Assembly (NCBI GenBank): GCA_017694835.1
Contig: JADIMJ010000047.1
Span: 1 to 64,000 of the forward strand
Origin: Candidatus Cryptobacteroides gallistercoris
GTDB lineage: Bacteria; Bacteroidota; Bacteroidia; Bacteroidales; UBA932
Reading direction: 5' to 3'
DNA length: 64,000 nt
Shown one piece after another: positions 1-64,000 of this stretch; position 1 is the stretch's first letter; each line of letters begins with the position of its first letter. Below the pieces are notes generated by a model. That model was not told the DNA's origin and did no database searches. It saw only the letters and a list, made by a program, of their open reading frames with translations. A program made the translations under genes and the position numbers.

Positions 1-268
<268 letters not shown>

Positions 269-421
269 GAGCGGAGGTGCGATGGAATGCGGGAGCGTAT
301 CCCGCGGGCCGGGCATCCTCCGCGCAGGACACATAATCCCGGAATGGGAAAAGACGCCGGGAAATAAGGTCAGACATTCGACTGCGGAATTCCGCGGGAT
401 TCTCTCTCATTGTGATATACT

Positions 422-531
422 GCGGCGGCTAGAGCCGCGGGGACCCACCTCTACCCATACCGAACAGAGAAGTTAAGCCCGCGCGCGCCGATGGTACTGC
501 CCCACCAGGTGGGAGAGTAGGTCGCTGCCGC
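422..531 (+). rRNA. rrf: 5S ribosomal RNA
   Basis: 'GGGGACCCACCTCTACCCATACCGAACAGAGAAGTTAAGCCC...GGGAGAGTAGGTCGCTGCCGC' is the conserved 5S core; ends are approximate. Confidence 0.95.
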
Positions 532-555
532 TTTTAAATGGCCAGGAATGGCCGG

Positions 556-595
556 GAGTCCCGGAGATGACGGAAGTCGTCCCCGGGACTCTTTC
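556..595 (+). terminator. Intrinsic terminator of the rRNA operon
   Basis: GAGTCCCGG ... CCGGGACTC stem followed by TTTC, just after the 5S gene. Confidence 0.7.
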
Positions 596-680
596 GTTAA
601 GTGAGAGGCTGAGGCGTGGCATCCTCATCCGCGGAGGCGGTACATTTCCAGTTCCCCAGAGGCGGCACCGTCAGAATGAA

Positions 681-724
681 CCGCGGCCGTTGGAGGACAT
701 TTTATATATCCACCGGCCGCGCCT
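681..724. repeat. REP-like palindromic repeat copy A
   Basis: GCGGCCGTTGG-AGGACATTTTATATAT-CCACCGGCCGCGCC; near-perfect inverted repeat sharing its arms and an AT-rich centre with copies B, C and D. Confidence 0.75.
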
Positions 725-797
725 AAAGAAATGCCTCGCCTCAGCTATTACGGAATGCTCTGCCTCGGCACCAGGAAATGCCCCGCCTCCGCCGGAA

Positions 798-2135
798 CTA
801 TTCCAGACCGAATGCCTTTTTGATGACATCGACGGAATCCAGGAGTTCCCATCCGAAGAACTGGACATTCTCGAGGGTCTTCTTGCCGTGGATGTTCATC
901 TCGACATTGGCGCGGTATGGCTTGCGGCCGACATGGCCGTAGGCTGCGGTAGGCTCGTAGATCGGTTTCTTGAGCTGGAATTTCTCAATGATCTTGGCCG
1001 GGCGAAGGTCAAAGAGCCCGCCGATTTTTTCTGCAATCATTGCATCGGTAAAGCGCTGGCCGTCCTTGCCATGTCCGGCGGTGCCGTATGTGTTGACATA
1101 GATGCTCAGGGGACGGGCGACGCCGATTGCGTATGAGAGCTGCACGAGCATTTCCCTTGCGACTCCGGCGGCGACCATGTTCTTGGCAATGTACCTGGCT
1201 GCGTACGCGGCTGACCTGTCAACCTTGGATGGGTCCTTGCCTGAGAATGCCCCGCCTCCGTGGGCGCCTTTGCCGCCGTATGTGTCCACTATTATCTTCC
1301 TTCCGGTGAGACCGGTGTCTCCATGGGGGCCGCCGATGACAAATTTCCCGGTAGGGTTGACATGGAGGATGTAGTCTCCCTTGAACAGGGCGGCAGTCTC
1401 GGCCGGAAGTTGCTCAATCATCATCGGGAGAAGTATTTCCTGTACATCTTTTTTGATTTTTGCCTGCATGGCGGCATCTACTTTCTTAGCTCCGTATTGT
1501 GCCACGGCTTCGCTGTAAGTCATTTTCCCGAGCTCTTCAGGAACGAATTCGTCGTGCTGGGTAGAAATCACGATAGTATGGATTCTGACGGGGCTGTTGT
1601 CAGTGTCGTCGTATTCTACGGTGAACTGAGACTTGGAGTCCGGCCTGAGGTAAGGCATCAGTTCGGGCGACTTCTTGCGGATTTCGGCAAGAGTCCGCAG
1701 GGCAAGATGCGACAGTGCAAGCGGCAGAGGCATATACTCATCCGTATCGCAGCATGCATAGCCGAACATCATTCCCTGGTCTCCGGCCCCCTGCTCGTCA
1801 GGGTCGGAAACGACCACGCCTCTGTTGATGTCCTGGCTCTGTTCATGCAGGGCAGACAGCACGCCGCATGAGTTTGCGTCAAACATGTAGTCGGCCTTGT
1901 TGTATCCGATGCGGCTGATTGTCTTCCTTGCTGTGGTCTGGATGTCGACATATGCATCCTCGGACCTGACTTCGCCTCCGACGACGACGAGGCCCGTGCT
2001 GCAGAATGTCTCGCAGGCTACCTTTGCCTCAGGGTCCTGCCTGAGGAATTCATCGAGGATGGCATCGGAAATCTGGTCCGCGACCTTGTCCGGATGTCCC
2101 TCTGACACTGATTCTGATGTAAAAAGATACCTCAT
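798..2135 (-). CDS. metK: S-adenosylmethionine synthetase
   Basis: N-term [52 protein letters not shown] and [27 protein letters not shown] motifs. Confidence 0.98.
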
Positions 2136-2195
2136 TTCAATAATGTTTTATTATTCCTTTCTTATTATAATGTCTTGTCTATCCTGAATTTTAAT

Positions 2196-2310
2196 CCTTA
2201 TATATTCCGTTTTCAGTACTTTATTTATTCCGGAATGTCTTATGATGCCTTATATATTCCGGTTCCGATATTTTACTTATTCCCTTATATGGTTGTCCCG
2301 TATATATTCT
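2196..2310. repeat. Array of five imperfect ~25-bp-spaced repeats (CCTTATATATTCCG-like) in the metK leader
   Basis: CCTTATATATTCCG (2196), CTTTATTTATTCCGG (2219), CCTTATATATTCCGG (2248), TTTACTTATTCCC (2272), CCCGTATATATTCT (2297). Confidence 0.7.
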
Positions 2311-2364
2311 AAAAGTCATTATCCATCTGGCTGAATGTGAATGCGGATGAGGAAGCCTGTAAAC

Positions 2365-2389
2365 GAAAAAAGCCCCAGAAACTGGAGCA
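2365..2389 (-). terminator. Intrinsic terminator in the metK leader
   Basis: Minus strand GCTCCAG TTT CTGGGGC TTTTTT CG: a 7-bp stem with one G-U pair and a T6 run, in the transcribed leader 230 nt before metK. Confidence 0.8.
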
Positions 2390-2442
2390 GTGCACAAATC
2401 ATAAATATTGAATGACTGTCAATAATCAAGACCTGAAAGTCA

Positions 2443-2493
2443 ACATTTTAGCATTTTTTTGTGTGGTTGCAAGCAGCCAAATCTCTCCACATT
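2443..2493 (-). ncRNA. Probable SAM-II riboswitch aptamer upstream of metK
   Basis: Minus strand AUGUGGAGAGAUUUGGCUGCUUGCAACCACACAAAAAAAUGCUAAAAUGU: P1 UGUGG/CCACA, GAUUU, UUGCAA, then GCUAAAA; UUUGGC can pair with GCUAAA as the SAM-II pseudoknot. Position (metK leader) agrees. Confidence 0.8.
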
Positions 2494-2507
2494 CCGTATT
2501 TGCGCGG

Positions 2508-2515
2508 CAAATATA
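2508..2515 (-). promoter_or_regulatory. Bacteroidota-type -7 box (TATATTTG) for the metK leader
   Basis: CAAATATA on + strand = TATATTTG (TAnnTTTG) about 15 nt upstream of the aptamer; no clear -33 element. Confidence 0.45.
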
Positions 2516-2609
2516 CGCAAAATATTTTAAGGAAGTATCTTGATTCCACGAAAAGATTTACAAAAGATTTAAAAATCGGTTAAAAATCGCCGAAAATTCA
2601 TCTCTGTGC

Positions 2610-2639
2610 TTGATGCTGTGCTGAAAATCCCTATCTTTG
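2610..2639 (+). promoter_or_regulatory. Bacteroidota-type promoter upstream of the TonB receptor
   Basis: TTG-N19-TATCTTTG, about 50 nt before the ATG at 2687. Confidence 0.65.
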
Positions 2640-2686
2640 CCGCCGGAAAGAGACGACAAAGAACACTTTTTTATATATTTCCACTT

Positions 2687-5600
2687 ATGAAACAAACATT
2701 TAAATGTTTATTGCTTGCTGTTGCAGCAATGTTTGTCGGGGGAGGTATATCATTTGCACAGGTAACGACTTCAAGCCTTAACGGCCGTGTCTCCGATACG
2801 GCTGACCAGGCTGTTGTCGGAGCTGTCGTGATTGCCACACACACCCCATCCGGAACCCAGTACACGGCCGTGGTTAATGATGAAGGCCGTTATTCTATCA
2901 ACGGTATGCGTTCCGGAGGTCCTTATGAGGTAGAATTCGCCTGCCTCGGTTATCAGTCTGTAACCTATACGGATGTTACGCTCAATCTCGCCGAGACCTA
3001 CAGTCTCAATGTCTCAATGAATGAAGACAGCGAAATGTTGAGCGAGGCTCTTGTCATTGCATCGGGAGCTTCCAAGTTCGCAGGTGAAAAGACAGGAGCG
3101 GTAACCAACATTTCGACGTCTCAGATAGAGTCTCTGCCTACTGTGAGCAGAAGCATCACGGACCTCACGAGACTTTCTCCATACGGAGGAAACGGGATGA
3201 GCTTTGCCGGAGGTGACGGCCGTTCATCCAACTTCACTGTCGACGGAGCGAACTTCAACAATAACTTCGGCCTCAACGACGGTCTCCCTGGAGGCGGCAA
3301 TCCTATTTCCCTGGATGCCATCGACGAAGTTCAGGTGGTGATTTCCCCTTATGATGTCCGCCAGACAAACTTCATCGGAGGAGGACTCAATGCTGTCACC
3401 AAGTCAGGTACCAATACCTTCAAGGGATCCGCCTATGTATATCATAACAATGAATTCATGCGCGGAAATACCGTTGACGGTTCAGAACTCGGTGCAAGGG
3501 AAAGAGACCGTTCCACTACATACGGTATGACTCTCGGCGGTCCTATCATCAAGAACAAGCTCTTCTTCTTCGTGAACTTCGAGTATGAGAAGGTGCCTAC
3601 CGTAGTCAACCGCTGGAGACCGTCAGAAGACGGAGTGGCAGACTCTGACCTCTACATCTCCCGCACTACTATTGCCGACATGCAGAAAGTCAAGGACTTC
3701 CTCAGGGACAAATACGGATATGACACCGGTTCATACACAGATTTTCCTGCAAACGAGAGCAACATCAAGGCTCTTGCGCGCGTAGACTGGAACATCAACG
3801 ATGACCACCATCTTTCAGTGCGCTACAACTACACTCTCAACAGAGGATGGAACAATACCAACGGTTCTTCCAGCAACTGCGGCCAGCGTGCCACCCAGAA
3901 CCGTCTGTCACAGTATTCAATGGCGTTCGCAAACTCCATGTATTCCATGGACAACCTTGTGAACTCGTTCTCAGTCGACCTTAACAGCCGTTTCTCTGAC
4001 AATGTGTCCAACCAGTTCCTGGTGACATTCTCACAGCTGGACGATGTCCGCGGGTCAACTTCCGATCCGTTCCCGTTCATTGATATCCTCGACGGGTATT
4101 CTGTCGAGAACGGAGTGCTCACCCAGAGCTTCCTGCCTTATATGTCAGCCGGATACGAGCTCTTCACATGGAACAACGGCGTGCACAACCGTATCCTCAC
4201 AGTCAAGGATGACGTCACTATCTACAAGGGCAACCACGAGATTACCGCCGGTGTAAGCTACGAATGGCAGATGGCCGACAACTCATATATGAGAAACGGT
4301 ACAGGATACTACCGTTACCGCAGCCTTGACGACTTCCTCAGCGGGGCAATCCCTGAGACAGTGGCCATCACCTACGGATATGACGGAGAGAAGAATCCTG
4401 CCGCTCGCGTGCGCTTCAGCCAGATCGGCGTGTATGCCCAGGACGAATGGACCCCTAATGAGAAATTCACCCTGACTGCGGGTCTCCGTCTTGATGCCAT
4501 CGTCTTCAACAACAATGATGTGATGCGCAACAATGCCATCTATGAGCTTGACTACGGCGGAAGGCACATCGACACAGGCGCATGGCCTACTACCAAGATC
4601 CAGTTTTCACCTCGCGTAGGTTTCACCTGGGATATCCTCGGCGACAACAGCCTCAAGCTCCGCGGAGGTACAGGTCTCTTCGCAGGCCGTCTCCCTCTGG
4701 TGTTCTTCACCAACATGCCTACCAACTCAGGTATGGTGCAGAATGTAGTGGCCCTCACCAACACATATGAAGGAGGTGTTCCGGAGACGACTGACCCTCT
4801 TCTCCCGAATTTCGCCGGCGATATGATAACCGATGTGGATGCCCTCATTGCCAAACTCAACTCGCTTGACCCGGACAGGTTCCCTACCAGCATCTCTCCT
4901 GAGGACGGTGTGATTTCAGGAGACGTCAATGCCGTTGACCCTAAGTTCAAGATGCCTCAGGTATGGAAGACATCCCTCGCCCTTGACTATGCATTCCCTA
5001 CACCGTTCCCGATGAGCATCACTGGAGAGTTCATCTACAACAAGACTGTGACAGGAATCACAATGCAGAACTGGAATGTCAAGGACAATGCCGGCTGGAC
5101 TCAGCTCAACGGGGCGGACAACCGCTACATCTATCCGGAAAATTACACTTATACCAATACGGATGCCTTTGTCCTCACCAACACAGGACGCGGCTACGGA
5201 TATACTGCCAACGTGATGTTCAACATCCAGCCTGTCGAGCGCCTCAACATCATGGCATCCTATACCCATACGGTATCCAAGGAGCTTACAGGTCTCCCTG
5301 GCTCAAATGCAGAGTCTGCATTCACCTATACTCCGACTGTGAACGGACCGAACTTCATTCCGCTCCACAACTCGCAGTATGTGACCCCGGACCGTGTGGT
5401 TGCATCCCTCTCATATGAAGACAAGTGCAACAACCGCATAAGCCTCATCTACGAGGCATGGAGAGGCGGATACAATTACACCTACATGTATGCCGATGAC
5501 CTCAACGGCGACAACTACAACTACGATGTAATGTACATCCCTCGCGATGACTCTGAAATCAGATTCGCATCAGACGATGACAGGGTACGCTACTGGCAGT

Positions 5601-5986
5601 TCGCCGAGCAGGACAAATACCTGAGCAAGCACAAGGGCGAGTATGCAGAAGGCTACAGCGTATATTCACCATGGGTTCACAGGCTTGACGTAAGCTTCTC
5701 CCACGACTTCAAGGTGAAGACAGGCAAGTCTACCAACACCCTCCAGCTCAATGTGGACTTCAAGAATGTCCTCAATATCTTCAACAGCAGCTGGGGCGTA
5801 AGCAAGGTTATGAACCCTGCATTCAACGAAGGCCGTATCCTCAGCGTCGAGAGAATCGACCCGGACGGAGTGCCTGTATTCTCTACCATCAATGCCGTAC
5901 AGCCGGGTGTTGACACATGGTATTACAACCATGACCTCGGACAGTGCTGGTATTTCCAGGTGGGCATCAAGTACATGTTCAACTAA
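2687..5986 (+). CDS. Oar-like TonB-dependent receptor with N-terminal carboxypeptidase-regulatory-like domain
   Basis: Signal peptide from MKQTFKCLLLAVAAMF; GRVSDTADQAVVGAVVIATHTPSGTQY..NDEGRYSINGMRSGGPYEV domain; plug TVDGANFNNNFG..GGPIIKNKLFFFVNFEYEK; C-terminal barrel ending in F N. The ORF-track start at 2606 overlaps the promoter. Confidence 0.92.
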   Translation: MKQTFKCLLLAVAAMFVGGGISFAQVTTSSLNGRVSDTADQAVVGAVVIATHTPSGTQYTAVVNDEGRYSINGMRSGGPYEVEFACLGYQSVTYTDVTLNLAETYSLNVSMNEDSEMLSEALVIASGASKFAGEKTGAVTNISTSQIESLPTVSRSITDLTRLSPYGGNGMSFAGGDGRSSNFTVDGANFNNNFGLNDGLPGGGNPISLDAIDEVQVVISPYDVRQTNFIGGGLNAVTKSGTNTFKGSAYVYHNNEFMRGNTVDGSELGARERDRSTTYGMTLGGPIIKNKLFFFVNFEYEKVPTVVNRWRPSEDGVADSDLYISRTTIADMQKVKDFLRDKYGYDTGSYTDFPANESNIKALARVDWNINDDHHLSVRYNYTLNRGWNNTNGSSSNCGQRATQNRLSQYSMAFANSMYSMDNLVNSFSVDLNSRFSDNVSNQFLVTFSQLDDVRGSTSDPFPFIDILDGYSVENGVLTQSFLPYMSAGYELFTWNNGVHNRILTVKDDVTIYKGNHEITAGVSYEWQMADNSYMRNGTGYYRYRSLDDFLSGAIPETVAITYGYDGEKNPAARVRFSQIGVYAQDEWTPNEKFTLTAGLRLDAIVFNNNDVMRNNAIYELDYGGRHIDTGAWPTTKIQFSPRVGFTWDILGDNSLKLRGGTGLFAGRLPLVFFTNMPTNSGMVQNVVALTNTYEGGVPETTDPLLPNFAGDMITDVDALIAKLNSLDPDRFPTSISPEDGVISGDVNAVDPKFKMPQVWKTSLALDYAFPTPFPMSITGEFIYNKTVTGITMQNWNVKDNAGWTQLNGADNRYIYPENYTYTNTDAFVLTNTGRGYGYTANVMFNIQPVERLNIMASYTHTVSKELTGLPGSNAESAFTYTPTVNGPNFIPLHNSQYVTPDRVVASLSYEDKCNNRISLIYEAWRGGYNYTYMYADDLNGDNYNYDVMYIPRDDSEIRFASDDDRVRYWQFAEQDKYLSKHKGEYAEGYSVYSPWVHRLDVSFSHDFKVKTGKSTNTLQLNVDFKNVLNIFNSSWGVSKVMNPAFNEGRILSVERIDPDGVPVFSTINAVQPGVDTWYYNHDLGQCWYFQVGIKYMFN

Positions 5987-6003
5987 TTTGATGATTTGAC
6001 ATT

Positions 6004-7485
6004 ATGAAATTCAGATATTTAATAGCATCACTTCTTGCATTCGCACTTTTGGCTGTCGGATGTACTGAGGAAGAGATGAGCTCCTTGAAGAACATCAAGG
6101 TCAGCAATTCCTATATCGGGCTTCCTACTGAGGGCGGCAGCGAGTCAATCACATTGACAGCCGAGACTGACTGGACCTTCAACCAGGACCTGATGCCTGA
6201 CTGGCTTACGGTCAGCCCTATGAACGGCGGAGCAGGTGAATTCACCGTTTCATTCTCCGCAGACGAGACTTTCTCAAACAGGGAAGTCGAGCTTCAGATT
6301 AATGCGGGAGAGGAGACCCAGTATCTCATCGTTACCCAGCCCGCCGACCTCAGCGAAGTTGAATATTCAACTGTCAAGGAGGTCCTTGACGGAACAGACG
6401 GAACAATCTATTTCGTTGAAGGTACTGTTACAAACATTGAGAATACCGAATACGGCAACTGGTGGCTTCAGGACGAGACAGGTTCCCTCTATATTTATGG
6501 AACCCTCGATGCAAACGGAGCTTCAAAGAACTTCCTCAGCCTCGGAATTGCAGAAGGCGACCGCATCAAGGTCCATGGCCCGCGCACCACTTACGGTACG
6601 ACTGTGGAACTTGTGGATGTGACTGTGGATGAACTCATCAAGTCTCTCATCAAGGTTGAAGAGAACGAGTATGAGCTCGGGAAAGAAGCCGGTGAATTCA
6701 CTATCTCCGCATCAGTAAGCGGTGACGGTGTGAGCGTGTCGGCAGATGCCGAGTGGCTCAGGTTTGTCGGAGTTGCCGGCTCTGGAGAGAACACCACAAT
6801 CACTATCGCTTACGATGAGAATACCGACGCAGCTCCGCGTGAGGCTGTCCTGACTCTCTCTTCGGCTTCAGGGGAAAACACTTCAGAGGTGACAGTTTCA
6901 GTAAGGCAGACCGGAAATATGCCGGAGACCTCCACCATTGCGACAGCCGTCGCAGGTCAGGGCGAATATTTCGCAGTCGAGGGAACGGTTTCTGCACTCT
7001 GTACCCGCGGATTCGTCCTCACCGACGAGACTGCTTCTGTCCTCGTATACTTCGGAAGCAGCTATGACGGAGCCTATTCAATAGGCGACAAGCTCAAGGT
7101 GGTAGGCGAGATGGGCAGCTACAACCATGGTGCCCAGTTCGACTCTCCTGACTATGTGGAAGTAATGGAGGAAGGCGGTGATTTTGAATATCCTGCAGCA
7201 GAGGAACTCACCGGAGCAGAGATGGACGCACTTCTGGGACAGTATCCGAACAACGATGACCTCGTTGAGACCAAATATGTCAAGATTACAGGCCAGATTT
7301 CCATTTCAGGGAACTACTATAATCTGAAAGTCAGCGGAGCGTCTGAGGCTCAGGGTTCTATGTACTATCCGATAAAAGAGCTCGGGCTTGATGACATGAA
7401 CGGCCAGACCAAGACTCTCTACGGATATTTCACATCCATTTCAGGCGGAAGATTCATCAATCTGGTGGTGACATCAGTGGAATAA
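6004..7485 (+). CDS. Lipoprotein with two BACON-type domains and two OB-fold-like domains
   Basis: Lipobox LLAVGC; BACON signature ETDWTFNQDLMPDWLTVSPMNGGAGEFTVSFSADETFSNREVELQI...; alternating segments TIYFVEGTVTNIENTEYGNWWLQDETGSLYIYG and EYFAVEGTVSALCTRGFVLTDETASVLVYFG resemble DUF5689/OB-like domains. Confidence 0.8.
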   Translation: MKFRYLIASLLAFALLAVGCTEEEMSSLKNIKVSNSYIGLPTEGGSESITLTAETDWTFNQDLMPDWLTVSPMNGGAGEFTVSFSADETFSNREVELQINAGEETQYLIVTQPADLSEVEYSTVKEVLDGTDGTIYFVEGTVTNIENTEYGNWWLQDETGSLYIYGTLDANGASKNFLSLGIAEGDRIKVHGPRTTYGTTVELVDVTVDELIKSLIKVEENEYELGKEAGEFTISASVSGDGVSVSADAEWLRFVGVAGSGENTTITIAYDENTDAAPREAVLTLSSASGENTSEVTVSVRQTGNMPETSTIATAVAGQGEYFAVEGTVSALCTRGFVLTDETASVLVYFGSSYDGAYSIGDKLKVVGEMGSYNHGAQFDSPDYVEVMEEGGDFEYPAAEELTGAEMDALLGQYPNNDDLVETKYVKITGQISISGNYYNLKVSGASEAQGSMYYPIKELGLDDMNGQTKTLYGYFTSISGGRFINLVVTSVE

Positions 7486-7544
7486 AGTTTCAGCAGTGAG
7501 CAGACTTCCGCTGAGAAGTCGTTCAAGCTGATATGATATAAAAA

Positions 7545-7582
7545 GGGCGGCACGGAGTGATTTCGCGCCGCCCTTTTTATTT
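7545..7582 (+). terminator. Intrinsic terminator
   Basis: GGGCGGC ... GCCGCCC followed by TTTTTATTTT. Confidence 0.8.
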
Positions 7583-7638
7583 TCCCGTCAGGCGGATAAT
7601 CATTTTTATTATTTTTGCACCGGATTCATAATGTTTAT

Positions 7639-7932
7639 ATGTTTGATGCCGGAAATATTTCTGATGCCGCAGGCAGAGTAAGAAAGATTTACGCAATAGG
7701 CGTGGACCTGAGGCGTGCCGCCCGTTTCGGCGAGGCTATAAATGCTTTTCGTGAGGCGGCCTGTCTGGCGGATGATTTGGCGGCCGATATTGACCATATT
7801 GAAATGGAGTCGGCCGATGAAATCCGGGACATGAAAAATGCCCTGCTGGAAATTCGCAGCAGGGCACTTGCTTCCGTTGAACTGATTCAGGAGATCAACG
7901 GTTTTGTCAATGCTGACCTGATGAATCCGTAG
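7639..7932 (+). CDS. Small alpha-helical protein of unknown function
   Basis: ATG at 7639 follows TATTTTTG (-7-like, 7610-7617), so the TTG start in the ORF track is unlikely; Ala/Glu-rich helical sequence RRAARFGEAINAFREAACLADDL resembles a TPR-like helix pair. Confidence 0.55.
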   Translation: MFDAGNISDAAGRVRKIYAIGVDLRRAARFGEAINAFREAACLADDLAADIDHIEMESADEIRDMKNALLEIRSRALASVELIQEINGFVNADLMNP

Positions 7933-7965
7933 CCGGAATCTCTGTCCGGCGGCGGCATTTCAGGT

Positions 7966-8511
7966 TCAGAAACGGTATCTGGCTGAAACAGTCGGGATGA
8001 ATCCGAACAGACCGTTGTTGTAGAAACCTGTCCCGAATCCGCTCTCGGAGACATGGAATCCTATGTAAGGGCGGATGTCCACTGACAGCTGGAGCGGGAA
8101 CCAGAAGGTATATTCAAGTCCGATTTGTCCGGTCACGGACATCATGAATCCGTAGTCATGGCCTCTCCAGTTTCTGTAGGTGTTGTCTATTCCCGGATTT
8201 CCGGTCTTCCAGTGCACGATGTCCTCAACATATCCGAGCGCAAGTCCGGGACCGGCATACAGCCCCCATGTGCCCCTGTCTGTCCAGGCGGGACGGGCGA
8301 ATACGAAGTTGTACAAGGCTTCTGCCTTGAAGCCCGGGCGGCCGAGGTAGTCAAGTCCCAAGTCAGCCTCGATGAAATTGCTCCCGAGGGTGTGCTGGTA
8401 GCTGGCTTCGAATCCGCTGGCTCCGAGTCTTGCTCCGACTGCCCTTGGCTGGGCGGTGGCTGAAATGACAGCCATGACGGCAATTGCCGCTGACAATATG
8501 ATTCTTTTCAT
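7966..8511 (-). CDS. Small outer-membrane beta-barrel protein (paralogue 1)
   Basis: Signal peptide MKRIILSAAIAVMAVISATAQ; alternating amphipathic strands; C-terminal VSARYRF. Confidence 0.75.
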   Translation of the reverse strand: MKRIILSAAIAVMAVISATAQPRAVGARLGASGFEASYQHTLGSNFIEADLGLDYLGRPGFKAEALYNFVFARPAWTDRGTWGLYAGPGLALGYVEDIVHWKTGNPGIDNTYRNWRGHDYGFMMSVTGQIGLEYTFWFPLQLSVDIRPYIGFHVSESGFGTGFYNNGLFGFIPTVSARYRF

Positions 8512-8580
8512 AGTGATTTCCTTTATTGTGTCAACAGTCGGGGCAGTCTTTCATTCGGATGCGGCTGCCCCGTTTCCCTG

Positions 8581-9045
8581 TCAGAATCTGTAGCGTACGG
8601 AGAGGCAAGGAACAAATCCGTACAGTCCGCCGGTATAGAATCCTGCTCCGTTGTTGAGCCATACGCCGATTTGAGGACGCAGGTCAACCGACAGCTGGAG
8701 CGGGAACCAGAAGGTGTACTCCAGTCCTACCTGTCCTGCGACTGCGATGCTGGCGCCTCCGTTGAATCCGACTCCAACTGATGCTCCCGGACCTGCGTAG
8801 AATCCCCATTCACCCCGTGGTGTCCAGCCCGGCTGGGCAATCATGAAGTTATAGGTGGCAGTTGCGTTTGCATGGTTGAAAGTGAAGAGACCGAGGTTGG
8901 CCTCGACGAAATCCGCTCCGTTCACAGTGTGCTGGTAACTTGCTTCAAGTCCCCATCCCAGACGGCCTCCGATGGCCCTTGGCTGTGCTGCTGCAGCGAA
9001 TGCTGTTCCGAGCATCAGGGCTGCAATGATTAAGATTTTTTTCAT
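8581..9045 (-). CDS. Small outer-membrane beta-barrel protein (paralogue 2)
   Basis: MKKILIIAALMLGTAFAAAAQPRAIGGRLGWGLEASYQHT; shares GLEYTFWFPLQLSVD(L/I)RP..G and VRYRF with the neighbouring gene. Confidence 0.75.
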   Translation of the reverse strand: MKKILIIAALMLGTAFAAAAQPRAIGGRLGWGLEASYQHTVNGADFVEANLGLFTFNHANATATYNFMIAQPGWTPRGEWGFYAGPGASVGVGFNGGASIAVAGQVGLEYTFWFPLQLSVDLRPQIGVWLNNGAGFYTGGLYGFVPCLSVRYRF

Positions 9046-9124
9046 TTTTCTATGGTTTATGATTCTGTTTTGAGTAATGAAAAAGTGCAAACAGAACAAA
9101 GATAGCATTTCGGATTAGGAATTC

Positions 9125-10069
9125 CTAAAAAATCCTGTATGTTTTGATGTCCTGTTCCAAAGTTCTGCTGACCGGAAATTCTGAATTTGAACGGATTGCC
9201 CTGCGTAAGACCCGGACTGCATCGGGACATCCGAGTGCTGCGAGTCTGTGGCAGTTGTCAGCGCACAGGGTTTCCAGAAGCGCATGGAATCCGCGCCCGT
9301 GGTCATGATGCTCCAGATGCGCCAGCTCGTGGAGAAGGACATAGTCGCAGACTGGTTCCGGCAGCCTGACAAGATTGAGGTTAAGATTGATGTTGCCAAG
9401 CCCCGAGCAGCTGCCCCAGTTGGAGGAATTGTGCTTGACCGTGACGGCTTTGTATTCAAAGCCATGGTGTCTTGCCAGAAAAGACAGTTTGACGGGCAGA
9501 AGGGACCTGGCTTCATCGCGCAGTACCTTCGCCAATGCTTTGCCGAGCAATGCTGACAATCCGGGGGTCCCCTCGTCCGGGGTGTTGTCGGGGTAATGTA
9601 TTGTCTTGACGGAAACCGGTCTGTCGGGCGACAGCCAAAGCCTTCCGGAAACTTTGATGTCCTCTTTGATTTCTTCGGTTATGCTGAGGCTGATTTTATG
9701 TTGTCCCCCGGTATTCCTGTCTGCCCCGGCCCCGGGCTGCTTCTCCGCTTCATGTTTCCTGTCCCGTTCCCGGATAAAGCGGATTTCCGACAGCAGAGTC
9801 CGGACTGTGCTTCCGTCATGAAGGATGCCCACGGCTTTCCCGCTTTCAACCGCAGCCCTTGATTTCTCTTTCTGTCTCTCCGCTGCGGCAATTGCCCAGT
9901 CCCGTTTCTGCATGAAGAATCTCATGCCGTCCGCAAAAGTCATCATCCACGGTATGCTCACGCATGTCCCGCGTACGGGGTGTATCCGCATGCTGAACCT
10001 CCGGCTTCCCTGACTTTTCCTGAATGTCACTTCCCCAAGGACCGGGTCCGAATATTTCCTTTCTGTCAT
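9125..10069 (-). CDS. YgjP-like (DUF45/M48-type) metallopeptidase
   Basis: HELAHLEHHDHGRGFHALLE zinc motif; NSSNWGSCSGLGNINLNLNLVRLPEPVCDYVLLHE. Start at MTERKYSDPVLG. Confidence 0.85.
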   Translation of the reverse strand: MTERKYSDPVLGEVTFRKSQGSRRFSMRIHPVRGTCVSIPWMMTFADGMRFFMQKRDWAIAAAERQKEKSRAAVESGKAVGILHDGSTVRTLLSEIRFIRERDRKHEAEKQPGAGADRNTGGQHKISLSITEEIKEDIKVSGRLWLSPDRPVSVKTIHYPDNTPDEGTPGLSALLGKALAKVLRDEARSLLPVKLSFLARHHGFEYKAVTVKHNSSNWGSCSGLGNINLNLNLVRLPEPVCDYVLLHELAHLEHHDHGRGFHALLETLCADNCHRLAALGCPDAVRVLRRAIRSNSEFPVSRTLEQDIKTYRIF

Positions 10070-10115
10070 GATTCTGCCAAATAACAGATTTTCAGTTGAA
10101 AATAATTGCCGACAA

Positions 10116-10146
10116 TTTGTATAATCGGATTTTATATGTAACTTTG
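10116..10146 (+). promoter_or_regulatory. Promoter of rpsO
   Basis: TTTG-N19-TAACTTTG. Confidence 0.75.
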
Positions 10147-10215
10147 CGCCCGCTTGTTTTCCCGACAGGGCAAATATGCAATAAAATTTTATCAACTCAT
10201 TAATCTTTTTGCAAA

Positions 10216-10491
10216 ATGGCTGAATATTTACAGGCTGAAAAGAAGCAGGAGATTTTCGCGAAGTACGGAAAGTCTAATACGGACACCGGCTCTCCAGAGA
10301 GTCAAGTTGCTCTATTTTCCTACCGTATCGCTCATCTTACCGAGCATCTGAAAAGCAATAAGAAAGACCATGTCACACGTCTTTCTCTGCTCAAACTTGT
10401 CGGTAAGAGACGCCGTCTTCTTGATTACCTCAAGGAGAAGGACATCGAGAGATACAGAACTATCGTCAAGGAGCTTGGTCTCCGCAAATAA
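10216..10491 (+). CDS. rpsO: 30S ribosomal protein S15
   Basis: [53 protein letters not shown]. Confidence 0.98.
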
Positions 10492-10511
10492 CCGATACTT
10501 GTGTAGGACAG

Positions 10512-10545
10512 AAGGGGGTTTCCTGTATGGATTGCCCCCTTTTTC
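10512..10545 (+). terminator. Intrinsic terminator between rpsO and pnp
   Basis: AAGGGGG ... CCCCCTTTTTCTT. Confidence 0.75.
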
Positions 10546-10674
10546 TTGAAAAAGACTTTGGTCCCTGCTTACAAACGACCTGCGGCAGGACCAGAACACT
10601 ATATATTTACGAAGTACGAGGAAACAGTATTATTAATCAACTCCCATAGGGGGAGGCAGGTCGGAAAGACATTC

Positions 10675-13065
10675 ATGAACATCATCAACAAAAAAATCGA
10701 ATTGTCCGACGGTAGGACAATCGAAATCGAGACAGGCAAGCTGGCCAAGCAGGCAGACGGGTCGGTAGTCGTAAAAATGGGAGGCACAATGCTCCTCGCC
10801 TGCGTGACATGCGCAAAAGACGCCAAGGAAGATGTGGATTTTATGCCGCTTCAGGTTGACTACAAGGAGAAATTCGCTTCTGCGGGAAGATTCCCGGGCG
10901 GATTCATGAAGCGCGAAGGCAAGGCATCTGATGCTGAAATCCTTACTGCCAGACTTGTCGACAGGGCCCTCAGGCCTCTTTTCCCTGAGGATTTCCATGC
11001 GGAAGTATATGTGACAATCAATCTTATCTCGGCGGAGAAGGACATCCAGCCGGATGCCCTTGCAGGACTTGCCGCATCATCGGCCCTCGCCGTGAGCGAC
11101 ATCCCTTTCGGCGGCCCTATTTCTGAAGTGAGGGTTGCCAGAGTCGGCGGACAGCTCAGGATCAATCCGAATTTCAGCGAGATGGCTGATGCTGACATTG
11201 ACCTTATGGTAGCCGCCACATACGACAACATCATGATGGTTGAGGGCGAGATGAAGGAAGTGAGCGAGGCGGAGATGCTCGAGGCCATCAAGTTTGCCCA
11301 TGAGGAAATCAAGAAGCACTGCAAGGTGCAGATGGAACTCATGGAAGAGGCAGGAAAGACCGTGAAGAGGACTTACTGCCACGAGGAAAATGACGAAGAC
11401 CTCCGCAAGGCCGTAGAGGCATTCTGCTATGACAGGTGCTATGCCATCGCCAAGTCAGGCTCCGGCAAGCACGAGAGGTCCGATGCTTTTGACGCCCTCA
11501 AGGAAGAGTTCTACCAGACACTTCCGGAAGAGGAGCGTGAGGACAAGAAGATGATGGTCGAGAGATATTACCATGCAGTGGAAAAGGCTGCCATGAGAAA
11601 TATGATTCTGGATGAGGGCATGCGCCTTGACGGCCGCAGCACCACCCAGATCCGCCCTATCTGGTGCGAGGTCGGATATCTTCCGTGTGCGCACGGTTCA
11701 GCCATCTTCACGAGGGGAGAGACCCAGTCCCTTTCAACCGTGACCCTCGGCACCAAGCTTGACATGAAGGAGCTTGATGAAGTCCTTGTACAGGGTACTG
11801 AGCAGTTCGTGCTCCACTACAATTTCCCTCCTTTCTCCACAGGAGAGGCCAAGGCCCAGAGGGGAGTGGGACGCCGCGAGATCGGACACGGGAACCTCGC
11901 ATGGAGAGCCCTCAAGCCGATGGTTCCGCTTGCGCCGGAGAATCCGTATGCAGTAAGGGTTGTATCCGATATCCTTGAGTCGAACGGCTCTTCATCCATG
12001 GCCACCGTATGTGCCGGATGCCTTGCCCTCATGGATGCCGGAGTCAAGATAAAGAAGCCTGTAGCCGGAATCGCCATGGGCCTCATCACAGACGAGAAGA
12101 ATCCTAATGACAGATATGCCATCCTCAGCGATATCCTCGGAGACGAGGACCATCTCGGGGACATGGACTTCAAGGTGACAGGAACAAAGGACGGCATCAC
12201 AGCCACCCAGATGGACATCAAGGTGGACGGCCTTTCATACGATGTGCTTGAGAAAGCCCTTGAGCAGGCACGCCAGGGCAGGATGCACATCATGGGCGAG
12301 ATGATGAAATGCATCAGCGAGCCGCGTGAAGACTACAAGCCGTTCGTTCCGCGCATCGTCCAGATCAGAATCCCTGGAGACTTCATCGGCGCCGTCATCG
12401 GAAAGGGCGGAGAAGTCATCCAGAAGATTCAGAAGGAGACAGGCACTACAGTCACCATCACCGAGGAGAACAACAACGGCGTCAGCGAAGGAGTCGTCGA
12501 CATCTTCGGAGAGAACAAGGAGAATATGGACAAGGCTCTCGAGTGGATCAAGAACATCTGTGCAGTGCCTGAGGTCGGCCAGATATATCACGGGAAGGTC
12601 GTTTCGGTGCTTGAATTCGGAGCATTCGTCGAGATTCTCCCGGGCAAGGAAGGACTCCTCCATATCTCAGAGCTTGACTGGGGCAAGACCGACAAGGTCG
12701 AGGATGTCATCAATGTCGGCGACGAGGTGGATGTGAAGCTACTTGAAATCGACCCTAAGACCGGAAAGATGAGGCTCTCCCGCAAGGCTCTCATTGAAAA
12801 GCCGGATGGGTATGTTGAGCCGGAGCGCAGGCCTCGTCCGCAGAACGGGGACAGGGGACCGCGCCGTGAAGGCCGTCCGAACGGAAACGGCCGCCGCGAT
12901 GACAGAAAAGGTTCAGATGACCGTCGTCAGACCAGGGCTCCTCGCCGCGACAATACCCGCAGGGCTCCTCGCCATGACCAGCAGAATCAGCCGGAAAGTC
13001 AGGCCAATAATGACTTTGATGCCGGCTTTGACACTCCGGACTACAACAATTCCGAGATGTTCTGA
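10675..13065 (+). CDS. pnp: Polyribonucleotide nucleotidyltransferase
   Basis: RNase PH repeats, KH ([26 protein letters not shown]) and S1 ([33 protein letters not shown]) domains; start at [29 protein letters not shown]. Confidence 0.98.
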
Positions 13066-13100
13066 AACTGACCCCGGGAATTTTTCCGGGGCAGGACACA

Positions 13101-13142
13101 ATACAAAGACAGCCCGACAAAACAATCGGGCTGTCTTTGTAT
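13101..13142. terminator. Bidirectional intrinsic terminator
   Basis: Perfect 17-bp stem ATACAAAGACAGCCCGA / TCGGGCTGTCTTTGTAT with loop CAAAACAA between convergent genes. Confidence 0.9.
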
Positions 13143-13175
13143 TTTTCCGACTCTTTGGCTCCGCCTGCCGCGATT

Positions 13176-14492
13176 TTATCGGGATGGTGTCCGTCTGCGG
13201 AATCTGATGTAATAGAATATGCCGGCAACGGTCAGGCCGATCGGGAAGCCCATCCAGATGCCGGTGATGCCCAGTCCGGCCTTGAATCCGAGCAGATATG
13301 CGGAAGGGATGGCTATCAGGTAGTAGCTTACAAAAGCCATCAGCATTATCGGCTTCACATCCTGTATGCCCCTTAGGGCATTGCAGAAGCACAGCTGCAG
13401 GCCGTCTCCGAACTGGTAGGTGAAGAGCACGATGAGAAGGGACAGGGCGATGGCAGTCACTTCCTCTGAATCCGTGAACATCCCGACAATCGGGAACCTG
13501 AAGAGCCAGATTGCGGTACAGAAAAATACTGATACCGCAAGTATCATGAAGTATCCTTTGGAGGCATAGCCCCGGACGGATTTCATGTCATTCTGTCCGT
13601 ACGCATTGCTGACAAGCACTGAAACGGCGGTCGCAAGTCCGGTCATCAGCATGAAGCATATCTGGGATATTGTGAGTGTCACCTGATGGGCAGCCAGTGT
13701 CGTCGCGCCGAGCCAGCCGGCCATTACCGCGCTCATGGTGAAGGTGGATGTCTCCATGCCCGTCTGCAGGGCAAGAGGGTATCCCAGGCTGAAGAGTCTT
13801 CTGATGCCTTTTCTTGAGACCTTTGACTGCCGGAAAGCCTGATAATACTCTTTCAGCGACTTTGAGTTCATGAGCCATGCGGCAAAGACGACCAGCATTG
13901 CAATGCGCGAGAAGAGTGTGCTGAGGCCGGCGCCGAGCAGCCCGAGTTCCGGGAATCCCAGTTTCCCGTAGATGAGTACCCAGTTGCCGAATATGTTCAG
14001 CAGGTTGCCTCCCATAAGCAGGCACATTGCCACGACCGGGCGGCAGATGCCGTCGCTGAACTGTTTCAGAGTGTTGAACCCCAGGGCGAAGATGGTGGAT
14101 ATGCCGACCACGATGAAATATGGCCTGATGATGGGCAGAAGTTCCGGTTCCTGCCCGAACCGGTCCAGGAAGGCGTAGATTATTGCGAGGACTACAAGGC
14201 CGGTGATGCCGACAGCTCCATTTACCGCAAGGCCGTTCTTCACTGCTGCCCCGATGCCGCGGCTGTCATTTTTCCCGAACAGCGAGCCCACCACCGGAGT
14301 GAGGCCGCAGGCAAATCCCAGTTCCGTGAATATGAACAGATTGATGATGCCGTTGACAAAAGAGGACGCGGCAAGGTCATCGACTCCGTACCATCCGATC
14401 ATAATGTTGTCGGCGAAGCTCAGGATGATGACACAGGCCTGCCCCAGCATTATGGGAATGCCGATCTTAAGTATTTCCCTGATTTTCTGCAT
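13176..14492 (-). CDS. MATE family efflux transporter
   Basis: 12-TM protein, MLGQACVIILSFADNIMIGWYGVDDLAASSFVNGIINLF. Confidence 0.92.
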   Translation of the reverse strand: MQKIREILKIGIPIMLGQACVIILSFADNIMIGWYGVDDLAASSFVNGIINLFIFTELGFACGLTPVVGSLFGKNDSRGIGAAVKNGLAVNGAVGITGLVVLAIIYAFLDRFGQEPELLPIIRPYFIVVGISTIFALGFNTLKQFSDGICRPVVAMCLLMGGNLLNIFGNWVLIYGKLGFPELGLLGAGLSTLFSRIAMLVVFAAWLMNSKSLKEYYQAFRQSKVSRKGIRRLFSLGYPLALQTGMETSTFTMSAVMAGWLGATTLAAHQVTLTISQICFMLMTGLATAVSVLVSNAYGQNDMKSVRGYASKGYFMILAVSVFFCTAIWLFRFPIVGMFTDSEEVTAIALSLLIVLFTYQFGDGLQLCFCNALRGIQDVKPIMLMAFVSYYLIAIPSAYLLGFKAGLGITGIWMGFPIGLTVAGIFYYIRFRRRTPSR

Positions 14493-16135
14493 CAGATAGT
14501 GGGAGACACAAGGGCCTTCTTCAGCTGCTCGTCATATCTGAGGGCAATCTTTACCCCTGCTTCCTGATACCAGTACCTCACGGCTATCTCTTCTTCTATG
14601 AACGGGAGGATTTCGTCTTTTTTCAGCCGGATGAATCTTTCCTTGTCTATGTCGATGGCTTCTTCAAGTGCGTCGAGTTCCGCCTTCATCGTATCCGTCA
14701 GCCCGTCCTTCCCGAGTTCCGCCTTCATCTGGTCAAACAGGGTCTTCGCGCTGCTCCTGTAGTCAAAGTCCTGGGTTCCGGCAAAGCTTATGAAGTCTTC
14801 GAAATCAGCGTCGGTGAAATGGAAGTCGTCAACTGCGGGGATGCTGTCGTGCTCTCTGACGAATTTCAGCACATAGTTGTCGATTACTCCCGAGAGTACC
14901 AGGGAGTAGACGAGCCGGCTGTATTCCGGAGACTCAATGATGACGTCAGGCGTTATGCCGCCGCCGTCACGGACTGTCCGCCCTCCTGCCGTCTTGAATT
15001 CGTGGGTGAGGGAGTCCGGTATGTGCCCCACGCTTCCGTCCTCGTTGCGGTGGCTGTAGTCGATTGCCTGGACACATCTTCCGCTTGGGGTGTAGTATTT
15101 TGCAGTGGTGACCTTTAGCTGCCCGTTGTATACAATCGGGCGTATGGACTGCACAAGTCCCTTCCCGTATGTCCTTTCTCCCATGATTGTACCCCTGTCG
15201 AGGTCCTGTATGGCCCCGGATACGATTTCTGACGATGAGGCCGAGCCGGAGTCGACCATGACAATCAGCGGAATGAGAGTGTCTGCCGGCTCTTTGTCAG
15301 TCCTGTATTCTTTCACTGACTTGGGGCTGTTCCCCTTTGCAGTGACCACGAGCGAACCTTTCGGCACAAAAAGCGAGACGATGTCTATGGCTTCACTCAT
15401 GAGTCCTCCGCCGTTGCCCCGGAGGTCCAGCACAAGCCTCTTCATTCCAAGGCTTTTCAGCTCCGGCAGCAGGCTGCGGATTTCGTTTGAGACTTTTTCC
15501 GTGAATCCGGTCTGCCTGATGTATCCGGTAGTGTCGTCAAGCATCCCTGCATATTCGATGTCGGGTATGTGAATCCTTTCCCTGACGATTGCAACATCCA
15601 CTGTGTCGCCTCCCCGTACTTTCTTCACCTTGAAATGCACTGTGGTGCCCGGCTTGCCTTTCATCCGGTCGCTGCTCTCTGCGGCAACCAGACCCTTTGT
15701 GGGCTGTCCGTCTATTGAAATGATTTCATCTCCGCACACAAGTCCGCTCCTGTATGCCGGTGAACCGTAGTATGGCTCGTTGATGACGACATTGCTGTCG
15801 ACCTGCTTGTAAATGATGGCACCGATGCCTCCGTATGTCTTGGACAGCATCATCTCAAGGTCTTCATTCTCTTCTTCGGGAATATATATTGTGTACGGGT
15901 CAAGGCTCTCGAGCATTTCGTCGATTCCTGCCTTCATTATCCTGTCCAGAGGAAGAGAGTCCACATAGGAAAGGTTCAGTTCCTTCAGTATCGAATTCCC
16001 GATCTCCACCCACTGGCCGAGCTTGAAACTTCTTGACTGGGCTTCAGCCGGAATGCCGGCGAATCCTGATGCTGCGGCAAATACAAGTCCTGCCGCGAGT
16101 GAATATGCTGCCTTTTTCATTGCATTAGCTTTCAT
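14492..16135 (-). CDS. S41 family C-terminal processing peptidase (PDZ + tail-specific protease)
   Basis: YGGIGAIIYKQ..VVINEPYYGSPAYRSGLVCGDEIISIDG; VDSGSASSSEIVSGAIQDLDRGTIMGERTYGKGLVQ. N-terminus approximate. Confidence 0.93.
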   Translation of the reverse strand: MKANAMKKAAYSLAAGLVFAAASGFAGIPAEAQSRSFKLGQWVEIGNSILKELNLSYVDSLPLDRIMKAGIDEMLESLDPYTIYIPEEENEDLEMMLSKTYGGIGAIIYKQVDSNVVINEPYYGSPAYRSGLVCGDEIISIDGQPTKGLVAAESSDRMKGKPGTTVHFKVKKVRGGDTVDVAIVRERIHIPDIEYAGMLDDTTGYIRQTGFTEKVSNEIRSLLPELKSLGMKRLVLDLRGNGGGLMSEAIDIVSLFVPKGSLVVTAKGNSPKSVKEYRTDKEPADTLIPLIVMVDSGSASSSEIVSGAIQDLDRGTIMGERTYGKGLVQSIRPIVYNGQLKVTTAKYYTPSGRCVQAIDYSHRNEDGSVGHIPDSLTHEFKTAGGRTVRDGGGITPDVIIESPEYSRLVYSLVLSGVIDNYVLKFVREHDSIPAVDDFHFTDADFEDFISFAGTQDFDYRSSAKTLFDQMKAELGKDGLTDTMKAELDALEEAIDIDKERFIRLKKDEILPFIEEEIAVRYWYQEAGVKIALRYDEQLKKALVSPTI

Positions 16136-16205
16136 CGTCATAAATTTATTTCTGCCGGTCATCCCGTGCAGCCGTTTGAAAAATCAGACGACAAAATTAT
16201 AAAAA

Positions 16206-16240
16206 TTTGCATATAATTAAGAATGGATTTAATACCTTTG
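16206..16240 (+). promoter_or_regulatory. Promoter upstream of rdgB
   Basis: TTTG-N23-TACCTTTG. Confidence 0.5.
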
Positions 16241-16278
16241 CACGGATTTTATTAAAGTGGTTAAATAGGCAGTATTTT

Positions 16279-16911
16279 ATGAAGATTGTTTTTGCAACGG
16301 GCAATGGCGGAAAACTGCGTGAAGCATCAGAGATTCTCGGCGAAGGGTTTGAGCTCGTTACCTTGGCCGAAGCCGGTATTGAAGAGGAGATACCGGAGAC
16401 GGGAAAGACATTGAGGGCCAATTCAATACTGAAGGCTGACCATGTCTGGAACAAATGTGGCGAAACATGCTTCGCCGATGATACGGGACTTGAGGTCGAT
16501 GCCTTGGGCGGAGCCCCCGGCGTCCGTACGGCAAGATATGCCGGAGAAGACAAGGATTTCGACAAGAACATTGACAAGCTCCTGTATGAGCTTTCGGTGC
16601 TTGAGACGGAGGCTTCGATGGCCGCGTCGGCTGGCCTGAAGGTAAAGAAAATCTCCCGCAGGGCAAGGTTCAGAAGCGTAGTGACTCTGATAATAGCCGG
16701 CGAGAGGCATATTTTTGAGGGCGTGCTGGAAGGCACGATAGCCAGGACCAGGTCCGGTAACGGTGGCTTCGGCTATGATCCCGTCTTCATCCCCGATGAA
16801 TTTCCGGGGCAGACTCTTGCGGATATCACTGAAGAACAGAAAAATTCAATTTCGCACAGGGGCAAGGCGCTCCGTGCCATGGCAGAATACCTGAAAGGCC
16901 TCAAGGGCTGA
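16279..16911 (+). CDS. rdgB: Non-canonical purine NTP pyrophosphatase (RdgB/HAM1)
   Basis: MKIVFATGNGGKLREASEIL; CFADDTGLEVDALGGAPGVRTARYAGE; NGGFGYDPVFIPD. Confidence 0.95.
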   Translation: MKIVFATGNGGKLREASEILGEGFELVTLAEAGIEEEIPETGKTLRANSILKADHVWNKCGETCFADDTGLEVDALGGAPGVRTARYAGEDKDFDKNIDKLLYELSVLETEASMAASAGLKVKKISRRARFRSVVTLIIAGERHIFEGVLEGTIARTRSGNGGFGYDPVFIPDEFPGQTLADITEEQKNSISHRGKALRAMAEYLKGLKG

Positions 16912-16951
16912 CTCGTCTTAAATCCCCGGCTGCGGGAATTCTTGTCTGATT

Positions 16952-17608
16952 ATGGAAGTCACTTCTGAACTCATAGTATTGCATGCGACGAAGTTCGGGG
17001 AGAATTCCGTTGTCGTGCATACTGTCGGGGACAGATACGGAAGGCGCAGCTTTCTCGTCAAAGGGGCTGGGAAGAAGTCGCTGATGTCCCTCTTCCTTCC
17101 GATGAATATCATTGAGGCGGATATCATCGAGTCACCGAAGTCGAAGTTATACACTGCGAGAAACCTCTCGGCAAGATATCCGCTTGCCGGTATCAGGAAC
17201 AGCCTTTACAAGAACACCATCACTCTTTTCCTGAGCGAGGTGCTGTATCGTGTCGTCAAGGACGGAACCATGGAGCAGGGGCTGTTCGAATGGTGTGAGA
17301 AGAATATACTGCTTCTGGATGCGATGGAGTCGGACTTCAGCAATTTTCACATAAGATTTCTGCTGGAGCTTACTGTGGTGCTGGGCTTCAGCCCGTCATC
17401 GGAAGACTTCCTCCCGTTCTCCGGCGCACATCAGGACCTGATGGAGAGGCTTCTCCGCTCATCGTTCAGCGAGTCCATGCTGATACCCATGTCCGGAGAA
17501 CTCCGCAATGCCCTTGCAGAGGAAATTCTCCGGTACATAGAATATCACATAGAGTCTTCGGTGAACATAAATTCACTGAAAGTGCTGCGAGAACTGTTCA
17601 GAAGCTGA
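16952..17608 (+). CDS. recO: DNA repair protein RecO
   Basis: ELIVLHATKFGENSVVVHTVGDRYGRRSFLVKG N-terminal OB domain, RecO-like length and layout. Confidence 0.88.
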   Translation: MEVTSELIVLHATKFGENSVVVHTVGDRYGRRSFLVKGAGKKSLMSLFLPMNIIEADIIESPKSKLYTARNLSARYPLAGIRNSLYKNTITLFLSEVLYRVVKDGTMEQGLFEWCEKNILLLDAMESDFSNFHIRFLLELTVVLGFSPSSEDFLPFSGAHQDLMERLLRSSFSESMLIPMSGELRNALAEEILRYIEYHIESSVNINSLKVLRELFRS

Positions 17609-17622
17609 ATCTTTCCGGCTGT

Positions 17623-19116
17623 TCAGAAGTTGAAAATTTCAGAAGGAGTCCTGGATTCTTCCATCAGCCTGAGCATTTCTTCTGCAATGTCGGGATGTTC
17701 CGCGGCAATGTCATTTTTCTCCTGAGGGTCTTCCTTGAGATTGTAGAGCTGGATTTTCCCTCCGGCCGAGCGGTCATAGACAATGCCTTTCCAATAGTCT
17801 TTGAGGATGGCCTGGCGTCCGTTTTCCTCGTGGAATTCCCAGTAGAGCCATTCATGCTTCTCCTGCTCTCCTGTCCCCGTCAGAGTCGGGAGATATGAGA
17901 TGCCGTCCGTCACCTCCGCACTGTCTGGGCCGGCCGCGCTTGCCGTACCTGTCATTCCCGGCCCTGCTGTCCCGTATTTTTCCAGAATGTCGGCTACCGT
18001 AGGCATGAAGTCCCAGAATGCGGAGACATGGTCCGTCTTGCTGCCCGGCTCGACTTTGCCCGGCCACCGGACAATCATCGGGACTCTGATGCCGCCTTCG
18101 TAGAGGTCCCTCTTGATGCCGCGCAGGCCTCCGCTGCTGTTGAAGAAGTCCGGGTCGGCTCCGCCTTCGATATGAGGGCCGTTGTCGGAAGTGAATATTA
18201 TTATGGTATTCCCGGCGATTCCGGCCTTTTCCACGGCATCGGCGATTTCACCGACCTGCCTGTCAAGGAGACTTACCATCGCGGCGAATGCCGCATGCGG
18301 ATATTCCTGTGAACCGTAGCTGCCGAGCCTGCGTTCCTGCAGGTCGTTGCATCCGCGGTATTCCGGGTCCGGCTGGAACTTTCCCTTATATTCTTTCAGC
18401 TCTTCCTCCGGCAGCCTGAGTTCGGCGTGCGGGATGGTTGTCGTGTACATCATAAGGAAAGGCCTTCCGCTGTTCTCCCGAATGAATTCCAGCGCCTGCT
18501 CATGAATCAGGTACGGGGCGTACTGCCTTCCTTCATCAGAGGATTCCGTCCCCGAACCAGCGGCATTTGCCCGGTCTGGCGCCGTCCCTTGGTCCAGCAT
18601 GACTTTCTCCCCGTTGTGCCACAGATGGTCAGGGTAGTAGCAGTGCGCCAGCCTCTGGCAATTGTAGCCGTAGAATTCATCGACGCCCTGATTCTCGGGT
18701 GCACCTTCCGTCCCCGGGGCACCGAGTCCCCATTTCCCGAAGACTCCGGTCACATATCCGTATCCTTTTGCCATACGGAATACATTCCATGTGTCTCCCG
18801 GAATAGGGTGCTGCCCTTCGACCGGACATTCTTTGTTGCCTCTGACCGGTGTGTGTCCCGTATGCAGCCCCGTAATCAGGCTTGAGCGCGACGGAGCACT
18901 CACCGGAGCCCCGGCATAATGCCTTGTGAACATAATGCCCTGTGCTGCCAGACTGTCAATCTCCGGCGTGCTGAACCGTTCCTGTCCATAACATCCGAGA
19001 TCCCCGTATCCGAGGTCGTCGGCAAGTATAAAAATAATATTGGGGGTGGTGTCCTGGGCCTTTGAGCAAGAAAGCAGAGGCAGTGCCGCCATCCCTAAGG
19101 CAAGAAATCTGTTCAT
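17623..19116 (-). CDS. Serine-type sulfatase (arylsulfatase family), lipoprotein
   Basis: PNIIFILADDLGYGDLGCYGQ; SAPSRSSLITG sulfatase motif with Ser; lipobox LLSCSK. Confidence 0.95.
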   Translation of the reverse strand: MNRFLALGMAALPLLSCSKAQDTTPNIIFILADDLGYGDLGCYGQERFSTPEIDSLAAQGIMFTRHYAGAPVSAPSRSSLITGLHTGHTPVRGNKECPVEGQHPIPGDTWNVFRMAKGYGYVTGVFGKWGLGAPGTEGAPENQGVDEFYGYNCQRLAHCYYPDHLWHNGEKVMLDQGTAPDRANAAGSGTESSDEGRQYAPYLIHEQALEFIRENSGRPFLMMYTTTIPHAELRLPEEELKEYKGKFQPDPEYRGCNDLQERRLGSYGSQEYPHAAFAAMVSLLDRQVGEIADAVEKAGIAGNTIIIFTSDNGPHIEGGADPDFFNSSGGLRGIKRDLYEGGIRVPMIVRWPGKVEPGSKTDHVSAFWDFMPTVADILEKYGTAGPGMTGTASAAGPDSAEVTDGISYLPTLTGTGEQEKHEWLYWEFHEENGRQAILKDYWKGIVYDRSAGGKIQLYNLKEDPQEKNDIAAEHPDIAEEMLRLMEESRTPSEIFNF

Positions 19117-19120
19117 ATGG

Positions 19121-19188
19121 TTCCTGTCCTGTTTGGGTTTCTGACCTTTCCAGGTTTCTGTCCTGTTTGGGTTTCTGACCTTTCCAGG
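19121..19188. repeat. Two 34-bp tandem repeats adjacent to the sulfatase start
   Basis: TTCCTGTCCTGTTTGGGTTTCTGACCTTTCCAGG / TTTCTGTCCTGTTTGGGTTTCTGACCTTTCCAGG, one mismatch. Confidence 0.95.
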
Positions 19189-19194
19189 CTGACC

Positions 19195-19359
19195 TTATTC
19201 TTCCTCCGGCTTGAAATCTTCCTTGCCTACGCCGCAGAGCGGGCATACCCAATCCTCGGGAAGGTCTTCGAATGCTGTTCCTGCTGCAATTCCGTTGTCC
19301 GGATCTCCGGCTGCGGGGTCATAGACATATCCGCAGATTACGCATACATACTTTTTCAT
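19195..19359 (-). CDS. Rubredoxin (54 aa; absent from the ORF track because of length)
   Basis: [54 protein letters not shown] with both CxxCG metal-binding motifs. Confidence 0.97.
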
Positions 19360-19406
19360 CTTGTCCTGTATTTAATTGTATTGATGTTTTAAATCGGCTG
19401 CCTGAT

Positions 19407-19470
19407 GTCCAGTTGTTCCAGTGTCCAATTGTATTGATGCTCAATTGTTCTGGTGCTCATCTGTTCTGAT
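19407..19470. repeat. Four degenerate 16-bp tandem repeats
   Basis: GTCCAGTTGTTCCAGT GTCCAATTGTATTGAT GCTCAATTGTTCTGGT GCTCATCTGTTCTGAT, exact 16-bp phase. Confidence 0.85.
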
Positions 19471-19479
19471 TCCGGAGGG

Positions 19480-20058
19480 TCAGTGCATCAGCCTGTCTTC
19501 CGCTTTTCCCCAGTCGGTGAGACCGAGGCATGTGCTTATGTAGTCTGCGCGCCTGTTGCGGTAGTCAATGTAATAGGCGTGCTCCCACACATCCACCGTC
19601 ATCAGCGGGTTGAGGCCGTCTGTCATAGGGTTGCCGGCATTCTGTTTCTGTATTATCGAAAGTCTGCCGTCCTTGTCTTCGGCGAGCCAGGCCCATCCGG
19701 AACCGAACAGTCCGGCCGCAGCCTTGGCAAAGGCCTCCCTGAAAGCCGATTCCGAACCGAAGTCTCTGGCAATCCTGTCAGCAAGGCGCCCTGACATGGC
19801 GGCCGGTGCAGGCGAAAGTGTCTGGAAGAAGAAAGTGTGGTTCCAAGTCTGTGCCGCATTGTTGAATATGCTTCCCTCCGATTTGAGGATAATCTCCTTC
19901 AGCGGCATATTCTCATATTGCGTTCCGGCAATGAGCTTGTTGAGATTGTCTACATATGTCTGAAGATGTTTGCCGTAATGGAATTCGAGCGTCTCCCTGC
20001 TCATCCCCGGCTCAAGGGCATCAAGTGCGTATGGGAGTTCCGGCATTGTGTGTTTCAT
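19480..20058 (-). CDS. Superoxide dismutase (Fe/Mn family)
   Basis: PELPYALDALEPGMSRETLEFHYGKHLQTYVDNLNKLI; QTWNHTFFFQTL; DVWEHAYYIDYRNRRADYI. Confidence 0.97.
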   Translation of the reverse strand: MKHTMPELPYALDALEPGMSRETLEFHYGKHLQTYVDNLNKLIAGTQYENMPLKEIILKSEGSIFNNAAQTWNHTFFFQTLSPAPAAMSGRLADRIARDFGSESAFREAFAKAAAGLFGSGWAWLAEDKDGRLSIIQKQNAGNPMTDGLNPLMTVDVWEHAYYIDYRNRRADYISTCLGLTDWGKAEDRLMH

Positions 20059-20117
20059 GGCTGTGTGTTTGAAATGGTTGTGAAAATATTTGAATGTTTG
20101 GTGGCTAACCGGCCTTT

Positions 20118-20708
20118 TTAGGGGAGGCTAAGCCGCTTGTTATATGCCATTTCCAAATTATTAAAGATATTAAAACCTATATATGATTCTTTGTTGGGGA
20201 ATCTTGACCTATAATAGCAATTCCAATAACTAATCATTTGATTCTTAGTTCTATTAAAGAATTTTTCATTTTCTCCGATAAAACGAAGGTAGCTATCCAT
20301 ATTACACTCCAAATGCTTCTTCACATCGTATAAAATATTATCTACATATTCTCCTAATAGCTTAAAGCAAAATGGTATAGTCCAATATTCTGTGCAGGAG
20401 ATTAGGTTTTGTAGATGGCGTTGCCTTACAAAACCATTATTATGTCTTGTGAAAATACAGTCAAGAATATTTCTTTGTACTGCTGTCATATTGGACGGTG
20501 TCTGTTCTCTCATATATACCCGTTCTGGAATTGCTATATTCAAACCTCCAAGATTGACGATATAGTATCGGCTGCTTATATCATCATTTTTCATCCCAAG
20601 CATATCCAATACTCTCCGTACATCTTTTGCGAGATCCGGAGGAAATGAATTTAATATTTTATCCTTTTCATACATGGCATATAACGGGTGGCGTAAATGC
20701 CTCTTCAA
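20118..20708 (-). CDS. Hypothetical protein, AT-rich gene, no recognised family
   Basis: 196-aa uninterrupted ORF with much lower GC than the flanks; no recognised motif. Confidence 0.6.
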   Translation of the reverse strand: MKRHLRHPLYAMYEKDKILNSFPPDLAKDVRRVLDMLGMKNDDISSRYYIVNLGGLNIAIPERVYMREQTPSNMTAVQRNILDCIFTRHNNGFVRQRHLQNLISCTEYWTIPFCFKLLGEYVDNILYDVKKHLECNMDSYLRFIGENEKFFNRTKNQMISYWNCYYRSRFPNKESYIGFNIFNNLEMAYNKRLSLP

Positions 20709-20888
20709 ATGTAATTAAAAAAAATCAGATTTCCTAACTAAAAATCAGATTTCACAGCGCAGATTTTGCAGCACTTGCATCCTTTTCTTCCCTTTTCCGG
20801 TTCTGATACAATCTTTTTGGCATTCAGGTTGATTTAAAACGAATCAGTAATGAAATTTGGCAAAAGTTTAAAAATTTCATATAAAATA

Positions 20889-20919
20889 TTTGGAATATTG
20901 TTTTAATTAATTACCTTTG
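20889..20919 (+). promoter_or_regulatory. Strong Bacteroidota-type promoter
   Basis: TTTG-N19-TACCTTTG. Confidence 0.75.
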
Positions 20920-20925
20920 TATCGG

Positions 20926-21012
20926 ACATATGAAAAATTTTTTTTCATGTCTATTTGTTAAGTTCGTTTTATATACAGGCCGGTTCCTTGGGGAGGGGAC
21001 CGGCTTTCTCTT
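20926..21012 (+). ncRNA. Candidate small RNA: two hairpins directly downstream of the promoter
   Basis: GACATATGAAAAATTTTTTTTCATGTC hairpin at the predicted transcript start, and GCCGGTTCC..GGACCGGC followed by TTTCTCTT at 20979-21012. Confidence 0.4.
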
Positions 21013-21032
21013 GTCATTTATCGGCTTAAACA

Positions 21033-21082
21033 GCATAACGGAAAATAGGGGCATCAACGGAAAATCGCATCAACGGAAAATC
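21033..21082. repeat. Three-copy 16-18-bp tandem repeat
   Basis: GCATAACGGAAAATAGGG, then two exact GCATCAACGGAAAATC copies. Confidence 0.9.
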
Positions 21083-21121
21083 CAAAGACATTTTGGCGCG
21101 GAGGCTGTTCATTTCTTGAGG

Positions 21122-21164
21122 CACGGCCGGTGGATATGTGAAATGGCCTCCCACCGGCCGCGCC
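21122..21164. repeat. REP-like palindromic repeat copy B
   Basis: CACGGCCGGTGGATATGTGAAATGGCCTCCCACCGGCCGCGCC; arms CGGCCGGTGG/CCACCGGCCG. Confidence 0.8.
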
Positions 21165-21273
21165 ATCTCCGTCATCTGCCTCTTCCTGCCTCATCTGCCT
21201 CTTCCCGGCTTTTCCTGCCCCCCTCTTCCTGGCGTCTCAGGCCTCCTCCGGAATCTGCCCGAAAGTTATTTTT

Positions 21274-21304
21274 TTTGTGCAATGGTGAAAAATTTGTAAC
21301 TTTC
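21274..21304 (+). promoter_or_regulatory. Promoter of the sugar transporter gene
   Basis: TTTG-N19-TAACTTTC, about 40 nt before the ATG at 21341. Confidence 0.6.
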
Positions 21305-21340
21305 GCAAATTTTGGAATCATAATTAATAATTAAAACATA

Positions 21341-22639
21341 ATGACAATGAGAAAAAATGGCAATCTGGTCGCAATCATCACGATGATTTTTCTCTTCGGA
21401 ATGATTTCTTTCGTGACGAATCTTGCGGCCCCTATCGGCGTAATCTGGAAACAGCAGCCGGGAATCGACGGTTCCAATGCCCTCGGAATGATGGGCAACA
21501 TGATGAACTTCCTCGCATATCTCTTCATGGGTATTCCGGCTGGCAGGCTCATCACCAGGATCGGTTATAAGAAGACGGCTCTTCTTGCTGTCGCCATCGG
21601 TTTCTTCGGCGTTCTGATTCAGTTCCTTTCAGGCATTGTCGGGACAGGCTCCACACTCGCGGGCCTTCCGGCGAACTGGTTCATCTATCTTTTCGGCGCC
21701 TTCGTTGCAGGCTTCTCCGTATGTATTCTCAATACAGTGGTGAACCCTATGCTCAATCTTCTGGGTGGCGGAGGAAAGAAGGGTAACCAGCTTGTCCAGA
21801 TAGGCGGTACATTCAATTCCCTGATGGGCACCATCACGCCTATGTTTGTCGGAGCCCTCATCGGGGCGGTTACCAAGGATACTGTCATTACTGACGTGAA
21901 TACCGTGATGTTCATAGCGATGGGGGTATTCCTGTTCACTTTCATAATCCTTGCCTTTGTTCCGATTGAGAACCCCCAGTCATCATCTGAAGGCGGTCCT
22001 GTCGAAAGCCCGTGGAAATACCGTCATTTCGTTTTCGGCGTAATCGCCATCTTCCTTTATGTGGGAGTAGAGGTGGGCATCCCGGGTACTCTCAATTTCT
22101 ATCTTTCGGATCCGAACGGAGGTGCCGGCCTTGACCCTGAGACAGCCGCTGCTACCGCAGGCTTTGTCGCCGGAACATACTGGCTTCTCATGCTCGTCGG
22201 CCGGTTCATCTCAAGCTTCATCAGCGGAGTGGTTTCCAGCCGTGTCCAGCTGAGCGTTGCTGCGGCAGTAGCTGCGGTGCTCATATTGTCCGCAATGTTT
22301 ATTCCGTCAACAGTCGTGACATCGATGCCTGTGTTCAAGGGTTCCGGCTTCGGCATAGAACAGGTTCCGCTTTCAGCCCTTCTTCTGGTGCTCTGCGGGC
22401 TCTGCACTTCTGTCATGTGGGGTACAATCTTCAACCTTGCCGTCGAGGGCCTCGGTTCCGCCACGGCTCTTGCTTCCGGAGCATTCATGATGATGGTTGT
22501 CGGCGGCGGTGTCCTTCCGCTTCTGCAGAATGCCATTGCGGATGCTGCCGGATATATGGTAAGCTATTGGGTGATAGTGGTCGCTGTCCTTTATATCTTC
22601 TGGTATGCGGCTCTCGGCTCAAAGGTAAGGACGGCCTGA
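21341..22639 (+). CDS. MFS sugar transporter (FHS/FucP-GluP-like)
   Basis: 12-TM; NTVVNPMLNLLGGGGKKGNQLVQIGGTFNSLMGTITP. Confidence 0.88.
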   Translation: MTMRKNGNLVAIITMIFLFGMISFVTNLAAPIGVIWKQQPGIDGSNALGMMGNMMNFLAYLFMGIPAGRLITRIGYKKTALLAVAIGFFGVLIQFLSGIVGTGSTLAGLPANWFIYLFGAFVAGFSVCILNTVVNPMLNLLGGGGKKGNQLVQIGGTFNSLMGTITPMFVGALIGAVTKDTVITDVNTVMFIAMGVFLFTFIILAFVPIENPQSSSEGGPVESPWKYRHFVFGVIAIFLYVGVEVGIPGTLNFYLSDPNGGAGLDPETAAATAGFVAGTYWLLMLVGRFISSFISGVVSSRVQLSVAAAVAAVLILSAMFIPSTVVTSMPVFKGSGFGIEQVPLSALLLVLCGLCTSVMWGTIFNLAVEGLGSATALASGAFMMMVVGGGVLPLLQNAIADAAGYMVSYWVIVVAVLYIFWYAALGSKVRTA

Positions 22640-22685
22640 TGCAATATTGCAGGATTTATAAGTGCAATATTGCCGGATTAATAAT
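22640..22685. repeat. Two 23-bp tandem repeats, each with a GCAATATTGC palindrome
   Basis: TGCAATATTGCAGGATTTATAAG / TGCAATATTGCCGGATTAATAAT. Confidence 0.85.
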
Positions 22686-22726
22686 GGCATGACGATATTA
22701 TAACAGCAAGATAATAGCAAGACGAC

Positions 22727-23698
22727 ATGAATACTGATATTTTAGAAAAGCCTTATGTGGTCGGCATTGACATAGGGGGCCAGACCACCAAGATGGGGAT
22801 TGTGGACATGAGAGGCCAGGTCCTCTCCCAGACAGTAATCCGCACGGACACTTATGATGACGTGAATCTGTATATTGATGAAGTCGCAGCTGCCCTTGAA
22901 AAGATTATCACGGAGTCTGCTTCCGAAGGGAAGATCCGGGGAATCGGAGTCGGGGCCCCGAACGGAAACTATTATACGGGCAACATAGAGAATGCGGTCA
23001 ATCTTGTCTGGGGAGCGGGAAAGATTCCGTTTGCCGAACTGCTTTCCAAAAGGACAGGGGGACTCAAGGTGGCCCTTACCAATGACGCCAATGCCGCCGC
23101 GGTGGGCGAAATGACCTACGGGGCAGCGAGAGGAATGAAGAATTTCATAATGATTACTCTCGGTACCGGTGTCGGAAGCGGCATCGTCATCAACGGGGAA
23201 GTCGTCTACGGACATGACGGCTATGCCGGAGAGCTCGGGCACACATGTGCCGTACGCCACAACGGCAGAGTCTGCGGATGCGGGAAGACCGGCTGTCTGG
23301 AGACATACTGTTCCGCGACCGGTGTCGCCCGTACTGCAAGGGAATGGCTGGACATGACCGACGAGCCGTCTGTATTGAGAAGCCTTGACAGCATTTCTTC
23401 AAAGGATGTGTATGAGGCAGCCAAGGACGGGGACAAGCTTGCCTTGAAGATATTTGATTTCACCGGCAAGATTCTCGGAGAGTCATTTGCGGATTTTGTG
23501 GCCTTCAGCGCTCCGGAGGCAATCGTTCTCTTCGGCGGTCTTGCAAGGGCCAAGGAATATCTGTATCAGCCGATAATGGACGCGATGAATGCCAACCTCC
23601 TTCATCTGTGGAGGAACAAGATCAAGATTGTCTTCTCGCAGCTGAAAGAATCGGATGCCGCTATCCTCGGCGCATCAGCCCTCGCATGGGAGCTGTAG
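22727..23698 (+). CDS. ROK family sugar kinase (glucokinase-like)
   Basis: VVGIDIGGQTTKMGIVD; TNDANAAAVGE; GELGHTCAVRHNGRVCGCGKTGCLETYCSATG zinc motif. Confidence 0.95.
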   Translation: MNTDILEKPYVVGIDIGGQTTKMGIVDMRGQVLSQTVIRTDTYDDVNLYIDEVAAALEKIITESASEGKIRGIGVGAPNGNYYTGNIENAVNLVWGAGKIPFAELLSKRTGGLKVALTNDANAAAVGEMTYGAARGMKNFIMITLGTGVGSGIVINGEVVYGHDGYAGELGHTCAVRHNGRVCGCGKTGCLETYCSATGVARTAREWLDMTDEPSVLRSLDSISSKDVYEAAKDGDKLALKIFDFTGKILGESFADFVAFSAPEAIVLFGGLARAKEYLYQPIMDAMNANLLHLWRNKIKIVFSQLKESDAAILGASALAWEL

Positions 23699-23751
23699 TG
23701 CCGGACGGACATCCTTTAATATAAGACAGTCTTTAATATAAATTGAATTGG

Positions 23752-23783
23752 CAGCCGGATTCCTCTTTAACGGGATCCGGCTG
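23752..23783 (+). terminator. Hairpin terminator after the ROK kinase gene
   Basis: CAGCCGGAT ... ATCCGGCTG; weak T tract. Confidence 0.5.
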
Positions 23784-23914
23784 TAATTGTATCCGGTTCT
23801 GGCCATTTTTTGCGGGCAGGCAGTTATATTTTCATGAATTTTAAAATTAAATTTAACCGGATTCCAAAAATTTTTTAACTTTAAATGTTTTTCCGGAAAA
23901 CTTCCGGATTGTAA

Positions 23915-25180
23915 ATGCTAAAACCTGACACAATGACGAAAAAGAGTTTTTTGCCTGCGATTGCCATAATGTTTGCGCTTTTCTTCATGATTGCATTCAT
24001 TACCGGTCTCCACAATCCTTTGGGAATAATCGTAAAATTCCAGTTCGGATTTTCAAATGCAGCCTCGCAGCTCGGCAATCTCATAAATTTTCTCGCATAT
24101 GCATGCATGGGCCTTCCTGCCGGATATATTCTGAAAAAATACGGGTATAAGGTATCTTCGCTGGTGGCTGTCAGCATAGGTATCCTGGGAGTGGGGACAT
24201 TCTGGCTGTCCGGCCTCCTGTCCAATTTCTGGGTATATCTTCTCGGGGCATTCATTTCGGGCTTTGCCGCCTGTATGCTCAATGCCGTGGTCAACCCGAT
24301 GCTGAATTCCATCGGACATGGAGGGAAAAAGGGCAATCAGCTCATCCAGTACGGAAACTCACTCAATTCACTTGCGGCGACATTCGTGCCTTTCTTCATC
24401 GGATGGCTGACAGGCCAGCATGCGAGTCATTCCATTTCCGACGCCAATCCTGCATTTTTCATAGCGCTCGGCGTCTTCGCCCTGGCATTCATCATAATCA
24501 TATTCACGAAGATTCCTGAGCCTGAAATGGACAATGAACTCTTGTCTGTCCCTCACAAGGACGGCATCTACAGCTGCTTTTCATTCAGGCATTTTGTACT
24601 CGGTTCAATTGCCGTGTTCGTATATATGGGAGTGGAAATCGGAATCGCGAACACCACCAATCTGTATCTTACACATGAAATAGGCCTGATGCCTGGAAAG
24701 GCGGGAGTCATTGTCAGTCTGTTCTGGTTCTTCATGTTCATCGGCCGTCTCGTGGGAGGATATCTCGGCTCCAGGTTTGCCAGCCATGACATGCTTTCAT
24801 TCGCCACATTCGGCACGATGATTCTTGTCATCATGGCCATCTTCACTCCTTCTGACCTGCTCGTGTCCTTCGGGGAAAGGATATTCACGGATATCCCGAT
24901 TAATGCAGTCTTTCTGATCATGACCGGCTTCTTCACTTCGGTGATGTGGGGAAATATCTTCAACATGGCAGTCGAGGGCCTCGGGAAATATACTTCTTCC
25001 GCCACCGGCTTCTTCATGTTCATGGTCTGCGGCGGAGGCATCCTGCCGGCCATCCAGGGCGCCATAGCAGACCTCATCGGATATATTCCGTCGTTCTGGT
25101 TCGTGCTCCTGTGCCTGGCATACCTGCTGTTCTATGCTTCGTCAGGCTATAAGAATGTCAACAGAAAGATTCCTGTATAG
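23915..25180 (+). CDS. MFS sugar transporter, paralogue of the 21341 gene
   Basis: NAVVNPMLNSIGHGGKKGNQLIQYGNSLNSLAATFVPFFIGWL; same fold and motifs as 21341..22639. Confidence 0.88.
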   Translation: MLKPDTMTKKSFLPAIAIMFALFFMIAFITGLHNPLGIIVKFQFGFSNAASQLGNLINFLAYACMGLPAGYILKKYGYKVSSLVAVSIGILGVGTFWLSGLLSNFWVYLLGAFISGFAACMLNAVVNPMLNSIGHGGKKGNQLIQYGNSLNSLAATFVPFFIGWLTGQHASHSISDANPAFFIALGVFALAFIIIIFTKIPEPEMDNELLSVPHKDGIYSCFSFRHFVLGSIAVFVYMGVEIGIANTTNLYLTHEIGLMPGKAGVIVSLFWFFMFIGRLVGGYLGSRFASHDMLSFATFGTMILVIMAIFTPSDLLVSFGERIFTDIPINAVFLIMTGFFTSVMWGNIFNMAVEGLGKYTSSATGFFMFMVCGGGILPAIQGAIADLIGYIPSFWFVLLCLAYLLFYASSGYKNVNRKIPV

Positions 25181-25222
25181 GGAAAGCCCGTCTTTGAATG
25201 CACCATAAAGACTCCGGGCGGT

Positions 25223-26560
25223 TCAGATTCTTGTCCCTTTCCAGCGGTTGCTCCAGAGGTACAGGCCGCAGATGACAAGCATCGACAGCCCGTAGGCTAT
25301 TTCTGCGAGCCAGCAGACGGCGACATCGGCCTTTGCCCAGGCAATCACTACGGTACAGAACATTACGTAGATTACCAGCGCGGACATTTCAAGCACGAAT
25401 GCCGTGCGGGTGTTTCCTGTGCCGGAGACAGCGTTGAAGCATATCAGTGCCGGGCATGTGAACAGATATGAGAAGCAGAGCACGAACAATGACGGCACCG
25501 AATCGGATATGAGGTCAGGCATGTCGGTGTATATCCGCAGCACATGTTCGGGGAATATGGCGAAGAGAACCGCCAGTATTGTCACCGGGATATATGCCAG
25601 CTTGATGACTCTTCTGATGAGGCGGGGCACAGAGTCCGTATGTCCTTCACCGATGAGGTTGCTGACCAGAGAGCTGCATGTGGATGCGAATGCAGAGACA
25701 AATACCCACAGGAAGCCGGAGATGCTTCTGATGAGATTAGAGATGGCCAGGGCGCGCTCTCCGATGTGCTCGACGAACATGAAGAAGATGAACCATGTCG
25801 ATACCGAAAAGAAATTCTGGATCATTGTCCATATCGACACTGTCAGGATGTACCTGAGTTTCTTCCAGCTGAATTTTATCCTTTTGTTCAGTCCGTATTT
25901 CGTGCAGTCTGTCATTGTCGCCGTGTAGACGATGAAGAAGATGAGGGAGACGAGTTCTGCGAGAGTCGAACCGATTGCAGCCCCTGCAATGCCGAGGGCG
26001 GGGAATCCGAGCTTTCCGAAGACGAGAATCCAGTTGAACACCACATTGGACAGGACCATCACAATGGAGTTGAGAGTAAGGGTCGCTGTCTGTGTCGTGC
26101 CGATGTAGAATGCCCTGAACATCACTGTCACAAAGGCGAATATGAGTCCGACGAGCCTCCATCGCACATAGTCCATTGCGGCAGCCGATATTTCGGGAGA
26201 TTCTATCAGAAGACCGAGCAGCCATGGGGAAAACAATTCCGACAGGAAGATGACAAGTACTGCCAGGCATATCAGGAAATAGACCCCGTGCCAGAAAATG
26301 TTGCCTGTCTCTGCATAGTTCCCTTCCCCGTTGCGCCTCGCTATGATGATCTGGGAGCCGACACCGAAGCCGAAGCCGGTGATGAAGATAGCCATGCAAT
26401 AGACCCCCGCAATGGCGGATGCGGCAAGCTCCACTTCTCCGACGCGGCCGAGGAATGCGGTGTCCGTCATCCCGAGCAGCTGTTCCATTATGAGGCTGAC
26501 CAGGATGGGCCATGCCACTTTCCAGATGTGGCTGTATGAGTAGTTCAATGTTTTTGTCAT
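25223..26560 (-). CDS. MATE family efflux transporter
   Basis: VAWPILVSLIMEQLLGMTDTAFLGRVGEVELAASAIAGVYC; start at MTKTLNYSYS. Confidence 0.93.
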   Translation of the reverse strand: MTKTLNYSYSHIWKVAWPILVSLIMEQLLGMTDTAFLGRVGEVELAASAIAGVYCMAIFITGFGFGVGSQIIIARRNGEGNYAETGNIFWHGVYFLICLAVLVIFLSELFSPWLLGLLIESPEISAAAMDYVRWRLVGLIFAFVTVMFRAFYIGTTQTATLTLNSIVMVLSNVVFNWILVFGKLGFPALGIAGAAIGSTLAELVSLIFFIVYTATMTDCTKYGLNKRIKFSWKKLRYILTVSIWTMIQNFFSVSTWFIFFMFVEHIGERALAISNLIRSISGFLWVFVSAFASTCSSLVSNLIGEGHTDSVPRLIRRVIKLAYIPVTILAVLFAIFPEHVLRIYTDMPDLISDSVPSLFVLCFSYLFTCPALICFNAVSGTGNTRTAFVLEMSALVIYVMFCTVVIAWAKADVAVCWLAEIAYGLSMLVICGLYLWSNRWKGTRI

Positions 26561-26580
26561 GGCTGGAATCAAATTCTTTG

Positions 26581-27600
26581 TCAAGGATTCATGCCGGTGA
26601 ACAGAGACATTGCTTCATCTATGTCCAGGGCGTCTTCAACTCTGAATTCCCCGCTGCGGCTGCGTATCAGGGAACTGAGGTGGGCTCCGGTGCCGAGGGC
26701 TTCTCCGAGGTCCCTGGCAAATGCCCTTATGTAGGTGCCTTTGCTGCAGGTGATTCTGACGAGGGCTTCCGGAAGATGCAGACTGGAGTTGTCGGTGACA
26801 TTTATCCTCAGGTTCCTCCTGTCTTCCCCGGCGTCTTCTCCTGATGTGCTCCGGCCTGCTCCGTTTAGTCCGGCGTCCGCAGCCTCTGCGGCAGGAGTTT
26901 TTCCTTCCGGATGGAATTCAAGCAGGGAGATGTCCGAGATGTTTATCCGTGCTGCACGGATGAGGTTCTCTGCGGCTGTGTCCATTGCCGCAGCAGTGCC
27001 TGCGGCAGGACTGATGCCGGCATTTCCGGGTGAGGAATGTCTTTCACGGTACAGTTTCCTCGCCATCTCGTATGCGCGGACTCCGTCCACGGATTTTGCC
27101 GAGAAAAGGGGGGCAATCTGCTCCTGTTCCCCAAGGAAATCCGGCAGAGCCTTCCTGACGGCTTCTTCCGTGACATGGCCGTATGGGTACATGCGGTCGA
27201 TTTCCTTTTCAAGGTCGTATGAAGGAGTAGTGGCGCCGAAAGTGATGCCGGCTATATATTCCTTGTCATGGCTCTGCAGCTCTTCCGCCTTCTTTGTCGC
27301 GTTCCCTATGCATACCAGAAGGACCCCGGTTGCCAGCGGGTCCAGGGTGCCGGCATGGCCGACTTTCAGATTCTTTTTTCTGAAATGGCGGGCGGCGGTG
27401 AATTTGAGCTTTCTGATCACATCCGCCGAGGTCCACCGGTAAGGCTTGTTCACCGGAACGATTATTCCTTCCGGATAATTGCCTATGTCATCAGACAAGA
27501 GGGGACAGAGACTTGCATCCTCTGTCCTCTCCGATTCTGTATCCGGCGGCATCCTCCTCAGGGATTCTGCCTCCAGGAATTTCCTGTCTGCTATGAGCAT
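26581..27600 (-). CDS. truB: tRNA pseudouridine(55) synthase TruB with low-complexity insertions
   Basis: NKPYRWTSADVIRKLKF; KVGHAGTLDPLATGVLLVCIGNATK; QIAPLFSAKSVDGVRAYEMAR; CSKGTYIRAFARDLGEALG. Confidence 0.95.
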   Translation of the reverse strand: MLIADRKFLEAESLRRMPPDTESERTEDASLCPLLSDDIGNYPEGIIVPVNKPYRWTSADVIRKLKFTAARHFRKKNLKVGHAGTLDPLATGVLLVCIGNATKKAEELQSHDKEYIAGITFGATTPSYDLEKEIDRMYPYGHVTEEAVRKALPDFLGEQEQIAPLFSAKSVDGVRAYEMARKLYRERHSSPGNAGISPAAGTAAAMDTAAENLIRAARINISDISLLEFHPEGKTPAAEAADAGLNGAGRSTSGEDAGEDRRNLRINVTDNSSLHLPEALVRITCSKGTYIRAFARDLGEALGTGAHLSSLIRSRSGEFRVEDALDIDEAMSLFTGMNP

Positions 27601-27630
27601 ATGTGTCTGTCCTCTTCCGGATGCGGCCGC

Positions 27631-28065
27631 TTATTTGCGCACCGGAATCTTGTCTATCCTTTTCTGGTGGCGGCCTCCTTCAAACGGCGTGTCCAGCCAT
27701 GCGGAGGTAATCACCAGGACTTCTTCAAAGGCAATGAACCTTGCCGGCATCACGAGCACATTGGCATTGTTGTGCTGCCTGACAAGTTCGCCGATTTCCC
27801 TGTTCCATGCAAGGCCGGCGCGGATGCCCTGATGCTTGTTGAGGGTCATCGCCATGCCGTTGCCTGTGCCGCACATTGCTATGCCGCAGTCTACTGTGCC
27901 GTTCTCGACGGCTTCGGCAAGAGGATGGGCCACATCAGGGTAGTCCATGCTTGCAGTGGAGTCTGTGCCGAAGTCCACTGTTTCGTATCCTTTCTGCTGC
28001 AGGGCTTCAATGAGTCGTGTCTTGTAGTCAAAGCCCGCATGGTCGCTGCAAAAGCCGATTTTCAT
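27631..28065 (-). CDS. rpiB: Ribose 5-phosphate isomerase B
   Basis: MKIGFCSDHAGFDYKTRLIEALQ; DCGIAMCGTGNGMAMTLNKHQGIRAGLAW; NNANVLVMPARFI. Confidence 0.95.
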   Translation of the reverse strand: MKIGFCSDHAGFDYKTRLIEALQQKGYETVDFGTDSTASMDYPDVAHPLAEAVENGTVDCGIAMCGTGNGMAMTLNKHQGIRAGLAWNREIGELVRQHNNANVLVMPARFIAFEEVLVITSAWLDTPFEGGRHQKRIDKIPVRK

Positions 28066-28101
28066 GATATGCTTCAGTTTTTATGATATGCTTCAGTTTT
28101 T
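28064..28101. repeat. Exact 19-bp tandem duplication overlapping the rpiB start codon
   Basis: ATGATATGCTTCAGTTTTT x2. Confidence 0.95.
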
Positions 28102-28124
28102 AGTCAAATTGTCTGTCAATGTGT

Positions 28125-28370
28125 TCAGTGTCGTCCGGAGTCTCTTTTTCTGGTCTGGAAGAACTGGACCATGTTGCTGACGGCAATGATGACGAGGACA
28201 ACCGCCATGAACCAGTCGAAATGGTCGCCGTTGCCGTCGATGATGCGGGATGTGTATATTGTCGCCACCCCGATTGCGAGCATGGCGATAATCAGCAGAG
28301 CCGCCTGCATCCAGGAGAATCTTGCCCTGTCTCTCTTTCCCGTGTTCCGGACCTTCTTTTCCTTGCTCAT
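28125..28370 (-). CDS. Small two-TM membrane protein, translationally overlapping gltX
   Basis: MSKEKKVRNTGKRDRARFSWMQAALLIIAMLAIGVATIYTS...WFMAVVLVIIAVSNMVQFF; ATGA overlap with the gltX stop. Confidence 0.75.
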   Translation of the reverse strand: MSKEKKVRNTGKRDRARFSWMQAALLIIAMLAIGVATIYTSRIIDGNGDHFDWFMAVVLVIIAVSNMVQFFQTRKRDSGRH

Positions 28371-30022
28371 GCCCCGAGGGTGTTCTTTATGTATTCCATT
28401 CTCGATGCAAGCTCTTTCTTGCCTATGAGGGACACGATGTCTGCTATGCCGAGTCCGCTGGATGCCCCGACAAGGGCGAGCCTGAGGCAGTTCATTACCT
28501 TGCCCATCGGCCATCCGTTGCTGCGGATGAATTCCTCGAGCGGTCCTTCGAGCTGCTCTTTGGTGAATTCTGCTCCGGTCTTGTTGCCGGCATTGAAATT
28601 CTCTATGTATTCAGCCACCTTGAAGGCGAGGCTGTAGTTCTCTTCTTTCCAGAACTTCGCCGCATCTTTCTCTGCAAATGCAGCCGGGGCGACGAACAGA
28701 TATGAGGCTATGTCCCAGAAGTCTGCGACAAATGTGGCCCTTTCCTTGATGAGGGATACAATCTTCTCCACATATTCTGCGGTGAAGATGCGGTTCCTGA
28801 AGTCCGCTCCCTGAGGGGTGAGTTCGGCACCGGCGGTCAGAGCGCATTTCGGACATTCCACCACCTGTATCCCGTGGCTTTCAAGCACTGGGATGAAGAG
28901 GCCGGTGAGTTCCTTGTCGCTTTTCATCCGGAGATATTCCTTGTTGTACCATTTGGCTTTGTCCGGGTTGAAGCGGGCGCCTGACTTGATGACTCTCTCA
29001 AGGGAGAATGCCTTGGTCAGCTCGTCCATCGTGAAGAGTTCCCTGTCGTCTCCCGGATTCCATCCGAGCATGGCGAGCATGTTCACGAATGCCTCGGGGA
29101 AATATCCGTCCTCACGGTATCCGCGGGACACTTCGCCTTCCGCATTGGTCCATTTGAGCGGGAACACGGGGAAGCCGAGCCTGTCTCCGTCCCTCTTGCT
29201 GAGCTTGCCCTTGCCGTCCGGCTTGAGAAGCAGGGAGAGGTGGGCGAAGCGCGGCATGCTGTCCTGCCATCCGAAGGCTTCGTAGAGCAGATAGTGCAGA
29301 GGAAGCGACGGGAGCCATTCTTCCCCGCGGATGACCTCGGTGATTTCCATGAGGTGGTCATCCACTATGTTGGCGAGATGGTATGTCGGGAGTTCGTCCG
29401 CCCTCTTCCACAGGACCTTGTCGTCGAGGGTGTCTGTATTCACCTCGATGTGTCCGCGTATGAGGTCGTCCATCTTCACCGTGCGGTTCTCCGGCATCCT
29501 GAACCTGATGGTCCAGTCGGTGTGGGTCTCCAGCAGAGGCCTCCATTCGCTTTCCGGCATGGAGAGGGAGTTGCGCAGTGACTTCCGTGTGATATGGTTG
29601 TATATGAAAGTCTGCTTTTCCGCCTCCATTTCCGCCCTTTTGGCTGCAAGTTCCTCTGCCGTGTCGAAGGCATAGTAGGCGTAGCCCTTTTCCACGAGTT
29701 CCTCGGCATATTTCCTGTAGATGCCCCTTCTCTGGGACTGCCTGTACGGGGCGTGCGGATGCTTTTCGGAAGGAGTCTCCACTACATTCCCGTCTGCATC
29801 AATGCCCTCGTCGGGGATGATGCCGCACCAGTTCAGGGCTTCGATGATGTATTTTTCTGCTCCCGGGACGAACCTGTGGGAGTCAGTGTCTTCTATCCTT
29901 ATTATGAAATCCCCTCCATGCTGCTTGGCATAGAGATAATTGTAGAGGGCCGTCCTTACCCCTCCCATATGGAGCGGACCGGTCGGTGACGGCGCAAATC
30001 TTACTCTTGTTCTCTTTTCCAT
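28367..30022 (-). CDS. gltX: Glutamyl-tRNA synthetase
   Basis: VRFAPSPTGPLHMGGVRTALYNYLYAKQHGGDFIIRIEDTD; KLSKRDGD. Confidence 0.97.
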   Translation of the reverse strand: MEKRTRVRFAPSPTGPLHMGGVRTALYNYLYAKQHGGDFIIRIEDTDSHRFVPGAEKYIIEALNWCGIIPDEGIDADGNVVETPSEKHPHAPYRQSQRRGIYRKYAEELVEKGYAYYAFDTAEELAAKRAEMEAEKQTFIYNHITRKSLRNSLSMPESEWRPLLETHTDWTIRFRMPENRTVKMDDLIRGHIEVNTDTLDDKVLWKRADELPTYHLANIVDDHLMEITEVIRGEEWLPSLPLHYLLYEAFGWQDSMPRFAHLSLLLKPDGKGKLSKRDGDRLGFPVFPLKWTNAEGEVSRGYREDGYFPEAFVNMLAMLGWNPGDDRELFTMDELTKAFSLERVIKSGARFNPDKAKWYNKEYLRMKSDKELTGLFIPVLESHGIQVVECPKCALTAGAELTPQGADFRNRIFTAEYVEKIVSLIKERATFVADFWDIASYLFVAPAAFAEKDAAKFWKEENYSLAFKVAEYIENFNAGNKTGAEFTKEQLEGPLEEFIRSNGWPMGKVMNCLRLALVGASSGLGIADIVSLIGKKELASRMEYIKNTLGA

Positions 30023-30124
30023 GTCTGAATGCAAGTCAGGCTGCAAAGATACTCAGTTATCCTGAAAAGAGAAACTTCTCGGGGGATTTTCTATGAAGTC
30101 CGCACCCCGGATAATCCGTGGGTT

Positions 30125-31402
30125 TCAGTCCTGGCCGGAGTCTCCGCTTTCGGACATGCGCCTTATGGCCCTTGCCCTTGCCGATTCCCCTTCAAGATGG
30201 CTGAAGTTCTGTCCCGGCTCCACGATGAGCACAGGCTTCTCTTTTCCGATGAAATTGAATCTGCGGACATTTGTCGCATTTGTAGGTCCGATTTTCCTCG
30301 CGGCGACCTCCGGCAGCTCAATCTGTTCTCCCGGCAGTCTTCGGCCGTCGTAGTCATTCCTGATTACGATGATGTTGCCCTGGCTGACGTCCGTGATGTC
30401 GTTGAGCTGGCTCATCTTGAACCCGGTTGCTATTGCGGTGATGTTTATCCTGTCGCCGATTTCCGGATCTTCGTCGAATATGATGCCTCTCTTGAAGTTG
30501 TTGGCGTTGCCGGTGTATTCTTTGATTTTATTGTTGATGTCGTCAAGGCCTTTCATGGAAAGTCCCTGCTCGTTCTTGCCTATAGTGATGTTGATGAGGA
30601 CATTCTTTGCGGTCTTCAGGTCAAAGTCATTCAGCAGGGGAGATTCGAGGGCCTGCCTTATGGCGTCGTCAATCCTGTTTTCACCTGTGCCGGTCCCGCA
30701 TCCCATGAGCGCCATGCCGCTGTCTTTCATCATCGTCTTCACATCAGCGAAGTCCACATTGATGTAGCCCGGCTTCTGGATTATCTCGATTATTCCTTTC
30801 ACCGCAGTGGCCAGGATTTCGTCCGCCTTCGGGAATGCGTCGTGCACCAGCAGGTCCCCGTAGTATTCGTACAGTTTCTCATTGTTGATGATGAGCAGGC
30901 TGTCCACGCATTTCTCCAGTTCGTGGATGCCGTCTATTGCCTTTGAAAGCGATTCGTTGCCTTCGTTCTTGAACGGGAGAGTCACAATGGCTACGGTCAG
31001 TATGTTGCGCTTCTTGGCCATGTCCGCGATGACGGGGGCTGCACCTGTGCCTGTCCCTCCTCCCATCCCGGCAGTGATGAAGAGCATCTGTGTGTTGTTG
31101 TCCAATACTTTTTTGGCAATGTCATCCTGGGCCTCGATGGCTGCATTCCGGCCTTTGATAGGGTCGCATCCTGCCCCGAGTCCCGCCCCGAGCTGTATCT
31201 TGAACGGCACAGGACTTTTCTTCAGGGCCTGGGCGTCAGTATTGCAGACGATGAAGCTGCATCCGCTGATGTTCTGGCTGTACATGTAGGATACGGCATT
31301 GCATCCTCCTCCGCCCACGCCTATTACTTTGATTATCGACTTGTCTTCCTCCCAGTTCTTCGGAGTTATGCTGATATTTTCAAGAAAATCGTTGTTTTCC
31401 AT
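30125..31402 (-). CDS. ftsZ: Cell division protein FtsZ
   Basis: IKVIGVGGGGCNAVSYMY; AGMGGGTGTGAAPVIADMAK tubulin signature. Confidence 0.98.
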   Translation of the reverse strand: MENNDFLENISITPKNWEEDKSIIKVIGVGGGGCNAVSYMYSQNISGCSFIVCNTDAQALKKSPVPFKIQLGAGLGAGCDPIKGRNAAIEAQDDIAKKVLDNNTQMLFITAGMGGGTGTGAAPVIADMAKKRNILTVAIVTLPFKNEGNESLSKAIDGIHELEKCVDSLLIINNEKLYEYYGDLLVHDAFPKADEILATAVKGIIEIIQKPGYINVDFADVKTMMKDSGMALMGCGTGTGENRIDDAIRQALESPLLNDFDLKTAKNVLINITIGKNEQGLSMKGLDDINNKIKEYTGNANNFKRGIIFDEDPEIGDRINITAIATGFKMSQLNDITDVSQGNIIVIRNDYDGRRLPGEQIELPEVAARKIGPTNATNVRRFNFIGKEKPVLIVEPGQNFSHLEGESARARAIRRMSESGDSGQD

Positions 31403-31441
31403 AGCTGAGAAATTTTATTGTGACTTATGTGCCCGCATTCA

Positions 31442-32938
31442 TTATGCTTCTTCATTCCCGAGGCTGTCGAACAGCCCGTTGAACAGGTCCCGGATTTTCC
31501 AGGTCGTGCGGTTTTCCTGAGTACCCTTTCCTTTCTCTCCTTTCTTTTTCTCTTCTTCCCTGGCTCTTTTCGCCGCTTCCCTTGTCTTTTTCGCCGCTTC
31601 CCTCGTCTCTTCTTCGGTTATTGGGTCGAATACGGTGCCTGATACATTGTTTCCGTCATCGCCTGCCCCGGTGTCAGCGGTGCCTGCATTTTCCTCCGGA
31701 ATCCCGGCGTCTTCATCTGGTTCCGGAGAATTCACGCCCGCAGTCTCCGGGTTTTCTTTCAGACTGTCCGGTGTGCCGGCGTCTTTTGCCGCAAGGATCA
31801 GACCTGCAGACACCGCCGCGTCCGTGTCAAAGAAGTCTTCGCAGCCTGCTGCGGAGAACAGGCTGCGTGTCCTGCCTACGCGCGTTTCGTAGCCGGAAAG
31901 TTCCTTGAACCAGTTGGCGCAGTTGAGGAGCTTTGCACCTCCGCCGGTAAGGACGACTCCGCTCCTGAGATTGTCCGCAAAGCCGCTGCACTGGATTTCG
32001 TACAGTATGGCTTCAATGATTTCTTTCATTCTTGCCGTGATTATCTCCGAGAGGAATTTGACCGGAATCTGAATGCCCGGTATTTCCGAATCGCTTGAGA
32101 TGAAAAGTGTCTTTTCGCTGAGGTTCTGCAGCTTGTCCGGCATGCAGCCTCCGAAGCCTGTCTTGATTTTTTCGGCTATGTCTTCGGAAATCATGCATTC
32201 TGTCATGATGTCGGCGGTGACGGATTTCCCGCCGAACGGGATTGATGCAAAATGCCTGAGTATGCCTTTGTAATAGACGGATACCGACGTCGCCCCGCCT
32301 CCTATGTCCACCAGAGCCACTCCGCTGTCCATCTCACCTTTTGTCAGCAAGGCCTTTCCCATGGCCTCGGGTGTGAAAAACAGCTGCTGGACTTCAAGTC
32401 CGATTCTCTTGAAGGCGACATTTATGTTGCTGAGGTATTTCTTTTTACCGACATAAAGGTTGAAGTCTCCCGAAAAGCAGTCGCAGGAAACGCCCACAAT
32501 GTCGTCTTCAGTGAGCCCTATCTCATCCCCGTTTGAAAACGACTGTGCGATGGCCCCGTAAAGTTCTTCGTTCTGGGAGTCTTTGACGGGGTATGACCTG
32601 AGGGCGTCGCTCTTCAGGTCTTCGACATTTTTCCTCGTGATGCATTCTTCCGGATTCATGACGACCTCTGCATCTCCGGCTTCTTTCCGTATGCTGTATT
32701 TCGGCATGCCCACGACAGCACTTCTGATTTTTATCTGAAGCTCTTTCTCCGCTTCCTGGACAAGTGTCCGGATTGTGTCTCCCGCCTGCTTTGAATTGAA
32801 AACATAGCTGTACCTTATCCCTTCGGAAGGTATTTTTTTGTAGAAGACAATCTCAACGTTGTTCCCGCTGATTTCGGTTACGGTGAGCGCAGTCTTGGTT
32901 GTCCCCGGATCAATTGTGACTATATGCTTTGTCTCCAT
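31442..32938 (-). CDS. ftsA: Cell division protein FtsA with long charged C-terminal extension
   Basis: VTIDPGTTKTALTVTEI; VDIGGGATSVSVYYKG; GVVLTGGGAKLLN; C-terminal helix TTWKIRDLFNGLFDSL. Confidence 0.95.
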   Translation of the reverse strand: METKHIVTIDPGTTKTALTVTEISGNNVEIVFYKKIPSEGIRYSYVFNSKQAGDTIRTLVQEAEKELQIKIRSAVVGMPKYSIRKEAGDAEVVMNPEECITRKNVEDLKSDALRSYPVKDSQNEELYGAIAQSFSNGDEIGLTEDDIVGVSCDCFSGDFNLYVGKKKYLSNINVAFKRIGLEVQQLFFTPEAMGKALLTKGEMDSGVALVDIGGGATSVSVYYKGILRHFASIPFGGKSVTADIMTECMISEDIAEKIKTGFGGCMPDKLQNLSEKTLFISSDSEIPGIQIPVKFLSEIITARMKEIIEAILYEIQCSGFADNLRSGVVLTGGGAKLLNCANWFKELSGYETRVGRTRSLFSAAGCEDFFDTDAAVSAGLILAAKDAGTPDSLKENPETAGVNSPEPDEDAGIPEENAGTADTGAGDDGNNVSGTVFDPITEEETREAAKKTREAAKRAREEEKKKGEKGKGTQENRTTWKIRDLFNGLFDSLGNEEA

Positions 32939-32949
32939 GGCTGTATTGT

Positions 32950-33732
32950 TTATTTTCTGCATATTATGCGACCGTCATATTTCAGGTTCACTGTTGAATA
33001 GAAGTCTTTTCCCTTGTCCGGAACTATGGACGTGTAGTAGAGTTCCATTTTTCTGAATTTTTCCTCTATGCTGTCCGGCTGCCCGAAGATGAATTTTTCC
33101 CTGCCTTCGTCAGGGATGAGAATCAGGTCTCCTTTTTCGTCCACATGTATCTGGACTATGTTCTTCAGCCATATGCCTCCGTCCCTCATGTAGCTGACCA
33201 GGCCGATGATCTGTCTGGTCCATTGCCTCTCCCGGCCGGTCACGGGCCTGCCCTGGAAATCTTTCCCGACATTGAGAGGAATGTTGCCGTCAATTATAGG
33301 GACATGGGCCGTATATCCGGGCTGGAGGGGGAAGAGCACCCCTTCGGCGTCTGCGTAGAGGCCGATGCTGTCTTTCTGGAACCGGAGTACGGGCGTCCTC
33401 TGGGTCAGGCTGACGTGGAGGATGCCGTCCTTTGTGACATATACTTCACTCTTCCTGACGGCGCTCAGGCTGTCCGTCGTCTTCTCTATGGCGGCGATGT
33501 CAAGTCCGGACAGCGGTCTGCCGACAGGATTCCCGTATTTCCCGGCTATGCAGCCGATGATGCGTTCTTTGCCTACAAACCCGTTTATGCTGCTGTCCAG
33601 GACGCATACTTCTATTCCGCTGCAGGCCGTTTTTTTCTTCTTCAGAGATTCCGATGTGTATGCGGCGCACAGCAGCACAACGGTGAGTCCTCCGAAGATG
33701 GCGGCAAGTATGTATCTGGTCAGTCTGTTCAT
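32950..33732 (-). CDS. ftsQ: Cell division protein FtsQ (POTRA)
   Basis: N-terminal TM, POTRA-like region, position between murC and ftsA. Confidence 0.85.
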   Translation of the reverse strand: MNRLTRYILAAIFGGLTVVLLCAAYTSESLKKKKTACSGIEVCVLDSSINGFVGKERIIGCIAGKYGNPVGRPLSGLDIAAIEKTTDSLSAVRKSEVYVTKDGILHVSLTQRTPVLRFQKDSIGLYADAEGVLFPLQPGYTAHVPIIDGNIPLNVGKDFQGRPVTGRERQWTRQIIGLVSYMRDGGIWLKNIVQIHVDEKGDLILIPDEGREKFIFGQPDSIEEKFRKMELYYTSIVPDKGKDFYSTVNLKYDGRIICRK

Positions 33733-35090
33733 CTTGTCCCGTATCTTTTTTCCAGCATTTCCGTCAGCGGCCCGGTCAGTCTGTCTATGTCGCCGGCCCC
33801 GAATGTGACGAGGACATCAGGATTCTCGTGCTCCATGTAGCCGAGAAGCTCCTCTTTTCTGAGAAGGACTTTTTCTCGTGCGTTGACCTTGCGGAAAATG
33901 ATTTCCGAAGTGACGCCAGGTATCGGTTCTTCCCGTGCGGGGTAGATGTCAAGGAGAATAAGCTTGTCCACATGGCTCAGGGCTTCTGCGAAGTCATCGG
34001 CAAAGTCTCTTGTCCTGGTGTACAGGTGCGGCTGGAACACGGCCGTAATCTTTCTTCCGGGAAACATGTCGCGGATCGAGCTTACGGCAGCCGCAATTTC
34101 CTTCGGATGATGGGCATAGTCATCTATGTATGTGCAGCCCGGTATGTTGATGTGGAAGTCAAATCTTCTTTTTACCCCGGCGAATGTCCCTGCGGCATGC
34201 TTCACTTTTTCGGGGTCCATCCCGTATGTGAGGGCAACAGCGGCCGCGGCAATGCTGTTTTCGACATTTACCCAGCCCGGAACTCCGCAGCGGCATCCGC
34301 GGATGATTCCTCCGGGCCAGTTGAGGTCAAAAGTGAAGTGGCCCGAAGCATCTTTGCTGAGGCTGCTTGCATAGAAATCGCATTTTTCCCTGAATGAGTA
34401 CCTGAGAATCTCCGCCCTTGTGTCCCTTCTGGTGATGTCAAGCCCGGGCTTGGTGATGATTGTCCCGCTGACCTGTGACGCGAACTCCTTGAATGCCCCG
34501 GTTACATGCCCGAGGTCGGAATAAATGTCCAGGTGGTCGGCATCCATTGCCGTGATTACTGCGATTTCAGGATGCAGCTGCAGAAATGACCTGTCGAATT
34601 CATCGGCTTCAGCAACTATCACATTGCTGTCGCTGACAAGGAGATTGGTGCCGTAGTTCTTGGAGATGCCTCCGAGGAAGGCCGAGCAGCCTTCGCCGCT
34701 TTCGGTGAACATGTGGGCGAGCAGAGTGCTCGTGGTCGTCTTGCCGTGCGTCCCTGCCACGGCAAGACATCTCTGGCCCTCTGCGATTTCTCCCAGTGCC
34801 CTTGACCTTTTGATGACTTTGTAGCCGTGTTCCATCACGAACTGCATTTCCCTGAGGTCGCGGGGGACGGCAGGAGTATATATGACCAGCGTGTCGTCCC
34901 TGTCCTGCGGAATCAGGTCCGGACGGTCTTCATAATGGATTTCCATCCCTTCGGCCTCCAGTTCATGCGTGAGTTCCGAAGGGGTGCGGTCATATCCTGA
35001 GACCTTGTGCCCCCTGTACCTGCAATATCTGGCTATGGCGCTCATGCCGATGCCGCCTATGCCAAGAAAGTATATGTTTCCGTATTTCAT
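33729..35090 (-). CDS. murC: UDP-N-acetylmuramate-L-alanine ligase
   Basis: IYFLGIGGIGMSAIARYCRYRG; AVAGTHGKTTTSTLLAHM; IDDYAHHPKEI. Confidence 0.98.
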   Translation of the reverse strand: MKYGNIYFLGIGGIGMSAIARYCRYRGHKVSGYDRTPSELTHELEAEGMEIHYEDRPDLIPQDRDDTLVIYTPAVPRDLREMQFVMEHGYKVIKRSRALGEIAEGQRCLAVAGTHGKTTTSTLLAHMFTESGEGCSAFLGGISKNYGTNLLVSDSNVIVAEADEFDRSFLQLHPEIAVITAMDADHLDIYSDLGHVTGAFKEFASQVSGTIITKPGLDITRRDTRAEILRYSFREKCDFYASSLSKDASGHFTFDLNWPGGIIRGCRCGVPGWVNVENSIAAAAVALTYGMDPEKVKHAAGTFAGVKRRFDFHINIPGCTYIDDYAHHPKEIAAAVSSIRDMFPGRKITAVFQPHLYTRTRDFADDFAEALSHVDKLILLDIYPAREEPIPGVTSEIIFRKVNAREKVLLRKEELLGYMEHENPDVLVTFGAGDIDRLTGPLTEMLEKRYGTR

Positions 35091-36247
35091 TTCTTCTCTC
35101 CCGTGTTCGTTCTGTCAAGTATTGCGTAGACCTGTTCTACAATCGCCCCGGCTGCATCTGTCCGTGCCAGCTCTCCGATGTTTTTTTCCATTTTGCGGAT
35201 TGCCTCTTCATTCCTGATGAGGGAACAGGCCTCTTCCATCAGTTTTTCCGGGGCCTCCGCATCGGTCACGAGCAATGCTGCGTCTTTTCTGACAAGGGCA
35301 GCCGCATTATGTGTCTGATGGTCTTCGGCGACATTGGGCGACGGGACGAATATCACGGCCTTGTGCGCGGCGCAGAGTTCAGATACGGAGCTTGCCCCGG
35401 ACCTGGATATGACAATGTCGGCAGCCGCATATGCAAGGTCCATCCGTCTGATGAAATCGAAGTACCTTATGTCTTTCTCCAGTGTCGCGTCGGCTGCGGC
35501 GGCTTCCTTCATGAAGCTGTCGATTCCGCTCTTGTAGTATTTCCCGCACTGCCAGATTACTTCCATGCCTTCACCGCCCGGTCTGCCTGAGGAAATCCAT
35601 TTCATCATCGATTTGTTCAGAGTCCCGCTGCCGAGGCTGCCTCCCATTATGAACAGATGCTTTTTCTCCGGGTCAAGGCCATAGAATTCCAGGGCCTCTT
35701 CCTTCATCTTCCCGTCGGCCGGCACTATGTCTTTCCTTATGGGGTTGCCCGTAATCACAATCCGGTCTGCGGGGAAAAAGCGTTCCATCCCTTCGTAGGC
35801 CACGCAGATGCATCCTGCCTTTTTCCCGAGTATCCTGTTGGTCAGCCCTGCAAATCCGTTCTGTTCCTGAATCAGGGTAGGGATGCCTTCCCGTTCGGCG
35901 CACCACAGCAGGGGAGCACTGGCATAGCCTCCGACGCCTATTGCTATGTCCGGTCTGAATTCCCTGATGATTTTCCTTGCCATAGACAGGCTTTTCATCA
36001 CCTTGAAGGGAAGGGCAAGGTTGGCAGGGGACAGGTTTCTCTGAAGCCCTGCCACCGGCAGTCCCATTATCCGGTAGCCTGCGGCGGGAACCTTTTCCAT
36101 CTCCATCTTTCCTTCTGCGCCGACGAACAGTATTTCCGTGTCGGGGCAGACTTCCTTAAGCCCGTCCGCAATGGAGAGGGCAGGGAAGATATGCCCCCCT
36201 GTCCCGCCGCCGCTTATAATTGCTCTTATCGGTCTGTAGCTTCTCAT
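35087..36247 (-). CDS. murG: UDP-GlcNAc:lipid I GlcNAc transferase
   Basis: AIISGGGTGGHIFPALSIADGL; ISRSGASSVSELCA. Confidence 0.98.
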   Translation of the reverse strand: MRSYRPIRAIISGGGTGGHIFPALSIADGLKEVCPDTEILFVGAEGKMEMEKVPAAGYRIMGLPVAGLQRNLSPANLALPFKVMKSLSMARKIIREFRPDIAIGVGGYASAPLLWCAEREGIPTLIQEQNGFAGLTNRILGKKAGCICVAYEGMERFFPADRIVITGNPIRKDIVPADGKMKEEALEFYGLDPEKKHLFIMGGSLGSGTLNKSMMKWISSGRPGGEGMEVIWQCGKYYKSGIDSFMKEAAAADATLEKDIRYFDFIRRMDLAYAAADIVISRSGASSVSELCAAHKAVIFVPSPNVAEDHQTHNAAALVRKDAALLVTDAEAPEKLMEEACSLIRNEEAIRKMEKNIGELARTDAAGAIVEQVYAILDRTNTGEKK

Positions 36248-37692
36248 TGCTGAATTATTTTTCCTGATTCAAAATCTTCCAGGTCCTGCAGGCCTGCCTG
36301 AGGGTCATCAGGGTCAGGCTCCATTCCGATCGGTTTCGCCTTTTCCGTCGCCTTCTGTATCTTGGCCCGGGTCATCTTGCTTATGGAAAGGATGATTCCG
36401 AAGGCAACGCAGAAGCAAAGGAACGAACTTTTGCCATGGCTTATCAGAGGCAGCGTCTGTCCTGTGAGCAATCCCATGTCAAGGTTGATGTAGATGTGCA
36501 TGAGGGCCTGTCCCGTGATGAGCATCGAGAGCCCTGCCACCGCTGTCTTGGCAAAGACATTGTCGCAGCATTTCACTATTATTGTCGCCCTGGCGAGCAG
36601 GCTGATATACAGAATGATGATGAGAATCCCTCCCCACAGTCCGTATTCCTCCACAATGAAGCTGTACATGTAGTCGCTGAAAATCAAGGCTACGGTATAT
36701 TTCTGGGTGCTGCCTCCGGGCCCTTTTCCGAAGATTCCTCCCTCGTGTATGGCGATTTTGGCGCTTTCCGGCTGCCTGATTGCGTCAACCGCCTTGTTGA
36801 ACTCTTCGCTGTCAGGATCAAGTTCCAGTATTGTCCTGTCGTTGTATGACTTGACCGAAACCACAGGTCTTCCGGTGACATTTTCCACAATTTCCGTGAG
36901 GCCTGTCCTGCTCAGCGCGGTCCCTACGCGCTTGAATGTTTTCCCGCCGGAGACTGCCCAGATGAATATGCAGACGGCAAGGGCCGCCGCCATCAGCGGA
37001 AGGAGCTTCAGTATTTCCCTGAACTTTATTCCCCCGGCCAGAATCGTCAGCACCATTATTCCTCCGATGAACAGGGCACTTGATGCGCTTCCTGCAAAAA
37101 TCAGCACGCATACGGTCAGAATCGGGATGTAAATGTATATCCAGAGTTTCCATCCGGGCTTTTCCAGGAATGCGAGCTTCGGAATCTTTTCCGCAATCCG
37201 CCCGACCATTCGGAACGAGTCGTTTCCGAATGCATGGACAGCCCAGGCGAGGTACATTATCATCGCGACTTTGGTCACTTCGTAGACATGGACGTCGAAT
37301 ACCCACAGGTCCAGGGACCTCTTGGCTTCGTTGGCCTCCACCGCCCTGATGTCCAGAACCAGACAGGTCAGCAATACCAGGGACACCGCAAACCCGTACT
37401 TGGACAGGATGCGGAACAGCTTTATGTATGGTATCTTGTAACAGACGAATATGACGATGATGCCGGTCAGGACAATCTTCAGCTGGTCAATGAAAATGTC
37501 CACGCGGCTCGTCCCGCGGTGTTCATTTGCGAGGAGGGTGGTGGAGGAGAATATGGACACGATAGAAAACAGGATGAGTATGGAAAGGATAATCCATATC
37601 ACCTTGTCTCCCTGGATTCTGTCTATGATTCCCCAGATTCCTCCCTCTTTCGGGGAAGTCCCGGCATTATTTGTTTCTTCTTTCATCTGCAT
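36244..37692 (-). CDS. ftsW: FtsW/RodA/SpoVE family protein (lipid II polymerase)
   Basis: Multi-TM SEDS protein; VEEYGLWGGILIIILYISLLARA, GLLTGQTLPLISHGKSSFLCFC. Confidence 0.95.
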   Translation of the reverse strand: MQMKEETNNAGTSPKEGGIWGIIDRIQGDKVIWIILSILILFSIVSIFSSTTLLANEHRGTSRVDIFIDQLKIVLTGIIVIFVCYKIPYIKLFRILSKYGFAVSLVLLTCLVLDIRAVEANEAKRSLDLWVFDVHVYEVTKVAMIMYLAWAVHAFGNDSFRMVGRIAEKIPKLAFLEKPGWKLWIYIYIPILTVCVLIFAGSASSALFIGGIMVLTILAGGIKFREILKLLPLMAAALAVCIFIWAVSGGKTFKRVGTALSRTGLTEIVENVTGRPVVSVKSYNDRTILELDPDSEEFNKAVDAIRQPESAKIAIHEGGIFGKGPGGSTQKYTVALIFSDYMYSFIVEEYGLWGGILIIILYISLLARATIIVKCCDNVFAKTAVAGLSMLITGQALMHIYINLDMGLLTGQTLPLISHGKSSFLCFCVAFGIILSISKMTRAKIQKATEKAKPIGMEPDPDDPQAGLQDLEDFESGKIIQQ

Positions 37693-37713
37693 ATCATATA
37701 TAGACTGTCCATC

Positions 37714-39048
37714 CTACAGATTTCTGACAGCCTCCTTGAATTTTTTTCCGCGGTCTTCGTAATTTTTGAACAGGTCAAAGCTGGCGCAGCAAGGGGAGAG
37801 CAGCACTACGTCTCCGGCCTTTGCAATGCTGTGCGCGAGCCTGACGGCCTCCGCGGCGGATGTGACATCGTGGATTTCCGGGACAATTCCTCCGAATGAT
37901 TCATGGAATTTCCTGTTGTCCAGTCCCATGCATATCATTGCCTTTACTTTTTCCTTTGCGAGGCCTGTAAGGACGGAGTAGTCGTTGCCTTTGTCTGTCC
38001 CGCCGACAATCCACACCACCGGCCTTGTCTGGCATTCAAGGGCATACCATGCGGCATCCACATTCGTTGCCTTTGAGTCGTTGATGTACAGCACGTCCCC
38101 GATGCTCAGCACTTTTTCCAGCCTGTGCTCGACCGGCTGGAAAGTCGACAGACTCGTCCGTATGACTTCATTGTCAATGTCCATGATCTTGCCTGCTATC
38201 GCCGCGGCCATCGAGTTGTAGACATTGTGCCTGCCCCCGAGTGCAAGTTCCCGTATGAACATGTCGCATTCGGCATCCTCGTACTTCACAACCATCTTCT
38301 CCCCCCTGAGGAATGCTCCCTGGCTGACTTCTGTCTTCTGGGAGAACGGAAGCATCTTTGCCTTCACTACAATCTTGTTGAGGTGGCTGACGGTAATCTC
38401 GTCATCCGAGCAGAAGATGAAGCAGTCGTCGCTGTCCATGTTTCTGGTGATGCGGAACTTTGCCTTCACGTAATTTTCCAGATTGTGGCCGTATCTGTCG
38501 AGATGGTCCGGAGTAATGTTCGTGATGACGGCTATGTCTGCCTTGAAGTCATACATGTTGTCCAGCTGGAAACTGCTTATCTCAAGCACATAGATGTCAT
38601 GATGCTCGGTGGCCACCTGATATGCGTAGCTTTTCCCGATGTTGCCCCCGAGCCCTGCATTCAGCCCGGCCTGCTGGAGCAGATAATATATCAGCGAGGT
38701 GGTGGTCGTCTTGCCGTTGCTGCCGGTGATGCAGATTTTTTTCGCCGTGTCGTATCTCCCGGCAAATTCTATTTCAGAGATGATTCTTATGCCGGCGTCA
38801 CTGATTTTCTGCACCATAGGGGCAGATGACGGTATGCCGGGGCTCTTGATTACCTCGTCGGCATTGAGAATCAGTTCTTCGGTGTGTTTCCCCTGCTCGA
38901 AAGGAATGCCCCATTCTTCAAGCACCTTCACATATTTTTCCCCGATGGTGCCCTTGTCCGAGAGAAATACGTCGAATCCCTTTGTCTTTGCGAGGACGGC
39001 GGCTCCTGTTCCGCTTTCTCCTCCTCCCAGTATTGCTATTCTGGACAT
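37714..39048 (-). CDS. murD: UDP-N-acetylmuramoylalanine-D-glutamate ligase
   Basis: MSRIAILGGGESGTGAAVLAK start; CITGSNGKTTTTSLIYYLL; NDSKATNVDAAWYALE. The ORF-track N-terminal 111 aa is rejected. Confidence 0.96.
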   Translation of the reverse strand: MSRIAILGGGESGTGAAVLAKTKGFDVFLSDKGTIGEKYVKVLEEWGIPFEQGKHTEELILNADEVIKSPGIPSSAPMVQKISDAGIRIISEIEFAGRYDTAKKICITGSNGKTTTTSLIYYLLQQAGLNAGLGGNIGKSYAYQVATEHHDIYVLEISSFQLDNMYDFKADIAVITNITPDHLDRYGHNLENYVKAKFRITRNMDSDDCFIFCSDDEITVSHLNKIVVKAKMLPFSQKTEVSQGAFLRGEKMVVKYEDAECDMFIRELALGGRHNVYNSMAAAIAGKIMDIDNEVIRTSLSTFQPVEHRLEKVLSIGDVLYINDSKATNVDAAWYALECQTRPVVWIVGGTDKGNDYSVLTGLAKEKVKAMICMGLDNRKFHESFGGIVPEIHDVTSAAEAVRLAHSIAKAGDVVLLSPCCASFDLFKNYEDRGKKFKEAVRNL

Positions 39049-39125
39049 TTCCTGGTCTCCTTGTCTTTGTATGTTGTTAACCTTTTGCTTCCGTCTTGTT
39101 CTTGTCCCCGTGTCCTGCCTTCCGC

Positions 39126-40424
39126 CTACCGGACTTTCAGAAGCGCTATCGTGAATACCGCAAGCAGAATCCCGACAATCCAGAACCTTACTACAATCTT
39201 GGCCTCCGGTATGGCGCGTGCCGGCCATTTTATGGCGGCGGGGATATTCTCTTTCTGAAAATGATGGTGAAGTGGTGCCATCCTGAAAATTCTTTTCCCT
39301 GTGCCGTATTTTTTCCTGGTGTATTTGAACCAGAATCTCTGCATCAGCACAGACAGGCTCTCCACCAGGAATATGCCGCACAGGACAGGCAGCAGCAGTT
39401 CCTTCCTGATGAGTATCGCGCAGACTCCGATGATGCCTCCGATTGCGAGGCTGCCGGTGTCACCCATGAATACCTGCGCAGGATATGAGTTGTGCCAGAG
39501 GAATCCTATGAGGGCTCCCACAAACGCCGCCATGAACACGGCTATCTCTCCCGTGCCCGGTATATACATGATGTTCAGATAGTCCGCATTGATTATGTTG
39601 CCTGAGAGATATGCGAATATGCCGAGTACCACGCCTACAATCGCGGATGTACCTGTCGCGAGTCCGTCCATGCCGTCTGTCAGGTTCGTGCCGTTGGAGC
39701 AGGCTGTGATGACAAGGACAATCATCGCTACATATATGGCCCATTTACAGTACCATCCCATTGCCCCCTTGAAAGGGGAGAGCCATTTGTAGTCGAATTC
39801 ATGGTCTTTGACGAACGGTATGGTCGTCTTCGTGCTTTTGACGACATCGTGTCCGGCAGGCTTTCCATCAGAGCCGGTCCCTGCCACGGCCGCTTTCCCT
39901 GCCTCAGCAACAGTCCCTGCCGCGGATGCAGTCTCTGTCCTGACTTCTTCCCTCACCACAATCTGGTCGCTGAAGCAGACTGTAAGTGCTATTGAAAGAC
40001 CGAGCATAATCTGTGCAATCAGCTTGCCTTTCTCGCTCAGCCCGTCCTTGTTGTGCCGGAATACCTTTATGTAGTCATCGGCGAATCCGAGAAGGCCGAG
40101 CCATACTGTCGAGATGAGCAGCAGTATTATATATATGTTGGTGAGGTCTGCGAAAAGCAGCACGGATATGATTACTGACAACAGTATGATTATGCCCCCC
40201 ATTGTCGGAGTGCCTTTTTTCTGGAGCTGCCCCTCAAGGCCCAGGTCCCGGATTTCTTCTCCGATCTGCCGCTTCTGAAGCCATCTTATGATTCTCTTGC
40301 CGAGAATCAGGGAAATCAGTATGGAGACGGCGCTGGCGAACATGGCCCTGAAGGACAGGTAGGTGAAAAGCCTCTGTCCCGGTATGTCGGCGTCCTTGAG
40401 GAATTCAAACAAATGGTATATCAT
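39126..40424 (-). CDS. mraY: Phospho-N-acetylmuramoyl-pentapeptide transferase with Ala-rich insertion
   Basis: KKGTPTMGGIIILLSVIIS; NGTNLTDGMDGLATG; MGDTGSLAIGGIIG; MAPLHHHFQ. Confidence 0.97.
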   Translation of the reverse strand: MIYHLFEFLKDADIPGQRLFTYLSFRAMFASAVSILISLILGKRIIRWLQKRQIGEEIRDLGLEGQLQKKGTPTMGGIIILLSVIISVLLFADLTNIYIILLLISTVWLGLLGFADDYIKVFRHNKDGLSEKGKLIAQIMLGLSIALTVCFSDQIVVREEVRTETASAAGTVAEAGKAAVAGTGSDGKPAGHDVVKSTKTTIPFVKDHEFDYKWLSPFKGAMGWYCKWAIYVAMIVLVITACSNGTNLTDGMDGLATGTSAIVGVVLGIFAYLSGNIINADYLNIMYIPGTGEIAVFMAAFVGALIGFLWHNSYPAQVFMGDTGSLAIGGIIGVCAILIRKELLLPVLCGIFLVESLSVLMQRFWFKYTRKKYGTGKRIFRMAPLHHHFQKENIPAAIKWPARAIPEAKIVVRFWIVGILLAVFTIALLKVR

Positions 40425-41884
40425 TGCATTATGCTTTTCAATGTGTCGGATACAATATCTTTTTCCACGAACGGTCGTTTCTCCGTGCCGGTTATCTGAT
40501 AGGTCTCATGCCCTTTGCCGGCAAGAAGGACCGTGCTCCCCGGTGGTGCCGTCAGTATTGCCGTCCGTATGGCCTGTTCCCTGTCTTCTATGAAAAGGGT
40601 CCGGCCCGATGCTTCCGGCCCGAATCCTTTCCTTATGTCGTCCATTATGCAGGAGGTCTTTTCCGTACGGCTGTTGTCGGAAGTCACTATGACCCTGTCT
40701 GCCAGCCTTCCGGCCACTTCTGCCATTTCCGGCCTTTTCGTGCGGTCCCTGTCTCCCCCGCATCCGAACACACAGATGAGCGGCCTGCGCGGAGCAATCT
40801 CCCTGAGTGTCCTGAGCACATTCTCAAGGGCGTCAGGGGTGTGGGCATAGTCTATGACGACAGACAGGTCGTGCGGCCCGCGGATTGTCTCAAGCCGTCC
40901 GGGGGCGGATGTCAGGCTGCTGATGCCGACGAGGACTTCTTCCGGGTCTGCCCCGAGGGTCACTGCGGCCGTGTAGATTGCAAGGATGTTGTATGCGTTG
41001 TGCTGGCCTATGAGCCTGCACCATGTCTCCCTGCCGTCAATTTTCAGGAGCATCCCGTCAAAGCTTTCCTCGATTATGCGGCATGTGTGGTCGGCAATCC
41101 CCCGGCAGGAATATGTCACCACTTCCGCCTTTGTGTTCTGTACCATCACCATGCCGTTCCTGTCGTCGGTGTTGGTGATTGCGAATGCATCCCGCGGAAG
41201 CATGTCGAAGAACATTTTCTTGCACCTCAGGTATTCCGCAAAAGTCTTGTGGTAGTCCAGGTGGTCATGCGTGAGATTCGAGAATATTCCGGCCCTGAAC
41301 CTGAGTCCTGTCACCCTTTCCTGTTCCATGCCGATCGAGCTCACTTCCATGAAGCAGTATTCGCATCCCTCGTCGGCCATCTTCGCAAGCAGGGAATTGA
41401 CCGTAATGGGGTCTGCCGTCGTGTTTATTGCCTCATATCTCTTTTCCCCGATATAGTTGGCAATCGTCGAGAGCAGGCCGCAGTGATATCCCAGGCCCGT
41501 GAAAAGCCTGTGCAGCAGAGTTACTGTCGTTGTCTTGCCGTTCGTGCCCGTGATTCCCACGAGAGTCAGCCTGCGGGACGGATTGCCGTAGAATGCGGCG
41601 GCAATCATTGCCAGGGCATGCCGGGAAGAGCGGACCTGAATGTACACGACTCCTTCTTCCCTGTTTCCGACGGCTTCTTCATCCTGATATACTACGGCGG
41701 CTGCCCCTTTCCCGACGGCAGTCCCGATATATTTGTGCCCGTCTGCGGCAAAGCCTTTCACTGCGATGAACAGCGCTCCCGGGCCGGCCAGCCTGGAATC
41801 GCTGCATATTGCCGTTATTTCGGGGTTGCCTGCCCCGGATACGGAGCATACTCCGCAGTCTTTTGTTATTTCGTCAAGTCTCAT
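40421..41884 (-). CDS. murE: UDP-MurNAc-tripeptide synthetase MurE
   Basis: GITGTNGKTTTVTLLHRLF; NLTHDHLDYHKTFAEY; VIDYAHTPDALENVL. Confidence 0.97.
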   Translation of the reverse strand: MRLDEITKDCGVCSVSGAGNPEITAICSDSRLAGPGALFIAVKGFAADGHKYIGTAVGKGAAAVVYQDEEAVGNREEGVVYIQVRSSRHALAMIAAAFYGNPSRRLTLVGITGTNGKTTTVTLLHRLFTGLGYHCGLLSTIANYIGEKRYEAINTTADPITVNSLLAKMADEGCEYCFMEVSSIGMEQERVTGLRFRAGIFSNLTHDHLDYHKTFAEYLRCKKMFFDMLPRDAFAITNTDDRNGMVMVQNTKAEVVTYSCRGIADHTCRIIEESFDGMLLKIDGRETWCRLIGQHNAYNILAIYTAAVTLGADPEEVLVGISSLTSAPGRLETIRGPHDLSVVIDYAHTPDALENVLRTLREIAPRRPLICVFGCGGDRDRTKRPEMAEVAGRLADRVIVTSDNSRTEKTSCIMDDIRKGFGPEASGRTLFIEDREQAIRTAILTAPPGSTVLLAGKGHETYQITGTEKRPFVEKDIVSDTLKSIMQ

Positions 41885-41920
41885 TTCAACAAATGCATTT
41901 GCCGGCAAATGCGGCCGGCG

Positions 41921-44038
41921 TCATTTCAGGCTTATTCTGACAGTTTCTCCCCTGGCCTTGTGTGTCCCGGCTGCGGGGGTCTGGCTTACCACATGCCCGG
42001 TCCCGGTGTATGAGCAGCTGTAGCCGCAGTTTTCTATTGACCATATCGCATCCGTCAGCCCGAGTCCCATGACATCCGGGATTTCCTCCAGGTTGTCTGC
42101 CCCGGACACGACATTCCTGCCTGTCATTTCAGGTATATCTCCGTCAGCCGCCAGTTCCCGGCCCCATGTCGGGGACAGGGCATATACTTCGTCCACGATT
42201 TCCCTGAATGTGGCGGCCGGCAATGTCCCTCCGTACAAATCTTTTCTTGACAGCTTGGAGTATATTGTCACTATGGCGCTGTATTGCGGGTCATCTGCGG
42301 GGAAGAATCCGACGAATGTGCCCTGATGTTTCCTGTTTCCGTTATTGTCCTTGTACACGGTGATGAGCTTGCCGTTGATTTCCGCCGGGAACGGAATCTG
42401 TGCGGTCCCGGTCTTGCCGGCGACCTTGCATCTGGCATCCCTGAGTGCCTTGCCTGTCCCTTCTTTAACCACCAGGCTGAGGGCCTTGATGAGGGTGTCG
42501 GCGGTCTCTGTCGAGCAGATGGCCCCGTTGAGTATTTCCGGGCCGTATTCCGTGACGGTCTTTCCGTCCTTTTCCGTGCACTCGACAATATATGGCTTCA
42601 TCATCTTGCCCTTGTTGGCTATCGCATTGTAGAACATGAGGACATGCAGCGGGGTCTCAAGCACGCTGTATCCTATTGCTATAGACGGAAGGGCCGTCCC
42701 GCTCCATCTGTATGAACCGGGCATGGGAATCACAGGCTGCGCCAGCCCGGCAAGGTCAAAGTCAAACTTCTCGTTCAGTTTGTATTCATACAGTTTCCCG
42801 ATGAATCTTTTTTCTGATTCAGGGCTTCCTCCGTAATTTTCGCAGGCAAGGTATCTGAACACATGGTTTGATGAAATCTTAAGGCCGTCGGCAACCGAGA
42901 TGTATTCTCCCCTGTTCTGAAGGTAGGGGTCTCTCGGCAGCTTCTCTCCTTTCCATTCCCAGAAGCCGCGGAATGTCGGGACTTCCGTGTCCAGGGTGAC
43001 TTTCCCGTCCTCAAGGAGCGTCATGAGCGTGGTGAGCTTGAACACCGAGCCCGGGTCGCCGGCTCTCCCGATTGCATAATTGAAAGTTTCCCCGAAATTT
43101 CCATTGCCGTCACTGCGGAGATTGACCATGGCGCGGATTGCTCCCGTCTTGACGTCCATCACGACTGCACAGCCCCCCTCAATGATTTCCTTGCCGGCCA
43201 TGTTTTTCCTGAGGGCGCGGTCGGCTATGTCCTGTATGACAATGTCTACGGTAGTCCTTATGTCAAGCCCGTTCTCCGCCATGACTGAAGTGCTGTCGAA
43301 GTCCGGTATTCTTTTCCTCTTGTCGGTCAGCTTCATCCATTCGACGCCCTCTTCCCCTTTCAGGGCATAGTTGAATGAGCCTTCGATTCCGATTCTGCTC
43401 CGTCCCTCTGTCCTGTCGTCGTCGATATAGCCAAGGACTCTTCTCGCAAGCGACTCGTAAGGGTATTTCCTTTTGTCGTATCTTACTGTGATGATGCCTC
43501 CTTTGTACCGTCCTTCGTCAAAAAGGGGGAAGGTCTGGATTTCCCTGAATTTCCGGTGGTCAATCTCGTAGCCTATCCTGACATACTTTTTCCCGTTTCT
43601 TCTGCCGCTGATTATTGTATTGTAGTATTCATCCGCGGTCTTGTCCCCGTATGCTTCGGCGAGCTTTTCCGAAAGCAGCCTTGCTTTCCCGAGCCACTCC
43701 TCCTCATCTTTTCTTCCCTTCTCCCTGTCCTTGTCATTTTCATGCTCGTCCTTCAGGACGGTGCAGTCCATGTATATCTGGTATGTCGGTATTGTCGATG
43801 CGAGAAGCTTTCCGTCATAGGACAGGATCGACCCTCTCACGGGTTCGATTGTCTCCCTGATGCTCTGCGGCGTCAGCTTTTCCTCCAGTATAGGGGCCGG
43901 CCGGAAAATGAATTGTATATAAAGGAGGCGGAATATGAGGACAATGGAGAGAACAAGGCACACGAAATATATCCCGAACAGAAATTTTCCTGTCCTGTCA
44001 TTCTTTTGTATGTCCGTATTGTCTGTCCTGTCTGCCAT
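41921..44038 (-). CDS. ftsI: Penicillin-binding protein, FtsI/PBP3 type with C-terminal PASTA domain
   Basis: SNHVFRYLACENYG region, KTGTAQIPF; PASTA-like EIPDVMGLGLTDAIWSIENCGY. Confidence 0.95.
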   Translation of the reverse strand: MADRTDNTDIQKNDRTGKFLFGIYFVCLVLSIVLIFRLLYIQFIFRPAPILEEKLTPQSIRETIEPVRGSILSYDGKLLASTIPTYQIYMDCTVLKDEHENDKDREKGRKDEEEWLGKARLLSEKLAEAYGDKTADEYYNTIISGRRNGKKYVRIGYEIDHRKFREIQTFPLFDEGRYKGGIITVRYDKRKYPYESLARRVLGYIDDDRTEGRSRIGIEGSFNYALKGEEGVEWMKLTDKRKRIPDFDSTSVMAENGLDIRTTVDIVIQDIADRALRKNMAGKEIIEGGCAVVMDVKTGAIRAMVNLRSDGNGNFGETFNYAIGRAGDPGSVFKLTTLMTLLEDGKVTLDTEVPTFRGFWEWKGEKLPRDPYLQNRGEYISVADGLKISSNHVFRYLACENYGGSPESEKRFIGKLYEYKLNEKFDFDLAGLAQPVIPMPGSYRWSGTALPSIAIGYSVLETPLHVLMFYNAIANKGKMMKPYIVECTEKDGKTVTEYGPEILNGAICSTETADTLIKALSLVVKEGTGKALRDARCKVAGKTGTAQIPFPAEINGKLITVYKDNNGNRKHQGTFVGFFPADDPQYSAIVTIYSKLSRKDLYGGTLPAATFREIVDEVYALSPTWGRELAADGDIPEMTGRNVVSGADNLEEIPDVMGLGLTDAIWSIENCGYSCSYTGTGHVVSQTPAAGTHKARGETVRISLK

Positions 44039-44049
44039 ATCCTGTCATT

Positions 44050-44472
44050 CTATTCTGTTGTGCGCCGTCCGGTAAGTCTGTCGGCCGGCTTGTCGGGGAC
44101 AGTCAGGAAAGAGCCTGACCGTATCAGCATGTCCTGCACCGCACTGAGCTTGCCGAGCTCCGCCAGTTCGCTGGTTTTCTGCCTGAGGTATATCCTGTAG
44201 TCTTCCGCGGCCTGTCTGGAGACTTCCAGCCTGACCATCGTCTGCTCTATGTGAAGTTTCATCCAGATGCAGACCACTGCAAGGAAAAACAGATATATGA
44301 TATGGATGAAATATCTGTCGAATTTCATCCTCAGCAGGAATTTCCCCTGGAATATGGCCCCGATGCTGTCCTTTATGAATGCCAGTACGGCATGCATCCG
44401 GGACCGCCTTTTCCCTTCGCCTGCGGTGTTGCCGGCTGCCGGGATTTCCTGTATGTCTCTTCCTGTCTCCAT
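44050..44472 (-). CDS. FtsL-like cell-division protein
   Basis: Single TM plus coiled coil between rsmH and ftsI; positional call. Confidence 0.75.
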   Translation of the reverse strand: METGRDIQEIPAAGNTAGEGKRRSRMHAVLAFIKDSIGAIFQGKFLLRMKFDRYFIHIIYLFFLAVVCIWMKLHIEQTMVRLEVSRQAAEDYRIYLRQKTSELAELGKLSAVQDMLIRSGSFLTVPDKPADRLTGRRTTE

Positions 44473-44473
44473 G

Positions 44474-45418
44474 TCATTCGTCCTCCCTGCCTGGTCTTCC
44501 GGATGCGTCCGGTCCGGTTTTCTCTGCTATTCTGAGTTTTGCGCTCCTGGCCCGCGTATTTCTGCCAATCTCCTCTTCCTCAGGGACAATCGGCTTGCGG
44601 TTGACTGCCGTAAGCGGTGTCGTGGCGTGCCCGTAGAGATCCCTGCTGTCTTTCCCGTCCACATTCCCGCAACGGATGAAGTTCTTTACCATCCTGTCCT
44701 CAAGGGAATGGTAGGTGATGACGGCAAGCCGCCCTCCATGGCGGAGGGATGCCGCCGCGCCCTGCAGGAATTTTTCAAGGGACCGCATTTCCCCGTTGAC
44801 CTCTATCCTCAGGGCCTGGTAGATTTTTGCCAGGGCCTTGTGTCTGGCGGCAGGAGGCAGGGCTCCGGCAATTGCGTTCTCAAGTTCTGATGTCGTGGTG
44901 ACCGGAGACGACTCCCTGGCCTTGCATATCAGCCTTGCTATCCTTCCGCTGTTGTCGACCTCCCCGTACATCCTGAATATTTTTTCAAGTTCCTCCATTG
45001 TCCTGCCGTTGATGATGTCCGCGGCAGTCGTCCCGGAGCCTGTGTCCATCCTCATGTCCAGTCCGGCGTCATATCTGAAGGAGAACCCTCTTTCCGGAGT
45101 GTCAAACTGGTGGGAGGATACTCCGAGGTCGGCGATGATTCCGTCGATTCCTTCGGAATATCCGAGTTCTATAAGAAAGTTGTGGATAAACCGGAAGTTG
45201 TTGTGTATCAGAGTCAGCCTGCAGTCGTCCGGCCTGTTCGCAAGAGCCTCGCTGTCTCTGTCGAATGCTATCAGCCGGCCTTCCGGCCCCAGCCTTGAAA
45301 GGATTTCACGGGAATGGCCTCCTCCTCCGAAAGTGGCGTCAGCGTAGACACCGGACGGATTCAGGACAAGGGCGGAAACGCTCTCTTCAAGCAATACGGG
45401 AATATGATATTCGGACAT
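44474..45418 (-). CDS. rsmH: 16S rRNA (cytosine1402-N4)-methyltransferase
   Basis: HIPVLLEESVSALVLNPSGVYADATFGGGGHSREIL; AVITYHSLEDRMVKNFIR. Confidence 0.97.
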   Translation of the reverse strand: MSEYHIPVLLEESVSALVLNPSGVYADATFGGGGHSREILSRLGPEGRLIAFDRDSEALANRPDDCRLTLIHNNFRFIHNFLIELGYSEGIDGIIADLGVSSHQFDTPERGFSFRYDAGLDMRMDTGSGTTAADIINGRTMEELEKIFRMYGEVDNSGRIARLICKARESSPVTTTSELENAIAGALPPAARHKALAKIYQALRIEVNGEMRSLEKFLQGAAASLRHGGRLAVITYHSLEDRMVKNFIRCGNVDGKDSRDLYGHATTPLTAVNRKPIVPEEEEIGRNTRARSAKLRIAEKTGPDASGRPGREDE

Positions 45419-45433
45419 TTCACACCTCCGGCA

Positions 45434-45880
45434 TTACAGGTTGGACACTTTTTCTGCCAGAGAAACAAATTCCTCTTCAGGAATGGCGGAGGACTCGTAT
45501 TTCTCCCTTGCCCAAAGCTCTATCTTATGGTCGTTCCCGGCAAAGATTACTTCTTTTTCAGCTCCTATGGCGTCAAGGAGCTTCTTGGGGATGGAAATTC
45601 GCCCGAGCTTGTTGTCCGGAGTCACCACGGTGTTTCCGCGCATGAATTCTCTCCAGAAGGAGGCATGCTCCTTCTTCAGGAAATTCAGCCTGGACTTGAT
45701 CTGTTCCGAGCGTTTTTCCCATTCTGAGAATGTGAGCATCTCAAGACAGTCGTCGAAAATGTCTTTTCTGACCACAAAGCGCATGTCATCGGCAGGCAGC
45801 AGACTCTTGAAGGCAGAGGGCAGGATTATCCTTCCCTTGTCATCAATTTTTGCCGAGTATTCTCCGATGAAATTCACCAT
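45434..45880 (-). CDS. mraZ: Division/cell wall cluster transcriptional regulator MraZ
   Basis: GEYSAKIDDKGRIILPSAFKSLL and NTVVTPDNKLGRISIPKKLLDAIG AbrB-like repeats. Confidence 0.96.
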   Translation of the reverse strand: MVNFIGEYSAKIDDKGRIILPSAFKSLLPADDMRFVVRKDIFDDCLEMLTFSEWEKRSEQIKSRLNFLKKEHASFWREFMRGNTVVTPDNKLGRISIPKKLLDAIGAEKEVIFAGNDHKIELWAREKYESSAIPEEEFVSLAEKVSNL

Positions 45881-45905
45881 TGTTCCAGTCAGTTGTCATT
45901 CGTTG

Positions 45906-45960
45906 CAAAAGTACGAATTATTTTCCACTTTCCTCCAATATTTTCCACTTTTTTCCACAA
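45906..45960 (-). promoter_or_regulatory. mraZ promoter with four-decamer GTGG-type repeat array
   Basis: Minus strand TTGTGGAAAA AAGTGGAAAA TATTGGAGGA AAGTGGAAAA then TACTTTTG; -33 TTG-N22-TACTTTTG lies inside the array. Confidence 0.75.
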
Positions 45961-46072
45961 AGTGCCTGCCCGGGCTTGCCGGACTATATTTTTCATGCTA
46001 ACTTTGTCAATTCCCTGTCGGGCGCGCGGATATTTTGTCCGGCAAGGGTGGGACTGAAAGAAATTTACCTTT

Positions 46073-47353
46073 ATGTGCAGATATGTTAAAGCCGGGCTTG
46101 TCCTGCTGTGTGCCGCCATGCTTTTGTGCGGGTGCGGAAGAGACGGGGGGCAGCTTCAGGCGGGGGACGATGCCGCCTTGCCGTCCGTCGCCGCCGATTC
46201 GTCATATCTCGGATTCGATGTTTCAGAATACGGATGCCGGGAAGAAGTCGTGCGTTCAGGGGAATTCTTCTCCACAATACTTGTGAAGGCGGGAATGTCG
46301 GCGGGTGATGCCTATGCCCTTTCGGAAGAATGCGGGGAAGTCTTTGACGTGAGGACATTGAGGAAAGGCAACCCTTATCAGGTCTATTATGCCTGCGGCC
46401 CTGATTCTCTTGCGTCGTCTTCTCCTTCGTATCTGGTCTATTGGCAGGACCGCATCAACGGTTATGTCTTTGCGTGTTCGGCTCCCTTCGGGGCCCGGAA
46501 GGTGTCCAGACCTGTGTCCGTGGAGCGGAAATTTGCCGACGTGACCATTTCGGCTTCCCTCTGGAACGACATGCTGGATGCAGGGGTGTCCCCTCTGCTG
46601 ATTCTGTCCCTGTCGGACATATATGCCTGGACGGTGGACTTCTTCGGGCTGCAGAAAGGAGACCGTTTCAGAGTGTATTACGATGAAAAAATCTGTGACG
46701 GGCAGACTGTTTCCGTCGATACCATAAGGTATGCGGTGTTCACTCACGGCGGAGAGGACTTCCCTGCTGTGATGTTCAACCAGGGCGACGGAGGCAACAT
46801 ATACTGGAATGAAAAGGGGGAGAGCATGAGGAAGGCCTTCCTGAAGGCGCCGCTGCACTATTCAAGAATCAGTTCAGGGTTTTCTTATGCCCGGAGACAT
46901 CCGATAACAAGGCGGGTCCAGCCTCATACAGGCGTCGACTATGCCGCTCCAAGGGGGACTCCGGTGGTGTCCATAGGCGACGGTACGGTGACGAGCTGCC
47001 GCTATGAGGGGGCAGGCGGCAATGTGGTGCGCATAAGGCATAATTCCGTGTATTCCACGGCATATCTGCATCTTTCAAAATACGGTCCCGGAATACGGGC
47101 CGGAAAAAGGGTGAAGCAGGGTGATGTCATAGGGTATGTCGGCTCTACCGGCCGGAGTACCGGGCCTCATCTGGATTTCCGGGTGTGGAAGAACGGCTCC
47201 CCTGTCAATCCGCTGAAGATGGAGTCTCCTCCTGCCGAGCCTCTCGCCGAACATAACAGGGCTGCCTTCGGGGCTGTATGCCGGCAATACGGTGACCTGC
47301 TGGCGGCCCGCGAGGCTGTTCCTGTCGCAGAGTCCATCCTGAAGAACCTGTAG
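46073..47353 (+). CDS. M23 family metallopeptidase, lipoprotein
   Basis: Lipobox MLLCGC; RVQPHTGVDYAAPRGTPVVSIGDGTVTSCRYEGAGGNVVRIRH; GRSTGPHLDFRVWKNG. Confidence 0.95.
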   Translation: MCRYVKAGLVLLCAAMLLCGCGRDGGQLQAGDDAALPSVAADSSYLGFDVSEYGCREEVVRSGEFFSTILVKAGMSAGDAYALSEECGEVFDVRTLRKGNPYQVYYACGPDSLASSSPSYLVYWQDRINGYVFACSAPFGARKVSRPVSVERKFADVTISASLWNDMLDAGVSPLLILSLSDIYAWTVDFFGLQKGDRFRVYYDEKICDGQTVSVDTIRYAVFTHGGEDFPAVMFNQGDGGNIYWNEKGESMRKAFLKAPLHYSRISSGFSYARRHPITRRVQPHTGVDYAAPRGTPVVSIGDGTVTSCRYEGAGGNVVRIRHNSVYSTAYLHLSKYGPGIRAGKRVKQGDVIGYVGSTGRSTGPHLDFRVWKNGSPVNPLKMESPPAEPLAEHNRAAFGAVCRQYGDLLAAREAVPVAESILKNL

Positions 47354-47372
47354 AAGAGGAAGAACCCCTGAA

Positions 47373-48815
47373 CTACAGCAGAGGGGCGAAGATCTGCATT
47401 ATGTGCTGTCCGATTTTGCTGTACCAGGGACGCCGGTTCCATCGGCGCAGTGTCACTTCCCTGCATTTCTCCATATCCCTGAAGAAGATGGCCTTGTTTG
47501 CGAGGGCTATGTCCTTGCTGTATATGAAGGAGTTCACTTCATAGTTGATTTCGAGGCTTCTGAAATCCATGTTGGCGGAACCGATTACCGAAAGATAGTC
47601 GTCGGACACGATGGTCTTTGAATGTATGAATGTCCCTGTCCATTCATAGATTCTGATGCCTGCTTCAAGGCATTCCCTGTAATAGGCCCTGTTCGCCGGC
47701 CCCATGTAGATTGAGTCCGGTTTCTGCGGAAGCATCAGCCTGACGTCGGTTCCTCTCAGGGCTGCGGACTTCAGGGCCATCAGCAGGGGCTCCGGCGGAA
47801 CGAAATACGGGGTCTGTATGTAAATGTAGTCTTTTGCGTGTCCGACTGTCCATACGGTTCCCATCTGAAGTATGGGCCACTTGTCATCCGGCTGGTCGGG
47901 GACAATCTGCATGAGTATGTCATTCCCCGGCCTTTTCTCCTGTTCCGGGAAGTAGGGGGCGAGATTGTCTTCAATTTTCCCGCCGGAATCAAGGAATGTA
48001 TTGATGAAGCTGTACTGGAGACTTGCCACGGCATTGCCTGTGATTCTCATGTGGGTGTCTCTCCACCTTATGAAATAATCGTCGCTGATGTTCATCCCGC
48101 CGGTGTAGCCTATGGTACCGTCTATCACAACTATTTTCCTGTGGTTGCGGTAGTTGAGGAGGGCGCTGAGCCTGAATATCGAGAATTTCGGGTCGGTGAA
48201 GGACACTACCTCGACCCCGGCCTTGCGCATTTCCTTGAAGTATTTCGGCCGTATGTTGATGTTGGCGATGTTTTCGTAGATGAAGCGAACCTTGACGCCT
48301 TCCCTTGCCTTCTGCATCAGGAGTTTCTTGATTATCTGGCTCCCCTTGTCCTTCTTGAAGAGAAAATATTCGACATGGATATGGTGCCTCGCATTCAGTA
48401 TGTCCTGTGTGAGGGCCTCGAACTTTCTTTTTCCGGATGTGATGATTTCTATGTTGTTGTTGTCCGTGACGCTTGTCCCGTTGCTTTTCAACAGCAGCCT
48501 GATGAGGTCATGATACCGTTCCTTCACTTTCAGGGCGGCTGAATCTCCGAACAGGATGCGCTTTGTCCCCGTGTCCGCCCTGCCGTGGAAAAATTGCAGG
48601 AAGTCGCGTCTTCTTGTGTTGAATTCCCTGGCCCTGCGTATGTCAAACCCTACCATTATATACAGGATGATGCCGACGACGGGAATGAATACGATGACAA
48701 GTATCCATGAAATCTTTTTTCCGGCATCCCTTTCATCCGTGATGATTATCAGCAGCACGCCTATGATTATCAGCACGAACAGGAATGAAAGGATATGATT
48801 CAGTACGGGGGACAT
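47373..48815 (-). CDS. cls: Cardiolipin synthase (phospholipase D family)
   Basis: Two HKD motifs: NYRNHRKIVVIDGTIGYTGGMN and GTFIHSKTIVSDDYLSVIGSANMDFRSLEINYE. Confidence 0.96.
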   Translation of the reverse strand: MSPVLNHILSFLFVLIIIGVLLIIITDERDAGKKISWILVIVFIPVVGIILYIMVGFDIRRAREFNTRRRDFLQFFHGRADTGTKRILFGDSAALKVKERYHDLIRLLLKSNGTSVTDNNNIEIITSGKRKFEALTQDILNARHHIHVEYFLFKKDKGSQIIKKLLMQKAREGVKVRFIYENIANINIRPKYFKEMRKAGVEVVSFTDPKFSIFRLSALLNYRNHRKIVVIDGTIGYTGGMNISDDYFIRWRDTHMRITGNAVASLQYSFINTFLDSGGKIEDNLAPYFPEQEKRPGNDILMQIVPDQPDDKWPILQMGTVWTVGHAKDYIYIQTPYFVPPEPLLMALKSAALRGTDVRLMLPQKPDSIYMGPANRAYYRECLEAGIRIYEWTGTFIHSKTIVSDDYLSVIGSANMDFRSLEINYEVNSFIYSKDIALANKAIFFRDMEKCREVTLRRWNRRPWYSKIGQHIMQIFAPLL

Positions 48816-48819
48816 GCGT

Positions 48820-50151
48820 CTATCGGATTAGTTCTGAAATCAGTGTGGCTGAAGTGCACGACAGGACCCTGACATGGACATATTCGCCTGTCCTGTGGCC
48901 TTCCGCCGGGAAAACGCACACTTTGTTGTTGCCGGCCCTGCCGAAGAGTTCATTCCCGTTCTTCTTGGACACGCCTTCAATCAGAATCCTGTGTGTCTTT
49001 CCGATTTCCCTGCGGTTGCTTTCCAGGCTCAGCCTGTTCTGGAGGGCTATTATTTCATTGAGCCTGGCGGTCTTGACTTCTTCCGGAACATCGTCCGGAA
49101 ATTTCCTTGCCGCAAGGGTACCCGGGCGCTCGGAATACTGGAACATGAATGCGGAGTCAAATCCGACTTCCTCCATGAGGGACAGGGTGTCCCTGTGGTC
49201 CTGTGCGGTTTCTCCGCAGAAGCCGGCTATGATGTCTGTCGTTATGCCGCAGTCGGGTATGACGCTCCTTATCTTGGCCACTCTTCCGAGATACCATTCC
49301 CTCGTATATTTCCGGCGCATCTTCTCAAGCATTGCATTGCTGCCGGACTGGACCGGAAGATGTATGTGGCTGCAGATGTTGTCGTACATGGCCATCGTGT
49401 AGATGACTTCGTCGCTGATGTCCTTGGGGTGTGAAGTCGAGAAGCGTACCCTGAGGTCCGGGCTGACCTTGGCCACTGATTCAAGCAGCTGGGCGAAATT
49501 GACATTGTCGTCCGGAGTGTCCGGGTCTTCCCAGAAATATGAGTCCACATTCTGGCCCAGGAGGCAGACTTCACGATATCCGCGGCAGAAGGCATCTTCG
49601 GCTTCCCGGATGATTGTTTTCGGGTCCCTGCTCCTTTCCGCCCCTCTTGTATACGGCACCACGCAGTAGGAGCATACATTGTTGCATCCCCTCATTATGG
49701 ATATGTAGGCGGACACGCCGTTCCTGTCCATCCTCAGCGGCGTGATGTCCGAATATGTCTCTTCGTGGGAAAGCAGCACATTTATCTGCGGATTGTCCGG
49801 CGTGACCGCCCTGAGCATCGCGGGCAGGCTCCTGTATGAGTCCGGTCCGGCCACTATGTCCACCGTATGGCTGTCAAGGAGCTTTTCCTTGAGCCTCTCT
49901 GCCATGCATCCCGTGATGCCTACAATCACGTCCCGCTTTGTCTTCTGTATGCGGAACTGCCCGATTCTGCCCCAGATGCGCTGCTCGGCATTGTCCCGGA
50001 TCGAGCATGTGTTGGCAAGAATCACATCCGCTTCTCCCATATCCTCCGTACGGACATATCCTGCGTCTTTCAGTATTGACAGTATCACTTCGCTGTCATT
50101 CACATTCATCTGGCAGCCGTATGTCTCGATATATACTTTTTTGTCCTGCAT
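48820..50151 (-). CDS. miaB: tRNA-2-methylthio-N6-dimethylallyladenosine synthase
   Basis: VYIETYGCQMNVNDSEV; MRGCNNVCSYCVVPYTRG radical SAM motif. Confidence 0.97.
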   Translation of the reverse strand: MQDKKVYIETYGCQMNVNDSEVILSILKDAGYVRTEDMGEADVILANTCSIRDNAEQRIWGRIGQFRIQKTKRDVIVGITGCMAERLKEKLLDSHTVDIVAGPDSYRSLPAMLRAVTPDNPQINVLLSHEETYSDITPLRMDRNGVSAYISIMRGCNNVCSYCVVPYTRGAERSRDPKTIIREAEDAFCRGYREVCLLGQNVDSYFWEDPDTPDDNVNFAQLLESVAKVSPDLRVRFSTSHPKDISDEVIYTMAMYDNICSHIHLPVQSGSNAMLEKMRRKYTREWYLGRVAKIRSVIPDCGITTDIIAGFCGETAQDHRDTLSLMEEVGFDSAFMFQYSERPGTLAARKFPDDVPEEVKTARLNEIIALQNRLSLESNRREIGKTHRILIEGVSKKNGNELFGRAGNNKVCVFPAEGHRTGEYVHVRVLSCTSATLISELIR

Positions 50152-50285
50152 GTCGCTGTATCTTGATTTATGTAACAATATGTGCGGCCAAGGCCATGCA
50201 GAGGCAAATATAAGGTTTTTAATCTGAATCTGATTTCTTTTATTATCTTTGCAAGGATGTAATTGTAGATATGGTGTATGAAATA

Positions 50286-50789
50286 ATGAAGAAACCGGCT
50301 CTTGTGCTGCTGCTTGCAGCTGTCCTCATGAGCCAGGGGTGCTCCCGGATGAAGGAAATAAGAGTCATTTCCTGCAGGCCGGAGTCCGTGTCGGTGCAGG
50401 GTCTCCGCGGCATACATGCGGAGGCGTCGGTGGAGGTGGACAATCCTGCACGGACAATATACATGTCGGACATCGAAGGGACTGTCTATGCCGGAGAGGA
50501 TGTCATCGGCCATTTCACGGCTGGGGATGTTACCCTTGAAGGCCGTACCGCCTCTGCATGTCCGGTGTCTCTGGATTTTACCCTTGACCGTTCAGTGTCG
50601 ATAATAGGCCTGCTTTCAATTGTCCGGAGCCTTGATGCGGATGACATCGTGCTTGACCTCAGTCTCAAGGCCAGGACCAAGGGGGGTGTCTCCAAGAAAG
50701 TCAGGCTGAAGAGGCTGCCTGTCTCCCATCTGGTCGGCAATGCCGGCTTTGCCGGAAATCTTGAAGATATCCGGGACATACTGTTATAA
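50286..50789 (+). CDS. LEA14/WHy-like lipoprotein
   Basis: Lipobox SQGCS; LRGIHAEASVEVDNPARTIYMSDIEGTVYAGEDVIGHFTAGDVTL. Confidence 0.65.
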   Translation: MKKPALVLLLAAVLMSQGCSRMKEIRVISCRPESVSVQGLRGIHAEASVEVDNPARTIYMSDIEGTVYAGEDVIGHFTAGDVTLEGRTASACPVSLDFTLDRSVSIIGLLSIVRSLDADDIVLDLSLKARTKGGVSKKVRLKRLPVSHLVGNAGFAGNLEDIRDILL

Positions 50790-50799
50790 TTTTTGAAAT

Positions 50800-51471
50800 A
50801 TGCCGAAAAAATTCCTATATGCATTTGCGGCTGTGATTTTCCTTTTGCCGCAGACACGGCAGCCTGCAATGGCGCAGCTGCCTGACGACCGCAACCTGTT
50901 TCCACAGTCATCCGGCATGAATGCGGCTGACACTTCGGATTTCGTTGTGCCCGAGGGCTTTGCGGTCCGTGATACGATAGTGTACCGTCCTGCTCCGGCG
51001 GTTGACTCCACTCTTGCCGGGAAGAATATATTTGCCGTGCTGCCGTCCAGAGTCAAGGGCAACCCGGCAGATGTCCGCGTATACCAGTCTTCCGATATCC
51101 TCAATTCCATGAATGCTCATTTTGAGGCTAACAGGGGCAGGGAAATCAGCGGCTATCGGGTGCGCATCTTCTTTGACAACAAGCAGACGGCAAGGAATGA
51201 ATCGCAGGAAGTGATGGAGAGGTTTTCCTCCGAATATCACGATGTGCCTGTGTACAGAAGCTATGTGAACCCGTACTTCAAGGTGACGGCAGGAGACTTC
51301 CGGTCAAAGTCCGAGGCAATGCAGCTTCTGCGCAGGATCAGAAGTGAATTTCCGGCGGCATTCATCGTCAGGGAAAAGTCAATCAACTACCCTGCCGTCG
51401 ACAGGAACAAGGCTATGGTGGCGGATACCGTCAGGGTCCTGTACCGTATTGCAGAAGAAACCACAATTTAG
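50800..51471 (+). CDS. Exported protein with SPOR-like domain
   Basis: ISGYRVRIFFDNKQTARNESQEVMERFSSEYHDVPVYRSYVNPYFKVTAGDFRSKSEAMQLLRRIRSEFPAAFIV. Confidence 0.75.
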   Translation: MPKKFLYAFAAVIFLLPQTRQPAMAQLPDDRNLFPQSSGMNAADTSDFVVPEGFAVRDTIVYRPAPAVDSTLAGKNIFAVLPSRVKGNPADVRVYQSSDILNSMNAHFEANRGREISGYRVRIFFDNKQTARNESQEVMERFSSEYHDVPVYRSYVNPYFKVTAGDFRSKSEAMQLLRRIRSEFPAAFIVREKSINYPAVDRNKAMVADTVRVLYRIAEETTI

Positions 51472-51476
51472 AAGCC

Positions 51477-52889
51477 ATGCTGAAACAAGGACTAGAACTC
51501 AAGCAGACACAGAAGCTCTCACCCCTGCAGATACAGACTATCAAGCTGATAGAACTGCCTACGCAGGAGCTGGAGCAGCGTATCCGCAAGGAGTTGGAGG
51601 AAAATCCGGTCCTGGACGAGAATGTGGCTTCGGAAACAGAGGATCCGGAAGAGGCTCCACGTGAGGTCTCTCTTTCCGACTACAAGGAAGACGACTCCAT
51701 CCCGAGCTACAGGCTGCGCGTCAACAACTACGGCAAGGATGAACGCCCCCAGTACAATACTTTTTCAGTAAAGGAGAGTTTCACGCAGAATCTGATGGAC
51801 CAGCTCGGATTCAGGAACCTGACCGAGCACCAGCATGCCGTAGCGGCCTTCATAATAGGCAGCCTTGATGCCGACGGCTATCTGCGCAGGGACATTTCAA
51901 GCCTTGTCGATGACCTGGCTTTCCGTGCGGGAGTGGAGACTGATGAACAGGAAGTCCTTGACATGCTGCATGTCATCCAGGAGTTTGACCCGCCAGGGGT
52001 CGGTGCAAGGGATTTGCGCGAATGTCTGCTCCTTCAGGTAAGGCACATCAGGCATACTCCGGATGTGCAGAATGCGGAGACAATACTCCGGGATTATTTC
52101 ACGGAGTTCACCAACAAGCATTTCCAGAAAATCATGGCGAAGATGGGCATAGATGAGTCCCAGATGAAGGCGGCCATGGCCAAGATATTGAAGCTCAATC
52201 CGTCGCCTGGAGGTCAGATTGACGACTCGTACAGCGACCAGGCCCAGCAGATAGTGCCTGACTTCGTGCTTACATATGAGAACGGCGAGCCCCGCCTGAC
52301 CATGCCGCGCTTTTCCATACCGGAGCTCCGTGTCAACAGGAAATATGCCAACATACTCCTTGAGGCGGCCAATTCGTCCGAAAGAGAAAAGAAGGAGGCC
52401 GCGACATTCGTCAAGAAGAAACTGGACTCCGCCAAATGGTTCGTCGAAGCCATCAAGCAGCGGCACAACACCCTCGAAAGCACGATGAAGGCCATCCTGG
52501 AATATCAGAAGGAATATTTCAGGGACGGGGATGAGTCGCATCTGAAGCCCATGGTCCTCAAGGATATAGCTGAAAAGACAGGGTTTGACATATCCACTAT
52601 TTCCAGAGTTGTCAACAGCAAATACATCGAAACTCCGTTCGGCATCTATTCGCTCAAATATTTCTTCTCGGAAGGCCTTGAAAACCAGGATGGCGAAGAG
52701 GTTTCGACCAGAGAAATCAAAAAGGCTCTCCAGGAATGTGTCGATTCAGAGGACAAGCGCAGGCCGCTGACTGATGACCAGCTCGTGGACGAGATGAACA
52801 AGCGCGGCTATAAAGTGGCCCGCCGGACCATCGCCAAATACCGCGACCAGCTGAATATTCCGAAAGCCCGTCTGCGCAAGGAACTGTAG
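51477..52889 (+). CDS. rpoN: RNA polymerase sigma-54 factor
   Basis: QTQKLSPLQIQTIKLIELPTQELEQRI; FDPPGVGARDLRECLLLQ; ARRTIAKYRDQLNIPKARLRK RpoN box. Confidence 0.97.
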   Translation: MLKQGLELKQTQKLSPLQIQTIKLIELPTQELEQRIRKELEENPVLDENVASETEDPEEAPREVSLSDYKEDDSIPSYRLRVNNYGKDERPQYNTFSVKESFTQNLMDQLGFRNLTEHQHAVAAFIIGSLDADGYLRRDISSLVDDLAFRAGVETDEQEVLDMLHVIQEFDPPGVGARDLRECLLLQVRHIRHTPDVQNAETILRDYFTEFTNKHFQKIMAKMGIDESQMKAAMAKILKLNPSPGGQIDDSYSDQAQQIVPDFVLTYENGEPRLTMPRFSIPELRVNRKYANILLEAANSSEREKKEAATFVKKKLDSAKWFVEAIKQRHNTLESTMKAILEYQKEYFRDGDESHLKPMVLKDIAEKTGFDISTISRVVNSKYIETPFGIYSLKYFFSEGLENQDGEEVSTREIKKALQECVDSEDKRRPLTDDQLVDEMNKRGYKVARRTIAKYRDQLNIPKARLRKEL

Positions 52890-52950
52890 ATCGGGCTCTC
52901 TTCAGGGAATATTCATTCTATCTTATTTATACCTGATTGTATCTTGTCTC

Positions 52951-53604
52951 CTATATCTTGTCGCCGTATGCGAGGTCTCCGGCGTCTCCGAGCCCCGGGA
53001 CAATATAGGAGTGCGTAGTCAGCTCCTCGTCGATGGCCGCCACCCACAGGGTGACCTTGTCTCCCGGAAGATGCTTGCGGATATAGTCGACTGCGAAGAT
53101 GCTTGACACCGGGCATACCAGATGTGTGTGTGCCGGCTCCCCGTCCTCAAGCAGCCTGTTGTAGGTCACCTCAAGGGAAGCCCCTGTCGCGAGCATTGTG
53201 TCCGCAAGAATAAGGGTCTTGCCTGTCAGGTCCGGGCTGCTCGCATATTCGATGTTGATGTGGAAGTCCTTGCCCCTGTCATATTTCCTGTAGGCGGCGA
53301 CAAATGCACTCTGGGCGTTGTCAAAGACATTCAGAATCCCCTGATGCAGAGGAAGTCCGGCCCGCAGGATCGTCGCGGCCACTATCTGGTTGTCATATGT
53401 CGCGATGTCCGCAATTCCCAGCGGTGTCTGCACTTTCTTCACGGAATAGTCCAGGACCCTGCTGATTTCATAGGCGAATATTTCCCCGACCCGCTCAAGA
53501 TTCCGGCGGAATCTCAGCATGTCTTTCTGGATGTCCTTGTCCCTGAGCTGTGCCATGAAATGGTTCAGCACGCTGTTGCTTTCTCCAAGATTGATGACTT
53601 TCAT
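52951..53604 (-). CDS. upp: Uracil phosphoribosyltransferase
   Basis: AATILRAGLPLHQGIL; LTGKTLILADTMLATGASLE; PGLGDAGDLAYG. A start at MKVINLGESNS is likely. Confidence 0.95.
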   Translation of the reverse strand: MKVINLGESNSVLNHFMAQLRDKDIQKDMLRFRRNLERVGEIFAYEISRVLDYSVKKVQTPLGIADIATYDNQIVAATILRAGLPLHQGILNVFDNAQSAFVAAYRKYDRGKDFHINIEYASSPDLTGKTLILADTMLATGASLEVTYNRLLEDGEPAHTHLVCPVSSIFAVDYIRKHLPGDKVTLWVAAIDEELTTHSYIVPGLGDAGDLAYGDKI

Positions 53605-53860
53605 GATTGGCGCTATTAAGTTTCCCGTCGGCAGGAAGAGCAAATATACAAAAACTCATCGGAAAGCTGAACAGTTTGTCCGCAAGTCATGGTTTTTCTG
53701 CCGATTTGTGACAAATTTTGATAATTCCGATTTGTAATAAATCGTAACATTAAATTTATCTCATTGTTTTGTCTGGCGGCTGGTTGCTTACAATCAGTGC
53801 TTAAATCTGAAAAATTTCGAATAAATCAATATGGAATCCGGCCGTCCCCGATGAATGCAA

Positions 53861-53894
53861 TTTGCATTAATTTTAAAAAATATATCTACTTTTG
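53861..53894 (+). promoter_or_regulatory. Promoter upstream of the lipoprotein/redox cluster
   Basis: TTTG-N22-TACTTTTG. Confidence 0.55.
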
Positions 53895-53987
53895 CGTTTC
53901 AAATCCACTGAATTTCATGGATATAATACCACAGTAACTGACACCTGCCCAAACTTTACATATAATTTTTAACCAATAGTTACATTT

Positions 53988-56621
53988 ATGAAAAATTCAA
54001 ATTATCTCGCCCTTTTGGCCGGCCTTGTCTTGGTCGGGGGGTGTATCGCCGGGTGTGACAACAAGGAGGACGACCTCAACAAGGTCAACCCGCAGGGAGC
54101 GTCGGTCGAACTGACAGTCAATTCATCTGATGCCAGCGGCGCCACTGTCACGGTGAAGACGGCGCACATCACTGAAGTGGCGTGGACCGTAGCCGCCGAA
54201 GAACCTGAAAACCTGAGCGCTGCCATTCTTTTTAAAGACGGGACGGTGCAGTCCTGTGAAGACGGCGAAAACACGGTGTCTGTCAGCGGGCTTGAGCCTT
54301 TGACTCACTACACATTCTACCTTGCCGCCAAAACCGACACTGACGAATACTACAGCGACGGTGAAAGTGAGATTGTCACAGCGGAATTTACAACTGCCGA
54401 CTTCACGGAGGACGTCACGATTGTCGACCGGACATACGACGGTTTTTCCGTGCATGTGAAAGTCCCGGAGAGCGTGAAGGAAGCGGGCAATGTCCTCCGC
54501 TACTCATACGGAAGTCTCGTGATGTACAATTCCAACAAATCCGGCTGGATGGCGCAGGCTGACGCACAGATGCTTGAAGTCAACGGCCAGGTCTACATCG
54601 AAGACTCCCAGACCATTGTCTACAACGAGGAGAATTCCTATTATACTGATGATGAGGGCAATGTCATAGTGCTTTATGACCCGCTTGTGCCAGGGGAGCC
54701 GGGTGTGTTCTTCGTCGGTGAATTCGCCTGGGGAGAATCTCTGTACGGCTGGGGTGAAGGCTATTACTCCGCCCTGTTCGACTTTGACGGCTGGTACAAT
54801 GACATGGAAAATGAAGATGCCTACTGGACAGGACATTTCAAGAAAATCAATGTCCGCGCACGCGAGCCGGAAGTCCTTGATGCTACAGTCGATGTTGACT
54901 GCTCGGATGTCCAGGCGGTGACCGGAACCGTTAGATTTACTCCGGATCCTGAAGTATACCAGTACTGCGTATGCGTCATGGACCACGCTGCATACCTCTC
55001 CATGCTTGAACTTCTTGACAACAACGAGGAATATCTGCAGTGGTTCACCACATCATACTATGCGTCCACGATGCTCGGAATGCAGACATTCCAGGGCAAT
55101 GTTGAAATGGACCTCACCCAATACTACTACCTTGAGGAACAGTCCCACTATCATGTGCTCGTGACTGCAATGGGTGATGCGGAAGGCACGACACAGTCAT
55201 TCAGCCACATTGAGTTTGACACTACGGAGAAGTCCATGGCTGCTCCGGAGGTCACGGTCACTGCCATACCTAATCCGTCAGGAGAAGAAGACCCGTTTGA
55301 AGTCTGGTTCAACATAAAGAATACCGGAAGCGTGGAAGTGGCATCCGCAATGTATGCCGCCAACTATGAGAGGGAATGGGCTGGGGCCCTGCAGCAGGGC
55401 ATGACCTACGCCGACATCACGGCAAGCGGCAACAGCTTCACTTCTGCAGAAGTGGCCCAGATCAACACGGCTGAAGGATATGATGTGGCATTCTCCACTC
55501 TTGACGACATGACGACAGTCCTGGCAGTGCTTGCCTACAACATAGAGGAGACTCCTAATGACCTTAATGCACAAGACTGCCCTGCAATAGCTTCGGCGAC
55601 TTCAATCCCGCAGCCTGATGCCGAAAGAGTGGATTCTGAACTCTTCTCTGCCCTTGAGGGTGAATGGACGATGACGGCTGATGTTTACAAGAATGAATAC
55701 AGCTACGAGACATACACATGGGAGACGGTGCATATGGAAGACCAGACCACGAAAGTCACAATCTATGACGGAATCGAGGACTATCCGGAAACTCTTCCTG
55801 AGGATGTCTATGACATCTATCTCGCAGCGGGCCTGTCAAGGGAGGAGGCAACTGCATATTATGAGGAATTCAAGATGGAGGCTGAGGCATTCAATGCCAA
55901 GGTACGCGGGCAGAACCGTCTTCTCTGTCTCGGCTTCGGATATGATGACCCGGACAGCTATTATGGCCCGGTATACACTCCGACCACCCCTTACGAGCTC
56001 TTCTGCAATGCGGAATACAGCTCATACGATGTTGCTTCGCTGTTCTATGACTTCGGTCCGAAGTGGTATCTGCAGGTGGATGCGGACGGCAACGTCAGCG
56101 TTCCTGTCAATTCGGAAAGGATGTATCCGCTTCAGGCATGGACGGACAATAATATCTATTATCTCGCAGGTGTCGGGGAAGACGGATATGTGTCAGTCGG
56201 AGAAGGAGGGGAGAACTTGTACTTCCCTGCCAATGTCGCTTCCGACAACAACACGGTGACAGTCAGTCCTATGACGCTCACCACAACTTCAGGGGAAGGC
56301 CTGTTCTACCCTAATGGAATATACTTGAGCTACGGCTCGGCAGTGGTGGGCGGCTATACTGTTGACTCAGAGGTCACTCTTACCAGAGGCTGGACAGGTG
56401 TCTCCGCGCAGGCTGCTGCATCCTCATCAAAGGCAGAATCTCTGAAACTGCAGCCGGCCAACGGAATGTATACTGTATCCCCTGTGCCTCAGCACAAGTC
56501 AAGGACATCATTCCTCACTGCAAAGAGCTACAAGAAAGCCGAAGGCCTCAGAATTGTGACCGGAGAAGAGTTTGAGCAGAATCTCAGGACTTTTGCCCAG
56601 GAAAGAAATTCCCGCAGATAG
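53988..56621 (+). CDS. Large lipoprotein, Fn3-like repeats, unknown function
   Basis: Lipobox VLVGGCIAGC; repeated 'VSGLEPLTHYTFYLAAKT'-type segments; acidic, Tyr-rich. Confidence 0.75.
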   Translation: MKNSNYLALLAGLVLVGGCIAGCDNKEDDLNKVNPQGASVELTVNSSDASGATVTVKTAHITEVAWTVAAEEPENLSAAILFKDGTVQSCEDGENTVSVSGLEPLTHYTFYLAAKTDTDEYYSDGESEIVTAEFTTADFTEDVTIVDRTYDGFSVHVKVPESVKEAGNVLRYSYGSLVMYNSNKSGWMAQADAQMLEVNGQVYIEDSQTIVYNEENSYYTDDEGNVIVLYDPLVPGEPGVFFVGEFAWGESLYGWGEGYYSALFDFDGWYNDMENEDAYWTGHFKKINVRAREPEVLDATVDVDCSDVQAVTGTVRFTPDPEVYQYCVCVMDHAAYLSMLELLDNNEEYLQWFTTSYYASTMLGMQTFQGNVEMDLTQYYYLEEQSHYHVLVTAMGDAEGTTQSFSHIEFDTTEKSMAAPEVTVTAIPNPSGEEDPFEVWFNIKNTGSVEVASAMYAANYEREWAGALQQGMTYADITASGNSFTSAEVAQINTAEGYDVAFSTLDDMTTVLAVLAYNIEETPNDLNAQDCPAIASATSIPQPDAERVDSELFSALEGEWTMTADVYKNEYSYETYTWETVHMEDQTTKVTIYDGIEDYPETLPEDVYDIYLAAGLSREEATAYYEEFKMEAEAFNAKVRGQNRLLCLGFGYDDPDSYYGPVYTPTTPYELFCNAEYSSYDVASLFYDFGPKWYLQVDADGNVSVPVNSERMYPLQAWTDNNIYYLAGVGEDGYVSVGEGGENLYFPANVASDNNTVTVSPMTLTTTSGEGLFYPNGIYLSYGSAVVGGYTVDSEVTLTRGWTGVSAQAAASSSKAESLKLQPANGMYTVSPVPQHKSRTSFLTAKSYKKAEGLRIVTGEEFEQNLRTFAQERNSRR

Positions 56622-56631
56622 CAGACGCATC

Positions 56632-57144
56632 ATGATGAGAAATTTTTGGAAAATGCTTATTGTGGCGGCGGCATTGGCAGTCTCTGCCGTGTCCTCCGCC
56701 CAGACTCTGCCGGATGTTACAGTCGAGGATTCCCGGGGGAAAGAGATTGCGGTAAGGTCCCTGCTGACGGGCAGACCTATGATCATCTCCTATTGGTCCA
56801 TCGCCTGCAAACCCTGCATTCAGGAACTCAATGCCATCAATGATGTGATTGACGAATGGAGGGAAGAGGCAGACTTTGATGTGGTAGCTGTTTCGGTGGA
56901 TGACATCAGGCTGGTGGCCGGTGCCAGGGCCAAGGCTTCCGCACTGGGATGGGACTTCACCTGTGTCTATGACCCGAACCAGGATCTCAAGAGAGCCATG
57001 AATGTGAATCTTACTCCGCAGAGTTTTGTCGTTGACGCAGACGGGAAAATTGTATTCTCCCATACAGGGTATACGCCCGGAAGTGAGGAGCTGTTGTTTG
57101 AAAAGATTCTGGAAATCACCGAAACAGCTGATGGCAATGATTAA
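56632..57144 (+). CDS. TlpA-like extracytoplasmic thioredoxin-fold protein
   Basis: Signal peptide; ISYWSIACKPCIQELNAINDV (CKPC); NLTPQSFVVDADGKIVFSHTGYTPGSEE. Confidence 0.92.
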   Translation: MMRNFWKMLIVAAALAVSAVSSAQTLPDVTVEDSRGKEIAVRSLLTGRPMIISYWSIACKPCIQELNAINDVIDEWREEADFDVVAVSVDDIRLVAGARAKASALGWDFTCVYDPNQDLKRAMNVNLTPQSFVVDADGKIVFSHTGYTPGSEELLFEKILEITETADGND

Positions 57145-58735
57145 GAGATTTCTTGCGGCAGCTGCGGCTGCCGCTGCACTTTCTGTCTCTGCCGCCGGGC
57201 AGGTCAGGACAGGGGACGAGGGGCAGCTCTCGGCGAGCTTTGAGACCAACACCATATACTATGTGGACGACAAGGGTCTTGCTGGCTCCACACCGGATGA
57301 CCGTTTCGGTTCCAACAACTATCTCAAGATAGACTACAACTATAAGAAATTGTCCGCAGGCATCCAGCTGGAAGGATATTTTCCGGCCCTGTACGGATAT
57401 GAGCTCGGACAGCAGGCTGACCCGAAGAAATTCTTCCTCGGTTCGAAATACATAAGCTGGGATGATGAGAATTTCTCCGTACTTGTCGGCAATGTCTACG
57501 AGCAGTTCGGCAACGGCCTCATATTCAGAAGCTATGAAGACAGGCAGCTGGGACTGAACAATTCACTTGAAGGAGTGAGGGCCAGTTACAGTTTCTCCCG
57601 ATTCGTGGCCGTCAAGGGCATGTACGGGCGTCCGAGGCTGTATACGGATTATGCGGGCTCCTGGGTGAGGGGTCTCGACCTGAGCGTGTCTGTCGCTGAC
57701 ATCTTCAACTGGGACAATATCCTCCTGTCGGTCGAAGGCAGTTATGTCAACCGCTACGAGGCCCTGGACAAGGATGTGACCATGGACTTCTATTCCCTCG
57801 GACTGGACACACCGCAGCTCAACATGTATTCCGGAAGGGTCAATTTCGGGTGGAAAGGATTGTCTGTCAAAGGAGAATATGCTGCAAAGAGCAAGGATTT
57901 GCCTATGCCGGGCTCGTCCCGCGCAGTCAGGGGGGCAGCAATTTTCGGCGAGGCAATCTATTCATGGAAGTCTTTCAGCGTGTCCGGGACTTTCCGCATG
58001 ATTGAGAATATGGGCACTATGCTCACTCTCTACGGGTCCGGCACCGGAAATTCCCTCAATTATCTGCCGTCACTGACAAGGCAGTATACCTATATGCTTG
58101 CCAATCTCAACCCCTATCAGGTCAATGTGGCGGGAGAGACGTCCGGTCAGGTAGATGTATATTATTCCCTGAGAAACAGGAATGACAGGCACAGATACTG
58201 GAATTTCCATGCCAACTACTCCACCGCCTACACCCTCAACGGGTCACAGTCGGCGACAGGGAAAGTCCAGCTGATGTGGAGCGATGCCAATGTGGACATA
58301 GAGAGGCAGTGGAACAGGAAACTCAAGACCATCCTGCTCTATTCCCGCCAGCAGTGGAGTCCTTCTCACGGGGCGCAGGCGGAAACCTATGTCTCGAATA
58401 TCTTCGTCGGCGACGTGACCTACAAATTCGACAGGAAGAAATCCCTCAGGGCCGAAGTCCAGTATCTTCTTTCGTCAGACTATGAGGGAGACTGGGTCGC
58501 CGGGCTCGTTGAGTTCAGCTTTGCCCCCATGTGGAGCATATTCGCAAGCGATATGTACAATCTTGAAGGGACAAGGAAGAATTATTACAACGCCGGCTTC
58601 AGCTTTACCAAAGGCCGGACAAGAATCCAGCTCAGCTACGGCCGCAACAGGGCGGGCTACATCTGCTCCGGCGGAGTATGCCGCTATTCTCCTGCCTATA
58701 CCGGACTGAATCTGGCAATGACCACATCATTCTGA
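57131..58735 (+). CDS. DUF6029-like outer-membrane protein
   Basis: Signal peptide MIKRFLAAAAAAAALSVSAAGQ; beta-rich barrel-like sequence FETNTIYYVDDKGL...; overlaps the TlpA stop. Family call by gestalt. Confidence 0.7.
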   Translation: MAMIKRFLAAAAAAAALSVSAAGQVRTGDEGQLSASFETNTIYYVDDKGLAGSTPDDRFGSNNYLKIDYNYKKLSAGIQLEGYFPALYGYELGQQADPKKFFLGSKYISWDDENFSVLVGNVYEQFGNGLIFRSYEDRQLGLNNSLEGVRASYSFSRFVAVKGMYGRPRLYTDYAGSWVRGLDLSVSVADIFNWDNILLSVEGSYVNRYEALDKDVTMDFYSLGLDTPQLNMYSGRVNFGWKGLSVKGEYAAKSKDLPMPGSSRAVRGAAIFGEAIYSWKSFSVSGTFRMIENMGTMLTLYGSGTGNSLNYLPSLTRQYTYMLANLNPYQVNVAGETSGQVDVYYSLRNRNDRHRYWNFHANYSTAYTLNGSQSATGKVQLMWSDANVDIERQWNRKLKTILLYSRQQWSPSHGAQAETYVSNIFVGDVTYKFDRKKSLRAEVQYLLSSDYEGDWVAGLVEFSFAPMWSIFASDMYNLEGTRKNYYNAGFSFTKGRTRIQLSYGRNRAGYICSGGVCRYSPAYTGLNLAMTTSF

Positions 58736-58801
58736 TGCAGAAGAACTTCCCTGATAAGAAAATAAACAAATCAGACAGAAAAAATCAAAAGGATAAAAAA
58801 G

Positions 58802-59956
58802 ATGAAACTTACTGAATATCTTGTCCTGCTCTGTGCAGGCTTTGCGGCATTCACTGCCTGCAGCTTGACCGGTGAAGACCCGAACGGCCCGGTCGTGCCC
58901 GGCCCTGGCCCAGGCACTTCAGACGGGGACCTCGTGCTGAAAGTCTCTCCCCAGGTCATTCAGGCCAACGGTACCGACGAGGCCCTGATTACAGTGTATC
59001 AGGACGGAGTGGCTGTCACCGAGGGTGTACAGCTCTATGACGGCAACAATTCTCCGATAGACCTCCCGGACATGAAATTCACGACGACAGAGGCCGGGAC
59101 CTATTCTTTCTGGGCTTCACTCGGGACAAAGAACACGGATGTAGTCAAAGTCACTGCAATCGATTTCCCCGTTCCGGACCTTCCTGAAGACCCGGAACCT
59201 GACAATGCCTCTTTCTCCAGAAAGGTGCTGCTGACCCAGTTTACCGGCACAGGTTGCGGATTTTGCCCGGGAATGATTACAACCCTCAGGAACATAATGT
59301 CGGATGAGGCCTGTTCATCCAAATTCCTTCTCGCAGCTGCGCATACCTACAATGGTAATGACCCTGCCTATCTTAACCCTGAATATCAGTTGGACCAGGC
59401 CATGGGGGTCAGCAACTACCCATATATAGTCGCAGACATGTATCTCGGCTTCAACAATTACAATTCGCCGGCGGCCTTGGAGATGGTGATAGACCAGGCC
59501 TACAGCTATGCTGAAGCCAAGGCCGGAATTGCCGTTTCAAGCTCCCTTGATGGAAATACCCTCGTGGTGCGGGCTCAGGTCAAGGCTGCGGAGACTTCTG
59601 AATACCGCATCGGGGCATGGCTCTTGGAAGACGGGATCAAGGGTGATCAGGCCAACAATCGGCCGAATACTTGGACAGGAGACTTCAATACTCACGACAA
59701 TTGCATACGGATTGCCGACAGCAAGGTGAATAACATTGACTTCACAGGCTATACCCTCGGCACAATTGCCGCCGGCCAGACGGCCGAACATGCATTTGTC
59801 ATGACTCTGGATGAGGAATGGGTGAAGGAGAACTGCCATCTCATACTGTTTGTCACCGTTCCTGACCGGGAGCGTAATGCCTATGTTGTGAACAACGCAG
59901 TCGCATGCTCCATCTCCGGAGACGCTCCGTATCAATACGAAAAGGCATTTGATTAG
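58802..59956 (+). CDS. Omp28-related outer-membrane lipoprotein
   Basis: Lipobox TACSLTG; VLLTQFTGTGCGFCPGMITTLRNI (CGFC), QLDQAMGVSNYPYIVADM. Confidence 0.85.
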   Translation: MKLTEYLVLLCAGFAAFTACSLTGEDPNGPVVPGPGPGTSDGDLVLKVSPQVIQANGTDEALITVYQDGVAVTEGVQLYDGNNSPIDLPDMKFTTTEAGTYSFWASLGTKNTDVVKVTAIDFPVPDLPEDPEPDNASFSRKVLLTQFTGTGCGFCPGMITTLRNIMSDEACSSKFLLAAAHTYNGNDPAYLNPEYQLDQAMGVSNYPYIVADMYLGFNNYNSPAALEMVIDQAYSYAEAKAGIAVSSSLDGNTLVVRAQVKAAETSEYRIGAWLLEDGIKGDQANNRPNTWTGDFNTHDNCIRIADSKVNNIDFTGYTLGTIAAGQTAEHAFVMTLDEEWVKENCHLILFVTVPDRERNAYVVNNAVACSISGDAPYQYEKAFD

Positions 59957-59984
59957 CAGATACAGACATTTGTCATACAGGTTT

Positions 59985-60032
59985 AGGGGCGACTCATAAT
60001 GGTGCTTACGGCCGTTTTGAGTCGCCCCCTTA
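59985..60032. terminator. Convergent intrinsic terminator
   Basis: GGGGCGACTCA ... TGAGTCGCCCC 11-bp stem between convergent genes. Confidence 0.8.
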
Positions 60033-60716
60033 TACAATAGTCATGCTTTCGTCCGAGAAGCTGTAGAAACGGTCGTCGCACAGAATAATGTGGTCGACCA
60101 GCGATATCCCGAAAGTCGACAGGGCCCTCTTCAGCTGTCCTGTGGTATTGATGTCCGTAGTGCCGGGCATCGGATTCCCCGAGGGGTGGTTATGCGTAAG
60201 GATGACTCCGCTTGCCAGCTTGTCGAGTGCATTCCTGACAATCATTTTGATGTCCACGATTGTCGCATCAAGCCCTCCCTTGCTCATCCTCTCCCTGCCG
60301 ATGACATAATTGGCACGGTTGAGGTACAGCACCCAGCATTCCTCATGCGGCAGTCCCCTGATTTCCTTCAGCATCATCCGGTATATCATTTCGGGACTTG
60401 TGATGGATGTCTTCTCCGTGTTCTCAACCTCGCAGCAGAATCTTTTTCCCAGCTCCAGTGCGGCGGCTATGGTGATGGCCTTGCTCTGTCCTATCCCGCC
60501 GATGCTCCGCATCCTGTCCGTCGACATCTGCGCAAGGGCGGACAGCCTGCCCCCTGACAACTTGAGGAGCATCTGCGCCGTCTCCACGGCATTATGGCCC
60601 CCGCTTCCCGTCCTCAGCAATATCGCCAGCAGCTCCGCATTGCTCAGGGCCTCCGCCCCTTTTGCCGCCATCTTTTCCCTCGGCCTGTCTTCCGGGCATA
60701 ATTCAAGCATCTTCAT
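60030..60716 (-). CDS. radC: RadC family JAB-domain protein
   Basis: RPREKMAAKGAEALSNAELLAILLRTG; ILTHNHPSGNPMPGTTDINTTGQLKRA. Confidence 0.95.
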   Translation of the reverse strand: MKMLELCPEDRPREKMAAKGAEALSNAELLAILLRTGSGGHNAVETAQMLLKLSGGRLSALAQMSTDRMRSIGGIGQSKAITIAAALELGKRFCCEVENTEKTSITSPEMIYRMMLKEIRGLPHEECWVLYLNRANYVIGRERMSKGGLDATIVDIKMIVRNALDKLASGVILTHNHPSGNPMPGTTDINTTGQLKRALSTFGISLVDHIILCDDRFYSFSDESMTIV

Positions 60717-60733
60717 ATCAACAGCACATTATT

Positions 60734-60790
60734 ATTATTGTCTCCGACAAATATTATTGTTTTCGGCAATTATCATTGTTTTCGGCAAAT
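60734..60790. repeat. Three 19-bp tandem repeats upstream of radC
   Basis: ATTATTGTCTCCGACAAAT ATTATTGTTTTCGGCAATT ATCATTGTTTTCGGCAAAT. Confidence 0.9.
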
Positions 60791-60890
60791 TTATTCTGAA
60801 AACAGGCCTCGTATCCCTCCGTGCATGGCAATTTTCTGTTTTTGAATGAAAGTTTTTCTGAATTTTGAAGTTTTATGGATTTGGATTGAA

Positions 60891-60931
60891 ATCGCGCCCG
60901 GTGGGAGGTATAAATGGCCTCCACCGGGCGC
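60891..60931. repeat. REP-like palindromic repeat copy C
   Basis: ATCGCGCCCGGTGGGAGGTATAAATGGCCTCCACCGGGCGC; identical to copy D over at least 41 bp. Confidence 0.95.
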
Positions 60932-60936
60932 ACCTG

Positions 60937-61752
60937 TCATATTATCTTCAGTTCCTTTGCAATCCTGCAGGCCTCGATGGAATTCTTTACCTGCAGCTTG
61001 GCCAGGATTTCCTGCCTGTGCCGGCTGACAGTATTCTTGCTGATGCACAGAGCTTCGGCGATGCTTTTGCTCGTGAGCCCTCTGTCAATGAGGTTCAGGA
61101 CCTGCTTCTCTCTTGCTGACAATATTTTTGAAGCATTCTGTTGCGTCAGGTCTCTGGTCTGGCCGTTGACGGAATTGATTATCATGCATTTCGACGGGAA
61201 GTCAAATATCAGCGGACTATAAAGGCACAGGGCAAGCCAAAGTTTGTCTTCATGTTGGCCATGCATCCTTGTATCGGCGCGGTCCGCAAAATCTGGATTG
61301 GCGTCAGCGGCTGCCGGCGCTGAAATATAGAACATCCGGTGAAATGCTTCTATGTAGTCGCCGGACGGGGCTTTCATCCTCAGTTTGCTCGCGAGACAGT
61401 AGTCATTGCGGTTTTTCTTGGGCTGGCGTCTGATGAAATGAAAAAAGCAAAGTTCCTGCAGGTGTTTTTCGGCCAGGTCGTCCGGATGAATGAGACTGAA
61501 GATTTCCTCTTCCCAGATTGACGGCACCAGGATGTTGCCTCCGCCGCTTCCGCATGCGAGCATTCTTGAAAATCCACCGTAATATATATGGCTTGTCCTT
61601 GTCCTCAGGTCGCTCAGCACGGCAATGGCGTTTTCCATCACGGCGTAGCTGCATGCAAGGTCCTTATATTTGACGAGCATTTCCTGATACGGTTGTCCGT
61701 CGTCAAAGGCCTGGGCGGCGAATTCCTTGTCAAGTATGTCTCTTGAGTCCAT
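60937..61752 (-). CDS. LuxR-family transcriptional regulator with C-terminal HTH
   Basis: ILSAREKQVLNLIDRGLTSKSIAEALCISKNTVSRHRQEILAKLQVKNSIEACR. Confidence 0.93.
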   Translation of the reverse strand: MDSRDILDKEFAAQAFDDGQPYQEMLVKYKDLACSYAVMENAIAVLSDLRTRTSHIYYGGFSRMLACGSGGGNILVPSIWEEEIFSLIHPDDLAEKHLQELCFFHFIRRQPKKNRNDYCLASKLRMKAPSGDYIEAFHRMFYISAPAAADANPDFADRADTRMHGQHEDKLWLALCLYSPLIFDFPSKCMIINSVNGQTRDLTQQNASKILSAREKQVLNLIDRGLTSKSIAEALCISKNTVSRHRQEILAKLQVKNSIEACRIAKELKII

Positions 61753-61777
61753 CGCTGAAAATGGTTATTTATAATCA

Positions 61778-61817
61778 TTGTGCGGTTAATGACAACATTT
61801 TACCTTTGCAAAGGTAA
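61778..61817. promoter_or_regulatory. Promoter with 18-bp palindrome containing opposed -7 boxes
   Basis: TTG-N20-TACCTTTG; TTACCTTTGCAAAGGTAA (61800-61817) is a perfect palindrome. Confidence 0.75.
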
Positions 61818-61825
61818 CCAAAAAT

Positions 61826-61913
61826 TATGGTTATATGAGAAGTGTAGTTATATATGGGTATGAAAACTATGGTTATATGGGTATGGAAATTTAGTTGTAT
61901 GAGTATGAAAAAG
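61826..61913. repeat. Three 23-bp tandem repeats plus a shortened first copy, running into the DUF1349 start codon
   Basis: TATGGTTATATGAGAAGTG / TAGTTATATATGGGTATGAAAAC / TATGGTTATATGGGTATGGAAAT / TTAGTTGTATGAGTATGAAAAAG. Confidence 0.85.
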
Positions 61914-62558
61914 TTATTGTCAAGTGTATTGCTGGCATCTGTGTCGTTTGCCGGCATGGCGCAGTCATTGGACAGAATGCAGTGGTTCAACGAGCCGGAG
62001 CAATGGGAAATCAACGGAAACACTCTGATGATGGATGTTACTCCGCAGACGGATTACTGGAGGATATCCCATTATGGATTTACCGTGGACGACGCTCCGT
62101 TCCTGTATACCTTGCGCGGCGGCGAATTTGAGGTTAAAGTCAGGATATCAGGCGATTACAGGACAAGGTTTGACCAGTCGGGCCTCATGCTGCGCATTGA
62201 CCATGAGAATTACATCAAGGCCGGGATTGAGTTCGTGGACGGGAAATACAATCTCAGCACCGTGGTGACGCATCATACAAGTGACTGGAGCATCATTCCT
62301 CTGGACGAGCCTGTGGAATATGTCTGGATAAAGGCCGTGCGCAGGCTGGATGCTGTAGAGATTTTCTATTCTTTTGATGACAAGGAATATACGATGATGC
62401 GCAATGCCTGGCTTCAGGACAACTGTCCTGTGATGGTCGGAATGATGGCGGCCTGCCCTGACGGCTCCGGCTTTACGGCCATGTTTGAGGATTTCTCAAT
62501 CAGGCATTTGCCGGACCTGCGCCGCCTGCAGTGGCTGGAGAAGAATGGCGGGAACTGA
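61905..62558 (+). CDS. DUF1349-like secreted protein (concanavalin-like fold)
   Basis: Signal peptide MKKLLSSVLLASVSFAGMAQ; DYWRISHYGFTVDDAPFLYT..FEVKVRISGDYRTRFDQSGLMLRIDHENYIKAGIEFVDGKYNLSTVVTHHTSDWSI. Confidence 0.85.
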   Translation: MKKLLSSVLLASVSFAGMAQSLDRMQWFNEPEQWEINGNTLMMDVTPQTDYWRISHYGFTVDDAPFLYTLRGGEFEVKVRISGDYRTRFDQSGLMLRIDHENYIKAGIEFVDGKYNLSTVVTHHTSDWSIIPLDEPVEYVWIKAVRRLDAVEIFYSFDDKEYTMMRNAWLQDNCPVMVGMMAACPDGSGFTAMFEDFSIRHLPDLRRLQWLEKNGGN

Positions 62559-62567
62559 CGGCTGAAA

Positions 62568-62608
62568 ATCGCGCCCGGTGGGAGGTATAAATGGCCTCCA
62601 CCGGGCGC
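62568..62608. repeat. REP-like palindromic repeat copy D
   Basis: ATCGCGCCCGGTGGGAGGTATAAATGGCCTCCACCGGGCGC, identical to copy C. Confidence 0.95.
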
Positions 62609-62665
62609 GATATTAAATGTCCCGCCTCCGCAAGAAAGGAATCTTCCTCCTCCGCGGCAGGTCTA

Positions 62666-64000
62666 TTATTTTACAAATGCGATGATTTCGCCTTTGGCTA
62701 CCATGTCGCCCTGCTTTGAGCAGATGGCCACGATGCGGCCGTCGACGGCAGGAATGACTTCCTCCATGCCGTAGTAGGTCTGGATGTAGCTCATTGCCTG
62801 GCCGGCCTTTACTTCTGTGCCGACAACAGGGGCGGTGGAGGCGTCGTCCACATCCACCTGCCAGATGAGCTGGCCTTTGACAGGAGCCTGGACAGGAGTG
62901 GCTTCAGGATACTTTTCGGCGATTTTCTCCACATCGTATTTCGGCATTTCCACTACCGGACGGGTGATGACAATCGGGGCGCCGGCCTTTTCCTTGGCGG
63001 CCTCAAGGTCTTTCTTGAAGCGCTCCTTGGCCACGCCGCTCTTGTAGTCGCGGTACTGCCTCTCGTGCATTGCGAATTCAAAGAGCTCCTCGTCGTCCTC
63101 GCCGAAGTCCCAGCCCTCGTCCTTCATCATCTGGCGGTACTTGTCGAGCTCGTTCGGGAATGCATCCTGAGGGTTGCCTGTGTAGAACTCGAGTCCTTTC
63201 TTCTTGGCAATCTCCACGATTTCAGGAGCAAGTTCCCCGGGGAGTTTGCCCATCTTGCCGAGAATCATGTTCCATGTATCCTTGTCGATGGTGGTCCATC
63301 TCGGCTGGCCCTTGAGGATGTTCATGAGGTTCATGAGCGCAGTGTTCTTCACATACTGGCTGAACGGAGTGACAAGCGGCGGATATCCGAGGCGAGGCCA
63401 TACATACTCGACTTCCTGGAACAGCATCACCATGAGGTTGTCAAGGGTGAGTTCCTGCTTGCCCTGGGCGCGGAGTGATGCATTGATTGCCCCGTGGAAG
63501 CCCTTGAGGTCTGCCATCATGGAGCCCATCATTCCGCCAGGGAGGCCGCAGCCCACAAGGAGGGAGCTCATGTGAGAGTTGTTGGGGTCAATCCAGTAGC
63601 CGAGGAATTCGTCTATGAATTTCTGGGTGAGGCGGCGCACTTCCATGTATGCGTCCATGTTGAGGTCCTTCACAAGGAAGCCGTCTGCCTTCATCATCTC
63701 GCGGATGGTGATTACGTCAGGATGTACCTTTCCCCATGAGAGCGGCTCGACGGCCACGTCAAGATAGTCGGCTCCGGCCCTTGCCACCTCAAGCATAGAG
63801 GCAGGGGAGAATCCCGGGCCGCAGTGGCCGTGGTACTGTATCTTTATGTGAGGGTATTTCTTCTTGATTGAGCGGGTGAGCTCACCGAGCATTGTCGGGC
63901 GTCCGATTCCTGCCATGTCCTTGAGGCAGATTTCATCGCAGCCGTATTCGACCACCTTGTCAACGATGCCCATATAATACTCCACGGTGTGGATGGGGGA
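62666..64000 (-). CDS. Biotin-dependent carboxyltransferase (pyruvate carboxylase B / oxaloacetate decarboxylase alpha type), 5' end beyond window
   Basis: CDEICLKDMAGIGRPTMLGELTRSIKKKYPHIKIQYHGHCGPG; HMSSLLVGCGLPGGMMGSMMADL; C-terminal biotinyl-like domain. The M at 63985 is probably internal. Confidence 0.9.
   Translation of the reverse strand, partial: SPIHTVEYYMGIVDKVVEYGCDEICLKDMAGIGRPTMLGELTRSIKKKYPHIKIQYHGHCGPGFSPASMLEVARAGADYLDVAVEPLSWGKVHPDVITIREMMKADGFLVKDLNMDAYMEVRRLTQKFIDEFLGYWIDPNNSHMSSLLVGCGLPGGMMGSMMADLKGFHGAINASLRAQGKQELTLDNLMVMLFQEVEYVWPRLGYPPLVTPFSQYVKNTALMNLMNILKGQPRWTTIDKDTWNMILGKMGKLPGELAPEIVEIAKKKGLEFYTGNPQDAFPNELDKYRQMMKDEGWDFGEDDEELFEFAMHERQYRDYKSGVAKERFKKDLEAAKEKAGAPIVITRPVVEMPKYDVEKIAEKYPEATPVQAPVKGQLIWQVDVDDASTAPVVGTEVKAGQAMSYIQTYYGMEEVIPAVDGRIVAICSKQGDMVAKGEIIAFVK

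Follow-up and report, generated by a model that had tools for sequence, protein, structure and literature searches.

Why should two divergent genes be bracketed by the same palindrome in the same orientation? The window, a 64,000-nt stretch of Candidatus Cryptobacteroides gallistercoris DNA, belongs to a 2.02-Mb MAG (here G000; 89% complete, 130 contigs). It encodes a 271-aa LuxR-type regulator with a GerE HTH domain (luxR; 60937–61752, minus strand; GerE E = 1e-16) and a 234-aa DUF1349 protein (61854–62558, plus strand, start codon uncertain; PF07081 E = 1e-64) whose N-terminal stretch resembles a signal peptide. The left neighbor of this pair is radC (60030–60716, minus strand) and the right neighbor is a carboxylase gene (PYC_OADA, here called oadA; 62666–63985, minus strand). 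One hairpin, copy C (60889–60931, plus strand), begins 5 nt past the luxR stop codon, and a second, copy D (62566–62611, plus strand), begins 9 nt past the DUF1349 stop codon at 62558. An earlier note on this DNA described identical direct palindromes around the two genes, and we confirm this: the first 43 nt of copy D (62566–62608) match copy C (60889–60931) at 43 of 43 positions, and the two lie in direct orientation, as their asymmetric loop, GGGAGGTATAAATGGCC, shows. Both fold strongly as DNA (−18 kcal/mol for C and −22 kcal/mol for D; z-scores from −5.4 to −8.6), and none of the shuffled sequences was equally stable.

Very stable hairpins that start 5–9 nt past stop codons would fit matched terminators or mRNA 3′-end protectors serving luxR and DUF1349, with selection or gene conversion keeping the two copies identical, and the earlier note had offered a matched pair of terminators as one possibility. 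As intrinsic terminators, however, the pair does not hold up: a T-tract is absent at both hairpins, and a terminator scan made no call at either. Rfam models matched only rRNA and one SAM-II riboswitch in the window (RF01726; 2438–2496, minus strand), with no match at C or D. The same repeat also stands between radC and oadA in a sister genome, G254, without the genes whose transcripts it would serve. We therefore consider this reading very improbable as the explanation of the locus, and a terminator or protector role could be a side effect. A terminator-like sequence does occur elsewhere in the window, as a perfect 18-bp palindrome at 13100–13143 (AATACAAAGACAGCCCGA...TCGGGCTGTCTTTGTATT).

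Copies C and D are not private to the luxR/DUF1349 unit. Two further solo hairpins of the same family lie in the window, copy A between metK and the 5S rRNA gene (682–721, minus strand) and copy B (21120–21164, plus strand), and the core pattern CGGTGG-N15-17-CCACCG occurs 28 times in G000, 28 times in G254 and 32 times in a second sister genome, G291. With a stricter form of the pattern, the reversed control gave no match in G000 and 0–1 across all reversed controls; a wider query with the element and its associated transposase gave 68 matches in the window MAG. Of the first 250 genomes of the genus scanned, five contain the stricter pattern, and, judged by sequence, only G000, G068 and G127 among these five look like true members. 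Family copies have the form CGCGSCCGGTGGA-loop-TCCACCGGSCGCG, with S varying jointly on both arms in many copies. A separate short tandem array with a 34-nt unit of two 17-nt halves, GGTTTCTGTCCTGTTTGGGTTTCTGACCTTTCCA, lies at 19119–19186.

Many copies are organized into a complete element of ~146 bp comprising three successive hairpins, P1, P2 and P3. P1 and P3 have unlike loops and face opposite ways, with the short palindrome P2 as the middle hairpin. In an alignment of elements, 92% of positions pair in register, compared with 34–48% when the arms are slid by 1–3 columns. Seven of 38 pairs are changed on both sides, and the covariation measures were reached by 18–46 of 500 shuffles; given this modest covariation, the case for the hairpins rests on strict complementarity, folding energy and repetition. 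By loop type, C and D fall into the P3 class, and they are solo copies to which the dispersed three-hairpin element has collapsed. The earlier note's cassette, if taken to mean a unit delimited by flanking sites of its own, thus loses its footing, since the palindromes belong to a dispersed family of the REP/REPIN type.

This assignment draws on dispersed multi-copy palindromes and an inverted hairpin pair repeated as a unit, and on a RAYT-like Y1 transposase gene that lies inside or beside the same hairpin arrays in the sister genomes. In G291, two complete elements of like orientation enclose a 289-aa open reading frame, and G254 encodes a protein ~90% identical to it beside several copies of the element. 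The G291 protein scores 30.6 bits against the Pfam Y1_Tnp model (cut-off 23), and its translation contains the HUH motif SNHLH and the tyrosine motif AYVLRNP, as expected of a Y1/HUH enzyme with a catalytic tyrosine. REP_Tyr_transpos is its sole NCBIfam match, at 34 bits and below the cut-off of 80, and a PDB sequence search gave no credible relative. The repeats are REP/REPIN-type elements without the canonical foot: by eye, no GTAG or GTGG foot precedes the stem in the flanks of aligned copies, and GTGG occurs only within the stem. RAYT-like genes are present in 334 of 400 genus genomes; several inspected loci (L192, L200, L201 and L202) have other hairpins, repeated locally, at their flanks and others have none, and a second RAYT gene of G291 (L192 600–1433, G291:C23) comes after repeated CAGGTGGG hairpins that belong to a different family. 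For the family studied here, the RAYT-like enzyme is the probable mobilizer.

Is the pairing of C and D itself meaningful? With 28–60 copies in 2 Mb, simple arithmetic predicts ~0.6–3 neighboring pairs within 1.7 kb by chance, so the closeness of C and D alone is unremarkable; that two REPs should fall within 2 kb of each other a few times per genome also counts against the reading we prefer below. Two REPs could have inserted or persisted independently beside the pair, making the bracketing mechanistically meaningless, and REPs in other bacteria are known to lie <20 bp from gene 3′ ends (PMC3733652). What is remarkable instead is the loop common to C and D, which no other strict copy in the window genome has, together with the presence or absence of the pair in relatives. 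The single P3 of G254 shares this loop, and filled and empty sites differ in what lies between the repeats; G254 already weakens the case for independent arrival, which is, in our judgment, decidedly unlikely.

We compared the radC–oadA site across relatives, reading junctions from draft assemblies with one genome per species. In G254 (99% complete), radC and oadA are separated by one complete element, with no luxR or DUF1349 gene between them, and the whole genome gave no match to either gene at the sensitivity of our search. In G291 the site is filled, in the order radC, half hairpin, luxR, DUF1349, complete element, oadA. In five more distantly related genomes (G050, G016, G037, G038 and G036) radC adjoins oadA, with neither the pair nor the palindrome. 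At the window site, both bracketing elements are reduced to single hairpins: copy D equals the G291 element after loss of everything between its two AAAATCGCGCCCGGTGG arms, one in P1 and one in P3, which fuses the left arm of P1 to P3. The P3 hairpin of G254 is identical to C and D at 43 of 43 positions, indicating that both copies descend from a repeat resident between radC and oadA. As a check, the earlier note had suggested looking in relatives for precise presence or absence of the 1.7-kb segment with one repeat left behind, and it had raised the possibility of a mobilized or recombining unit; the empty site of G254 and the filled site of G291 answer the check positively and support such a unit.

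A sister species has the repeat at the same spot and lacks the genes, so it seems that genes can enter or leave between repeat copies. We think it likely that genes were gained or lost at this REPIN through recombination between direct copies, against a history of a decayed resident element. In this model, the common ancestor of this small group of species most likely had a complete P1-P2-P3 copy between radC and oadA, and luxR/DUF1349, as a horizontally spreading two-gene module, would have come to be bracketed by two direct copies of the resident element. Recombination between these copies, RecA-dependent or by slippage, would give rise to filled and empty states, and later deletions between the arms of P1 and P3, which are nearly identical, would have reduced each copy to a single hairpin. 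RAYT would spread the repeat, and recombination between copies would have moved the genes. The difference between filled and empty sites is the DNA between two direct copies, as expected from such recombination. One point counts against it: recombination with a circle that carries another family member would be expected to bring a different loop, whereas the identity of C, D and the G254 P3 demands duplication in place, gene conversion, or else excision in the G254 line.

The pair itself is an ordinary, conserved and horizontally moving module of Bacteroidota. The two genes are divergent neighbors at 75 of 80 Bacteroidota loci, and in the Cryptobacteroides loci compared they mostly have other neighbors, with no flanking repeats found around them. 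Roughly one in ten of the 400 genus genomes has a match (48 at E ≤ 0.001, some of them through neighboring sequence or repeats only). In a luxR tree, families are mixed, and starred branches force Cryptobacteroides into at least two separate places, with the window and G291 apart from the main genus clade; this pattern points to horizontal movement. Comparison of the window with G291 gives a low dN/dS for each gene (0.007/0.174 and 0.025/0.125), and both are under purifying selection. Horizontal spread and purifying selection together favor, without proving, acquisition at the repeat over loss in G254; the distances among the three sister genomes are much alike (93.4, 92.9 and 90.9%, over differing sets of loci) and by themselves favor neither gain in the G000/G291 line nor loss in G254.

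These distributions also bear on cassette systems. A gene with a downstream hairpin, directly repeated, is reminiscent of an integron-like gene cassette with one recombination site per gene, but we saw no attC core motif by eye, the hairpins are dispersed through the genome, and elsewhere the pair occurs without them, making this reading barely credible. On our best reading, the locus is neither a site-specific cassette system nor a pair of intrinsic terminators.

Transposase-driven movement of the genes deserves closer consideration. IS200/IS605 elements end on either side in hairpins of like orientation and have a Y1 transposase, which moves the segment between the two hairpins. A RAYT might likewise move the whole REP–pair–REP segment as single-stranded DNA; more generally, RAYTs might mobilize ordinary chromosomal genes between direct REP hairpins, with REPs serving as portable ends for single-stranded gene transposition. 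The direct orientation of C and D fits this idea, as do RAYT genes that are themselves bracketed, in G291 by direct copies of the element and in G348 by identical hairpins (L201 1417–1446 and 2553–2582, direct hairpins of another family). Candidate cargoes would be luxR/DUF1349, RAYT itself at metK–5S, and a DUF4143/AAA_14 ATPase gene in G068 that lies between two near-identical direct family hairpins (L110 3541–4892, G068:C20). Against it, ordinary recombination yields the same end states, and we found no report of a RAYT carrying host genes in the RAYT literature examined. Unlike IS200/IS605 elements, the segment here carries no transposase, and no target rule is established. Searches of the MAG that contains the window, at 89% completeness and 130 contigs, found no Y1 transposase or RAYT, and this also counts against the recombination model. 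We regard both the specific and the general form of RAYT-driven gene movement as unlikely, and retain recombination between direct copies as the preferred explanation.

REPINs and BIMEs mobilized by RAYTs (Bertels and Rainey, 2011, PMC3116915; Nunvar, 2010, PMC2817692) share with the present family dispersed, family-specific intergenic hairpins, inverted outer hairpins with a spacer, a RAYT gene nested in the same repeats and decay to single hairpins. Here, in contrast, the unit has three ~38-nt hairpins in place of two short REPs and lacks a GTAG foot, copies number in the tens instead of the hundreds, and host genes lie between them. Atypical hairpins are on record for Bacteroidetes RAYTs in TnpAREP subclass 2.6 (PMC6006769), which by its description resembles our protein in host phylum, HUH motif (NHLH) and unusual flanking hairpins with copies elsewhere, but differs in length (~290–320 aa here, 179 tabulated) and tyrosine motif (YVLRNP versus YIH[QN]NP). 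REP sequences are also insertion targets for IS elements (PMC1525189); other DNA lies at REPs in both settings, insertion sequences in that case and a gene pair with a repeat copy on each side in this one. The usual view of REPs and REPINs is that they are passive or self-serving, and the filled and empty sites of sister species show host genes appearing or disappearing between direct REP copies. They offer a testable system for RAYT versus general recombination as the driver, within a three-hairpin REPIN-type family of Cryptobacteroides, where most genomes examined carry RAYT-like genes and at least some of these genes have a hairpin family of their own at their flanks.

The metK–5S region is a second case of presence and absence at the repeat. 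In the window (405–1375), metK and the 5S rRNA gene are separated by hairpin A, and in G291 the order is metK, element, RAYT, element, 5S rRNA; G127 has one complete element beside sequence resembling the same 5S-side sequence. At the ATPase locus of G068, the neighbors, named by eye, are an open reading frame resembling an M16 peptidase and a clpB-like one; relatives matched this locus almost only in clpB, so the comparison reached little beyond that gene.
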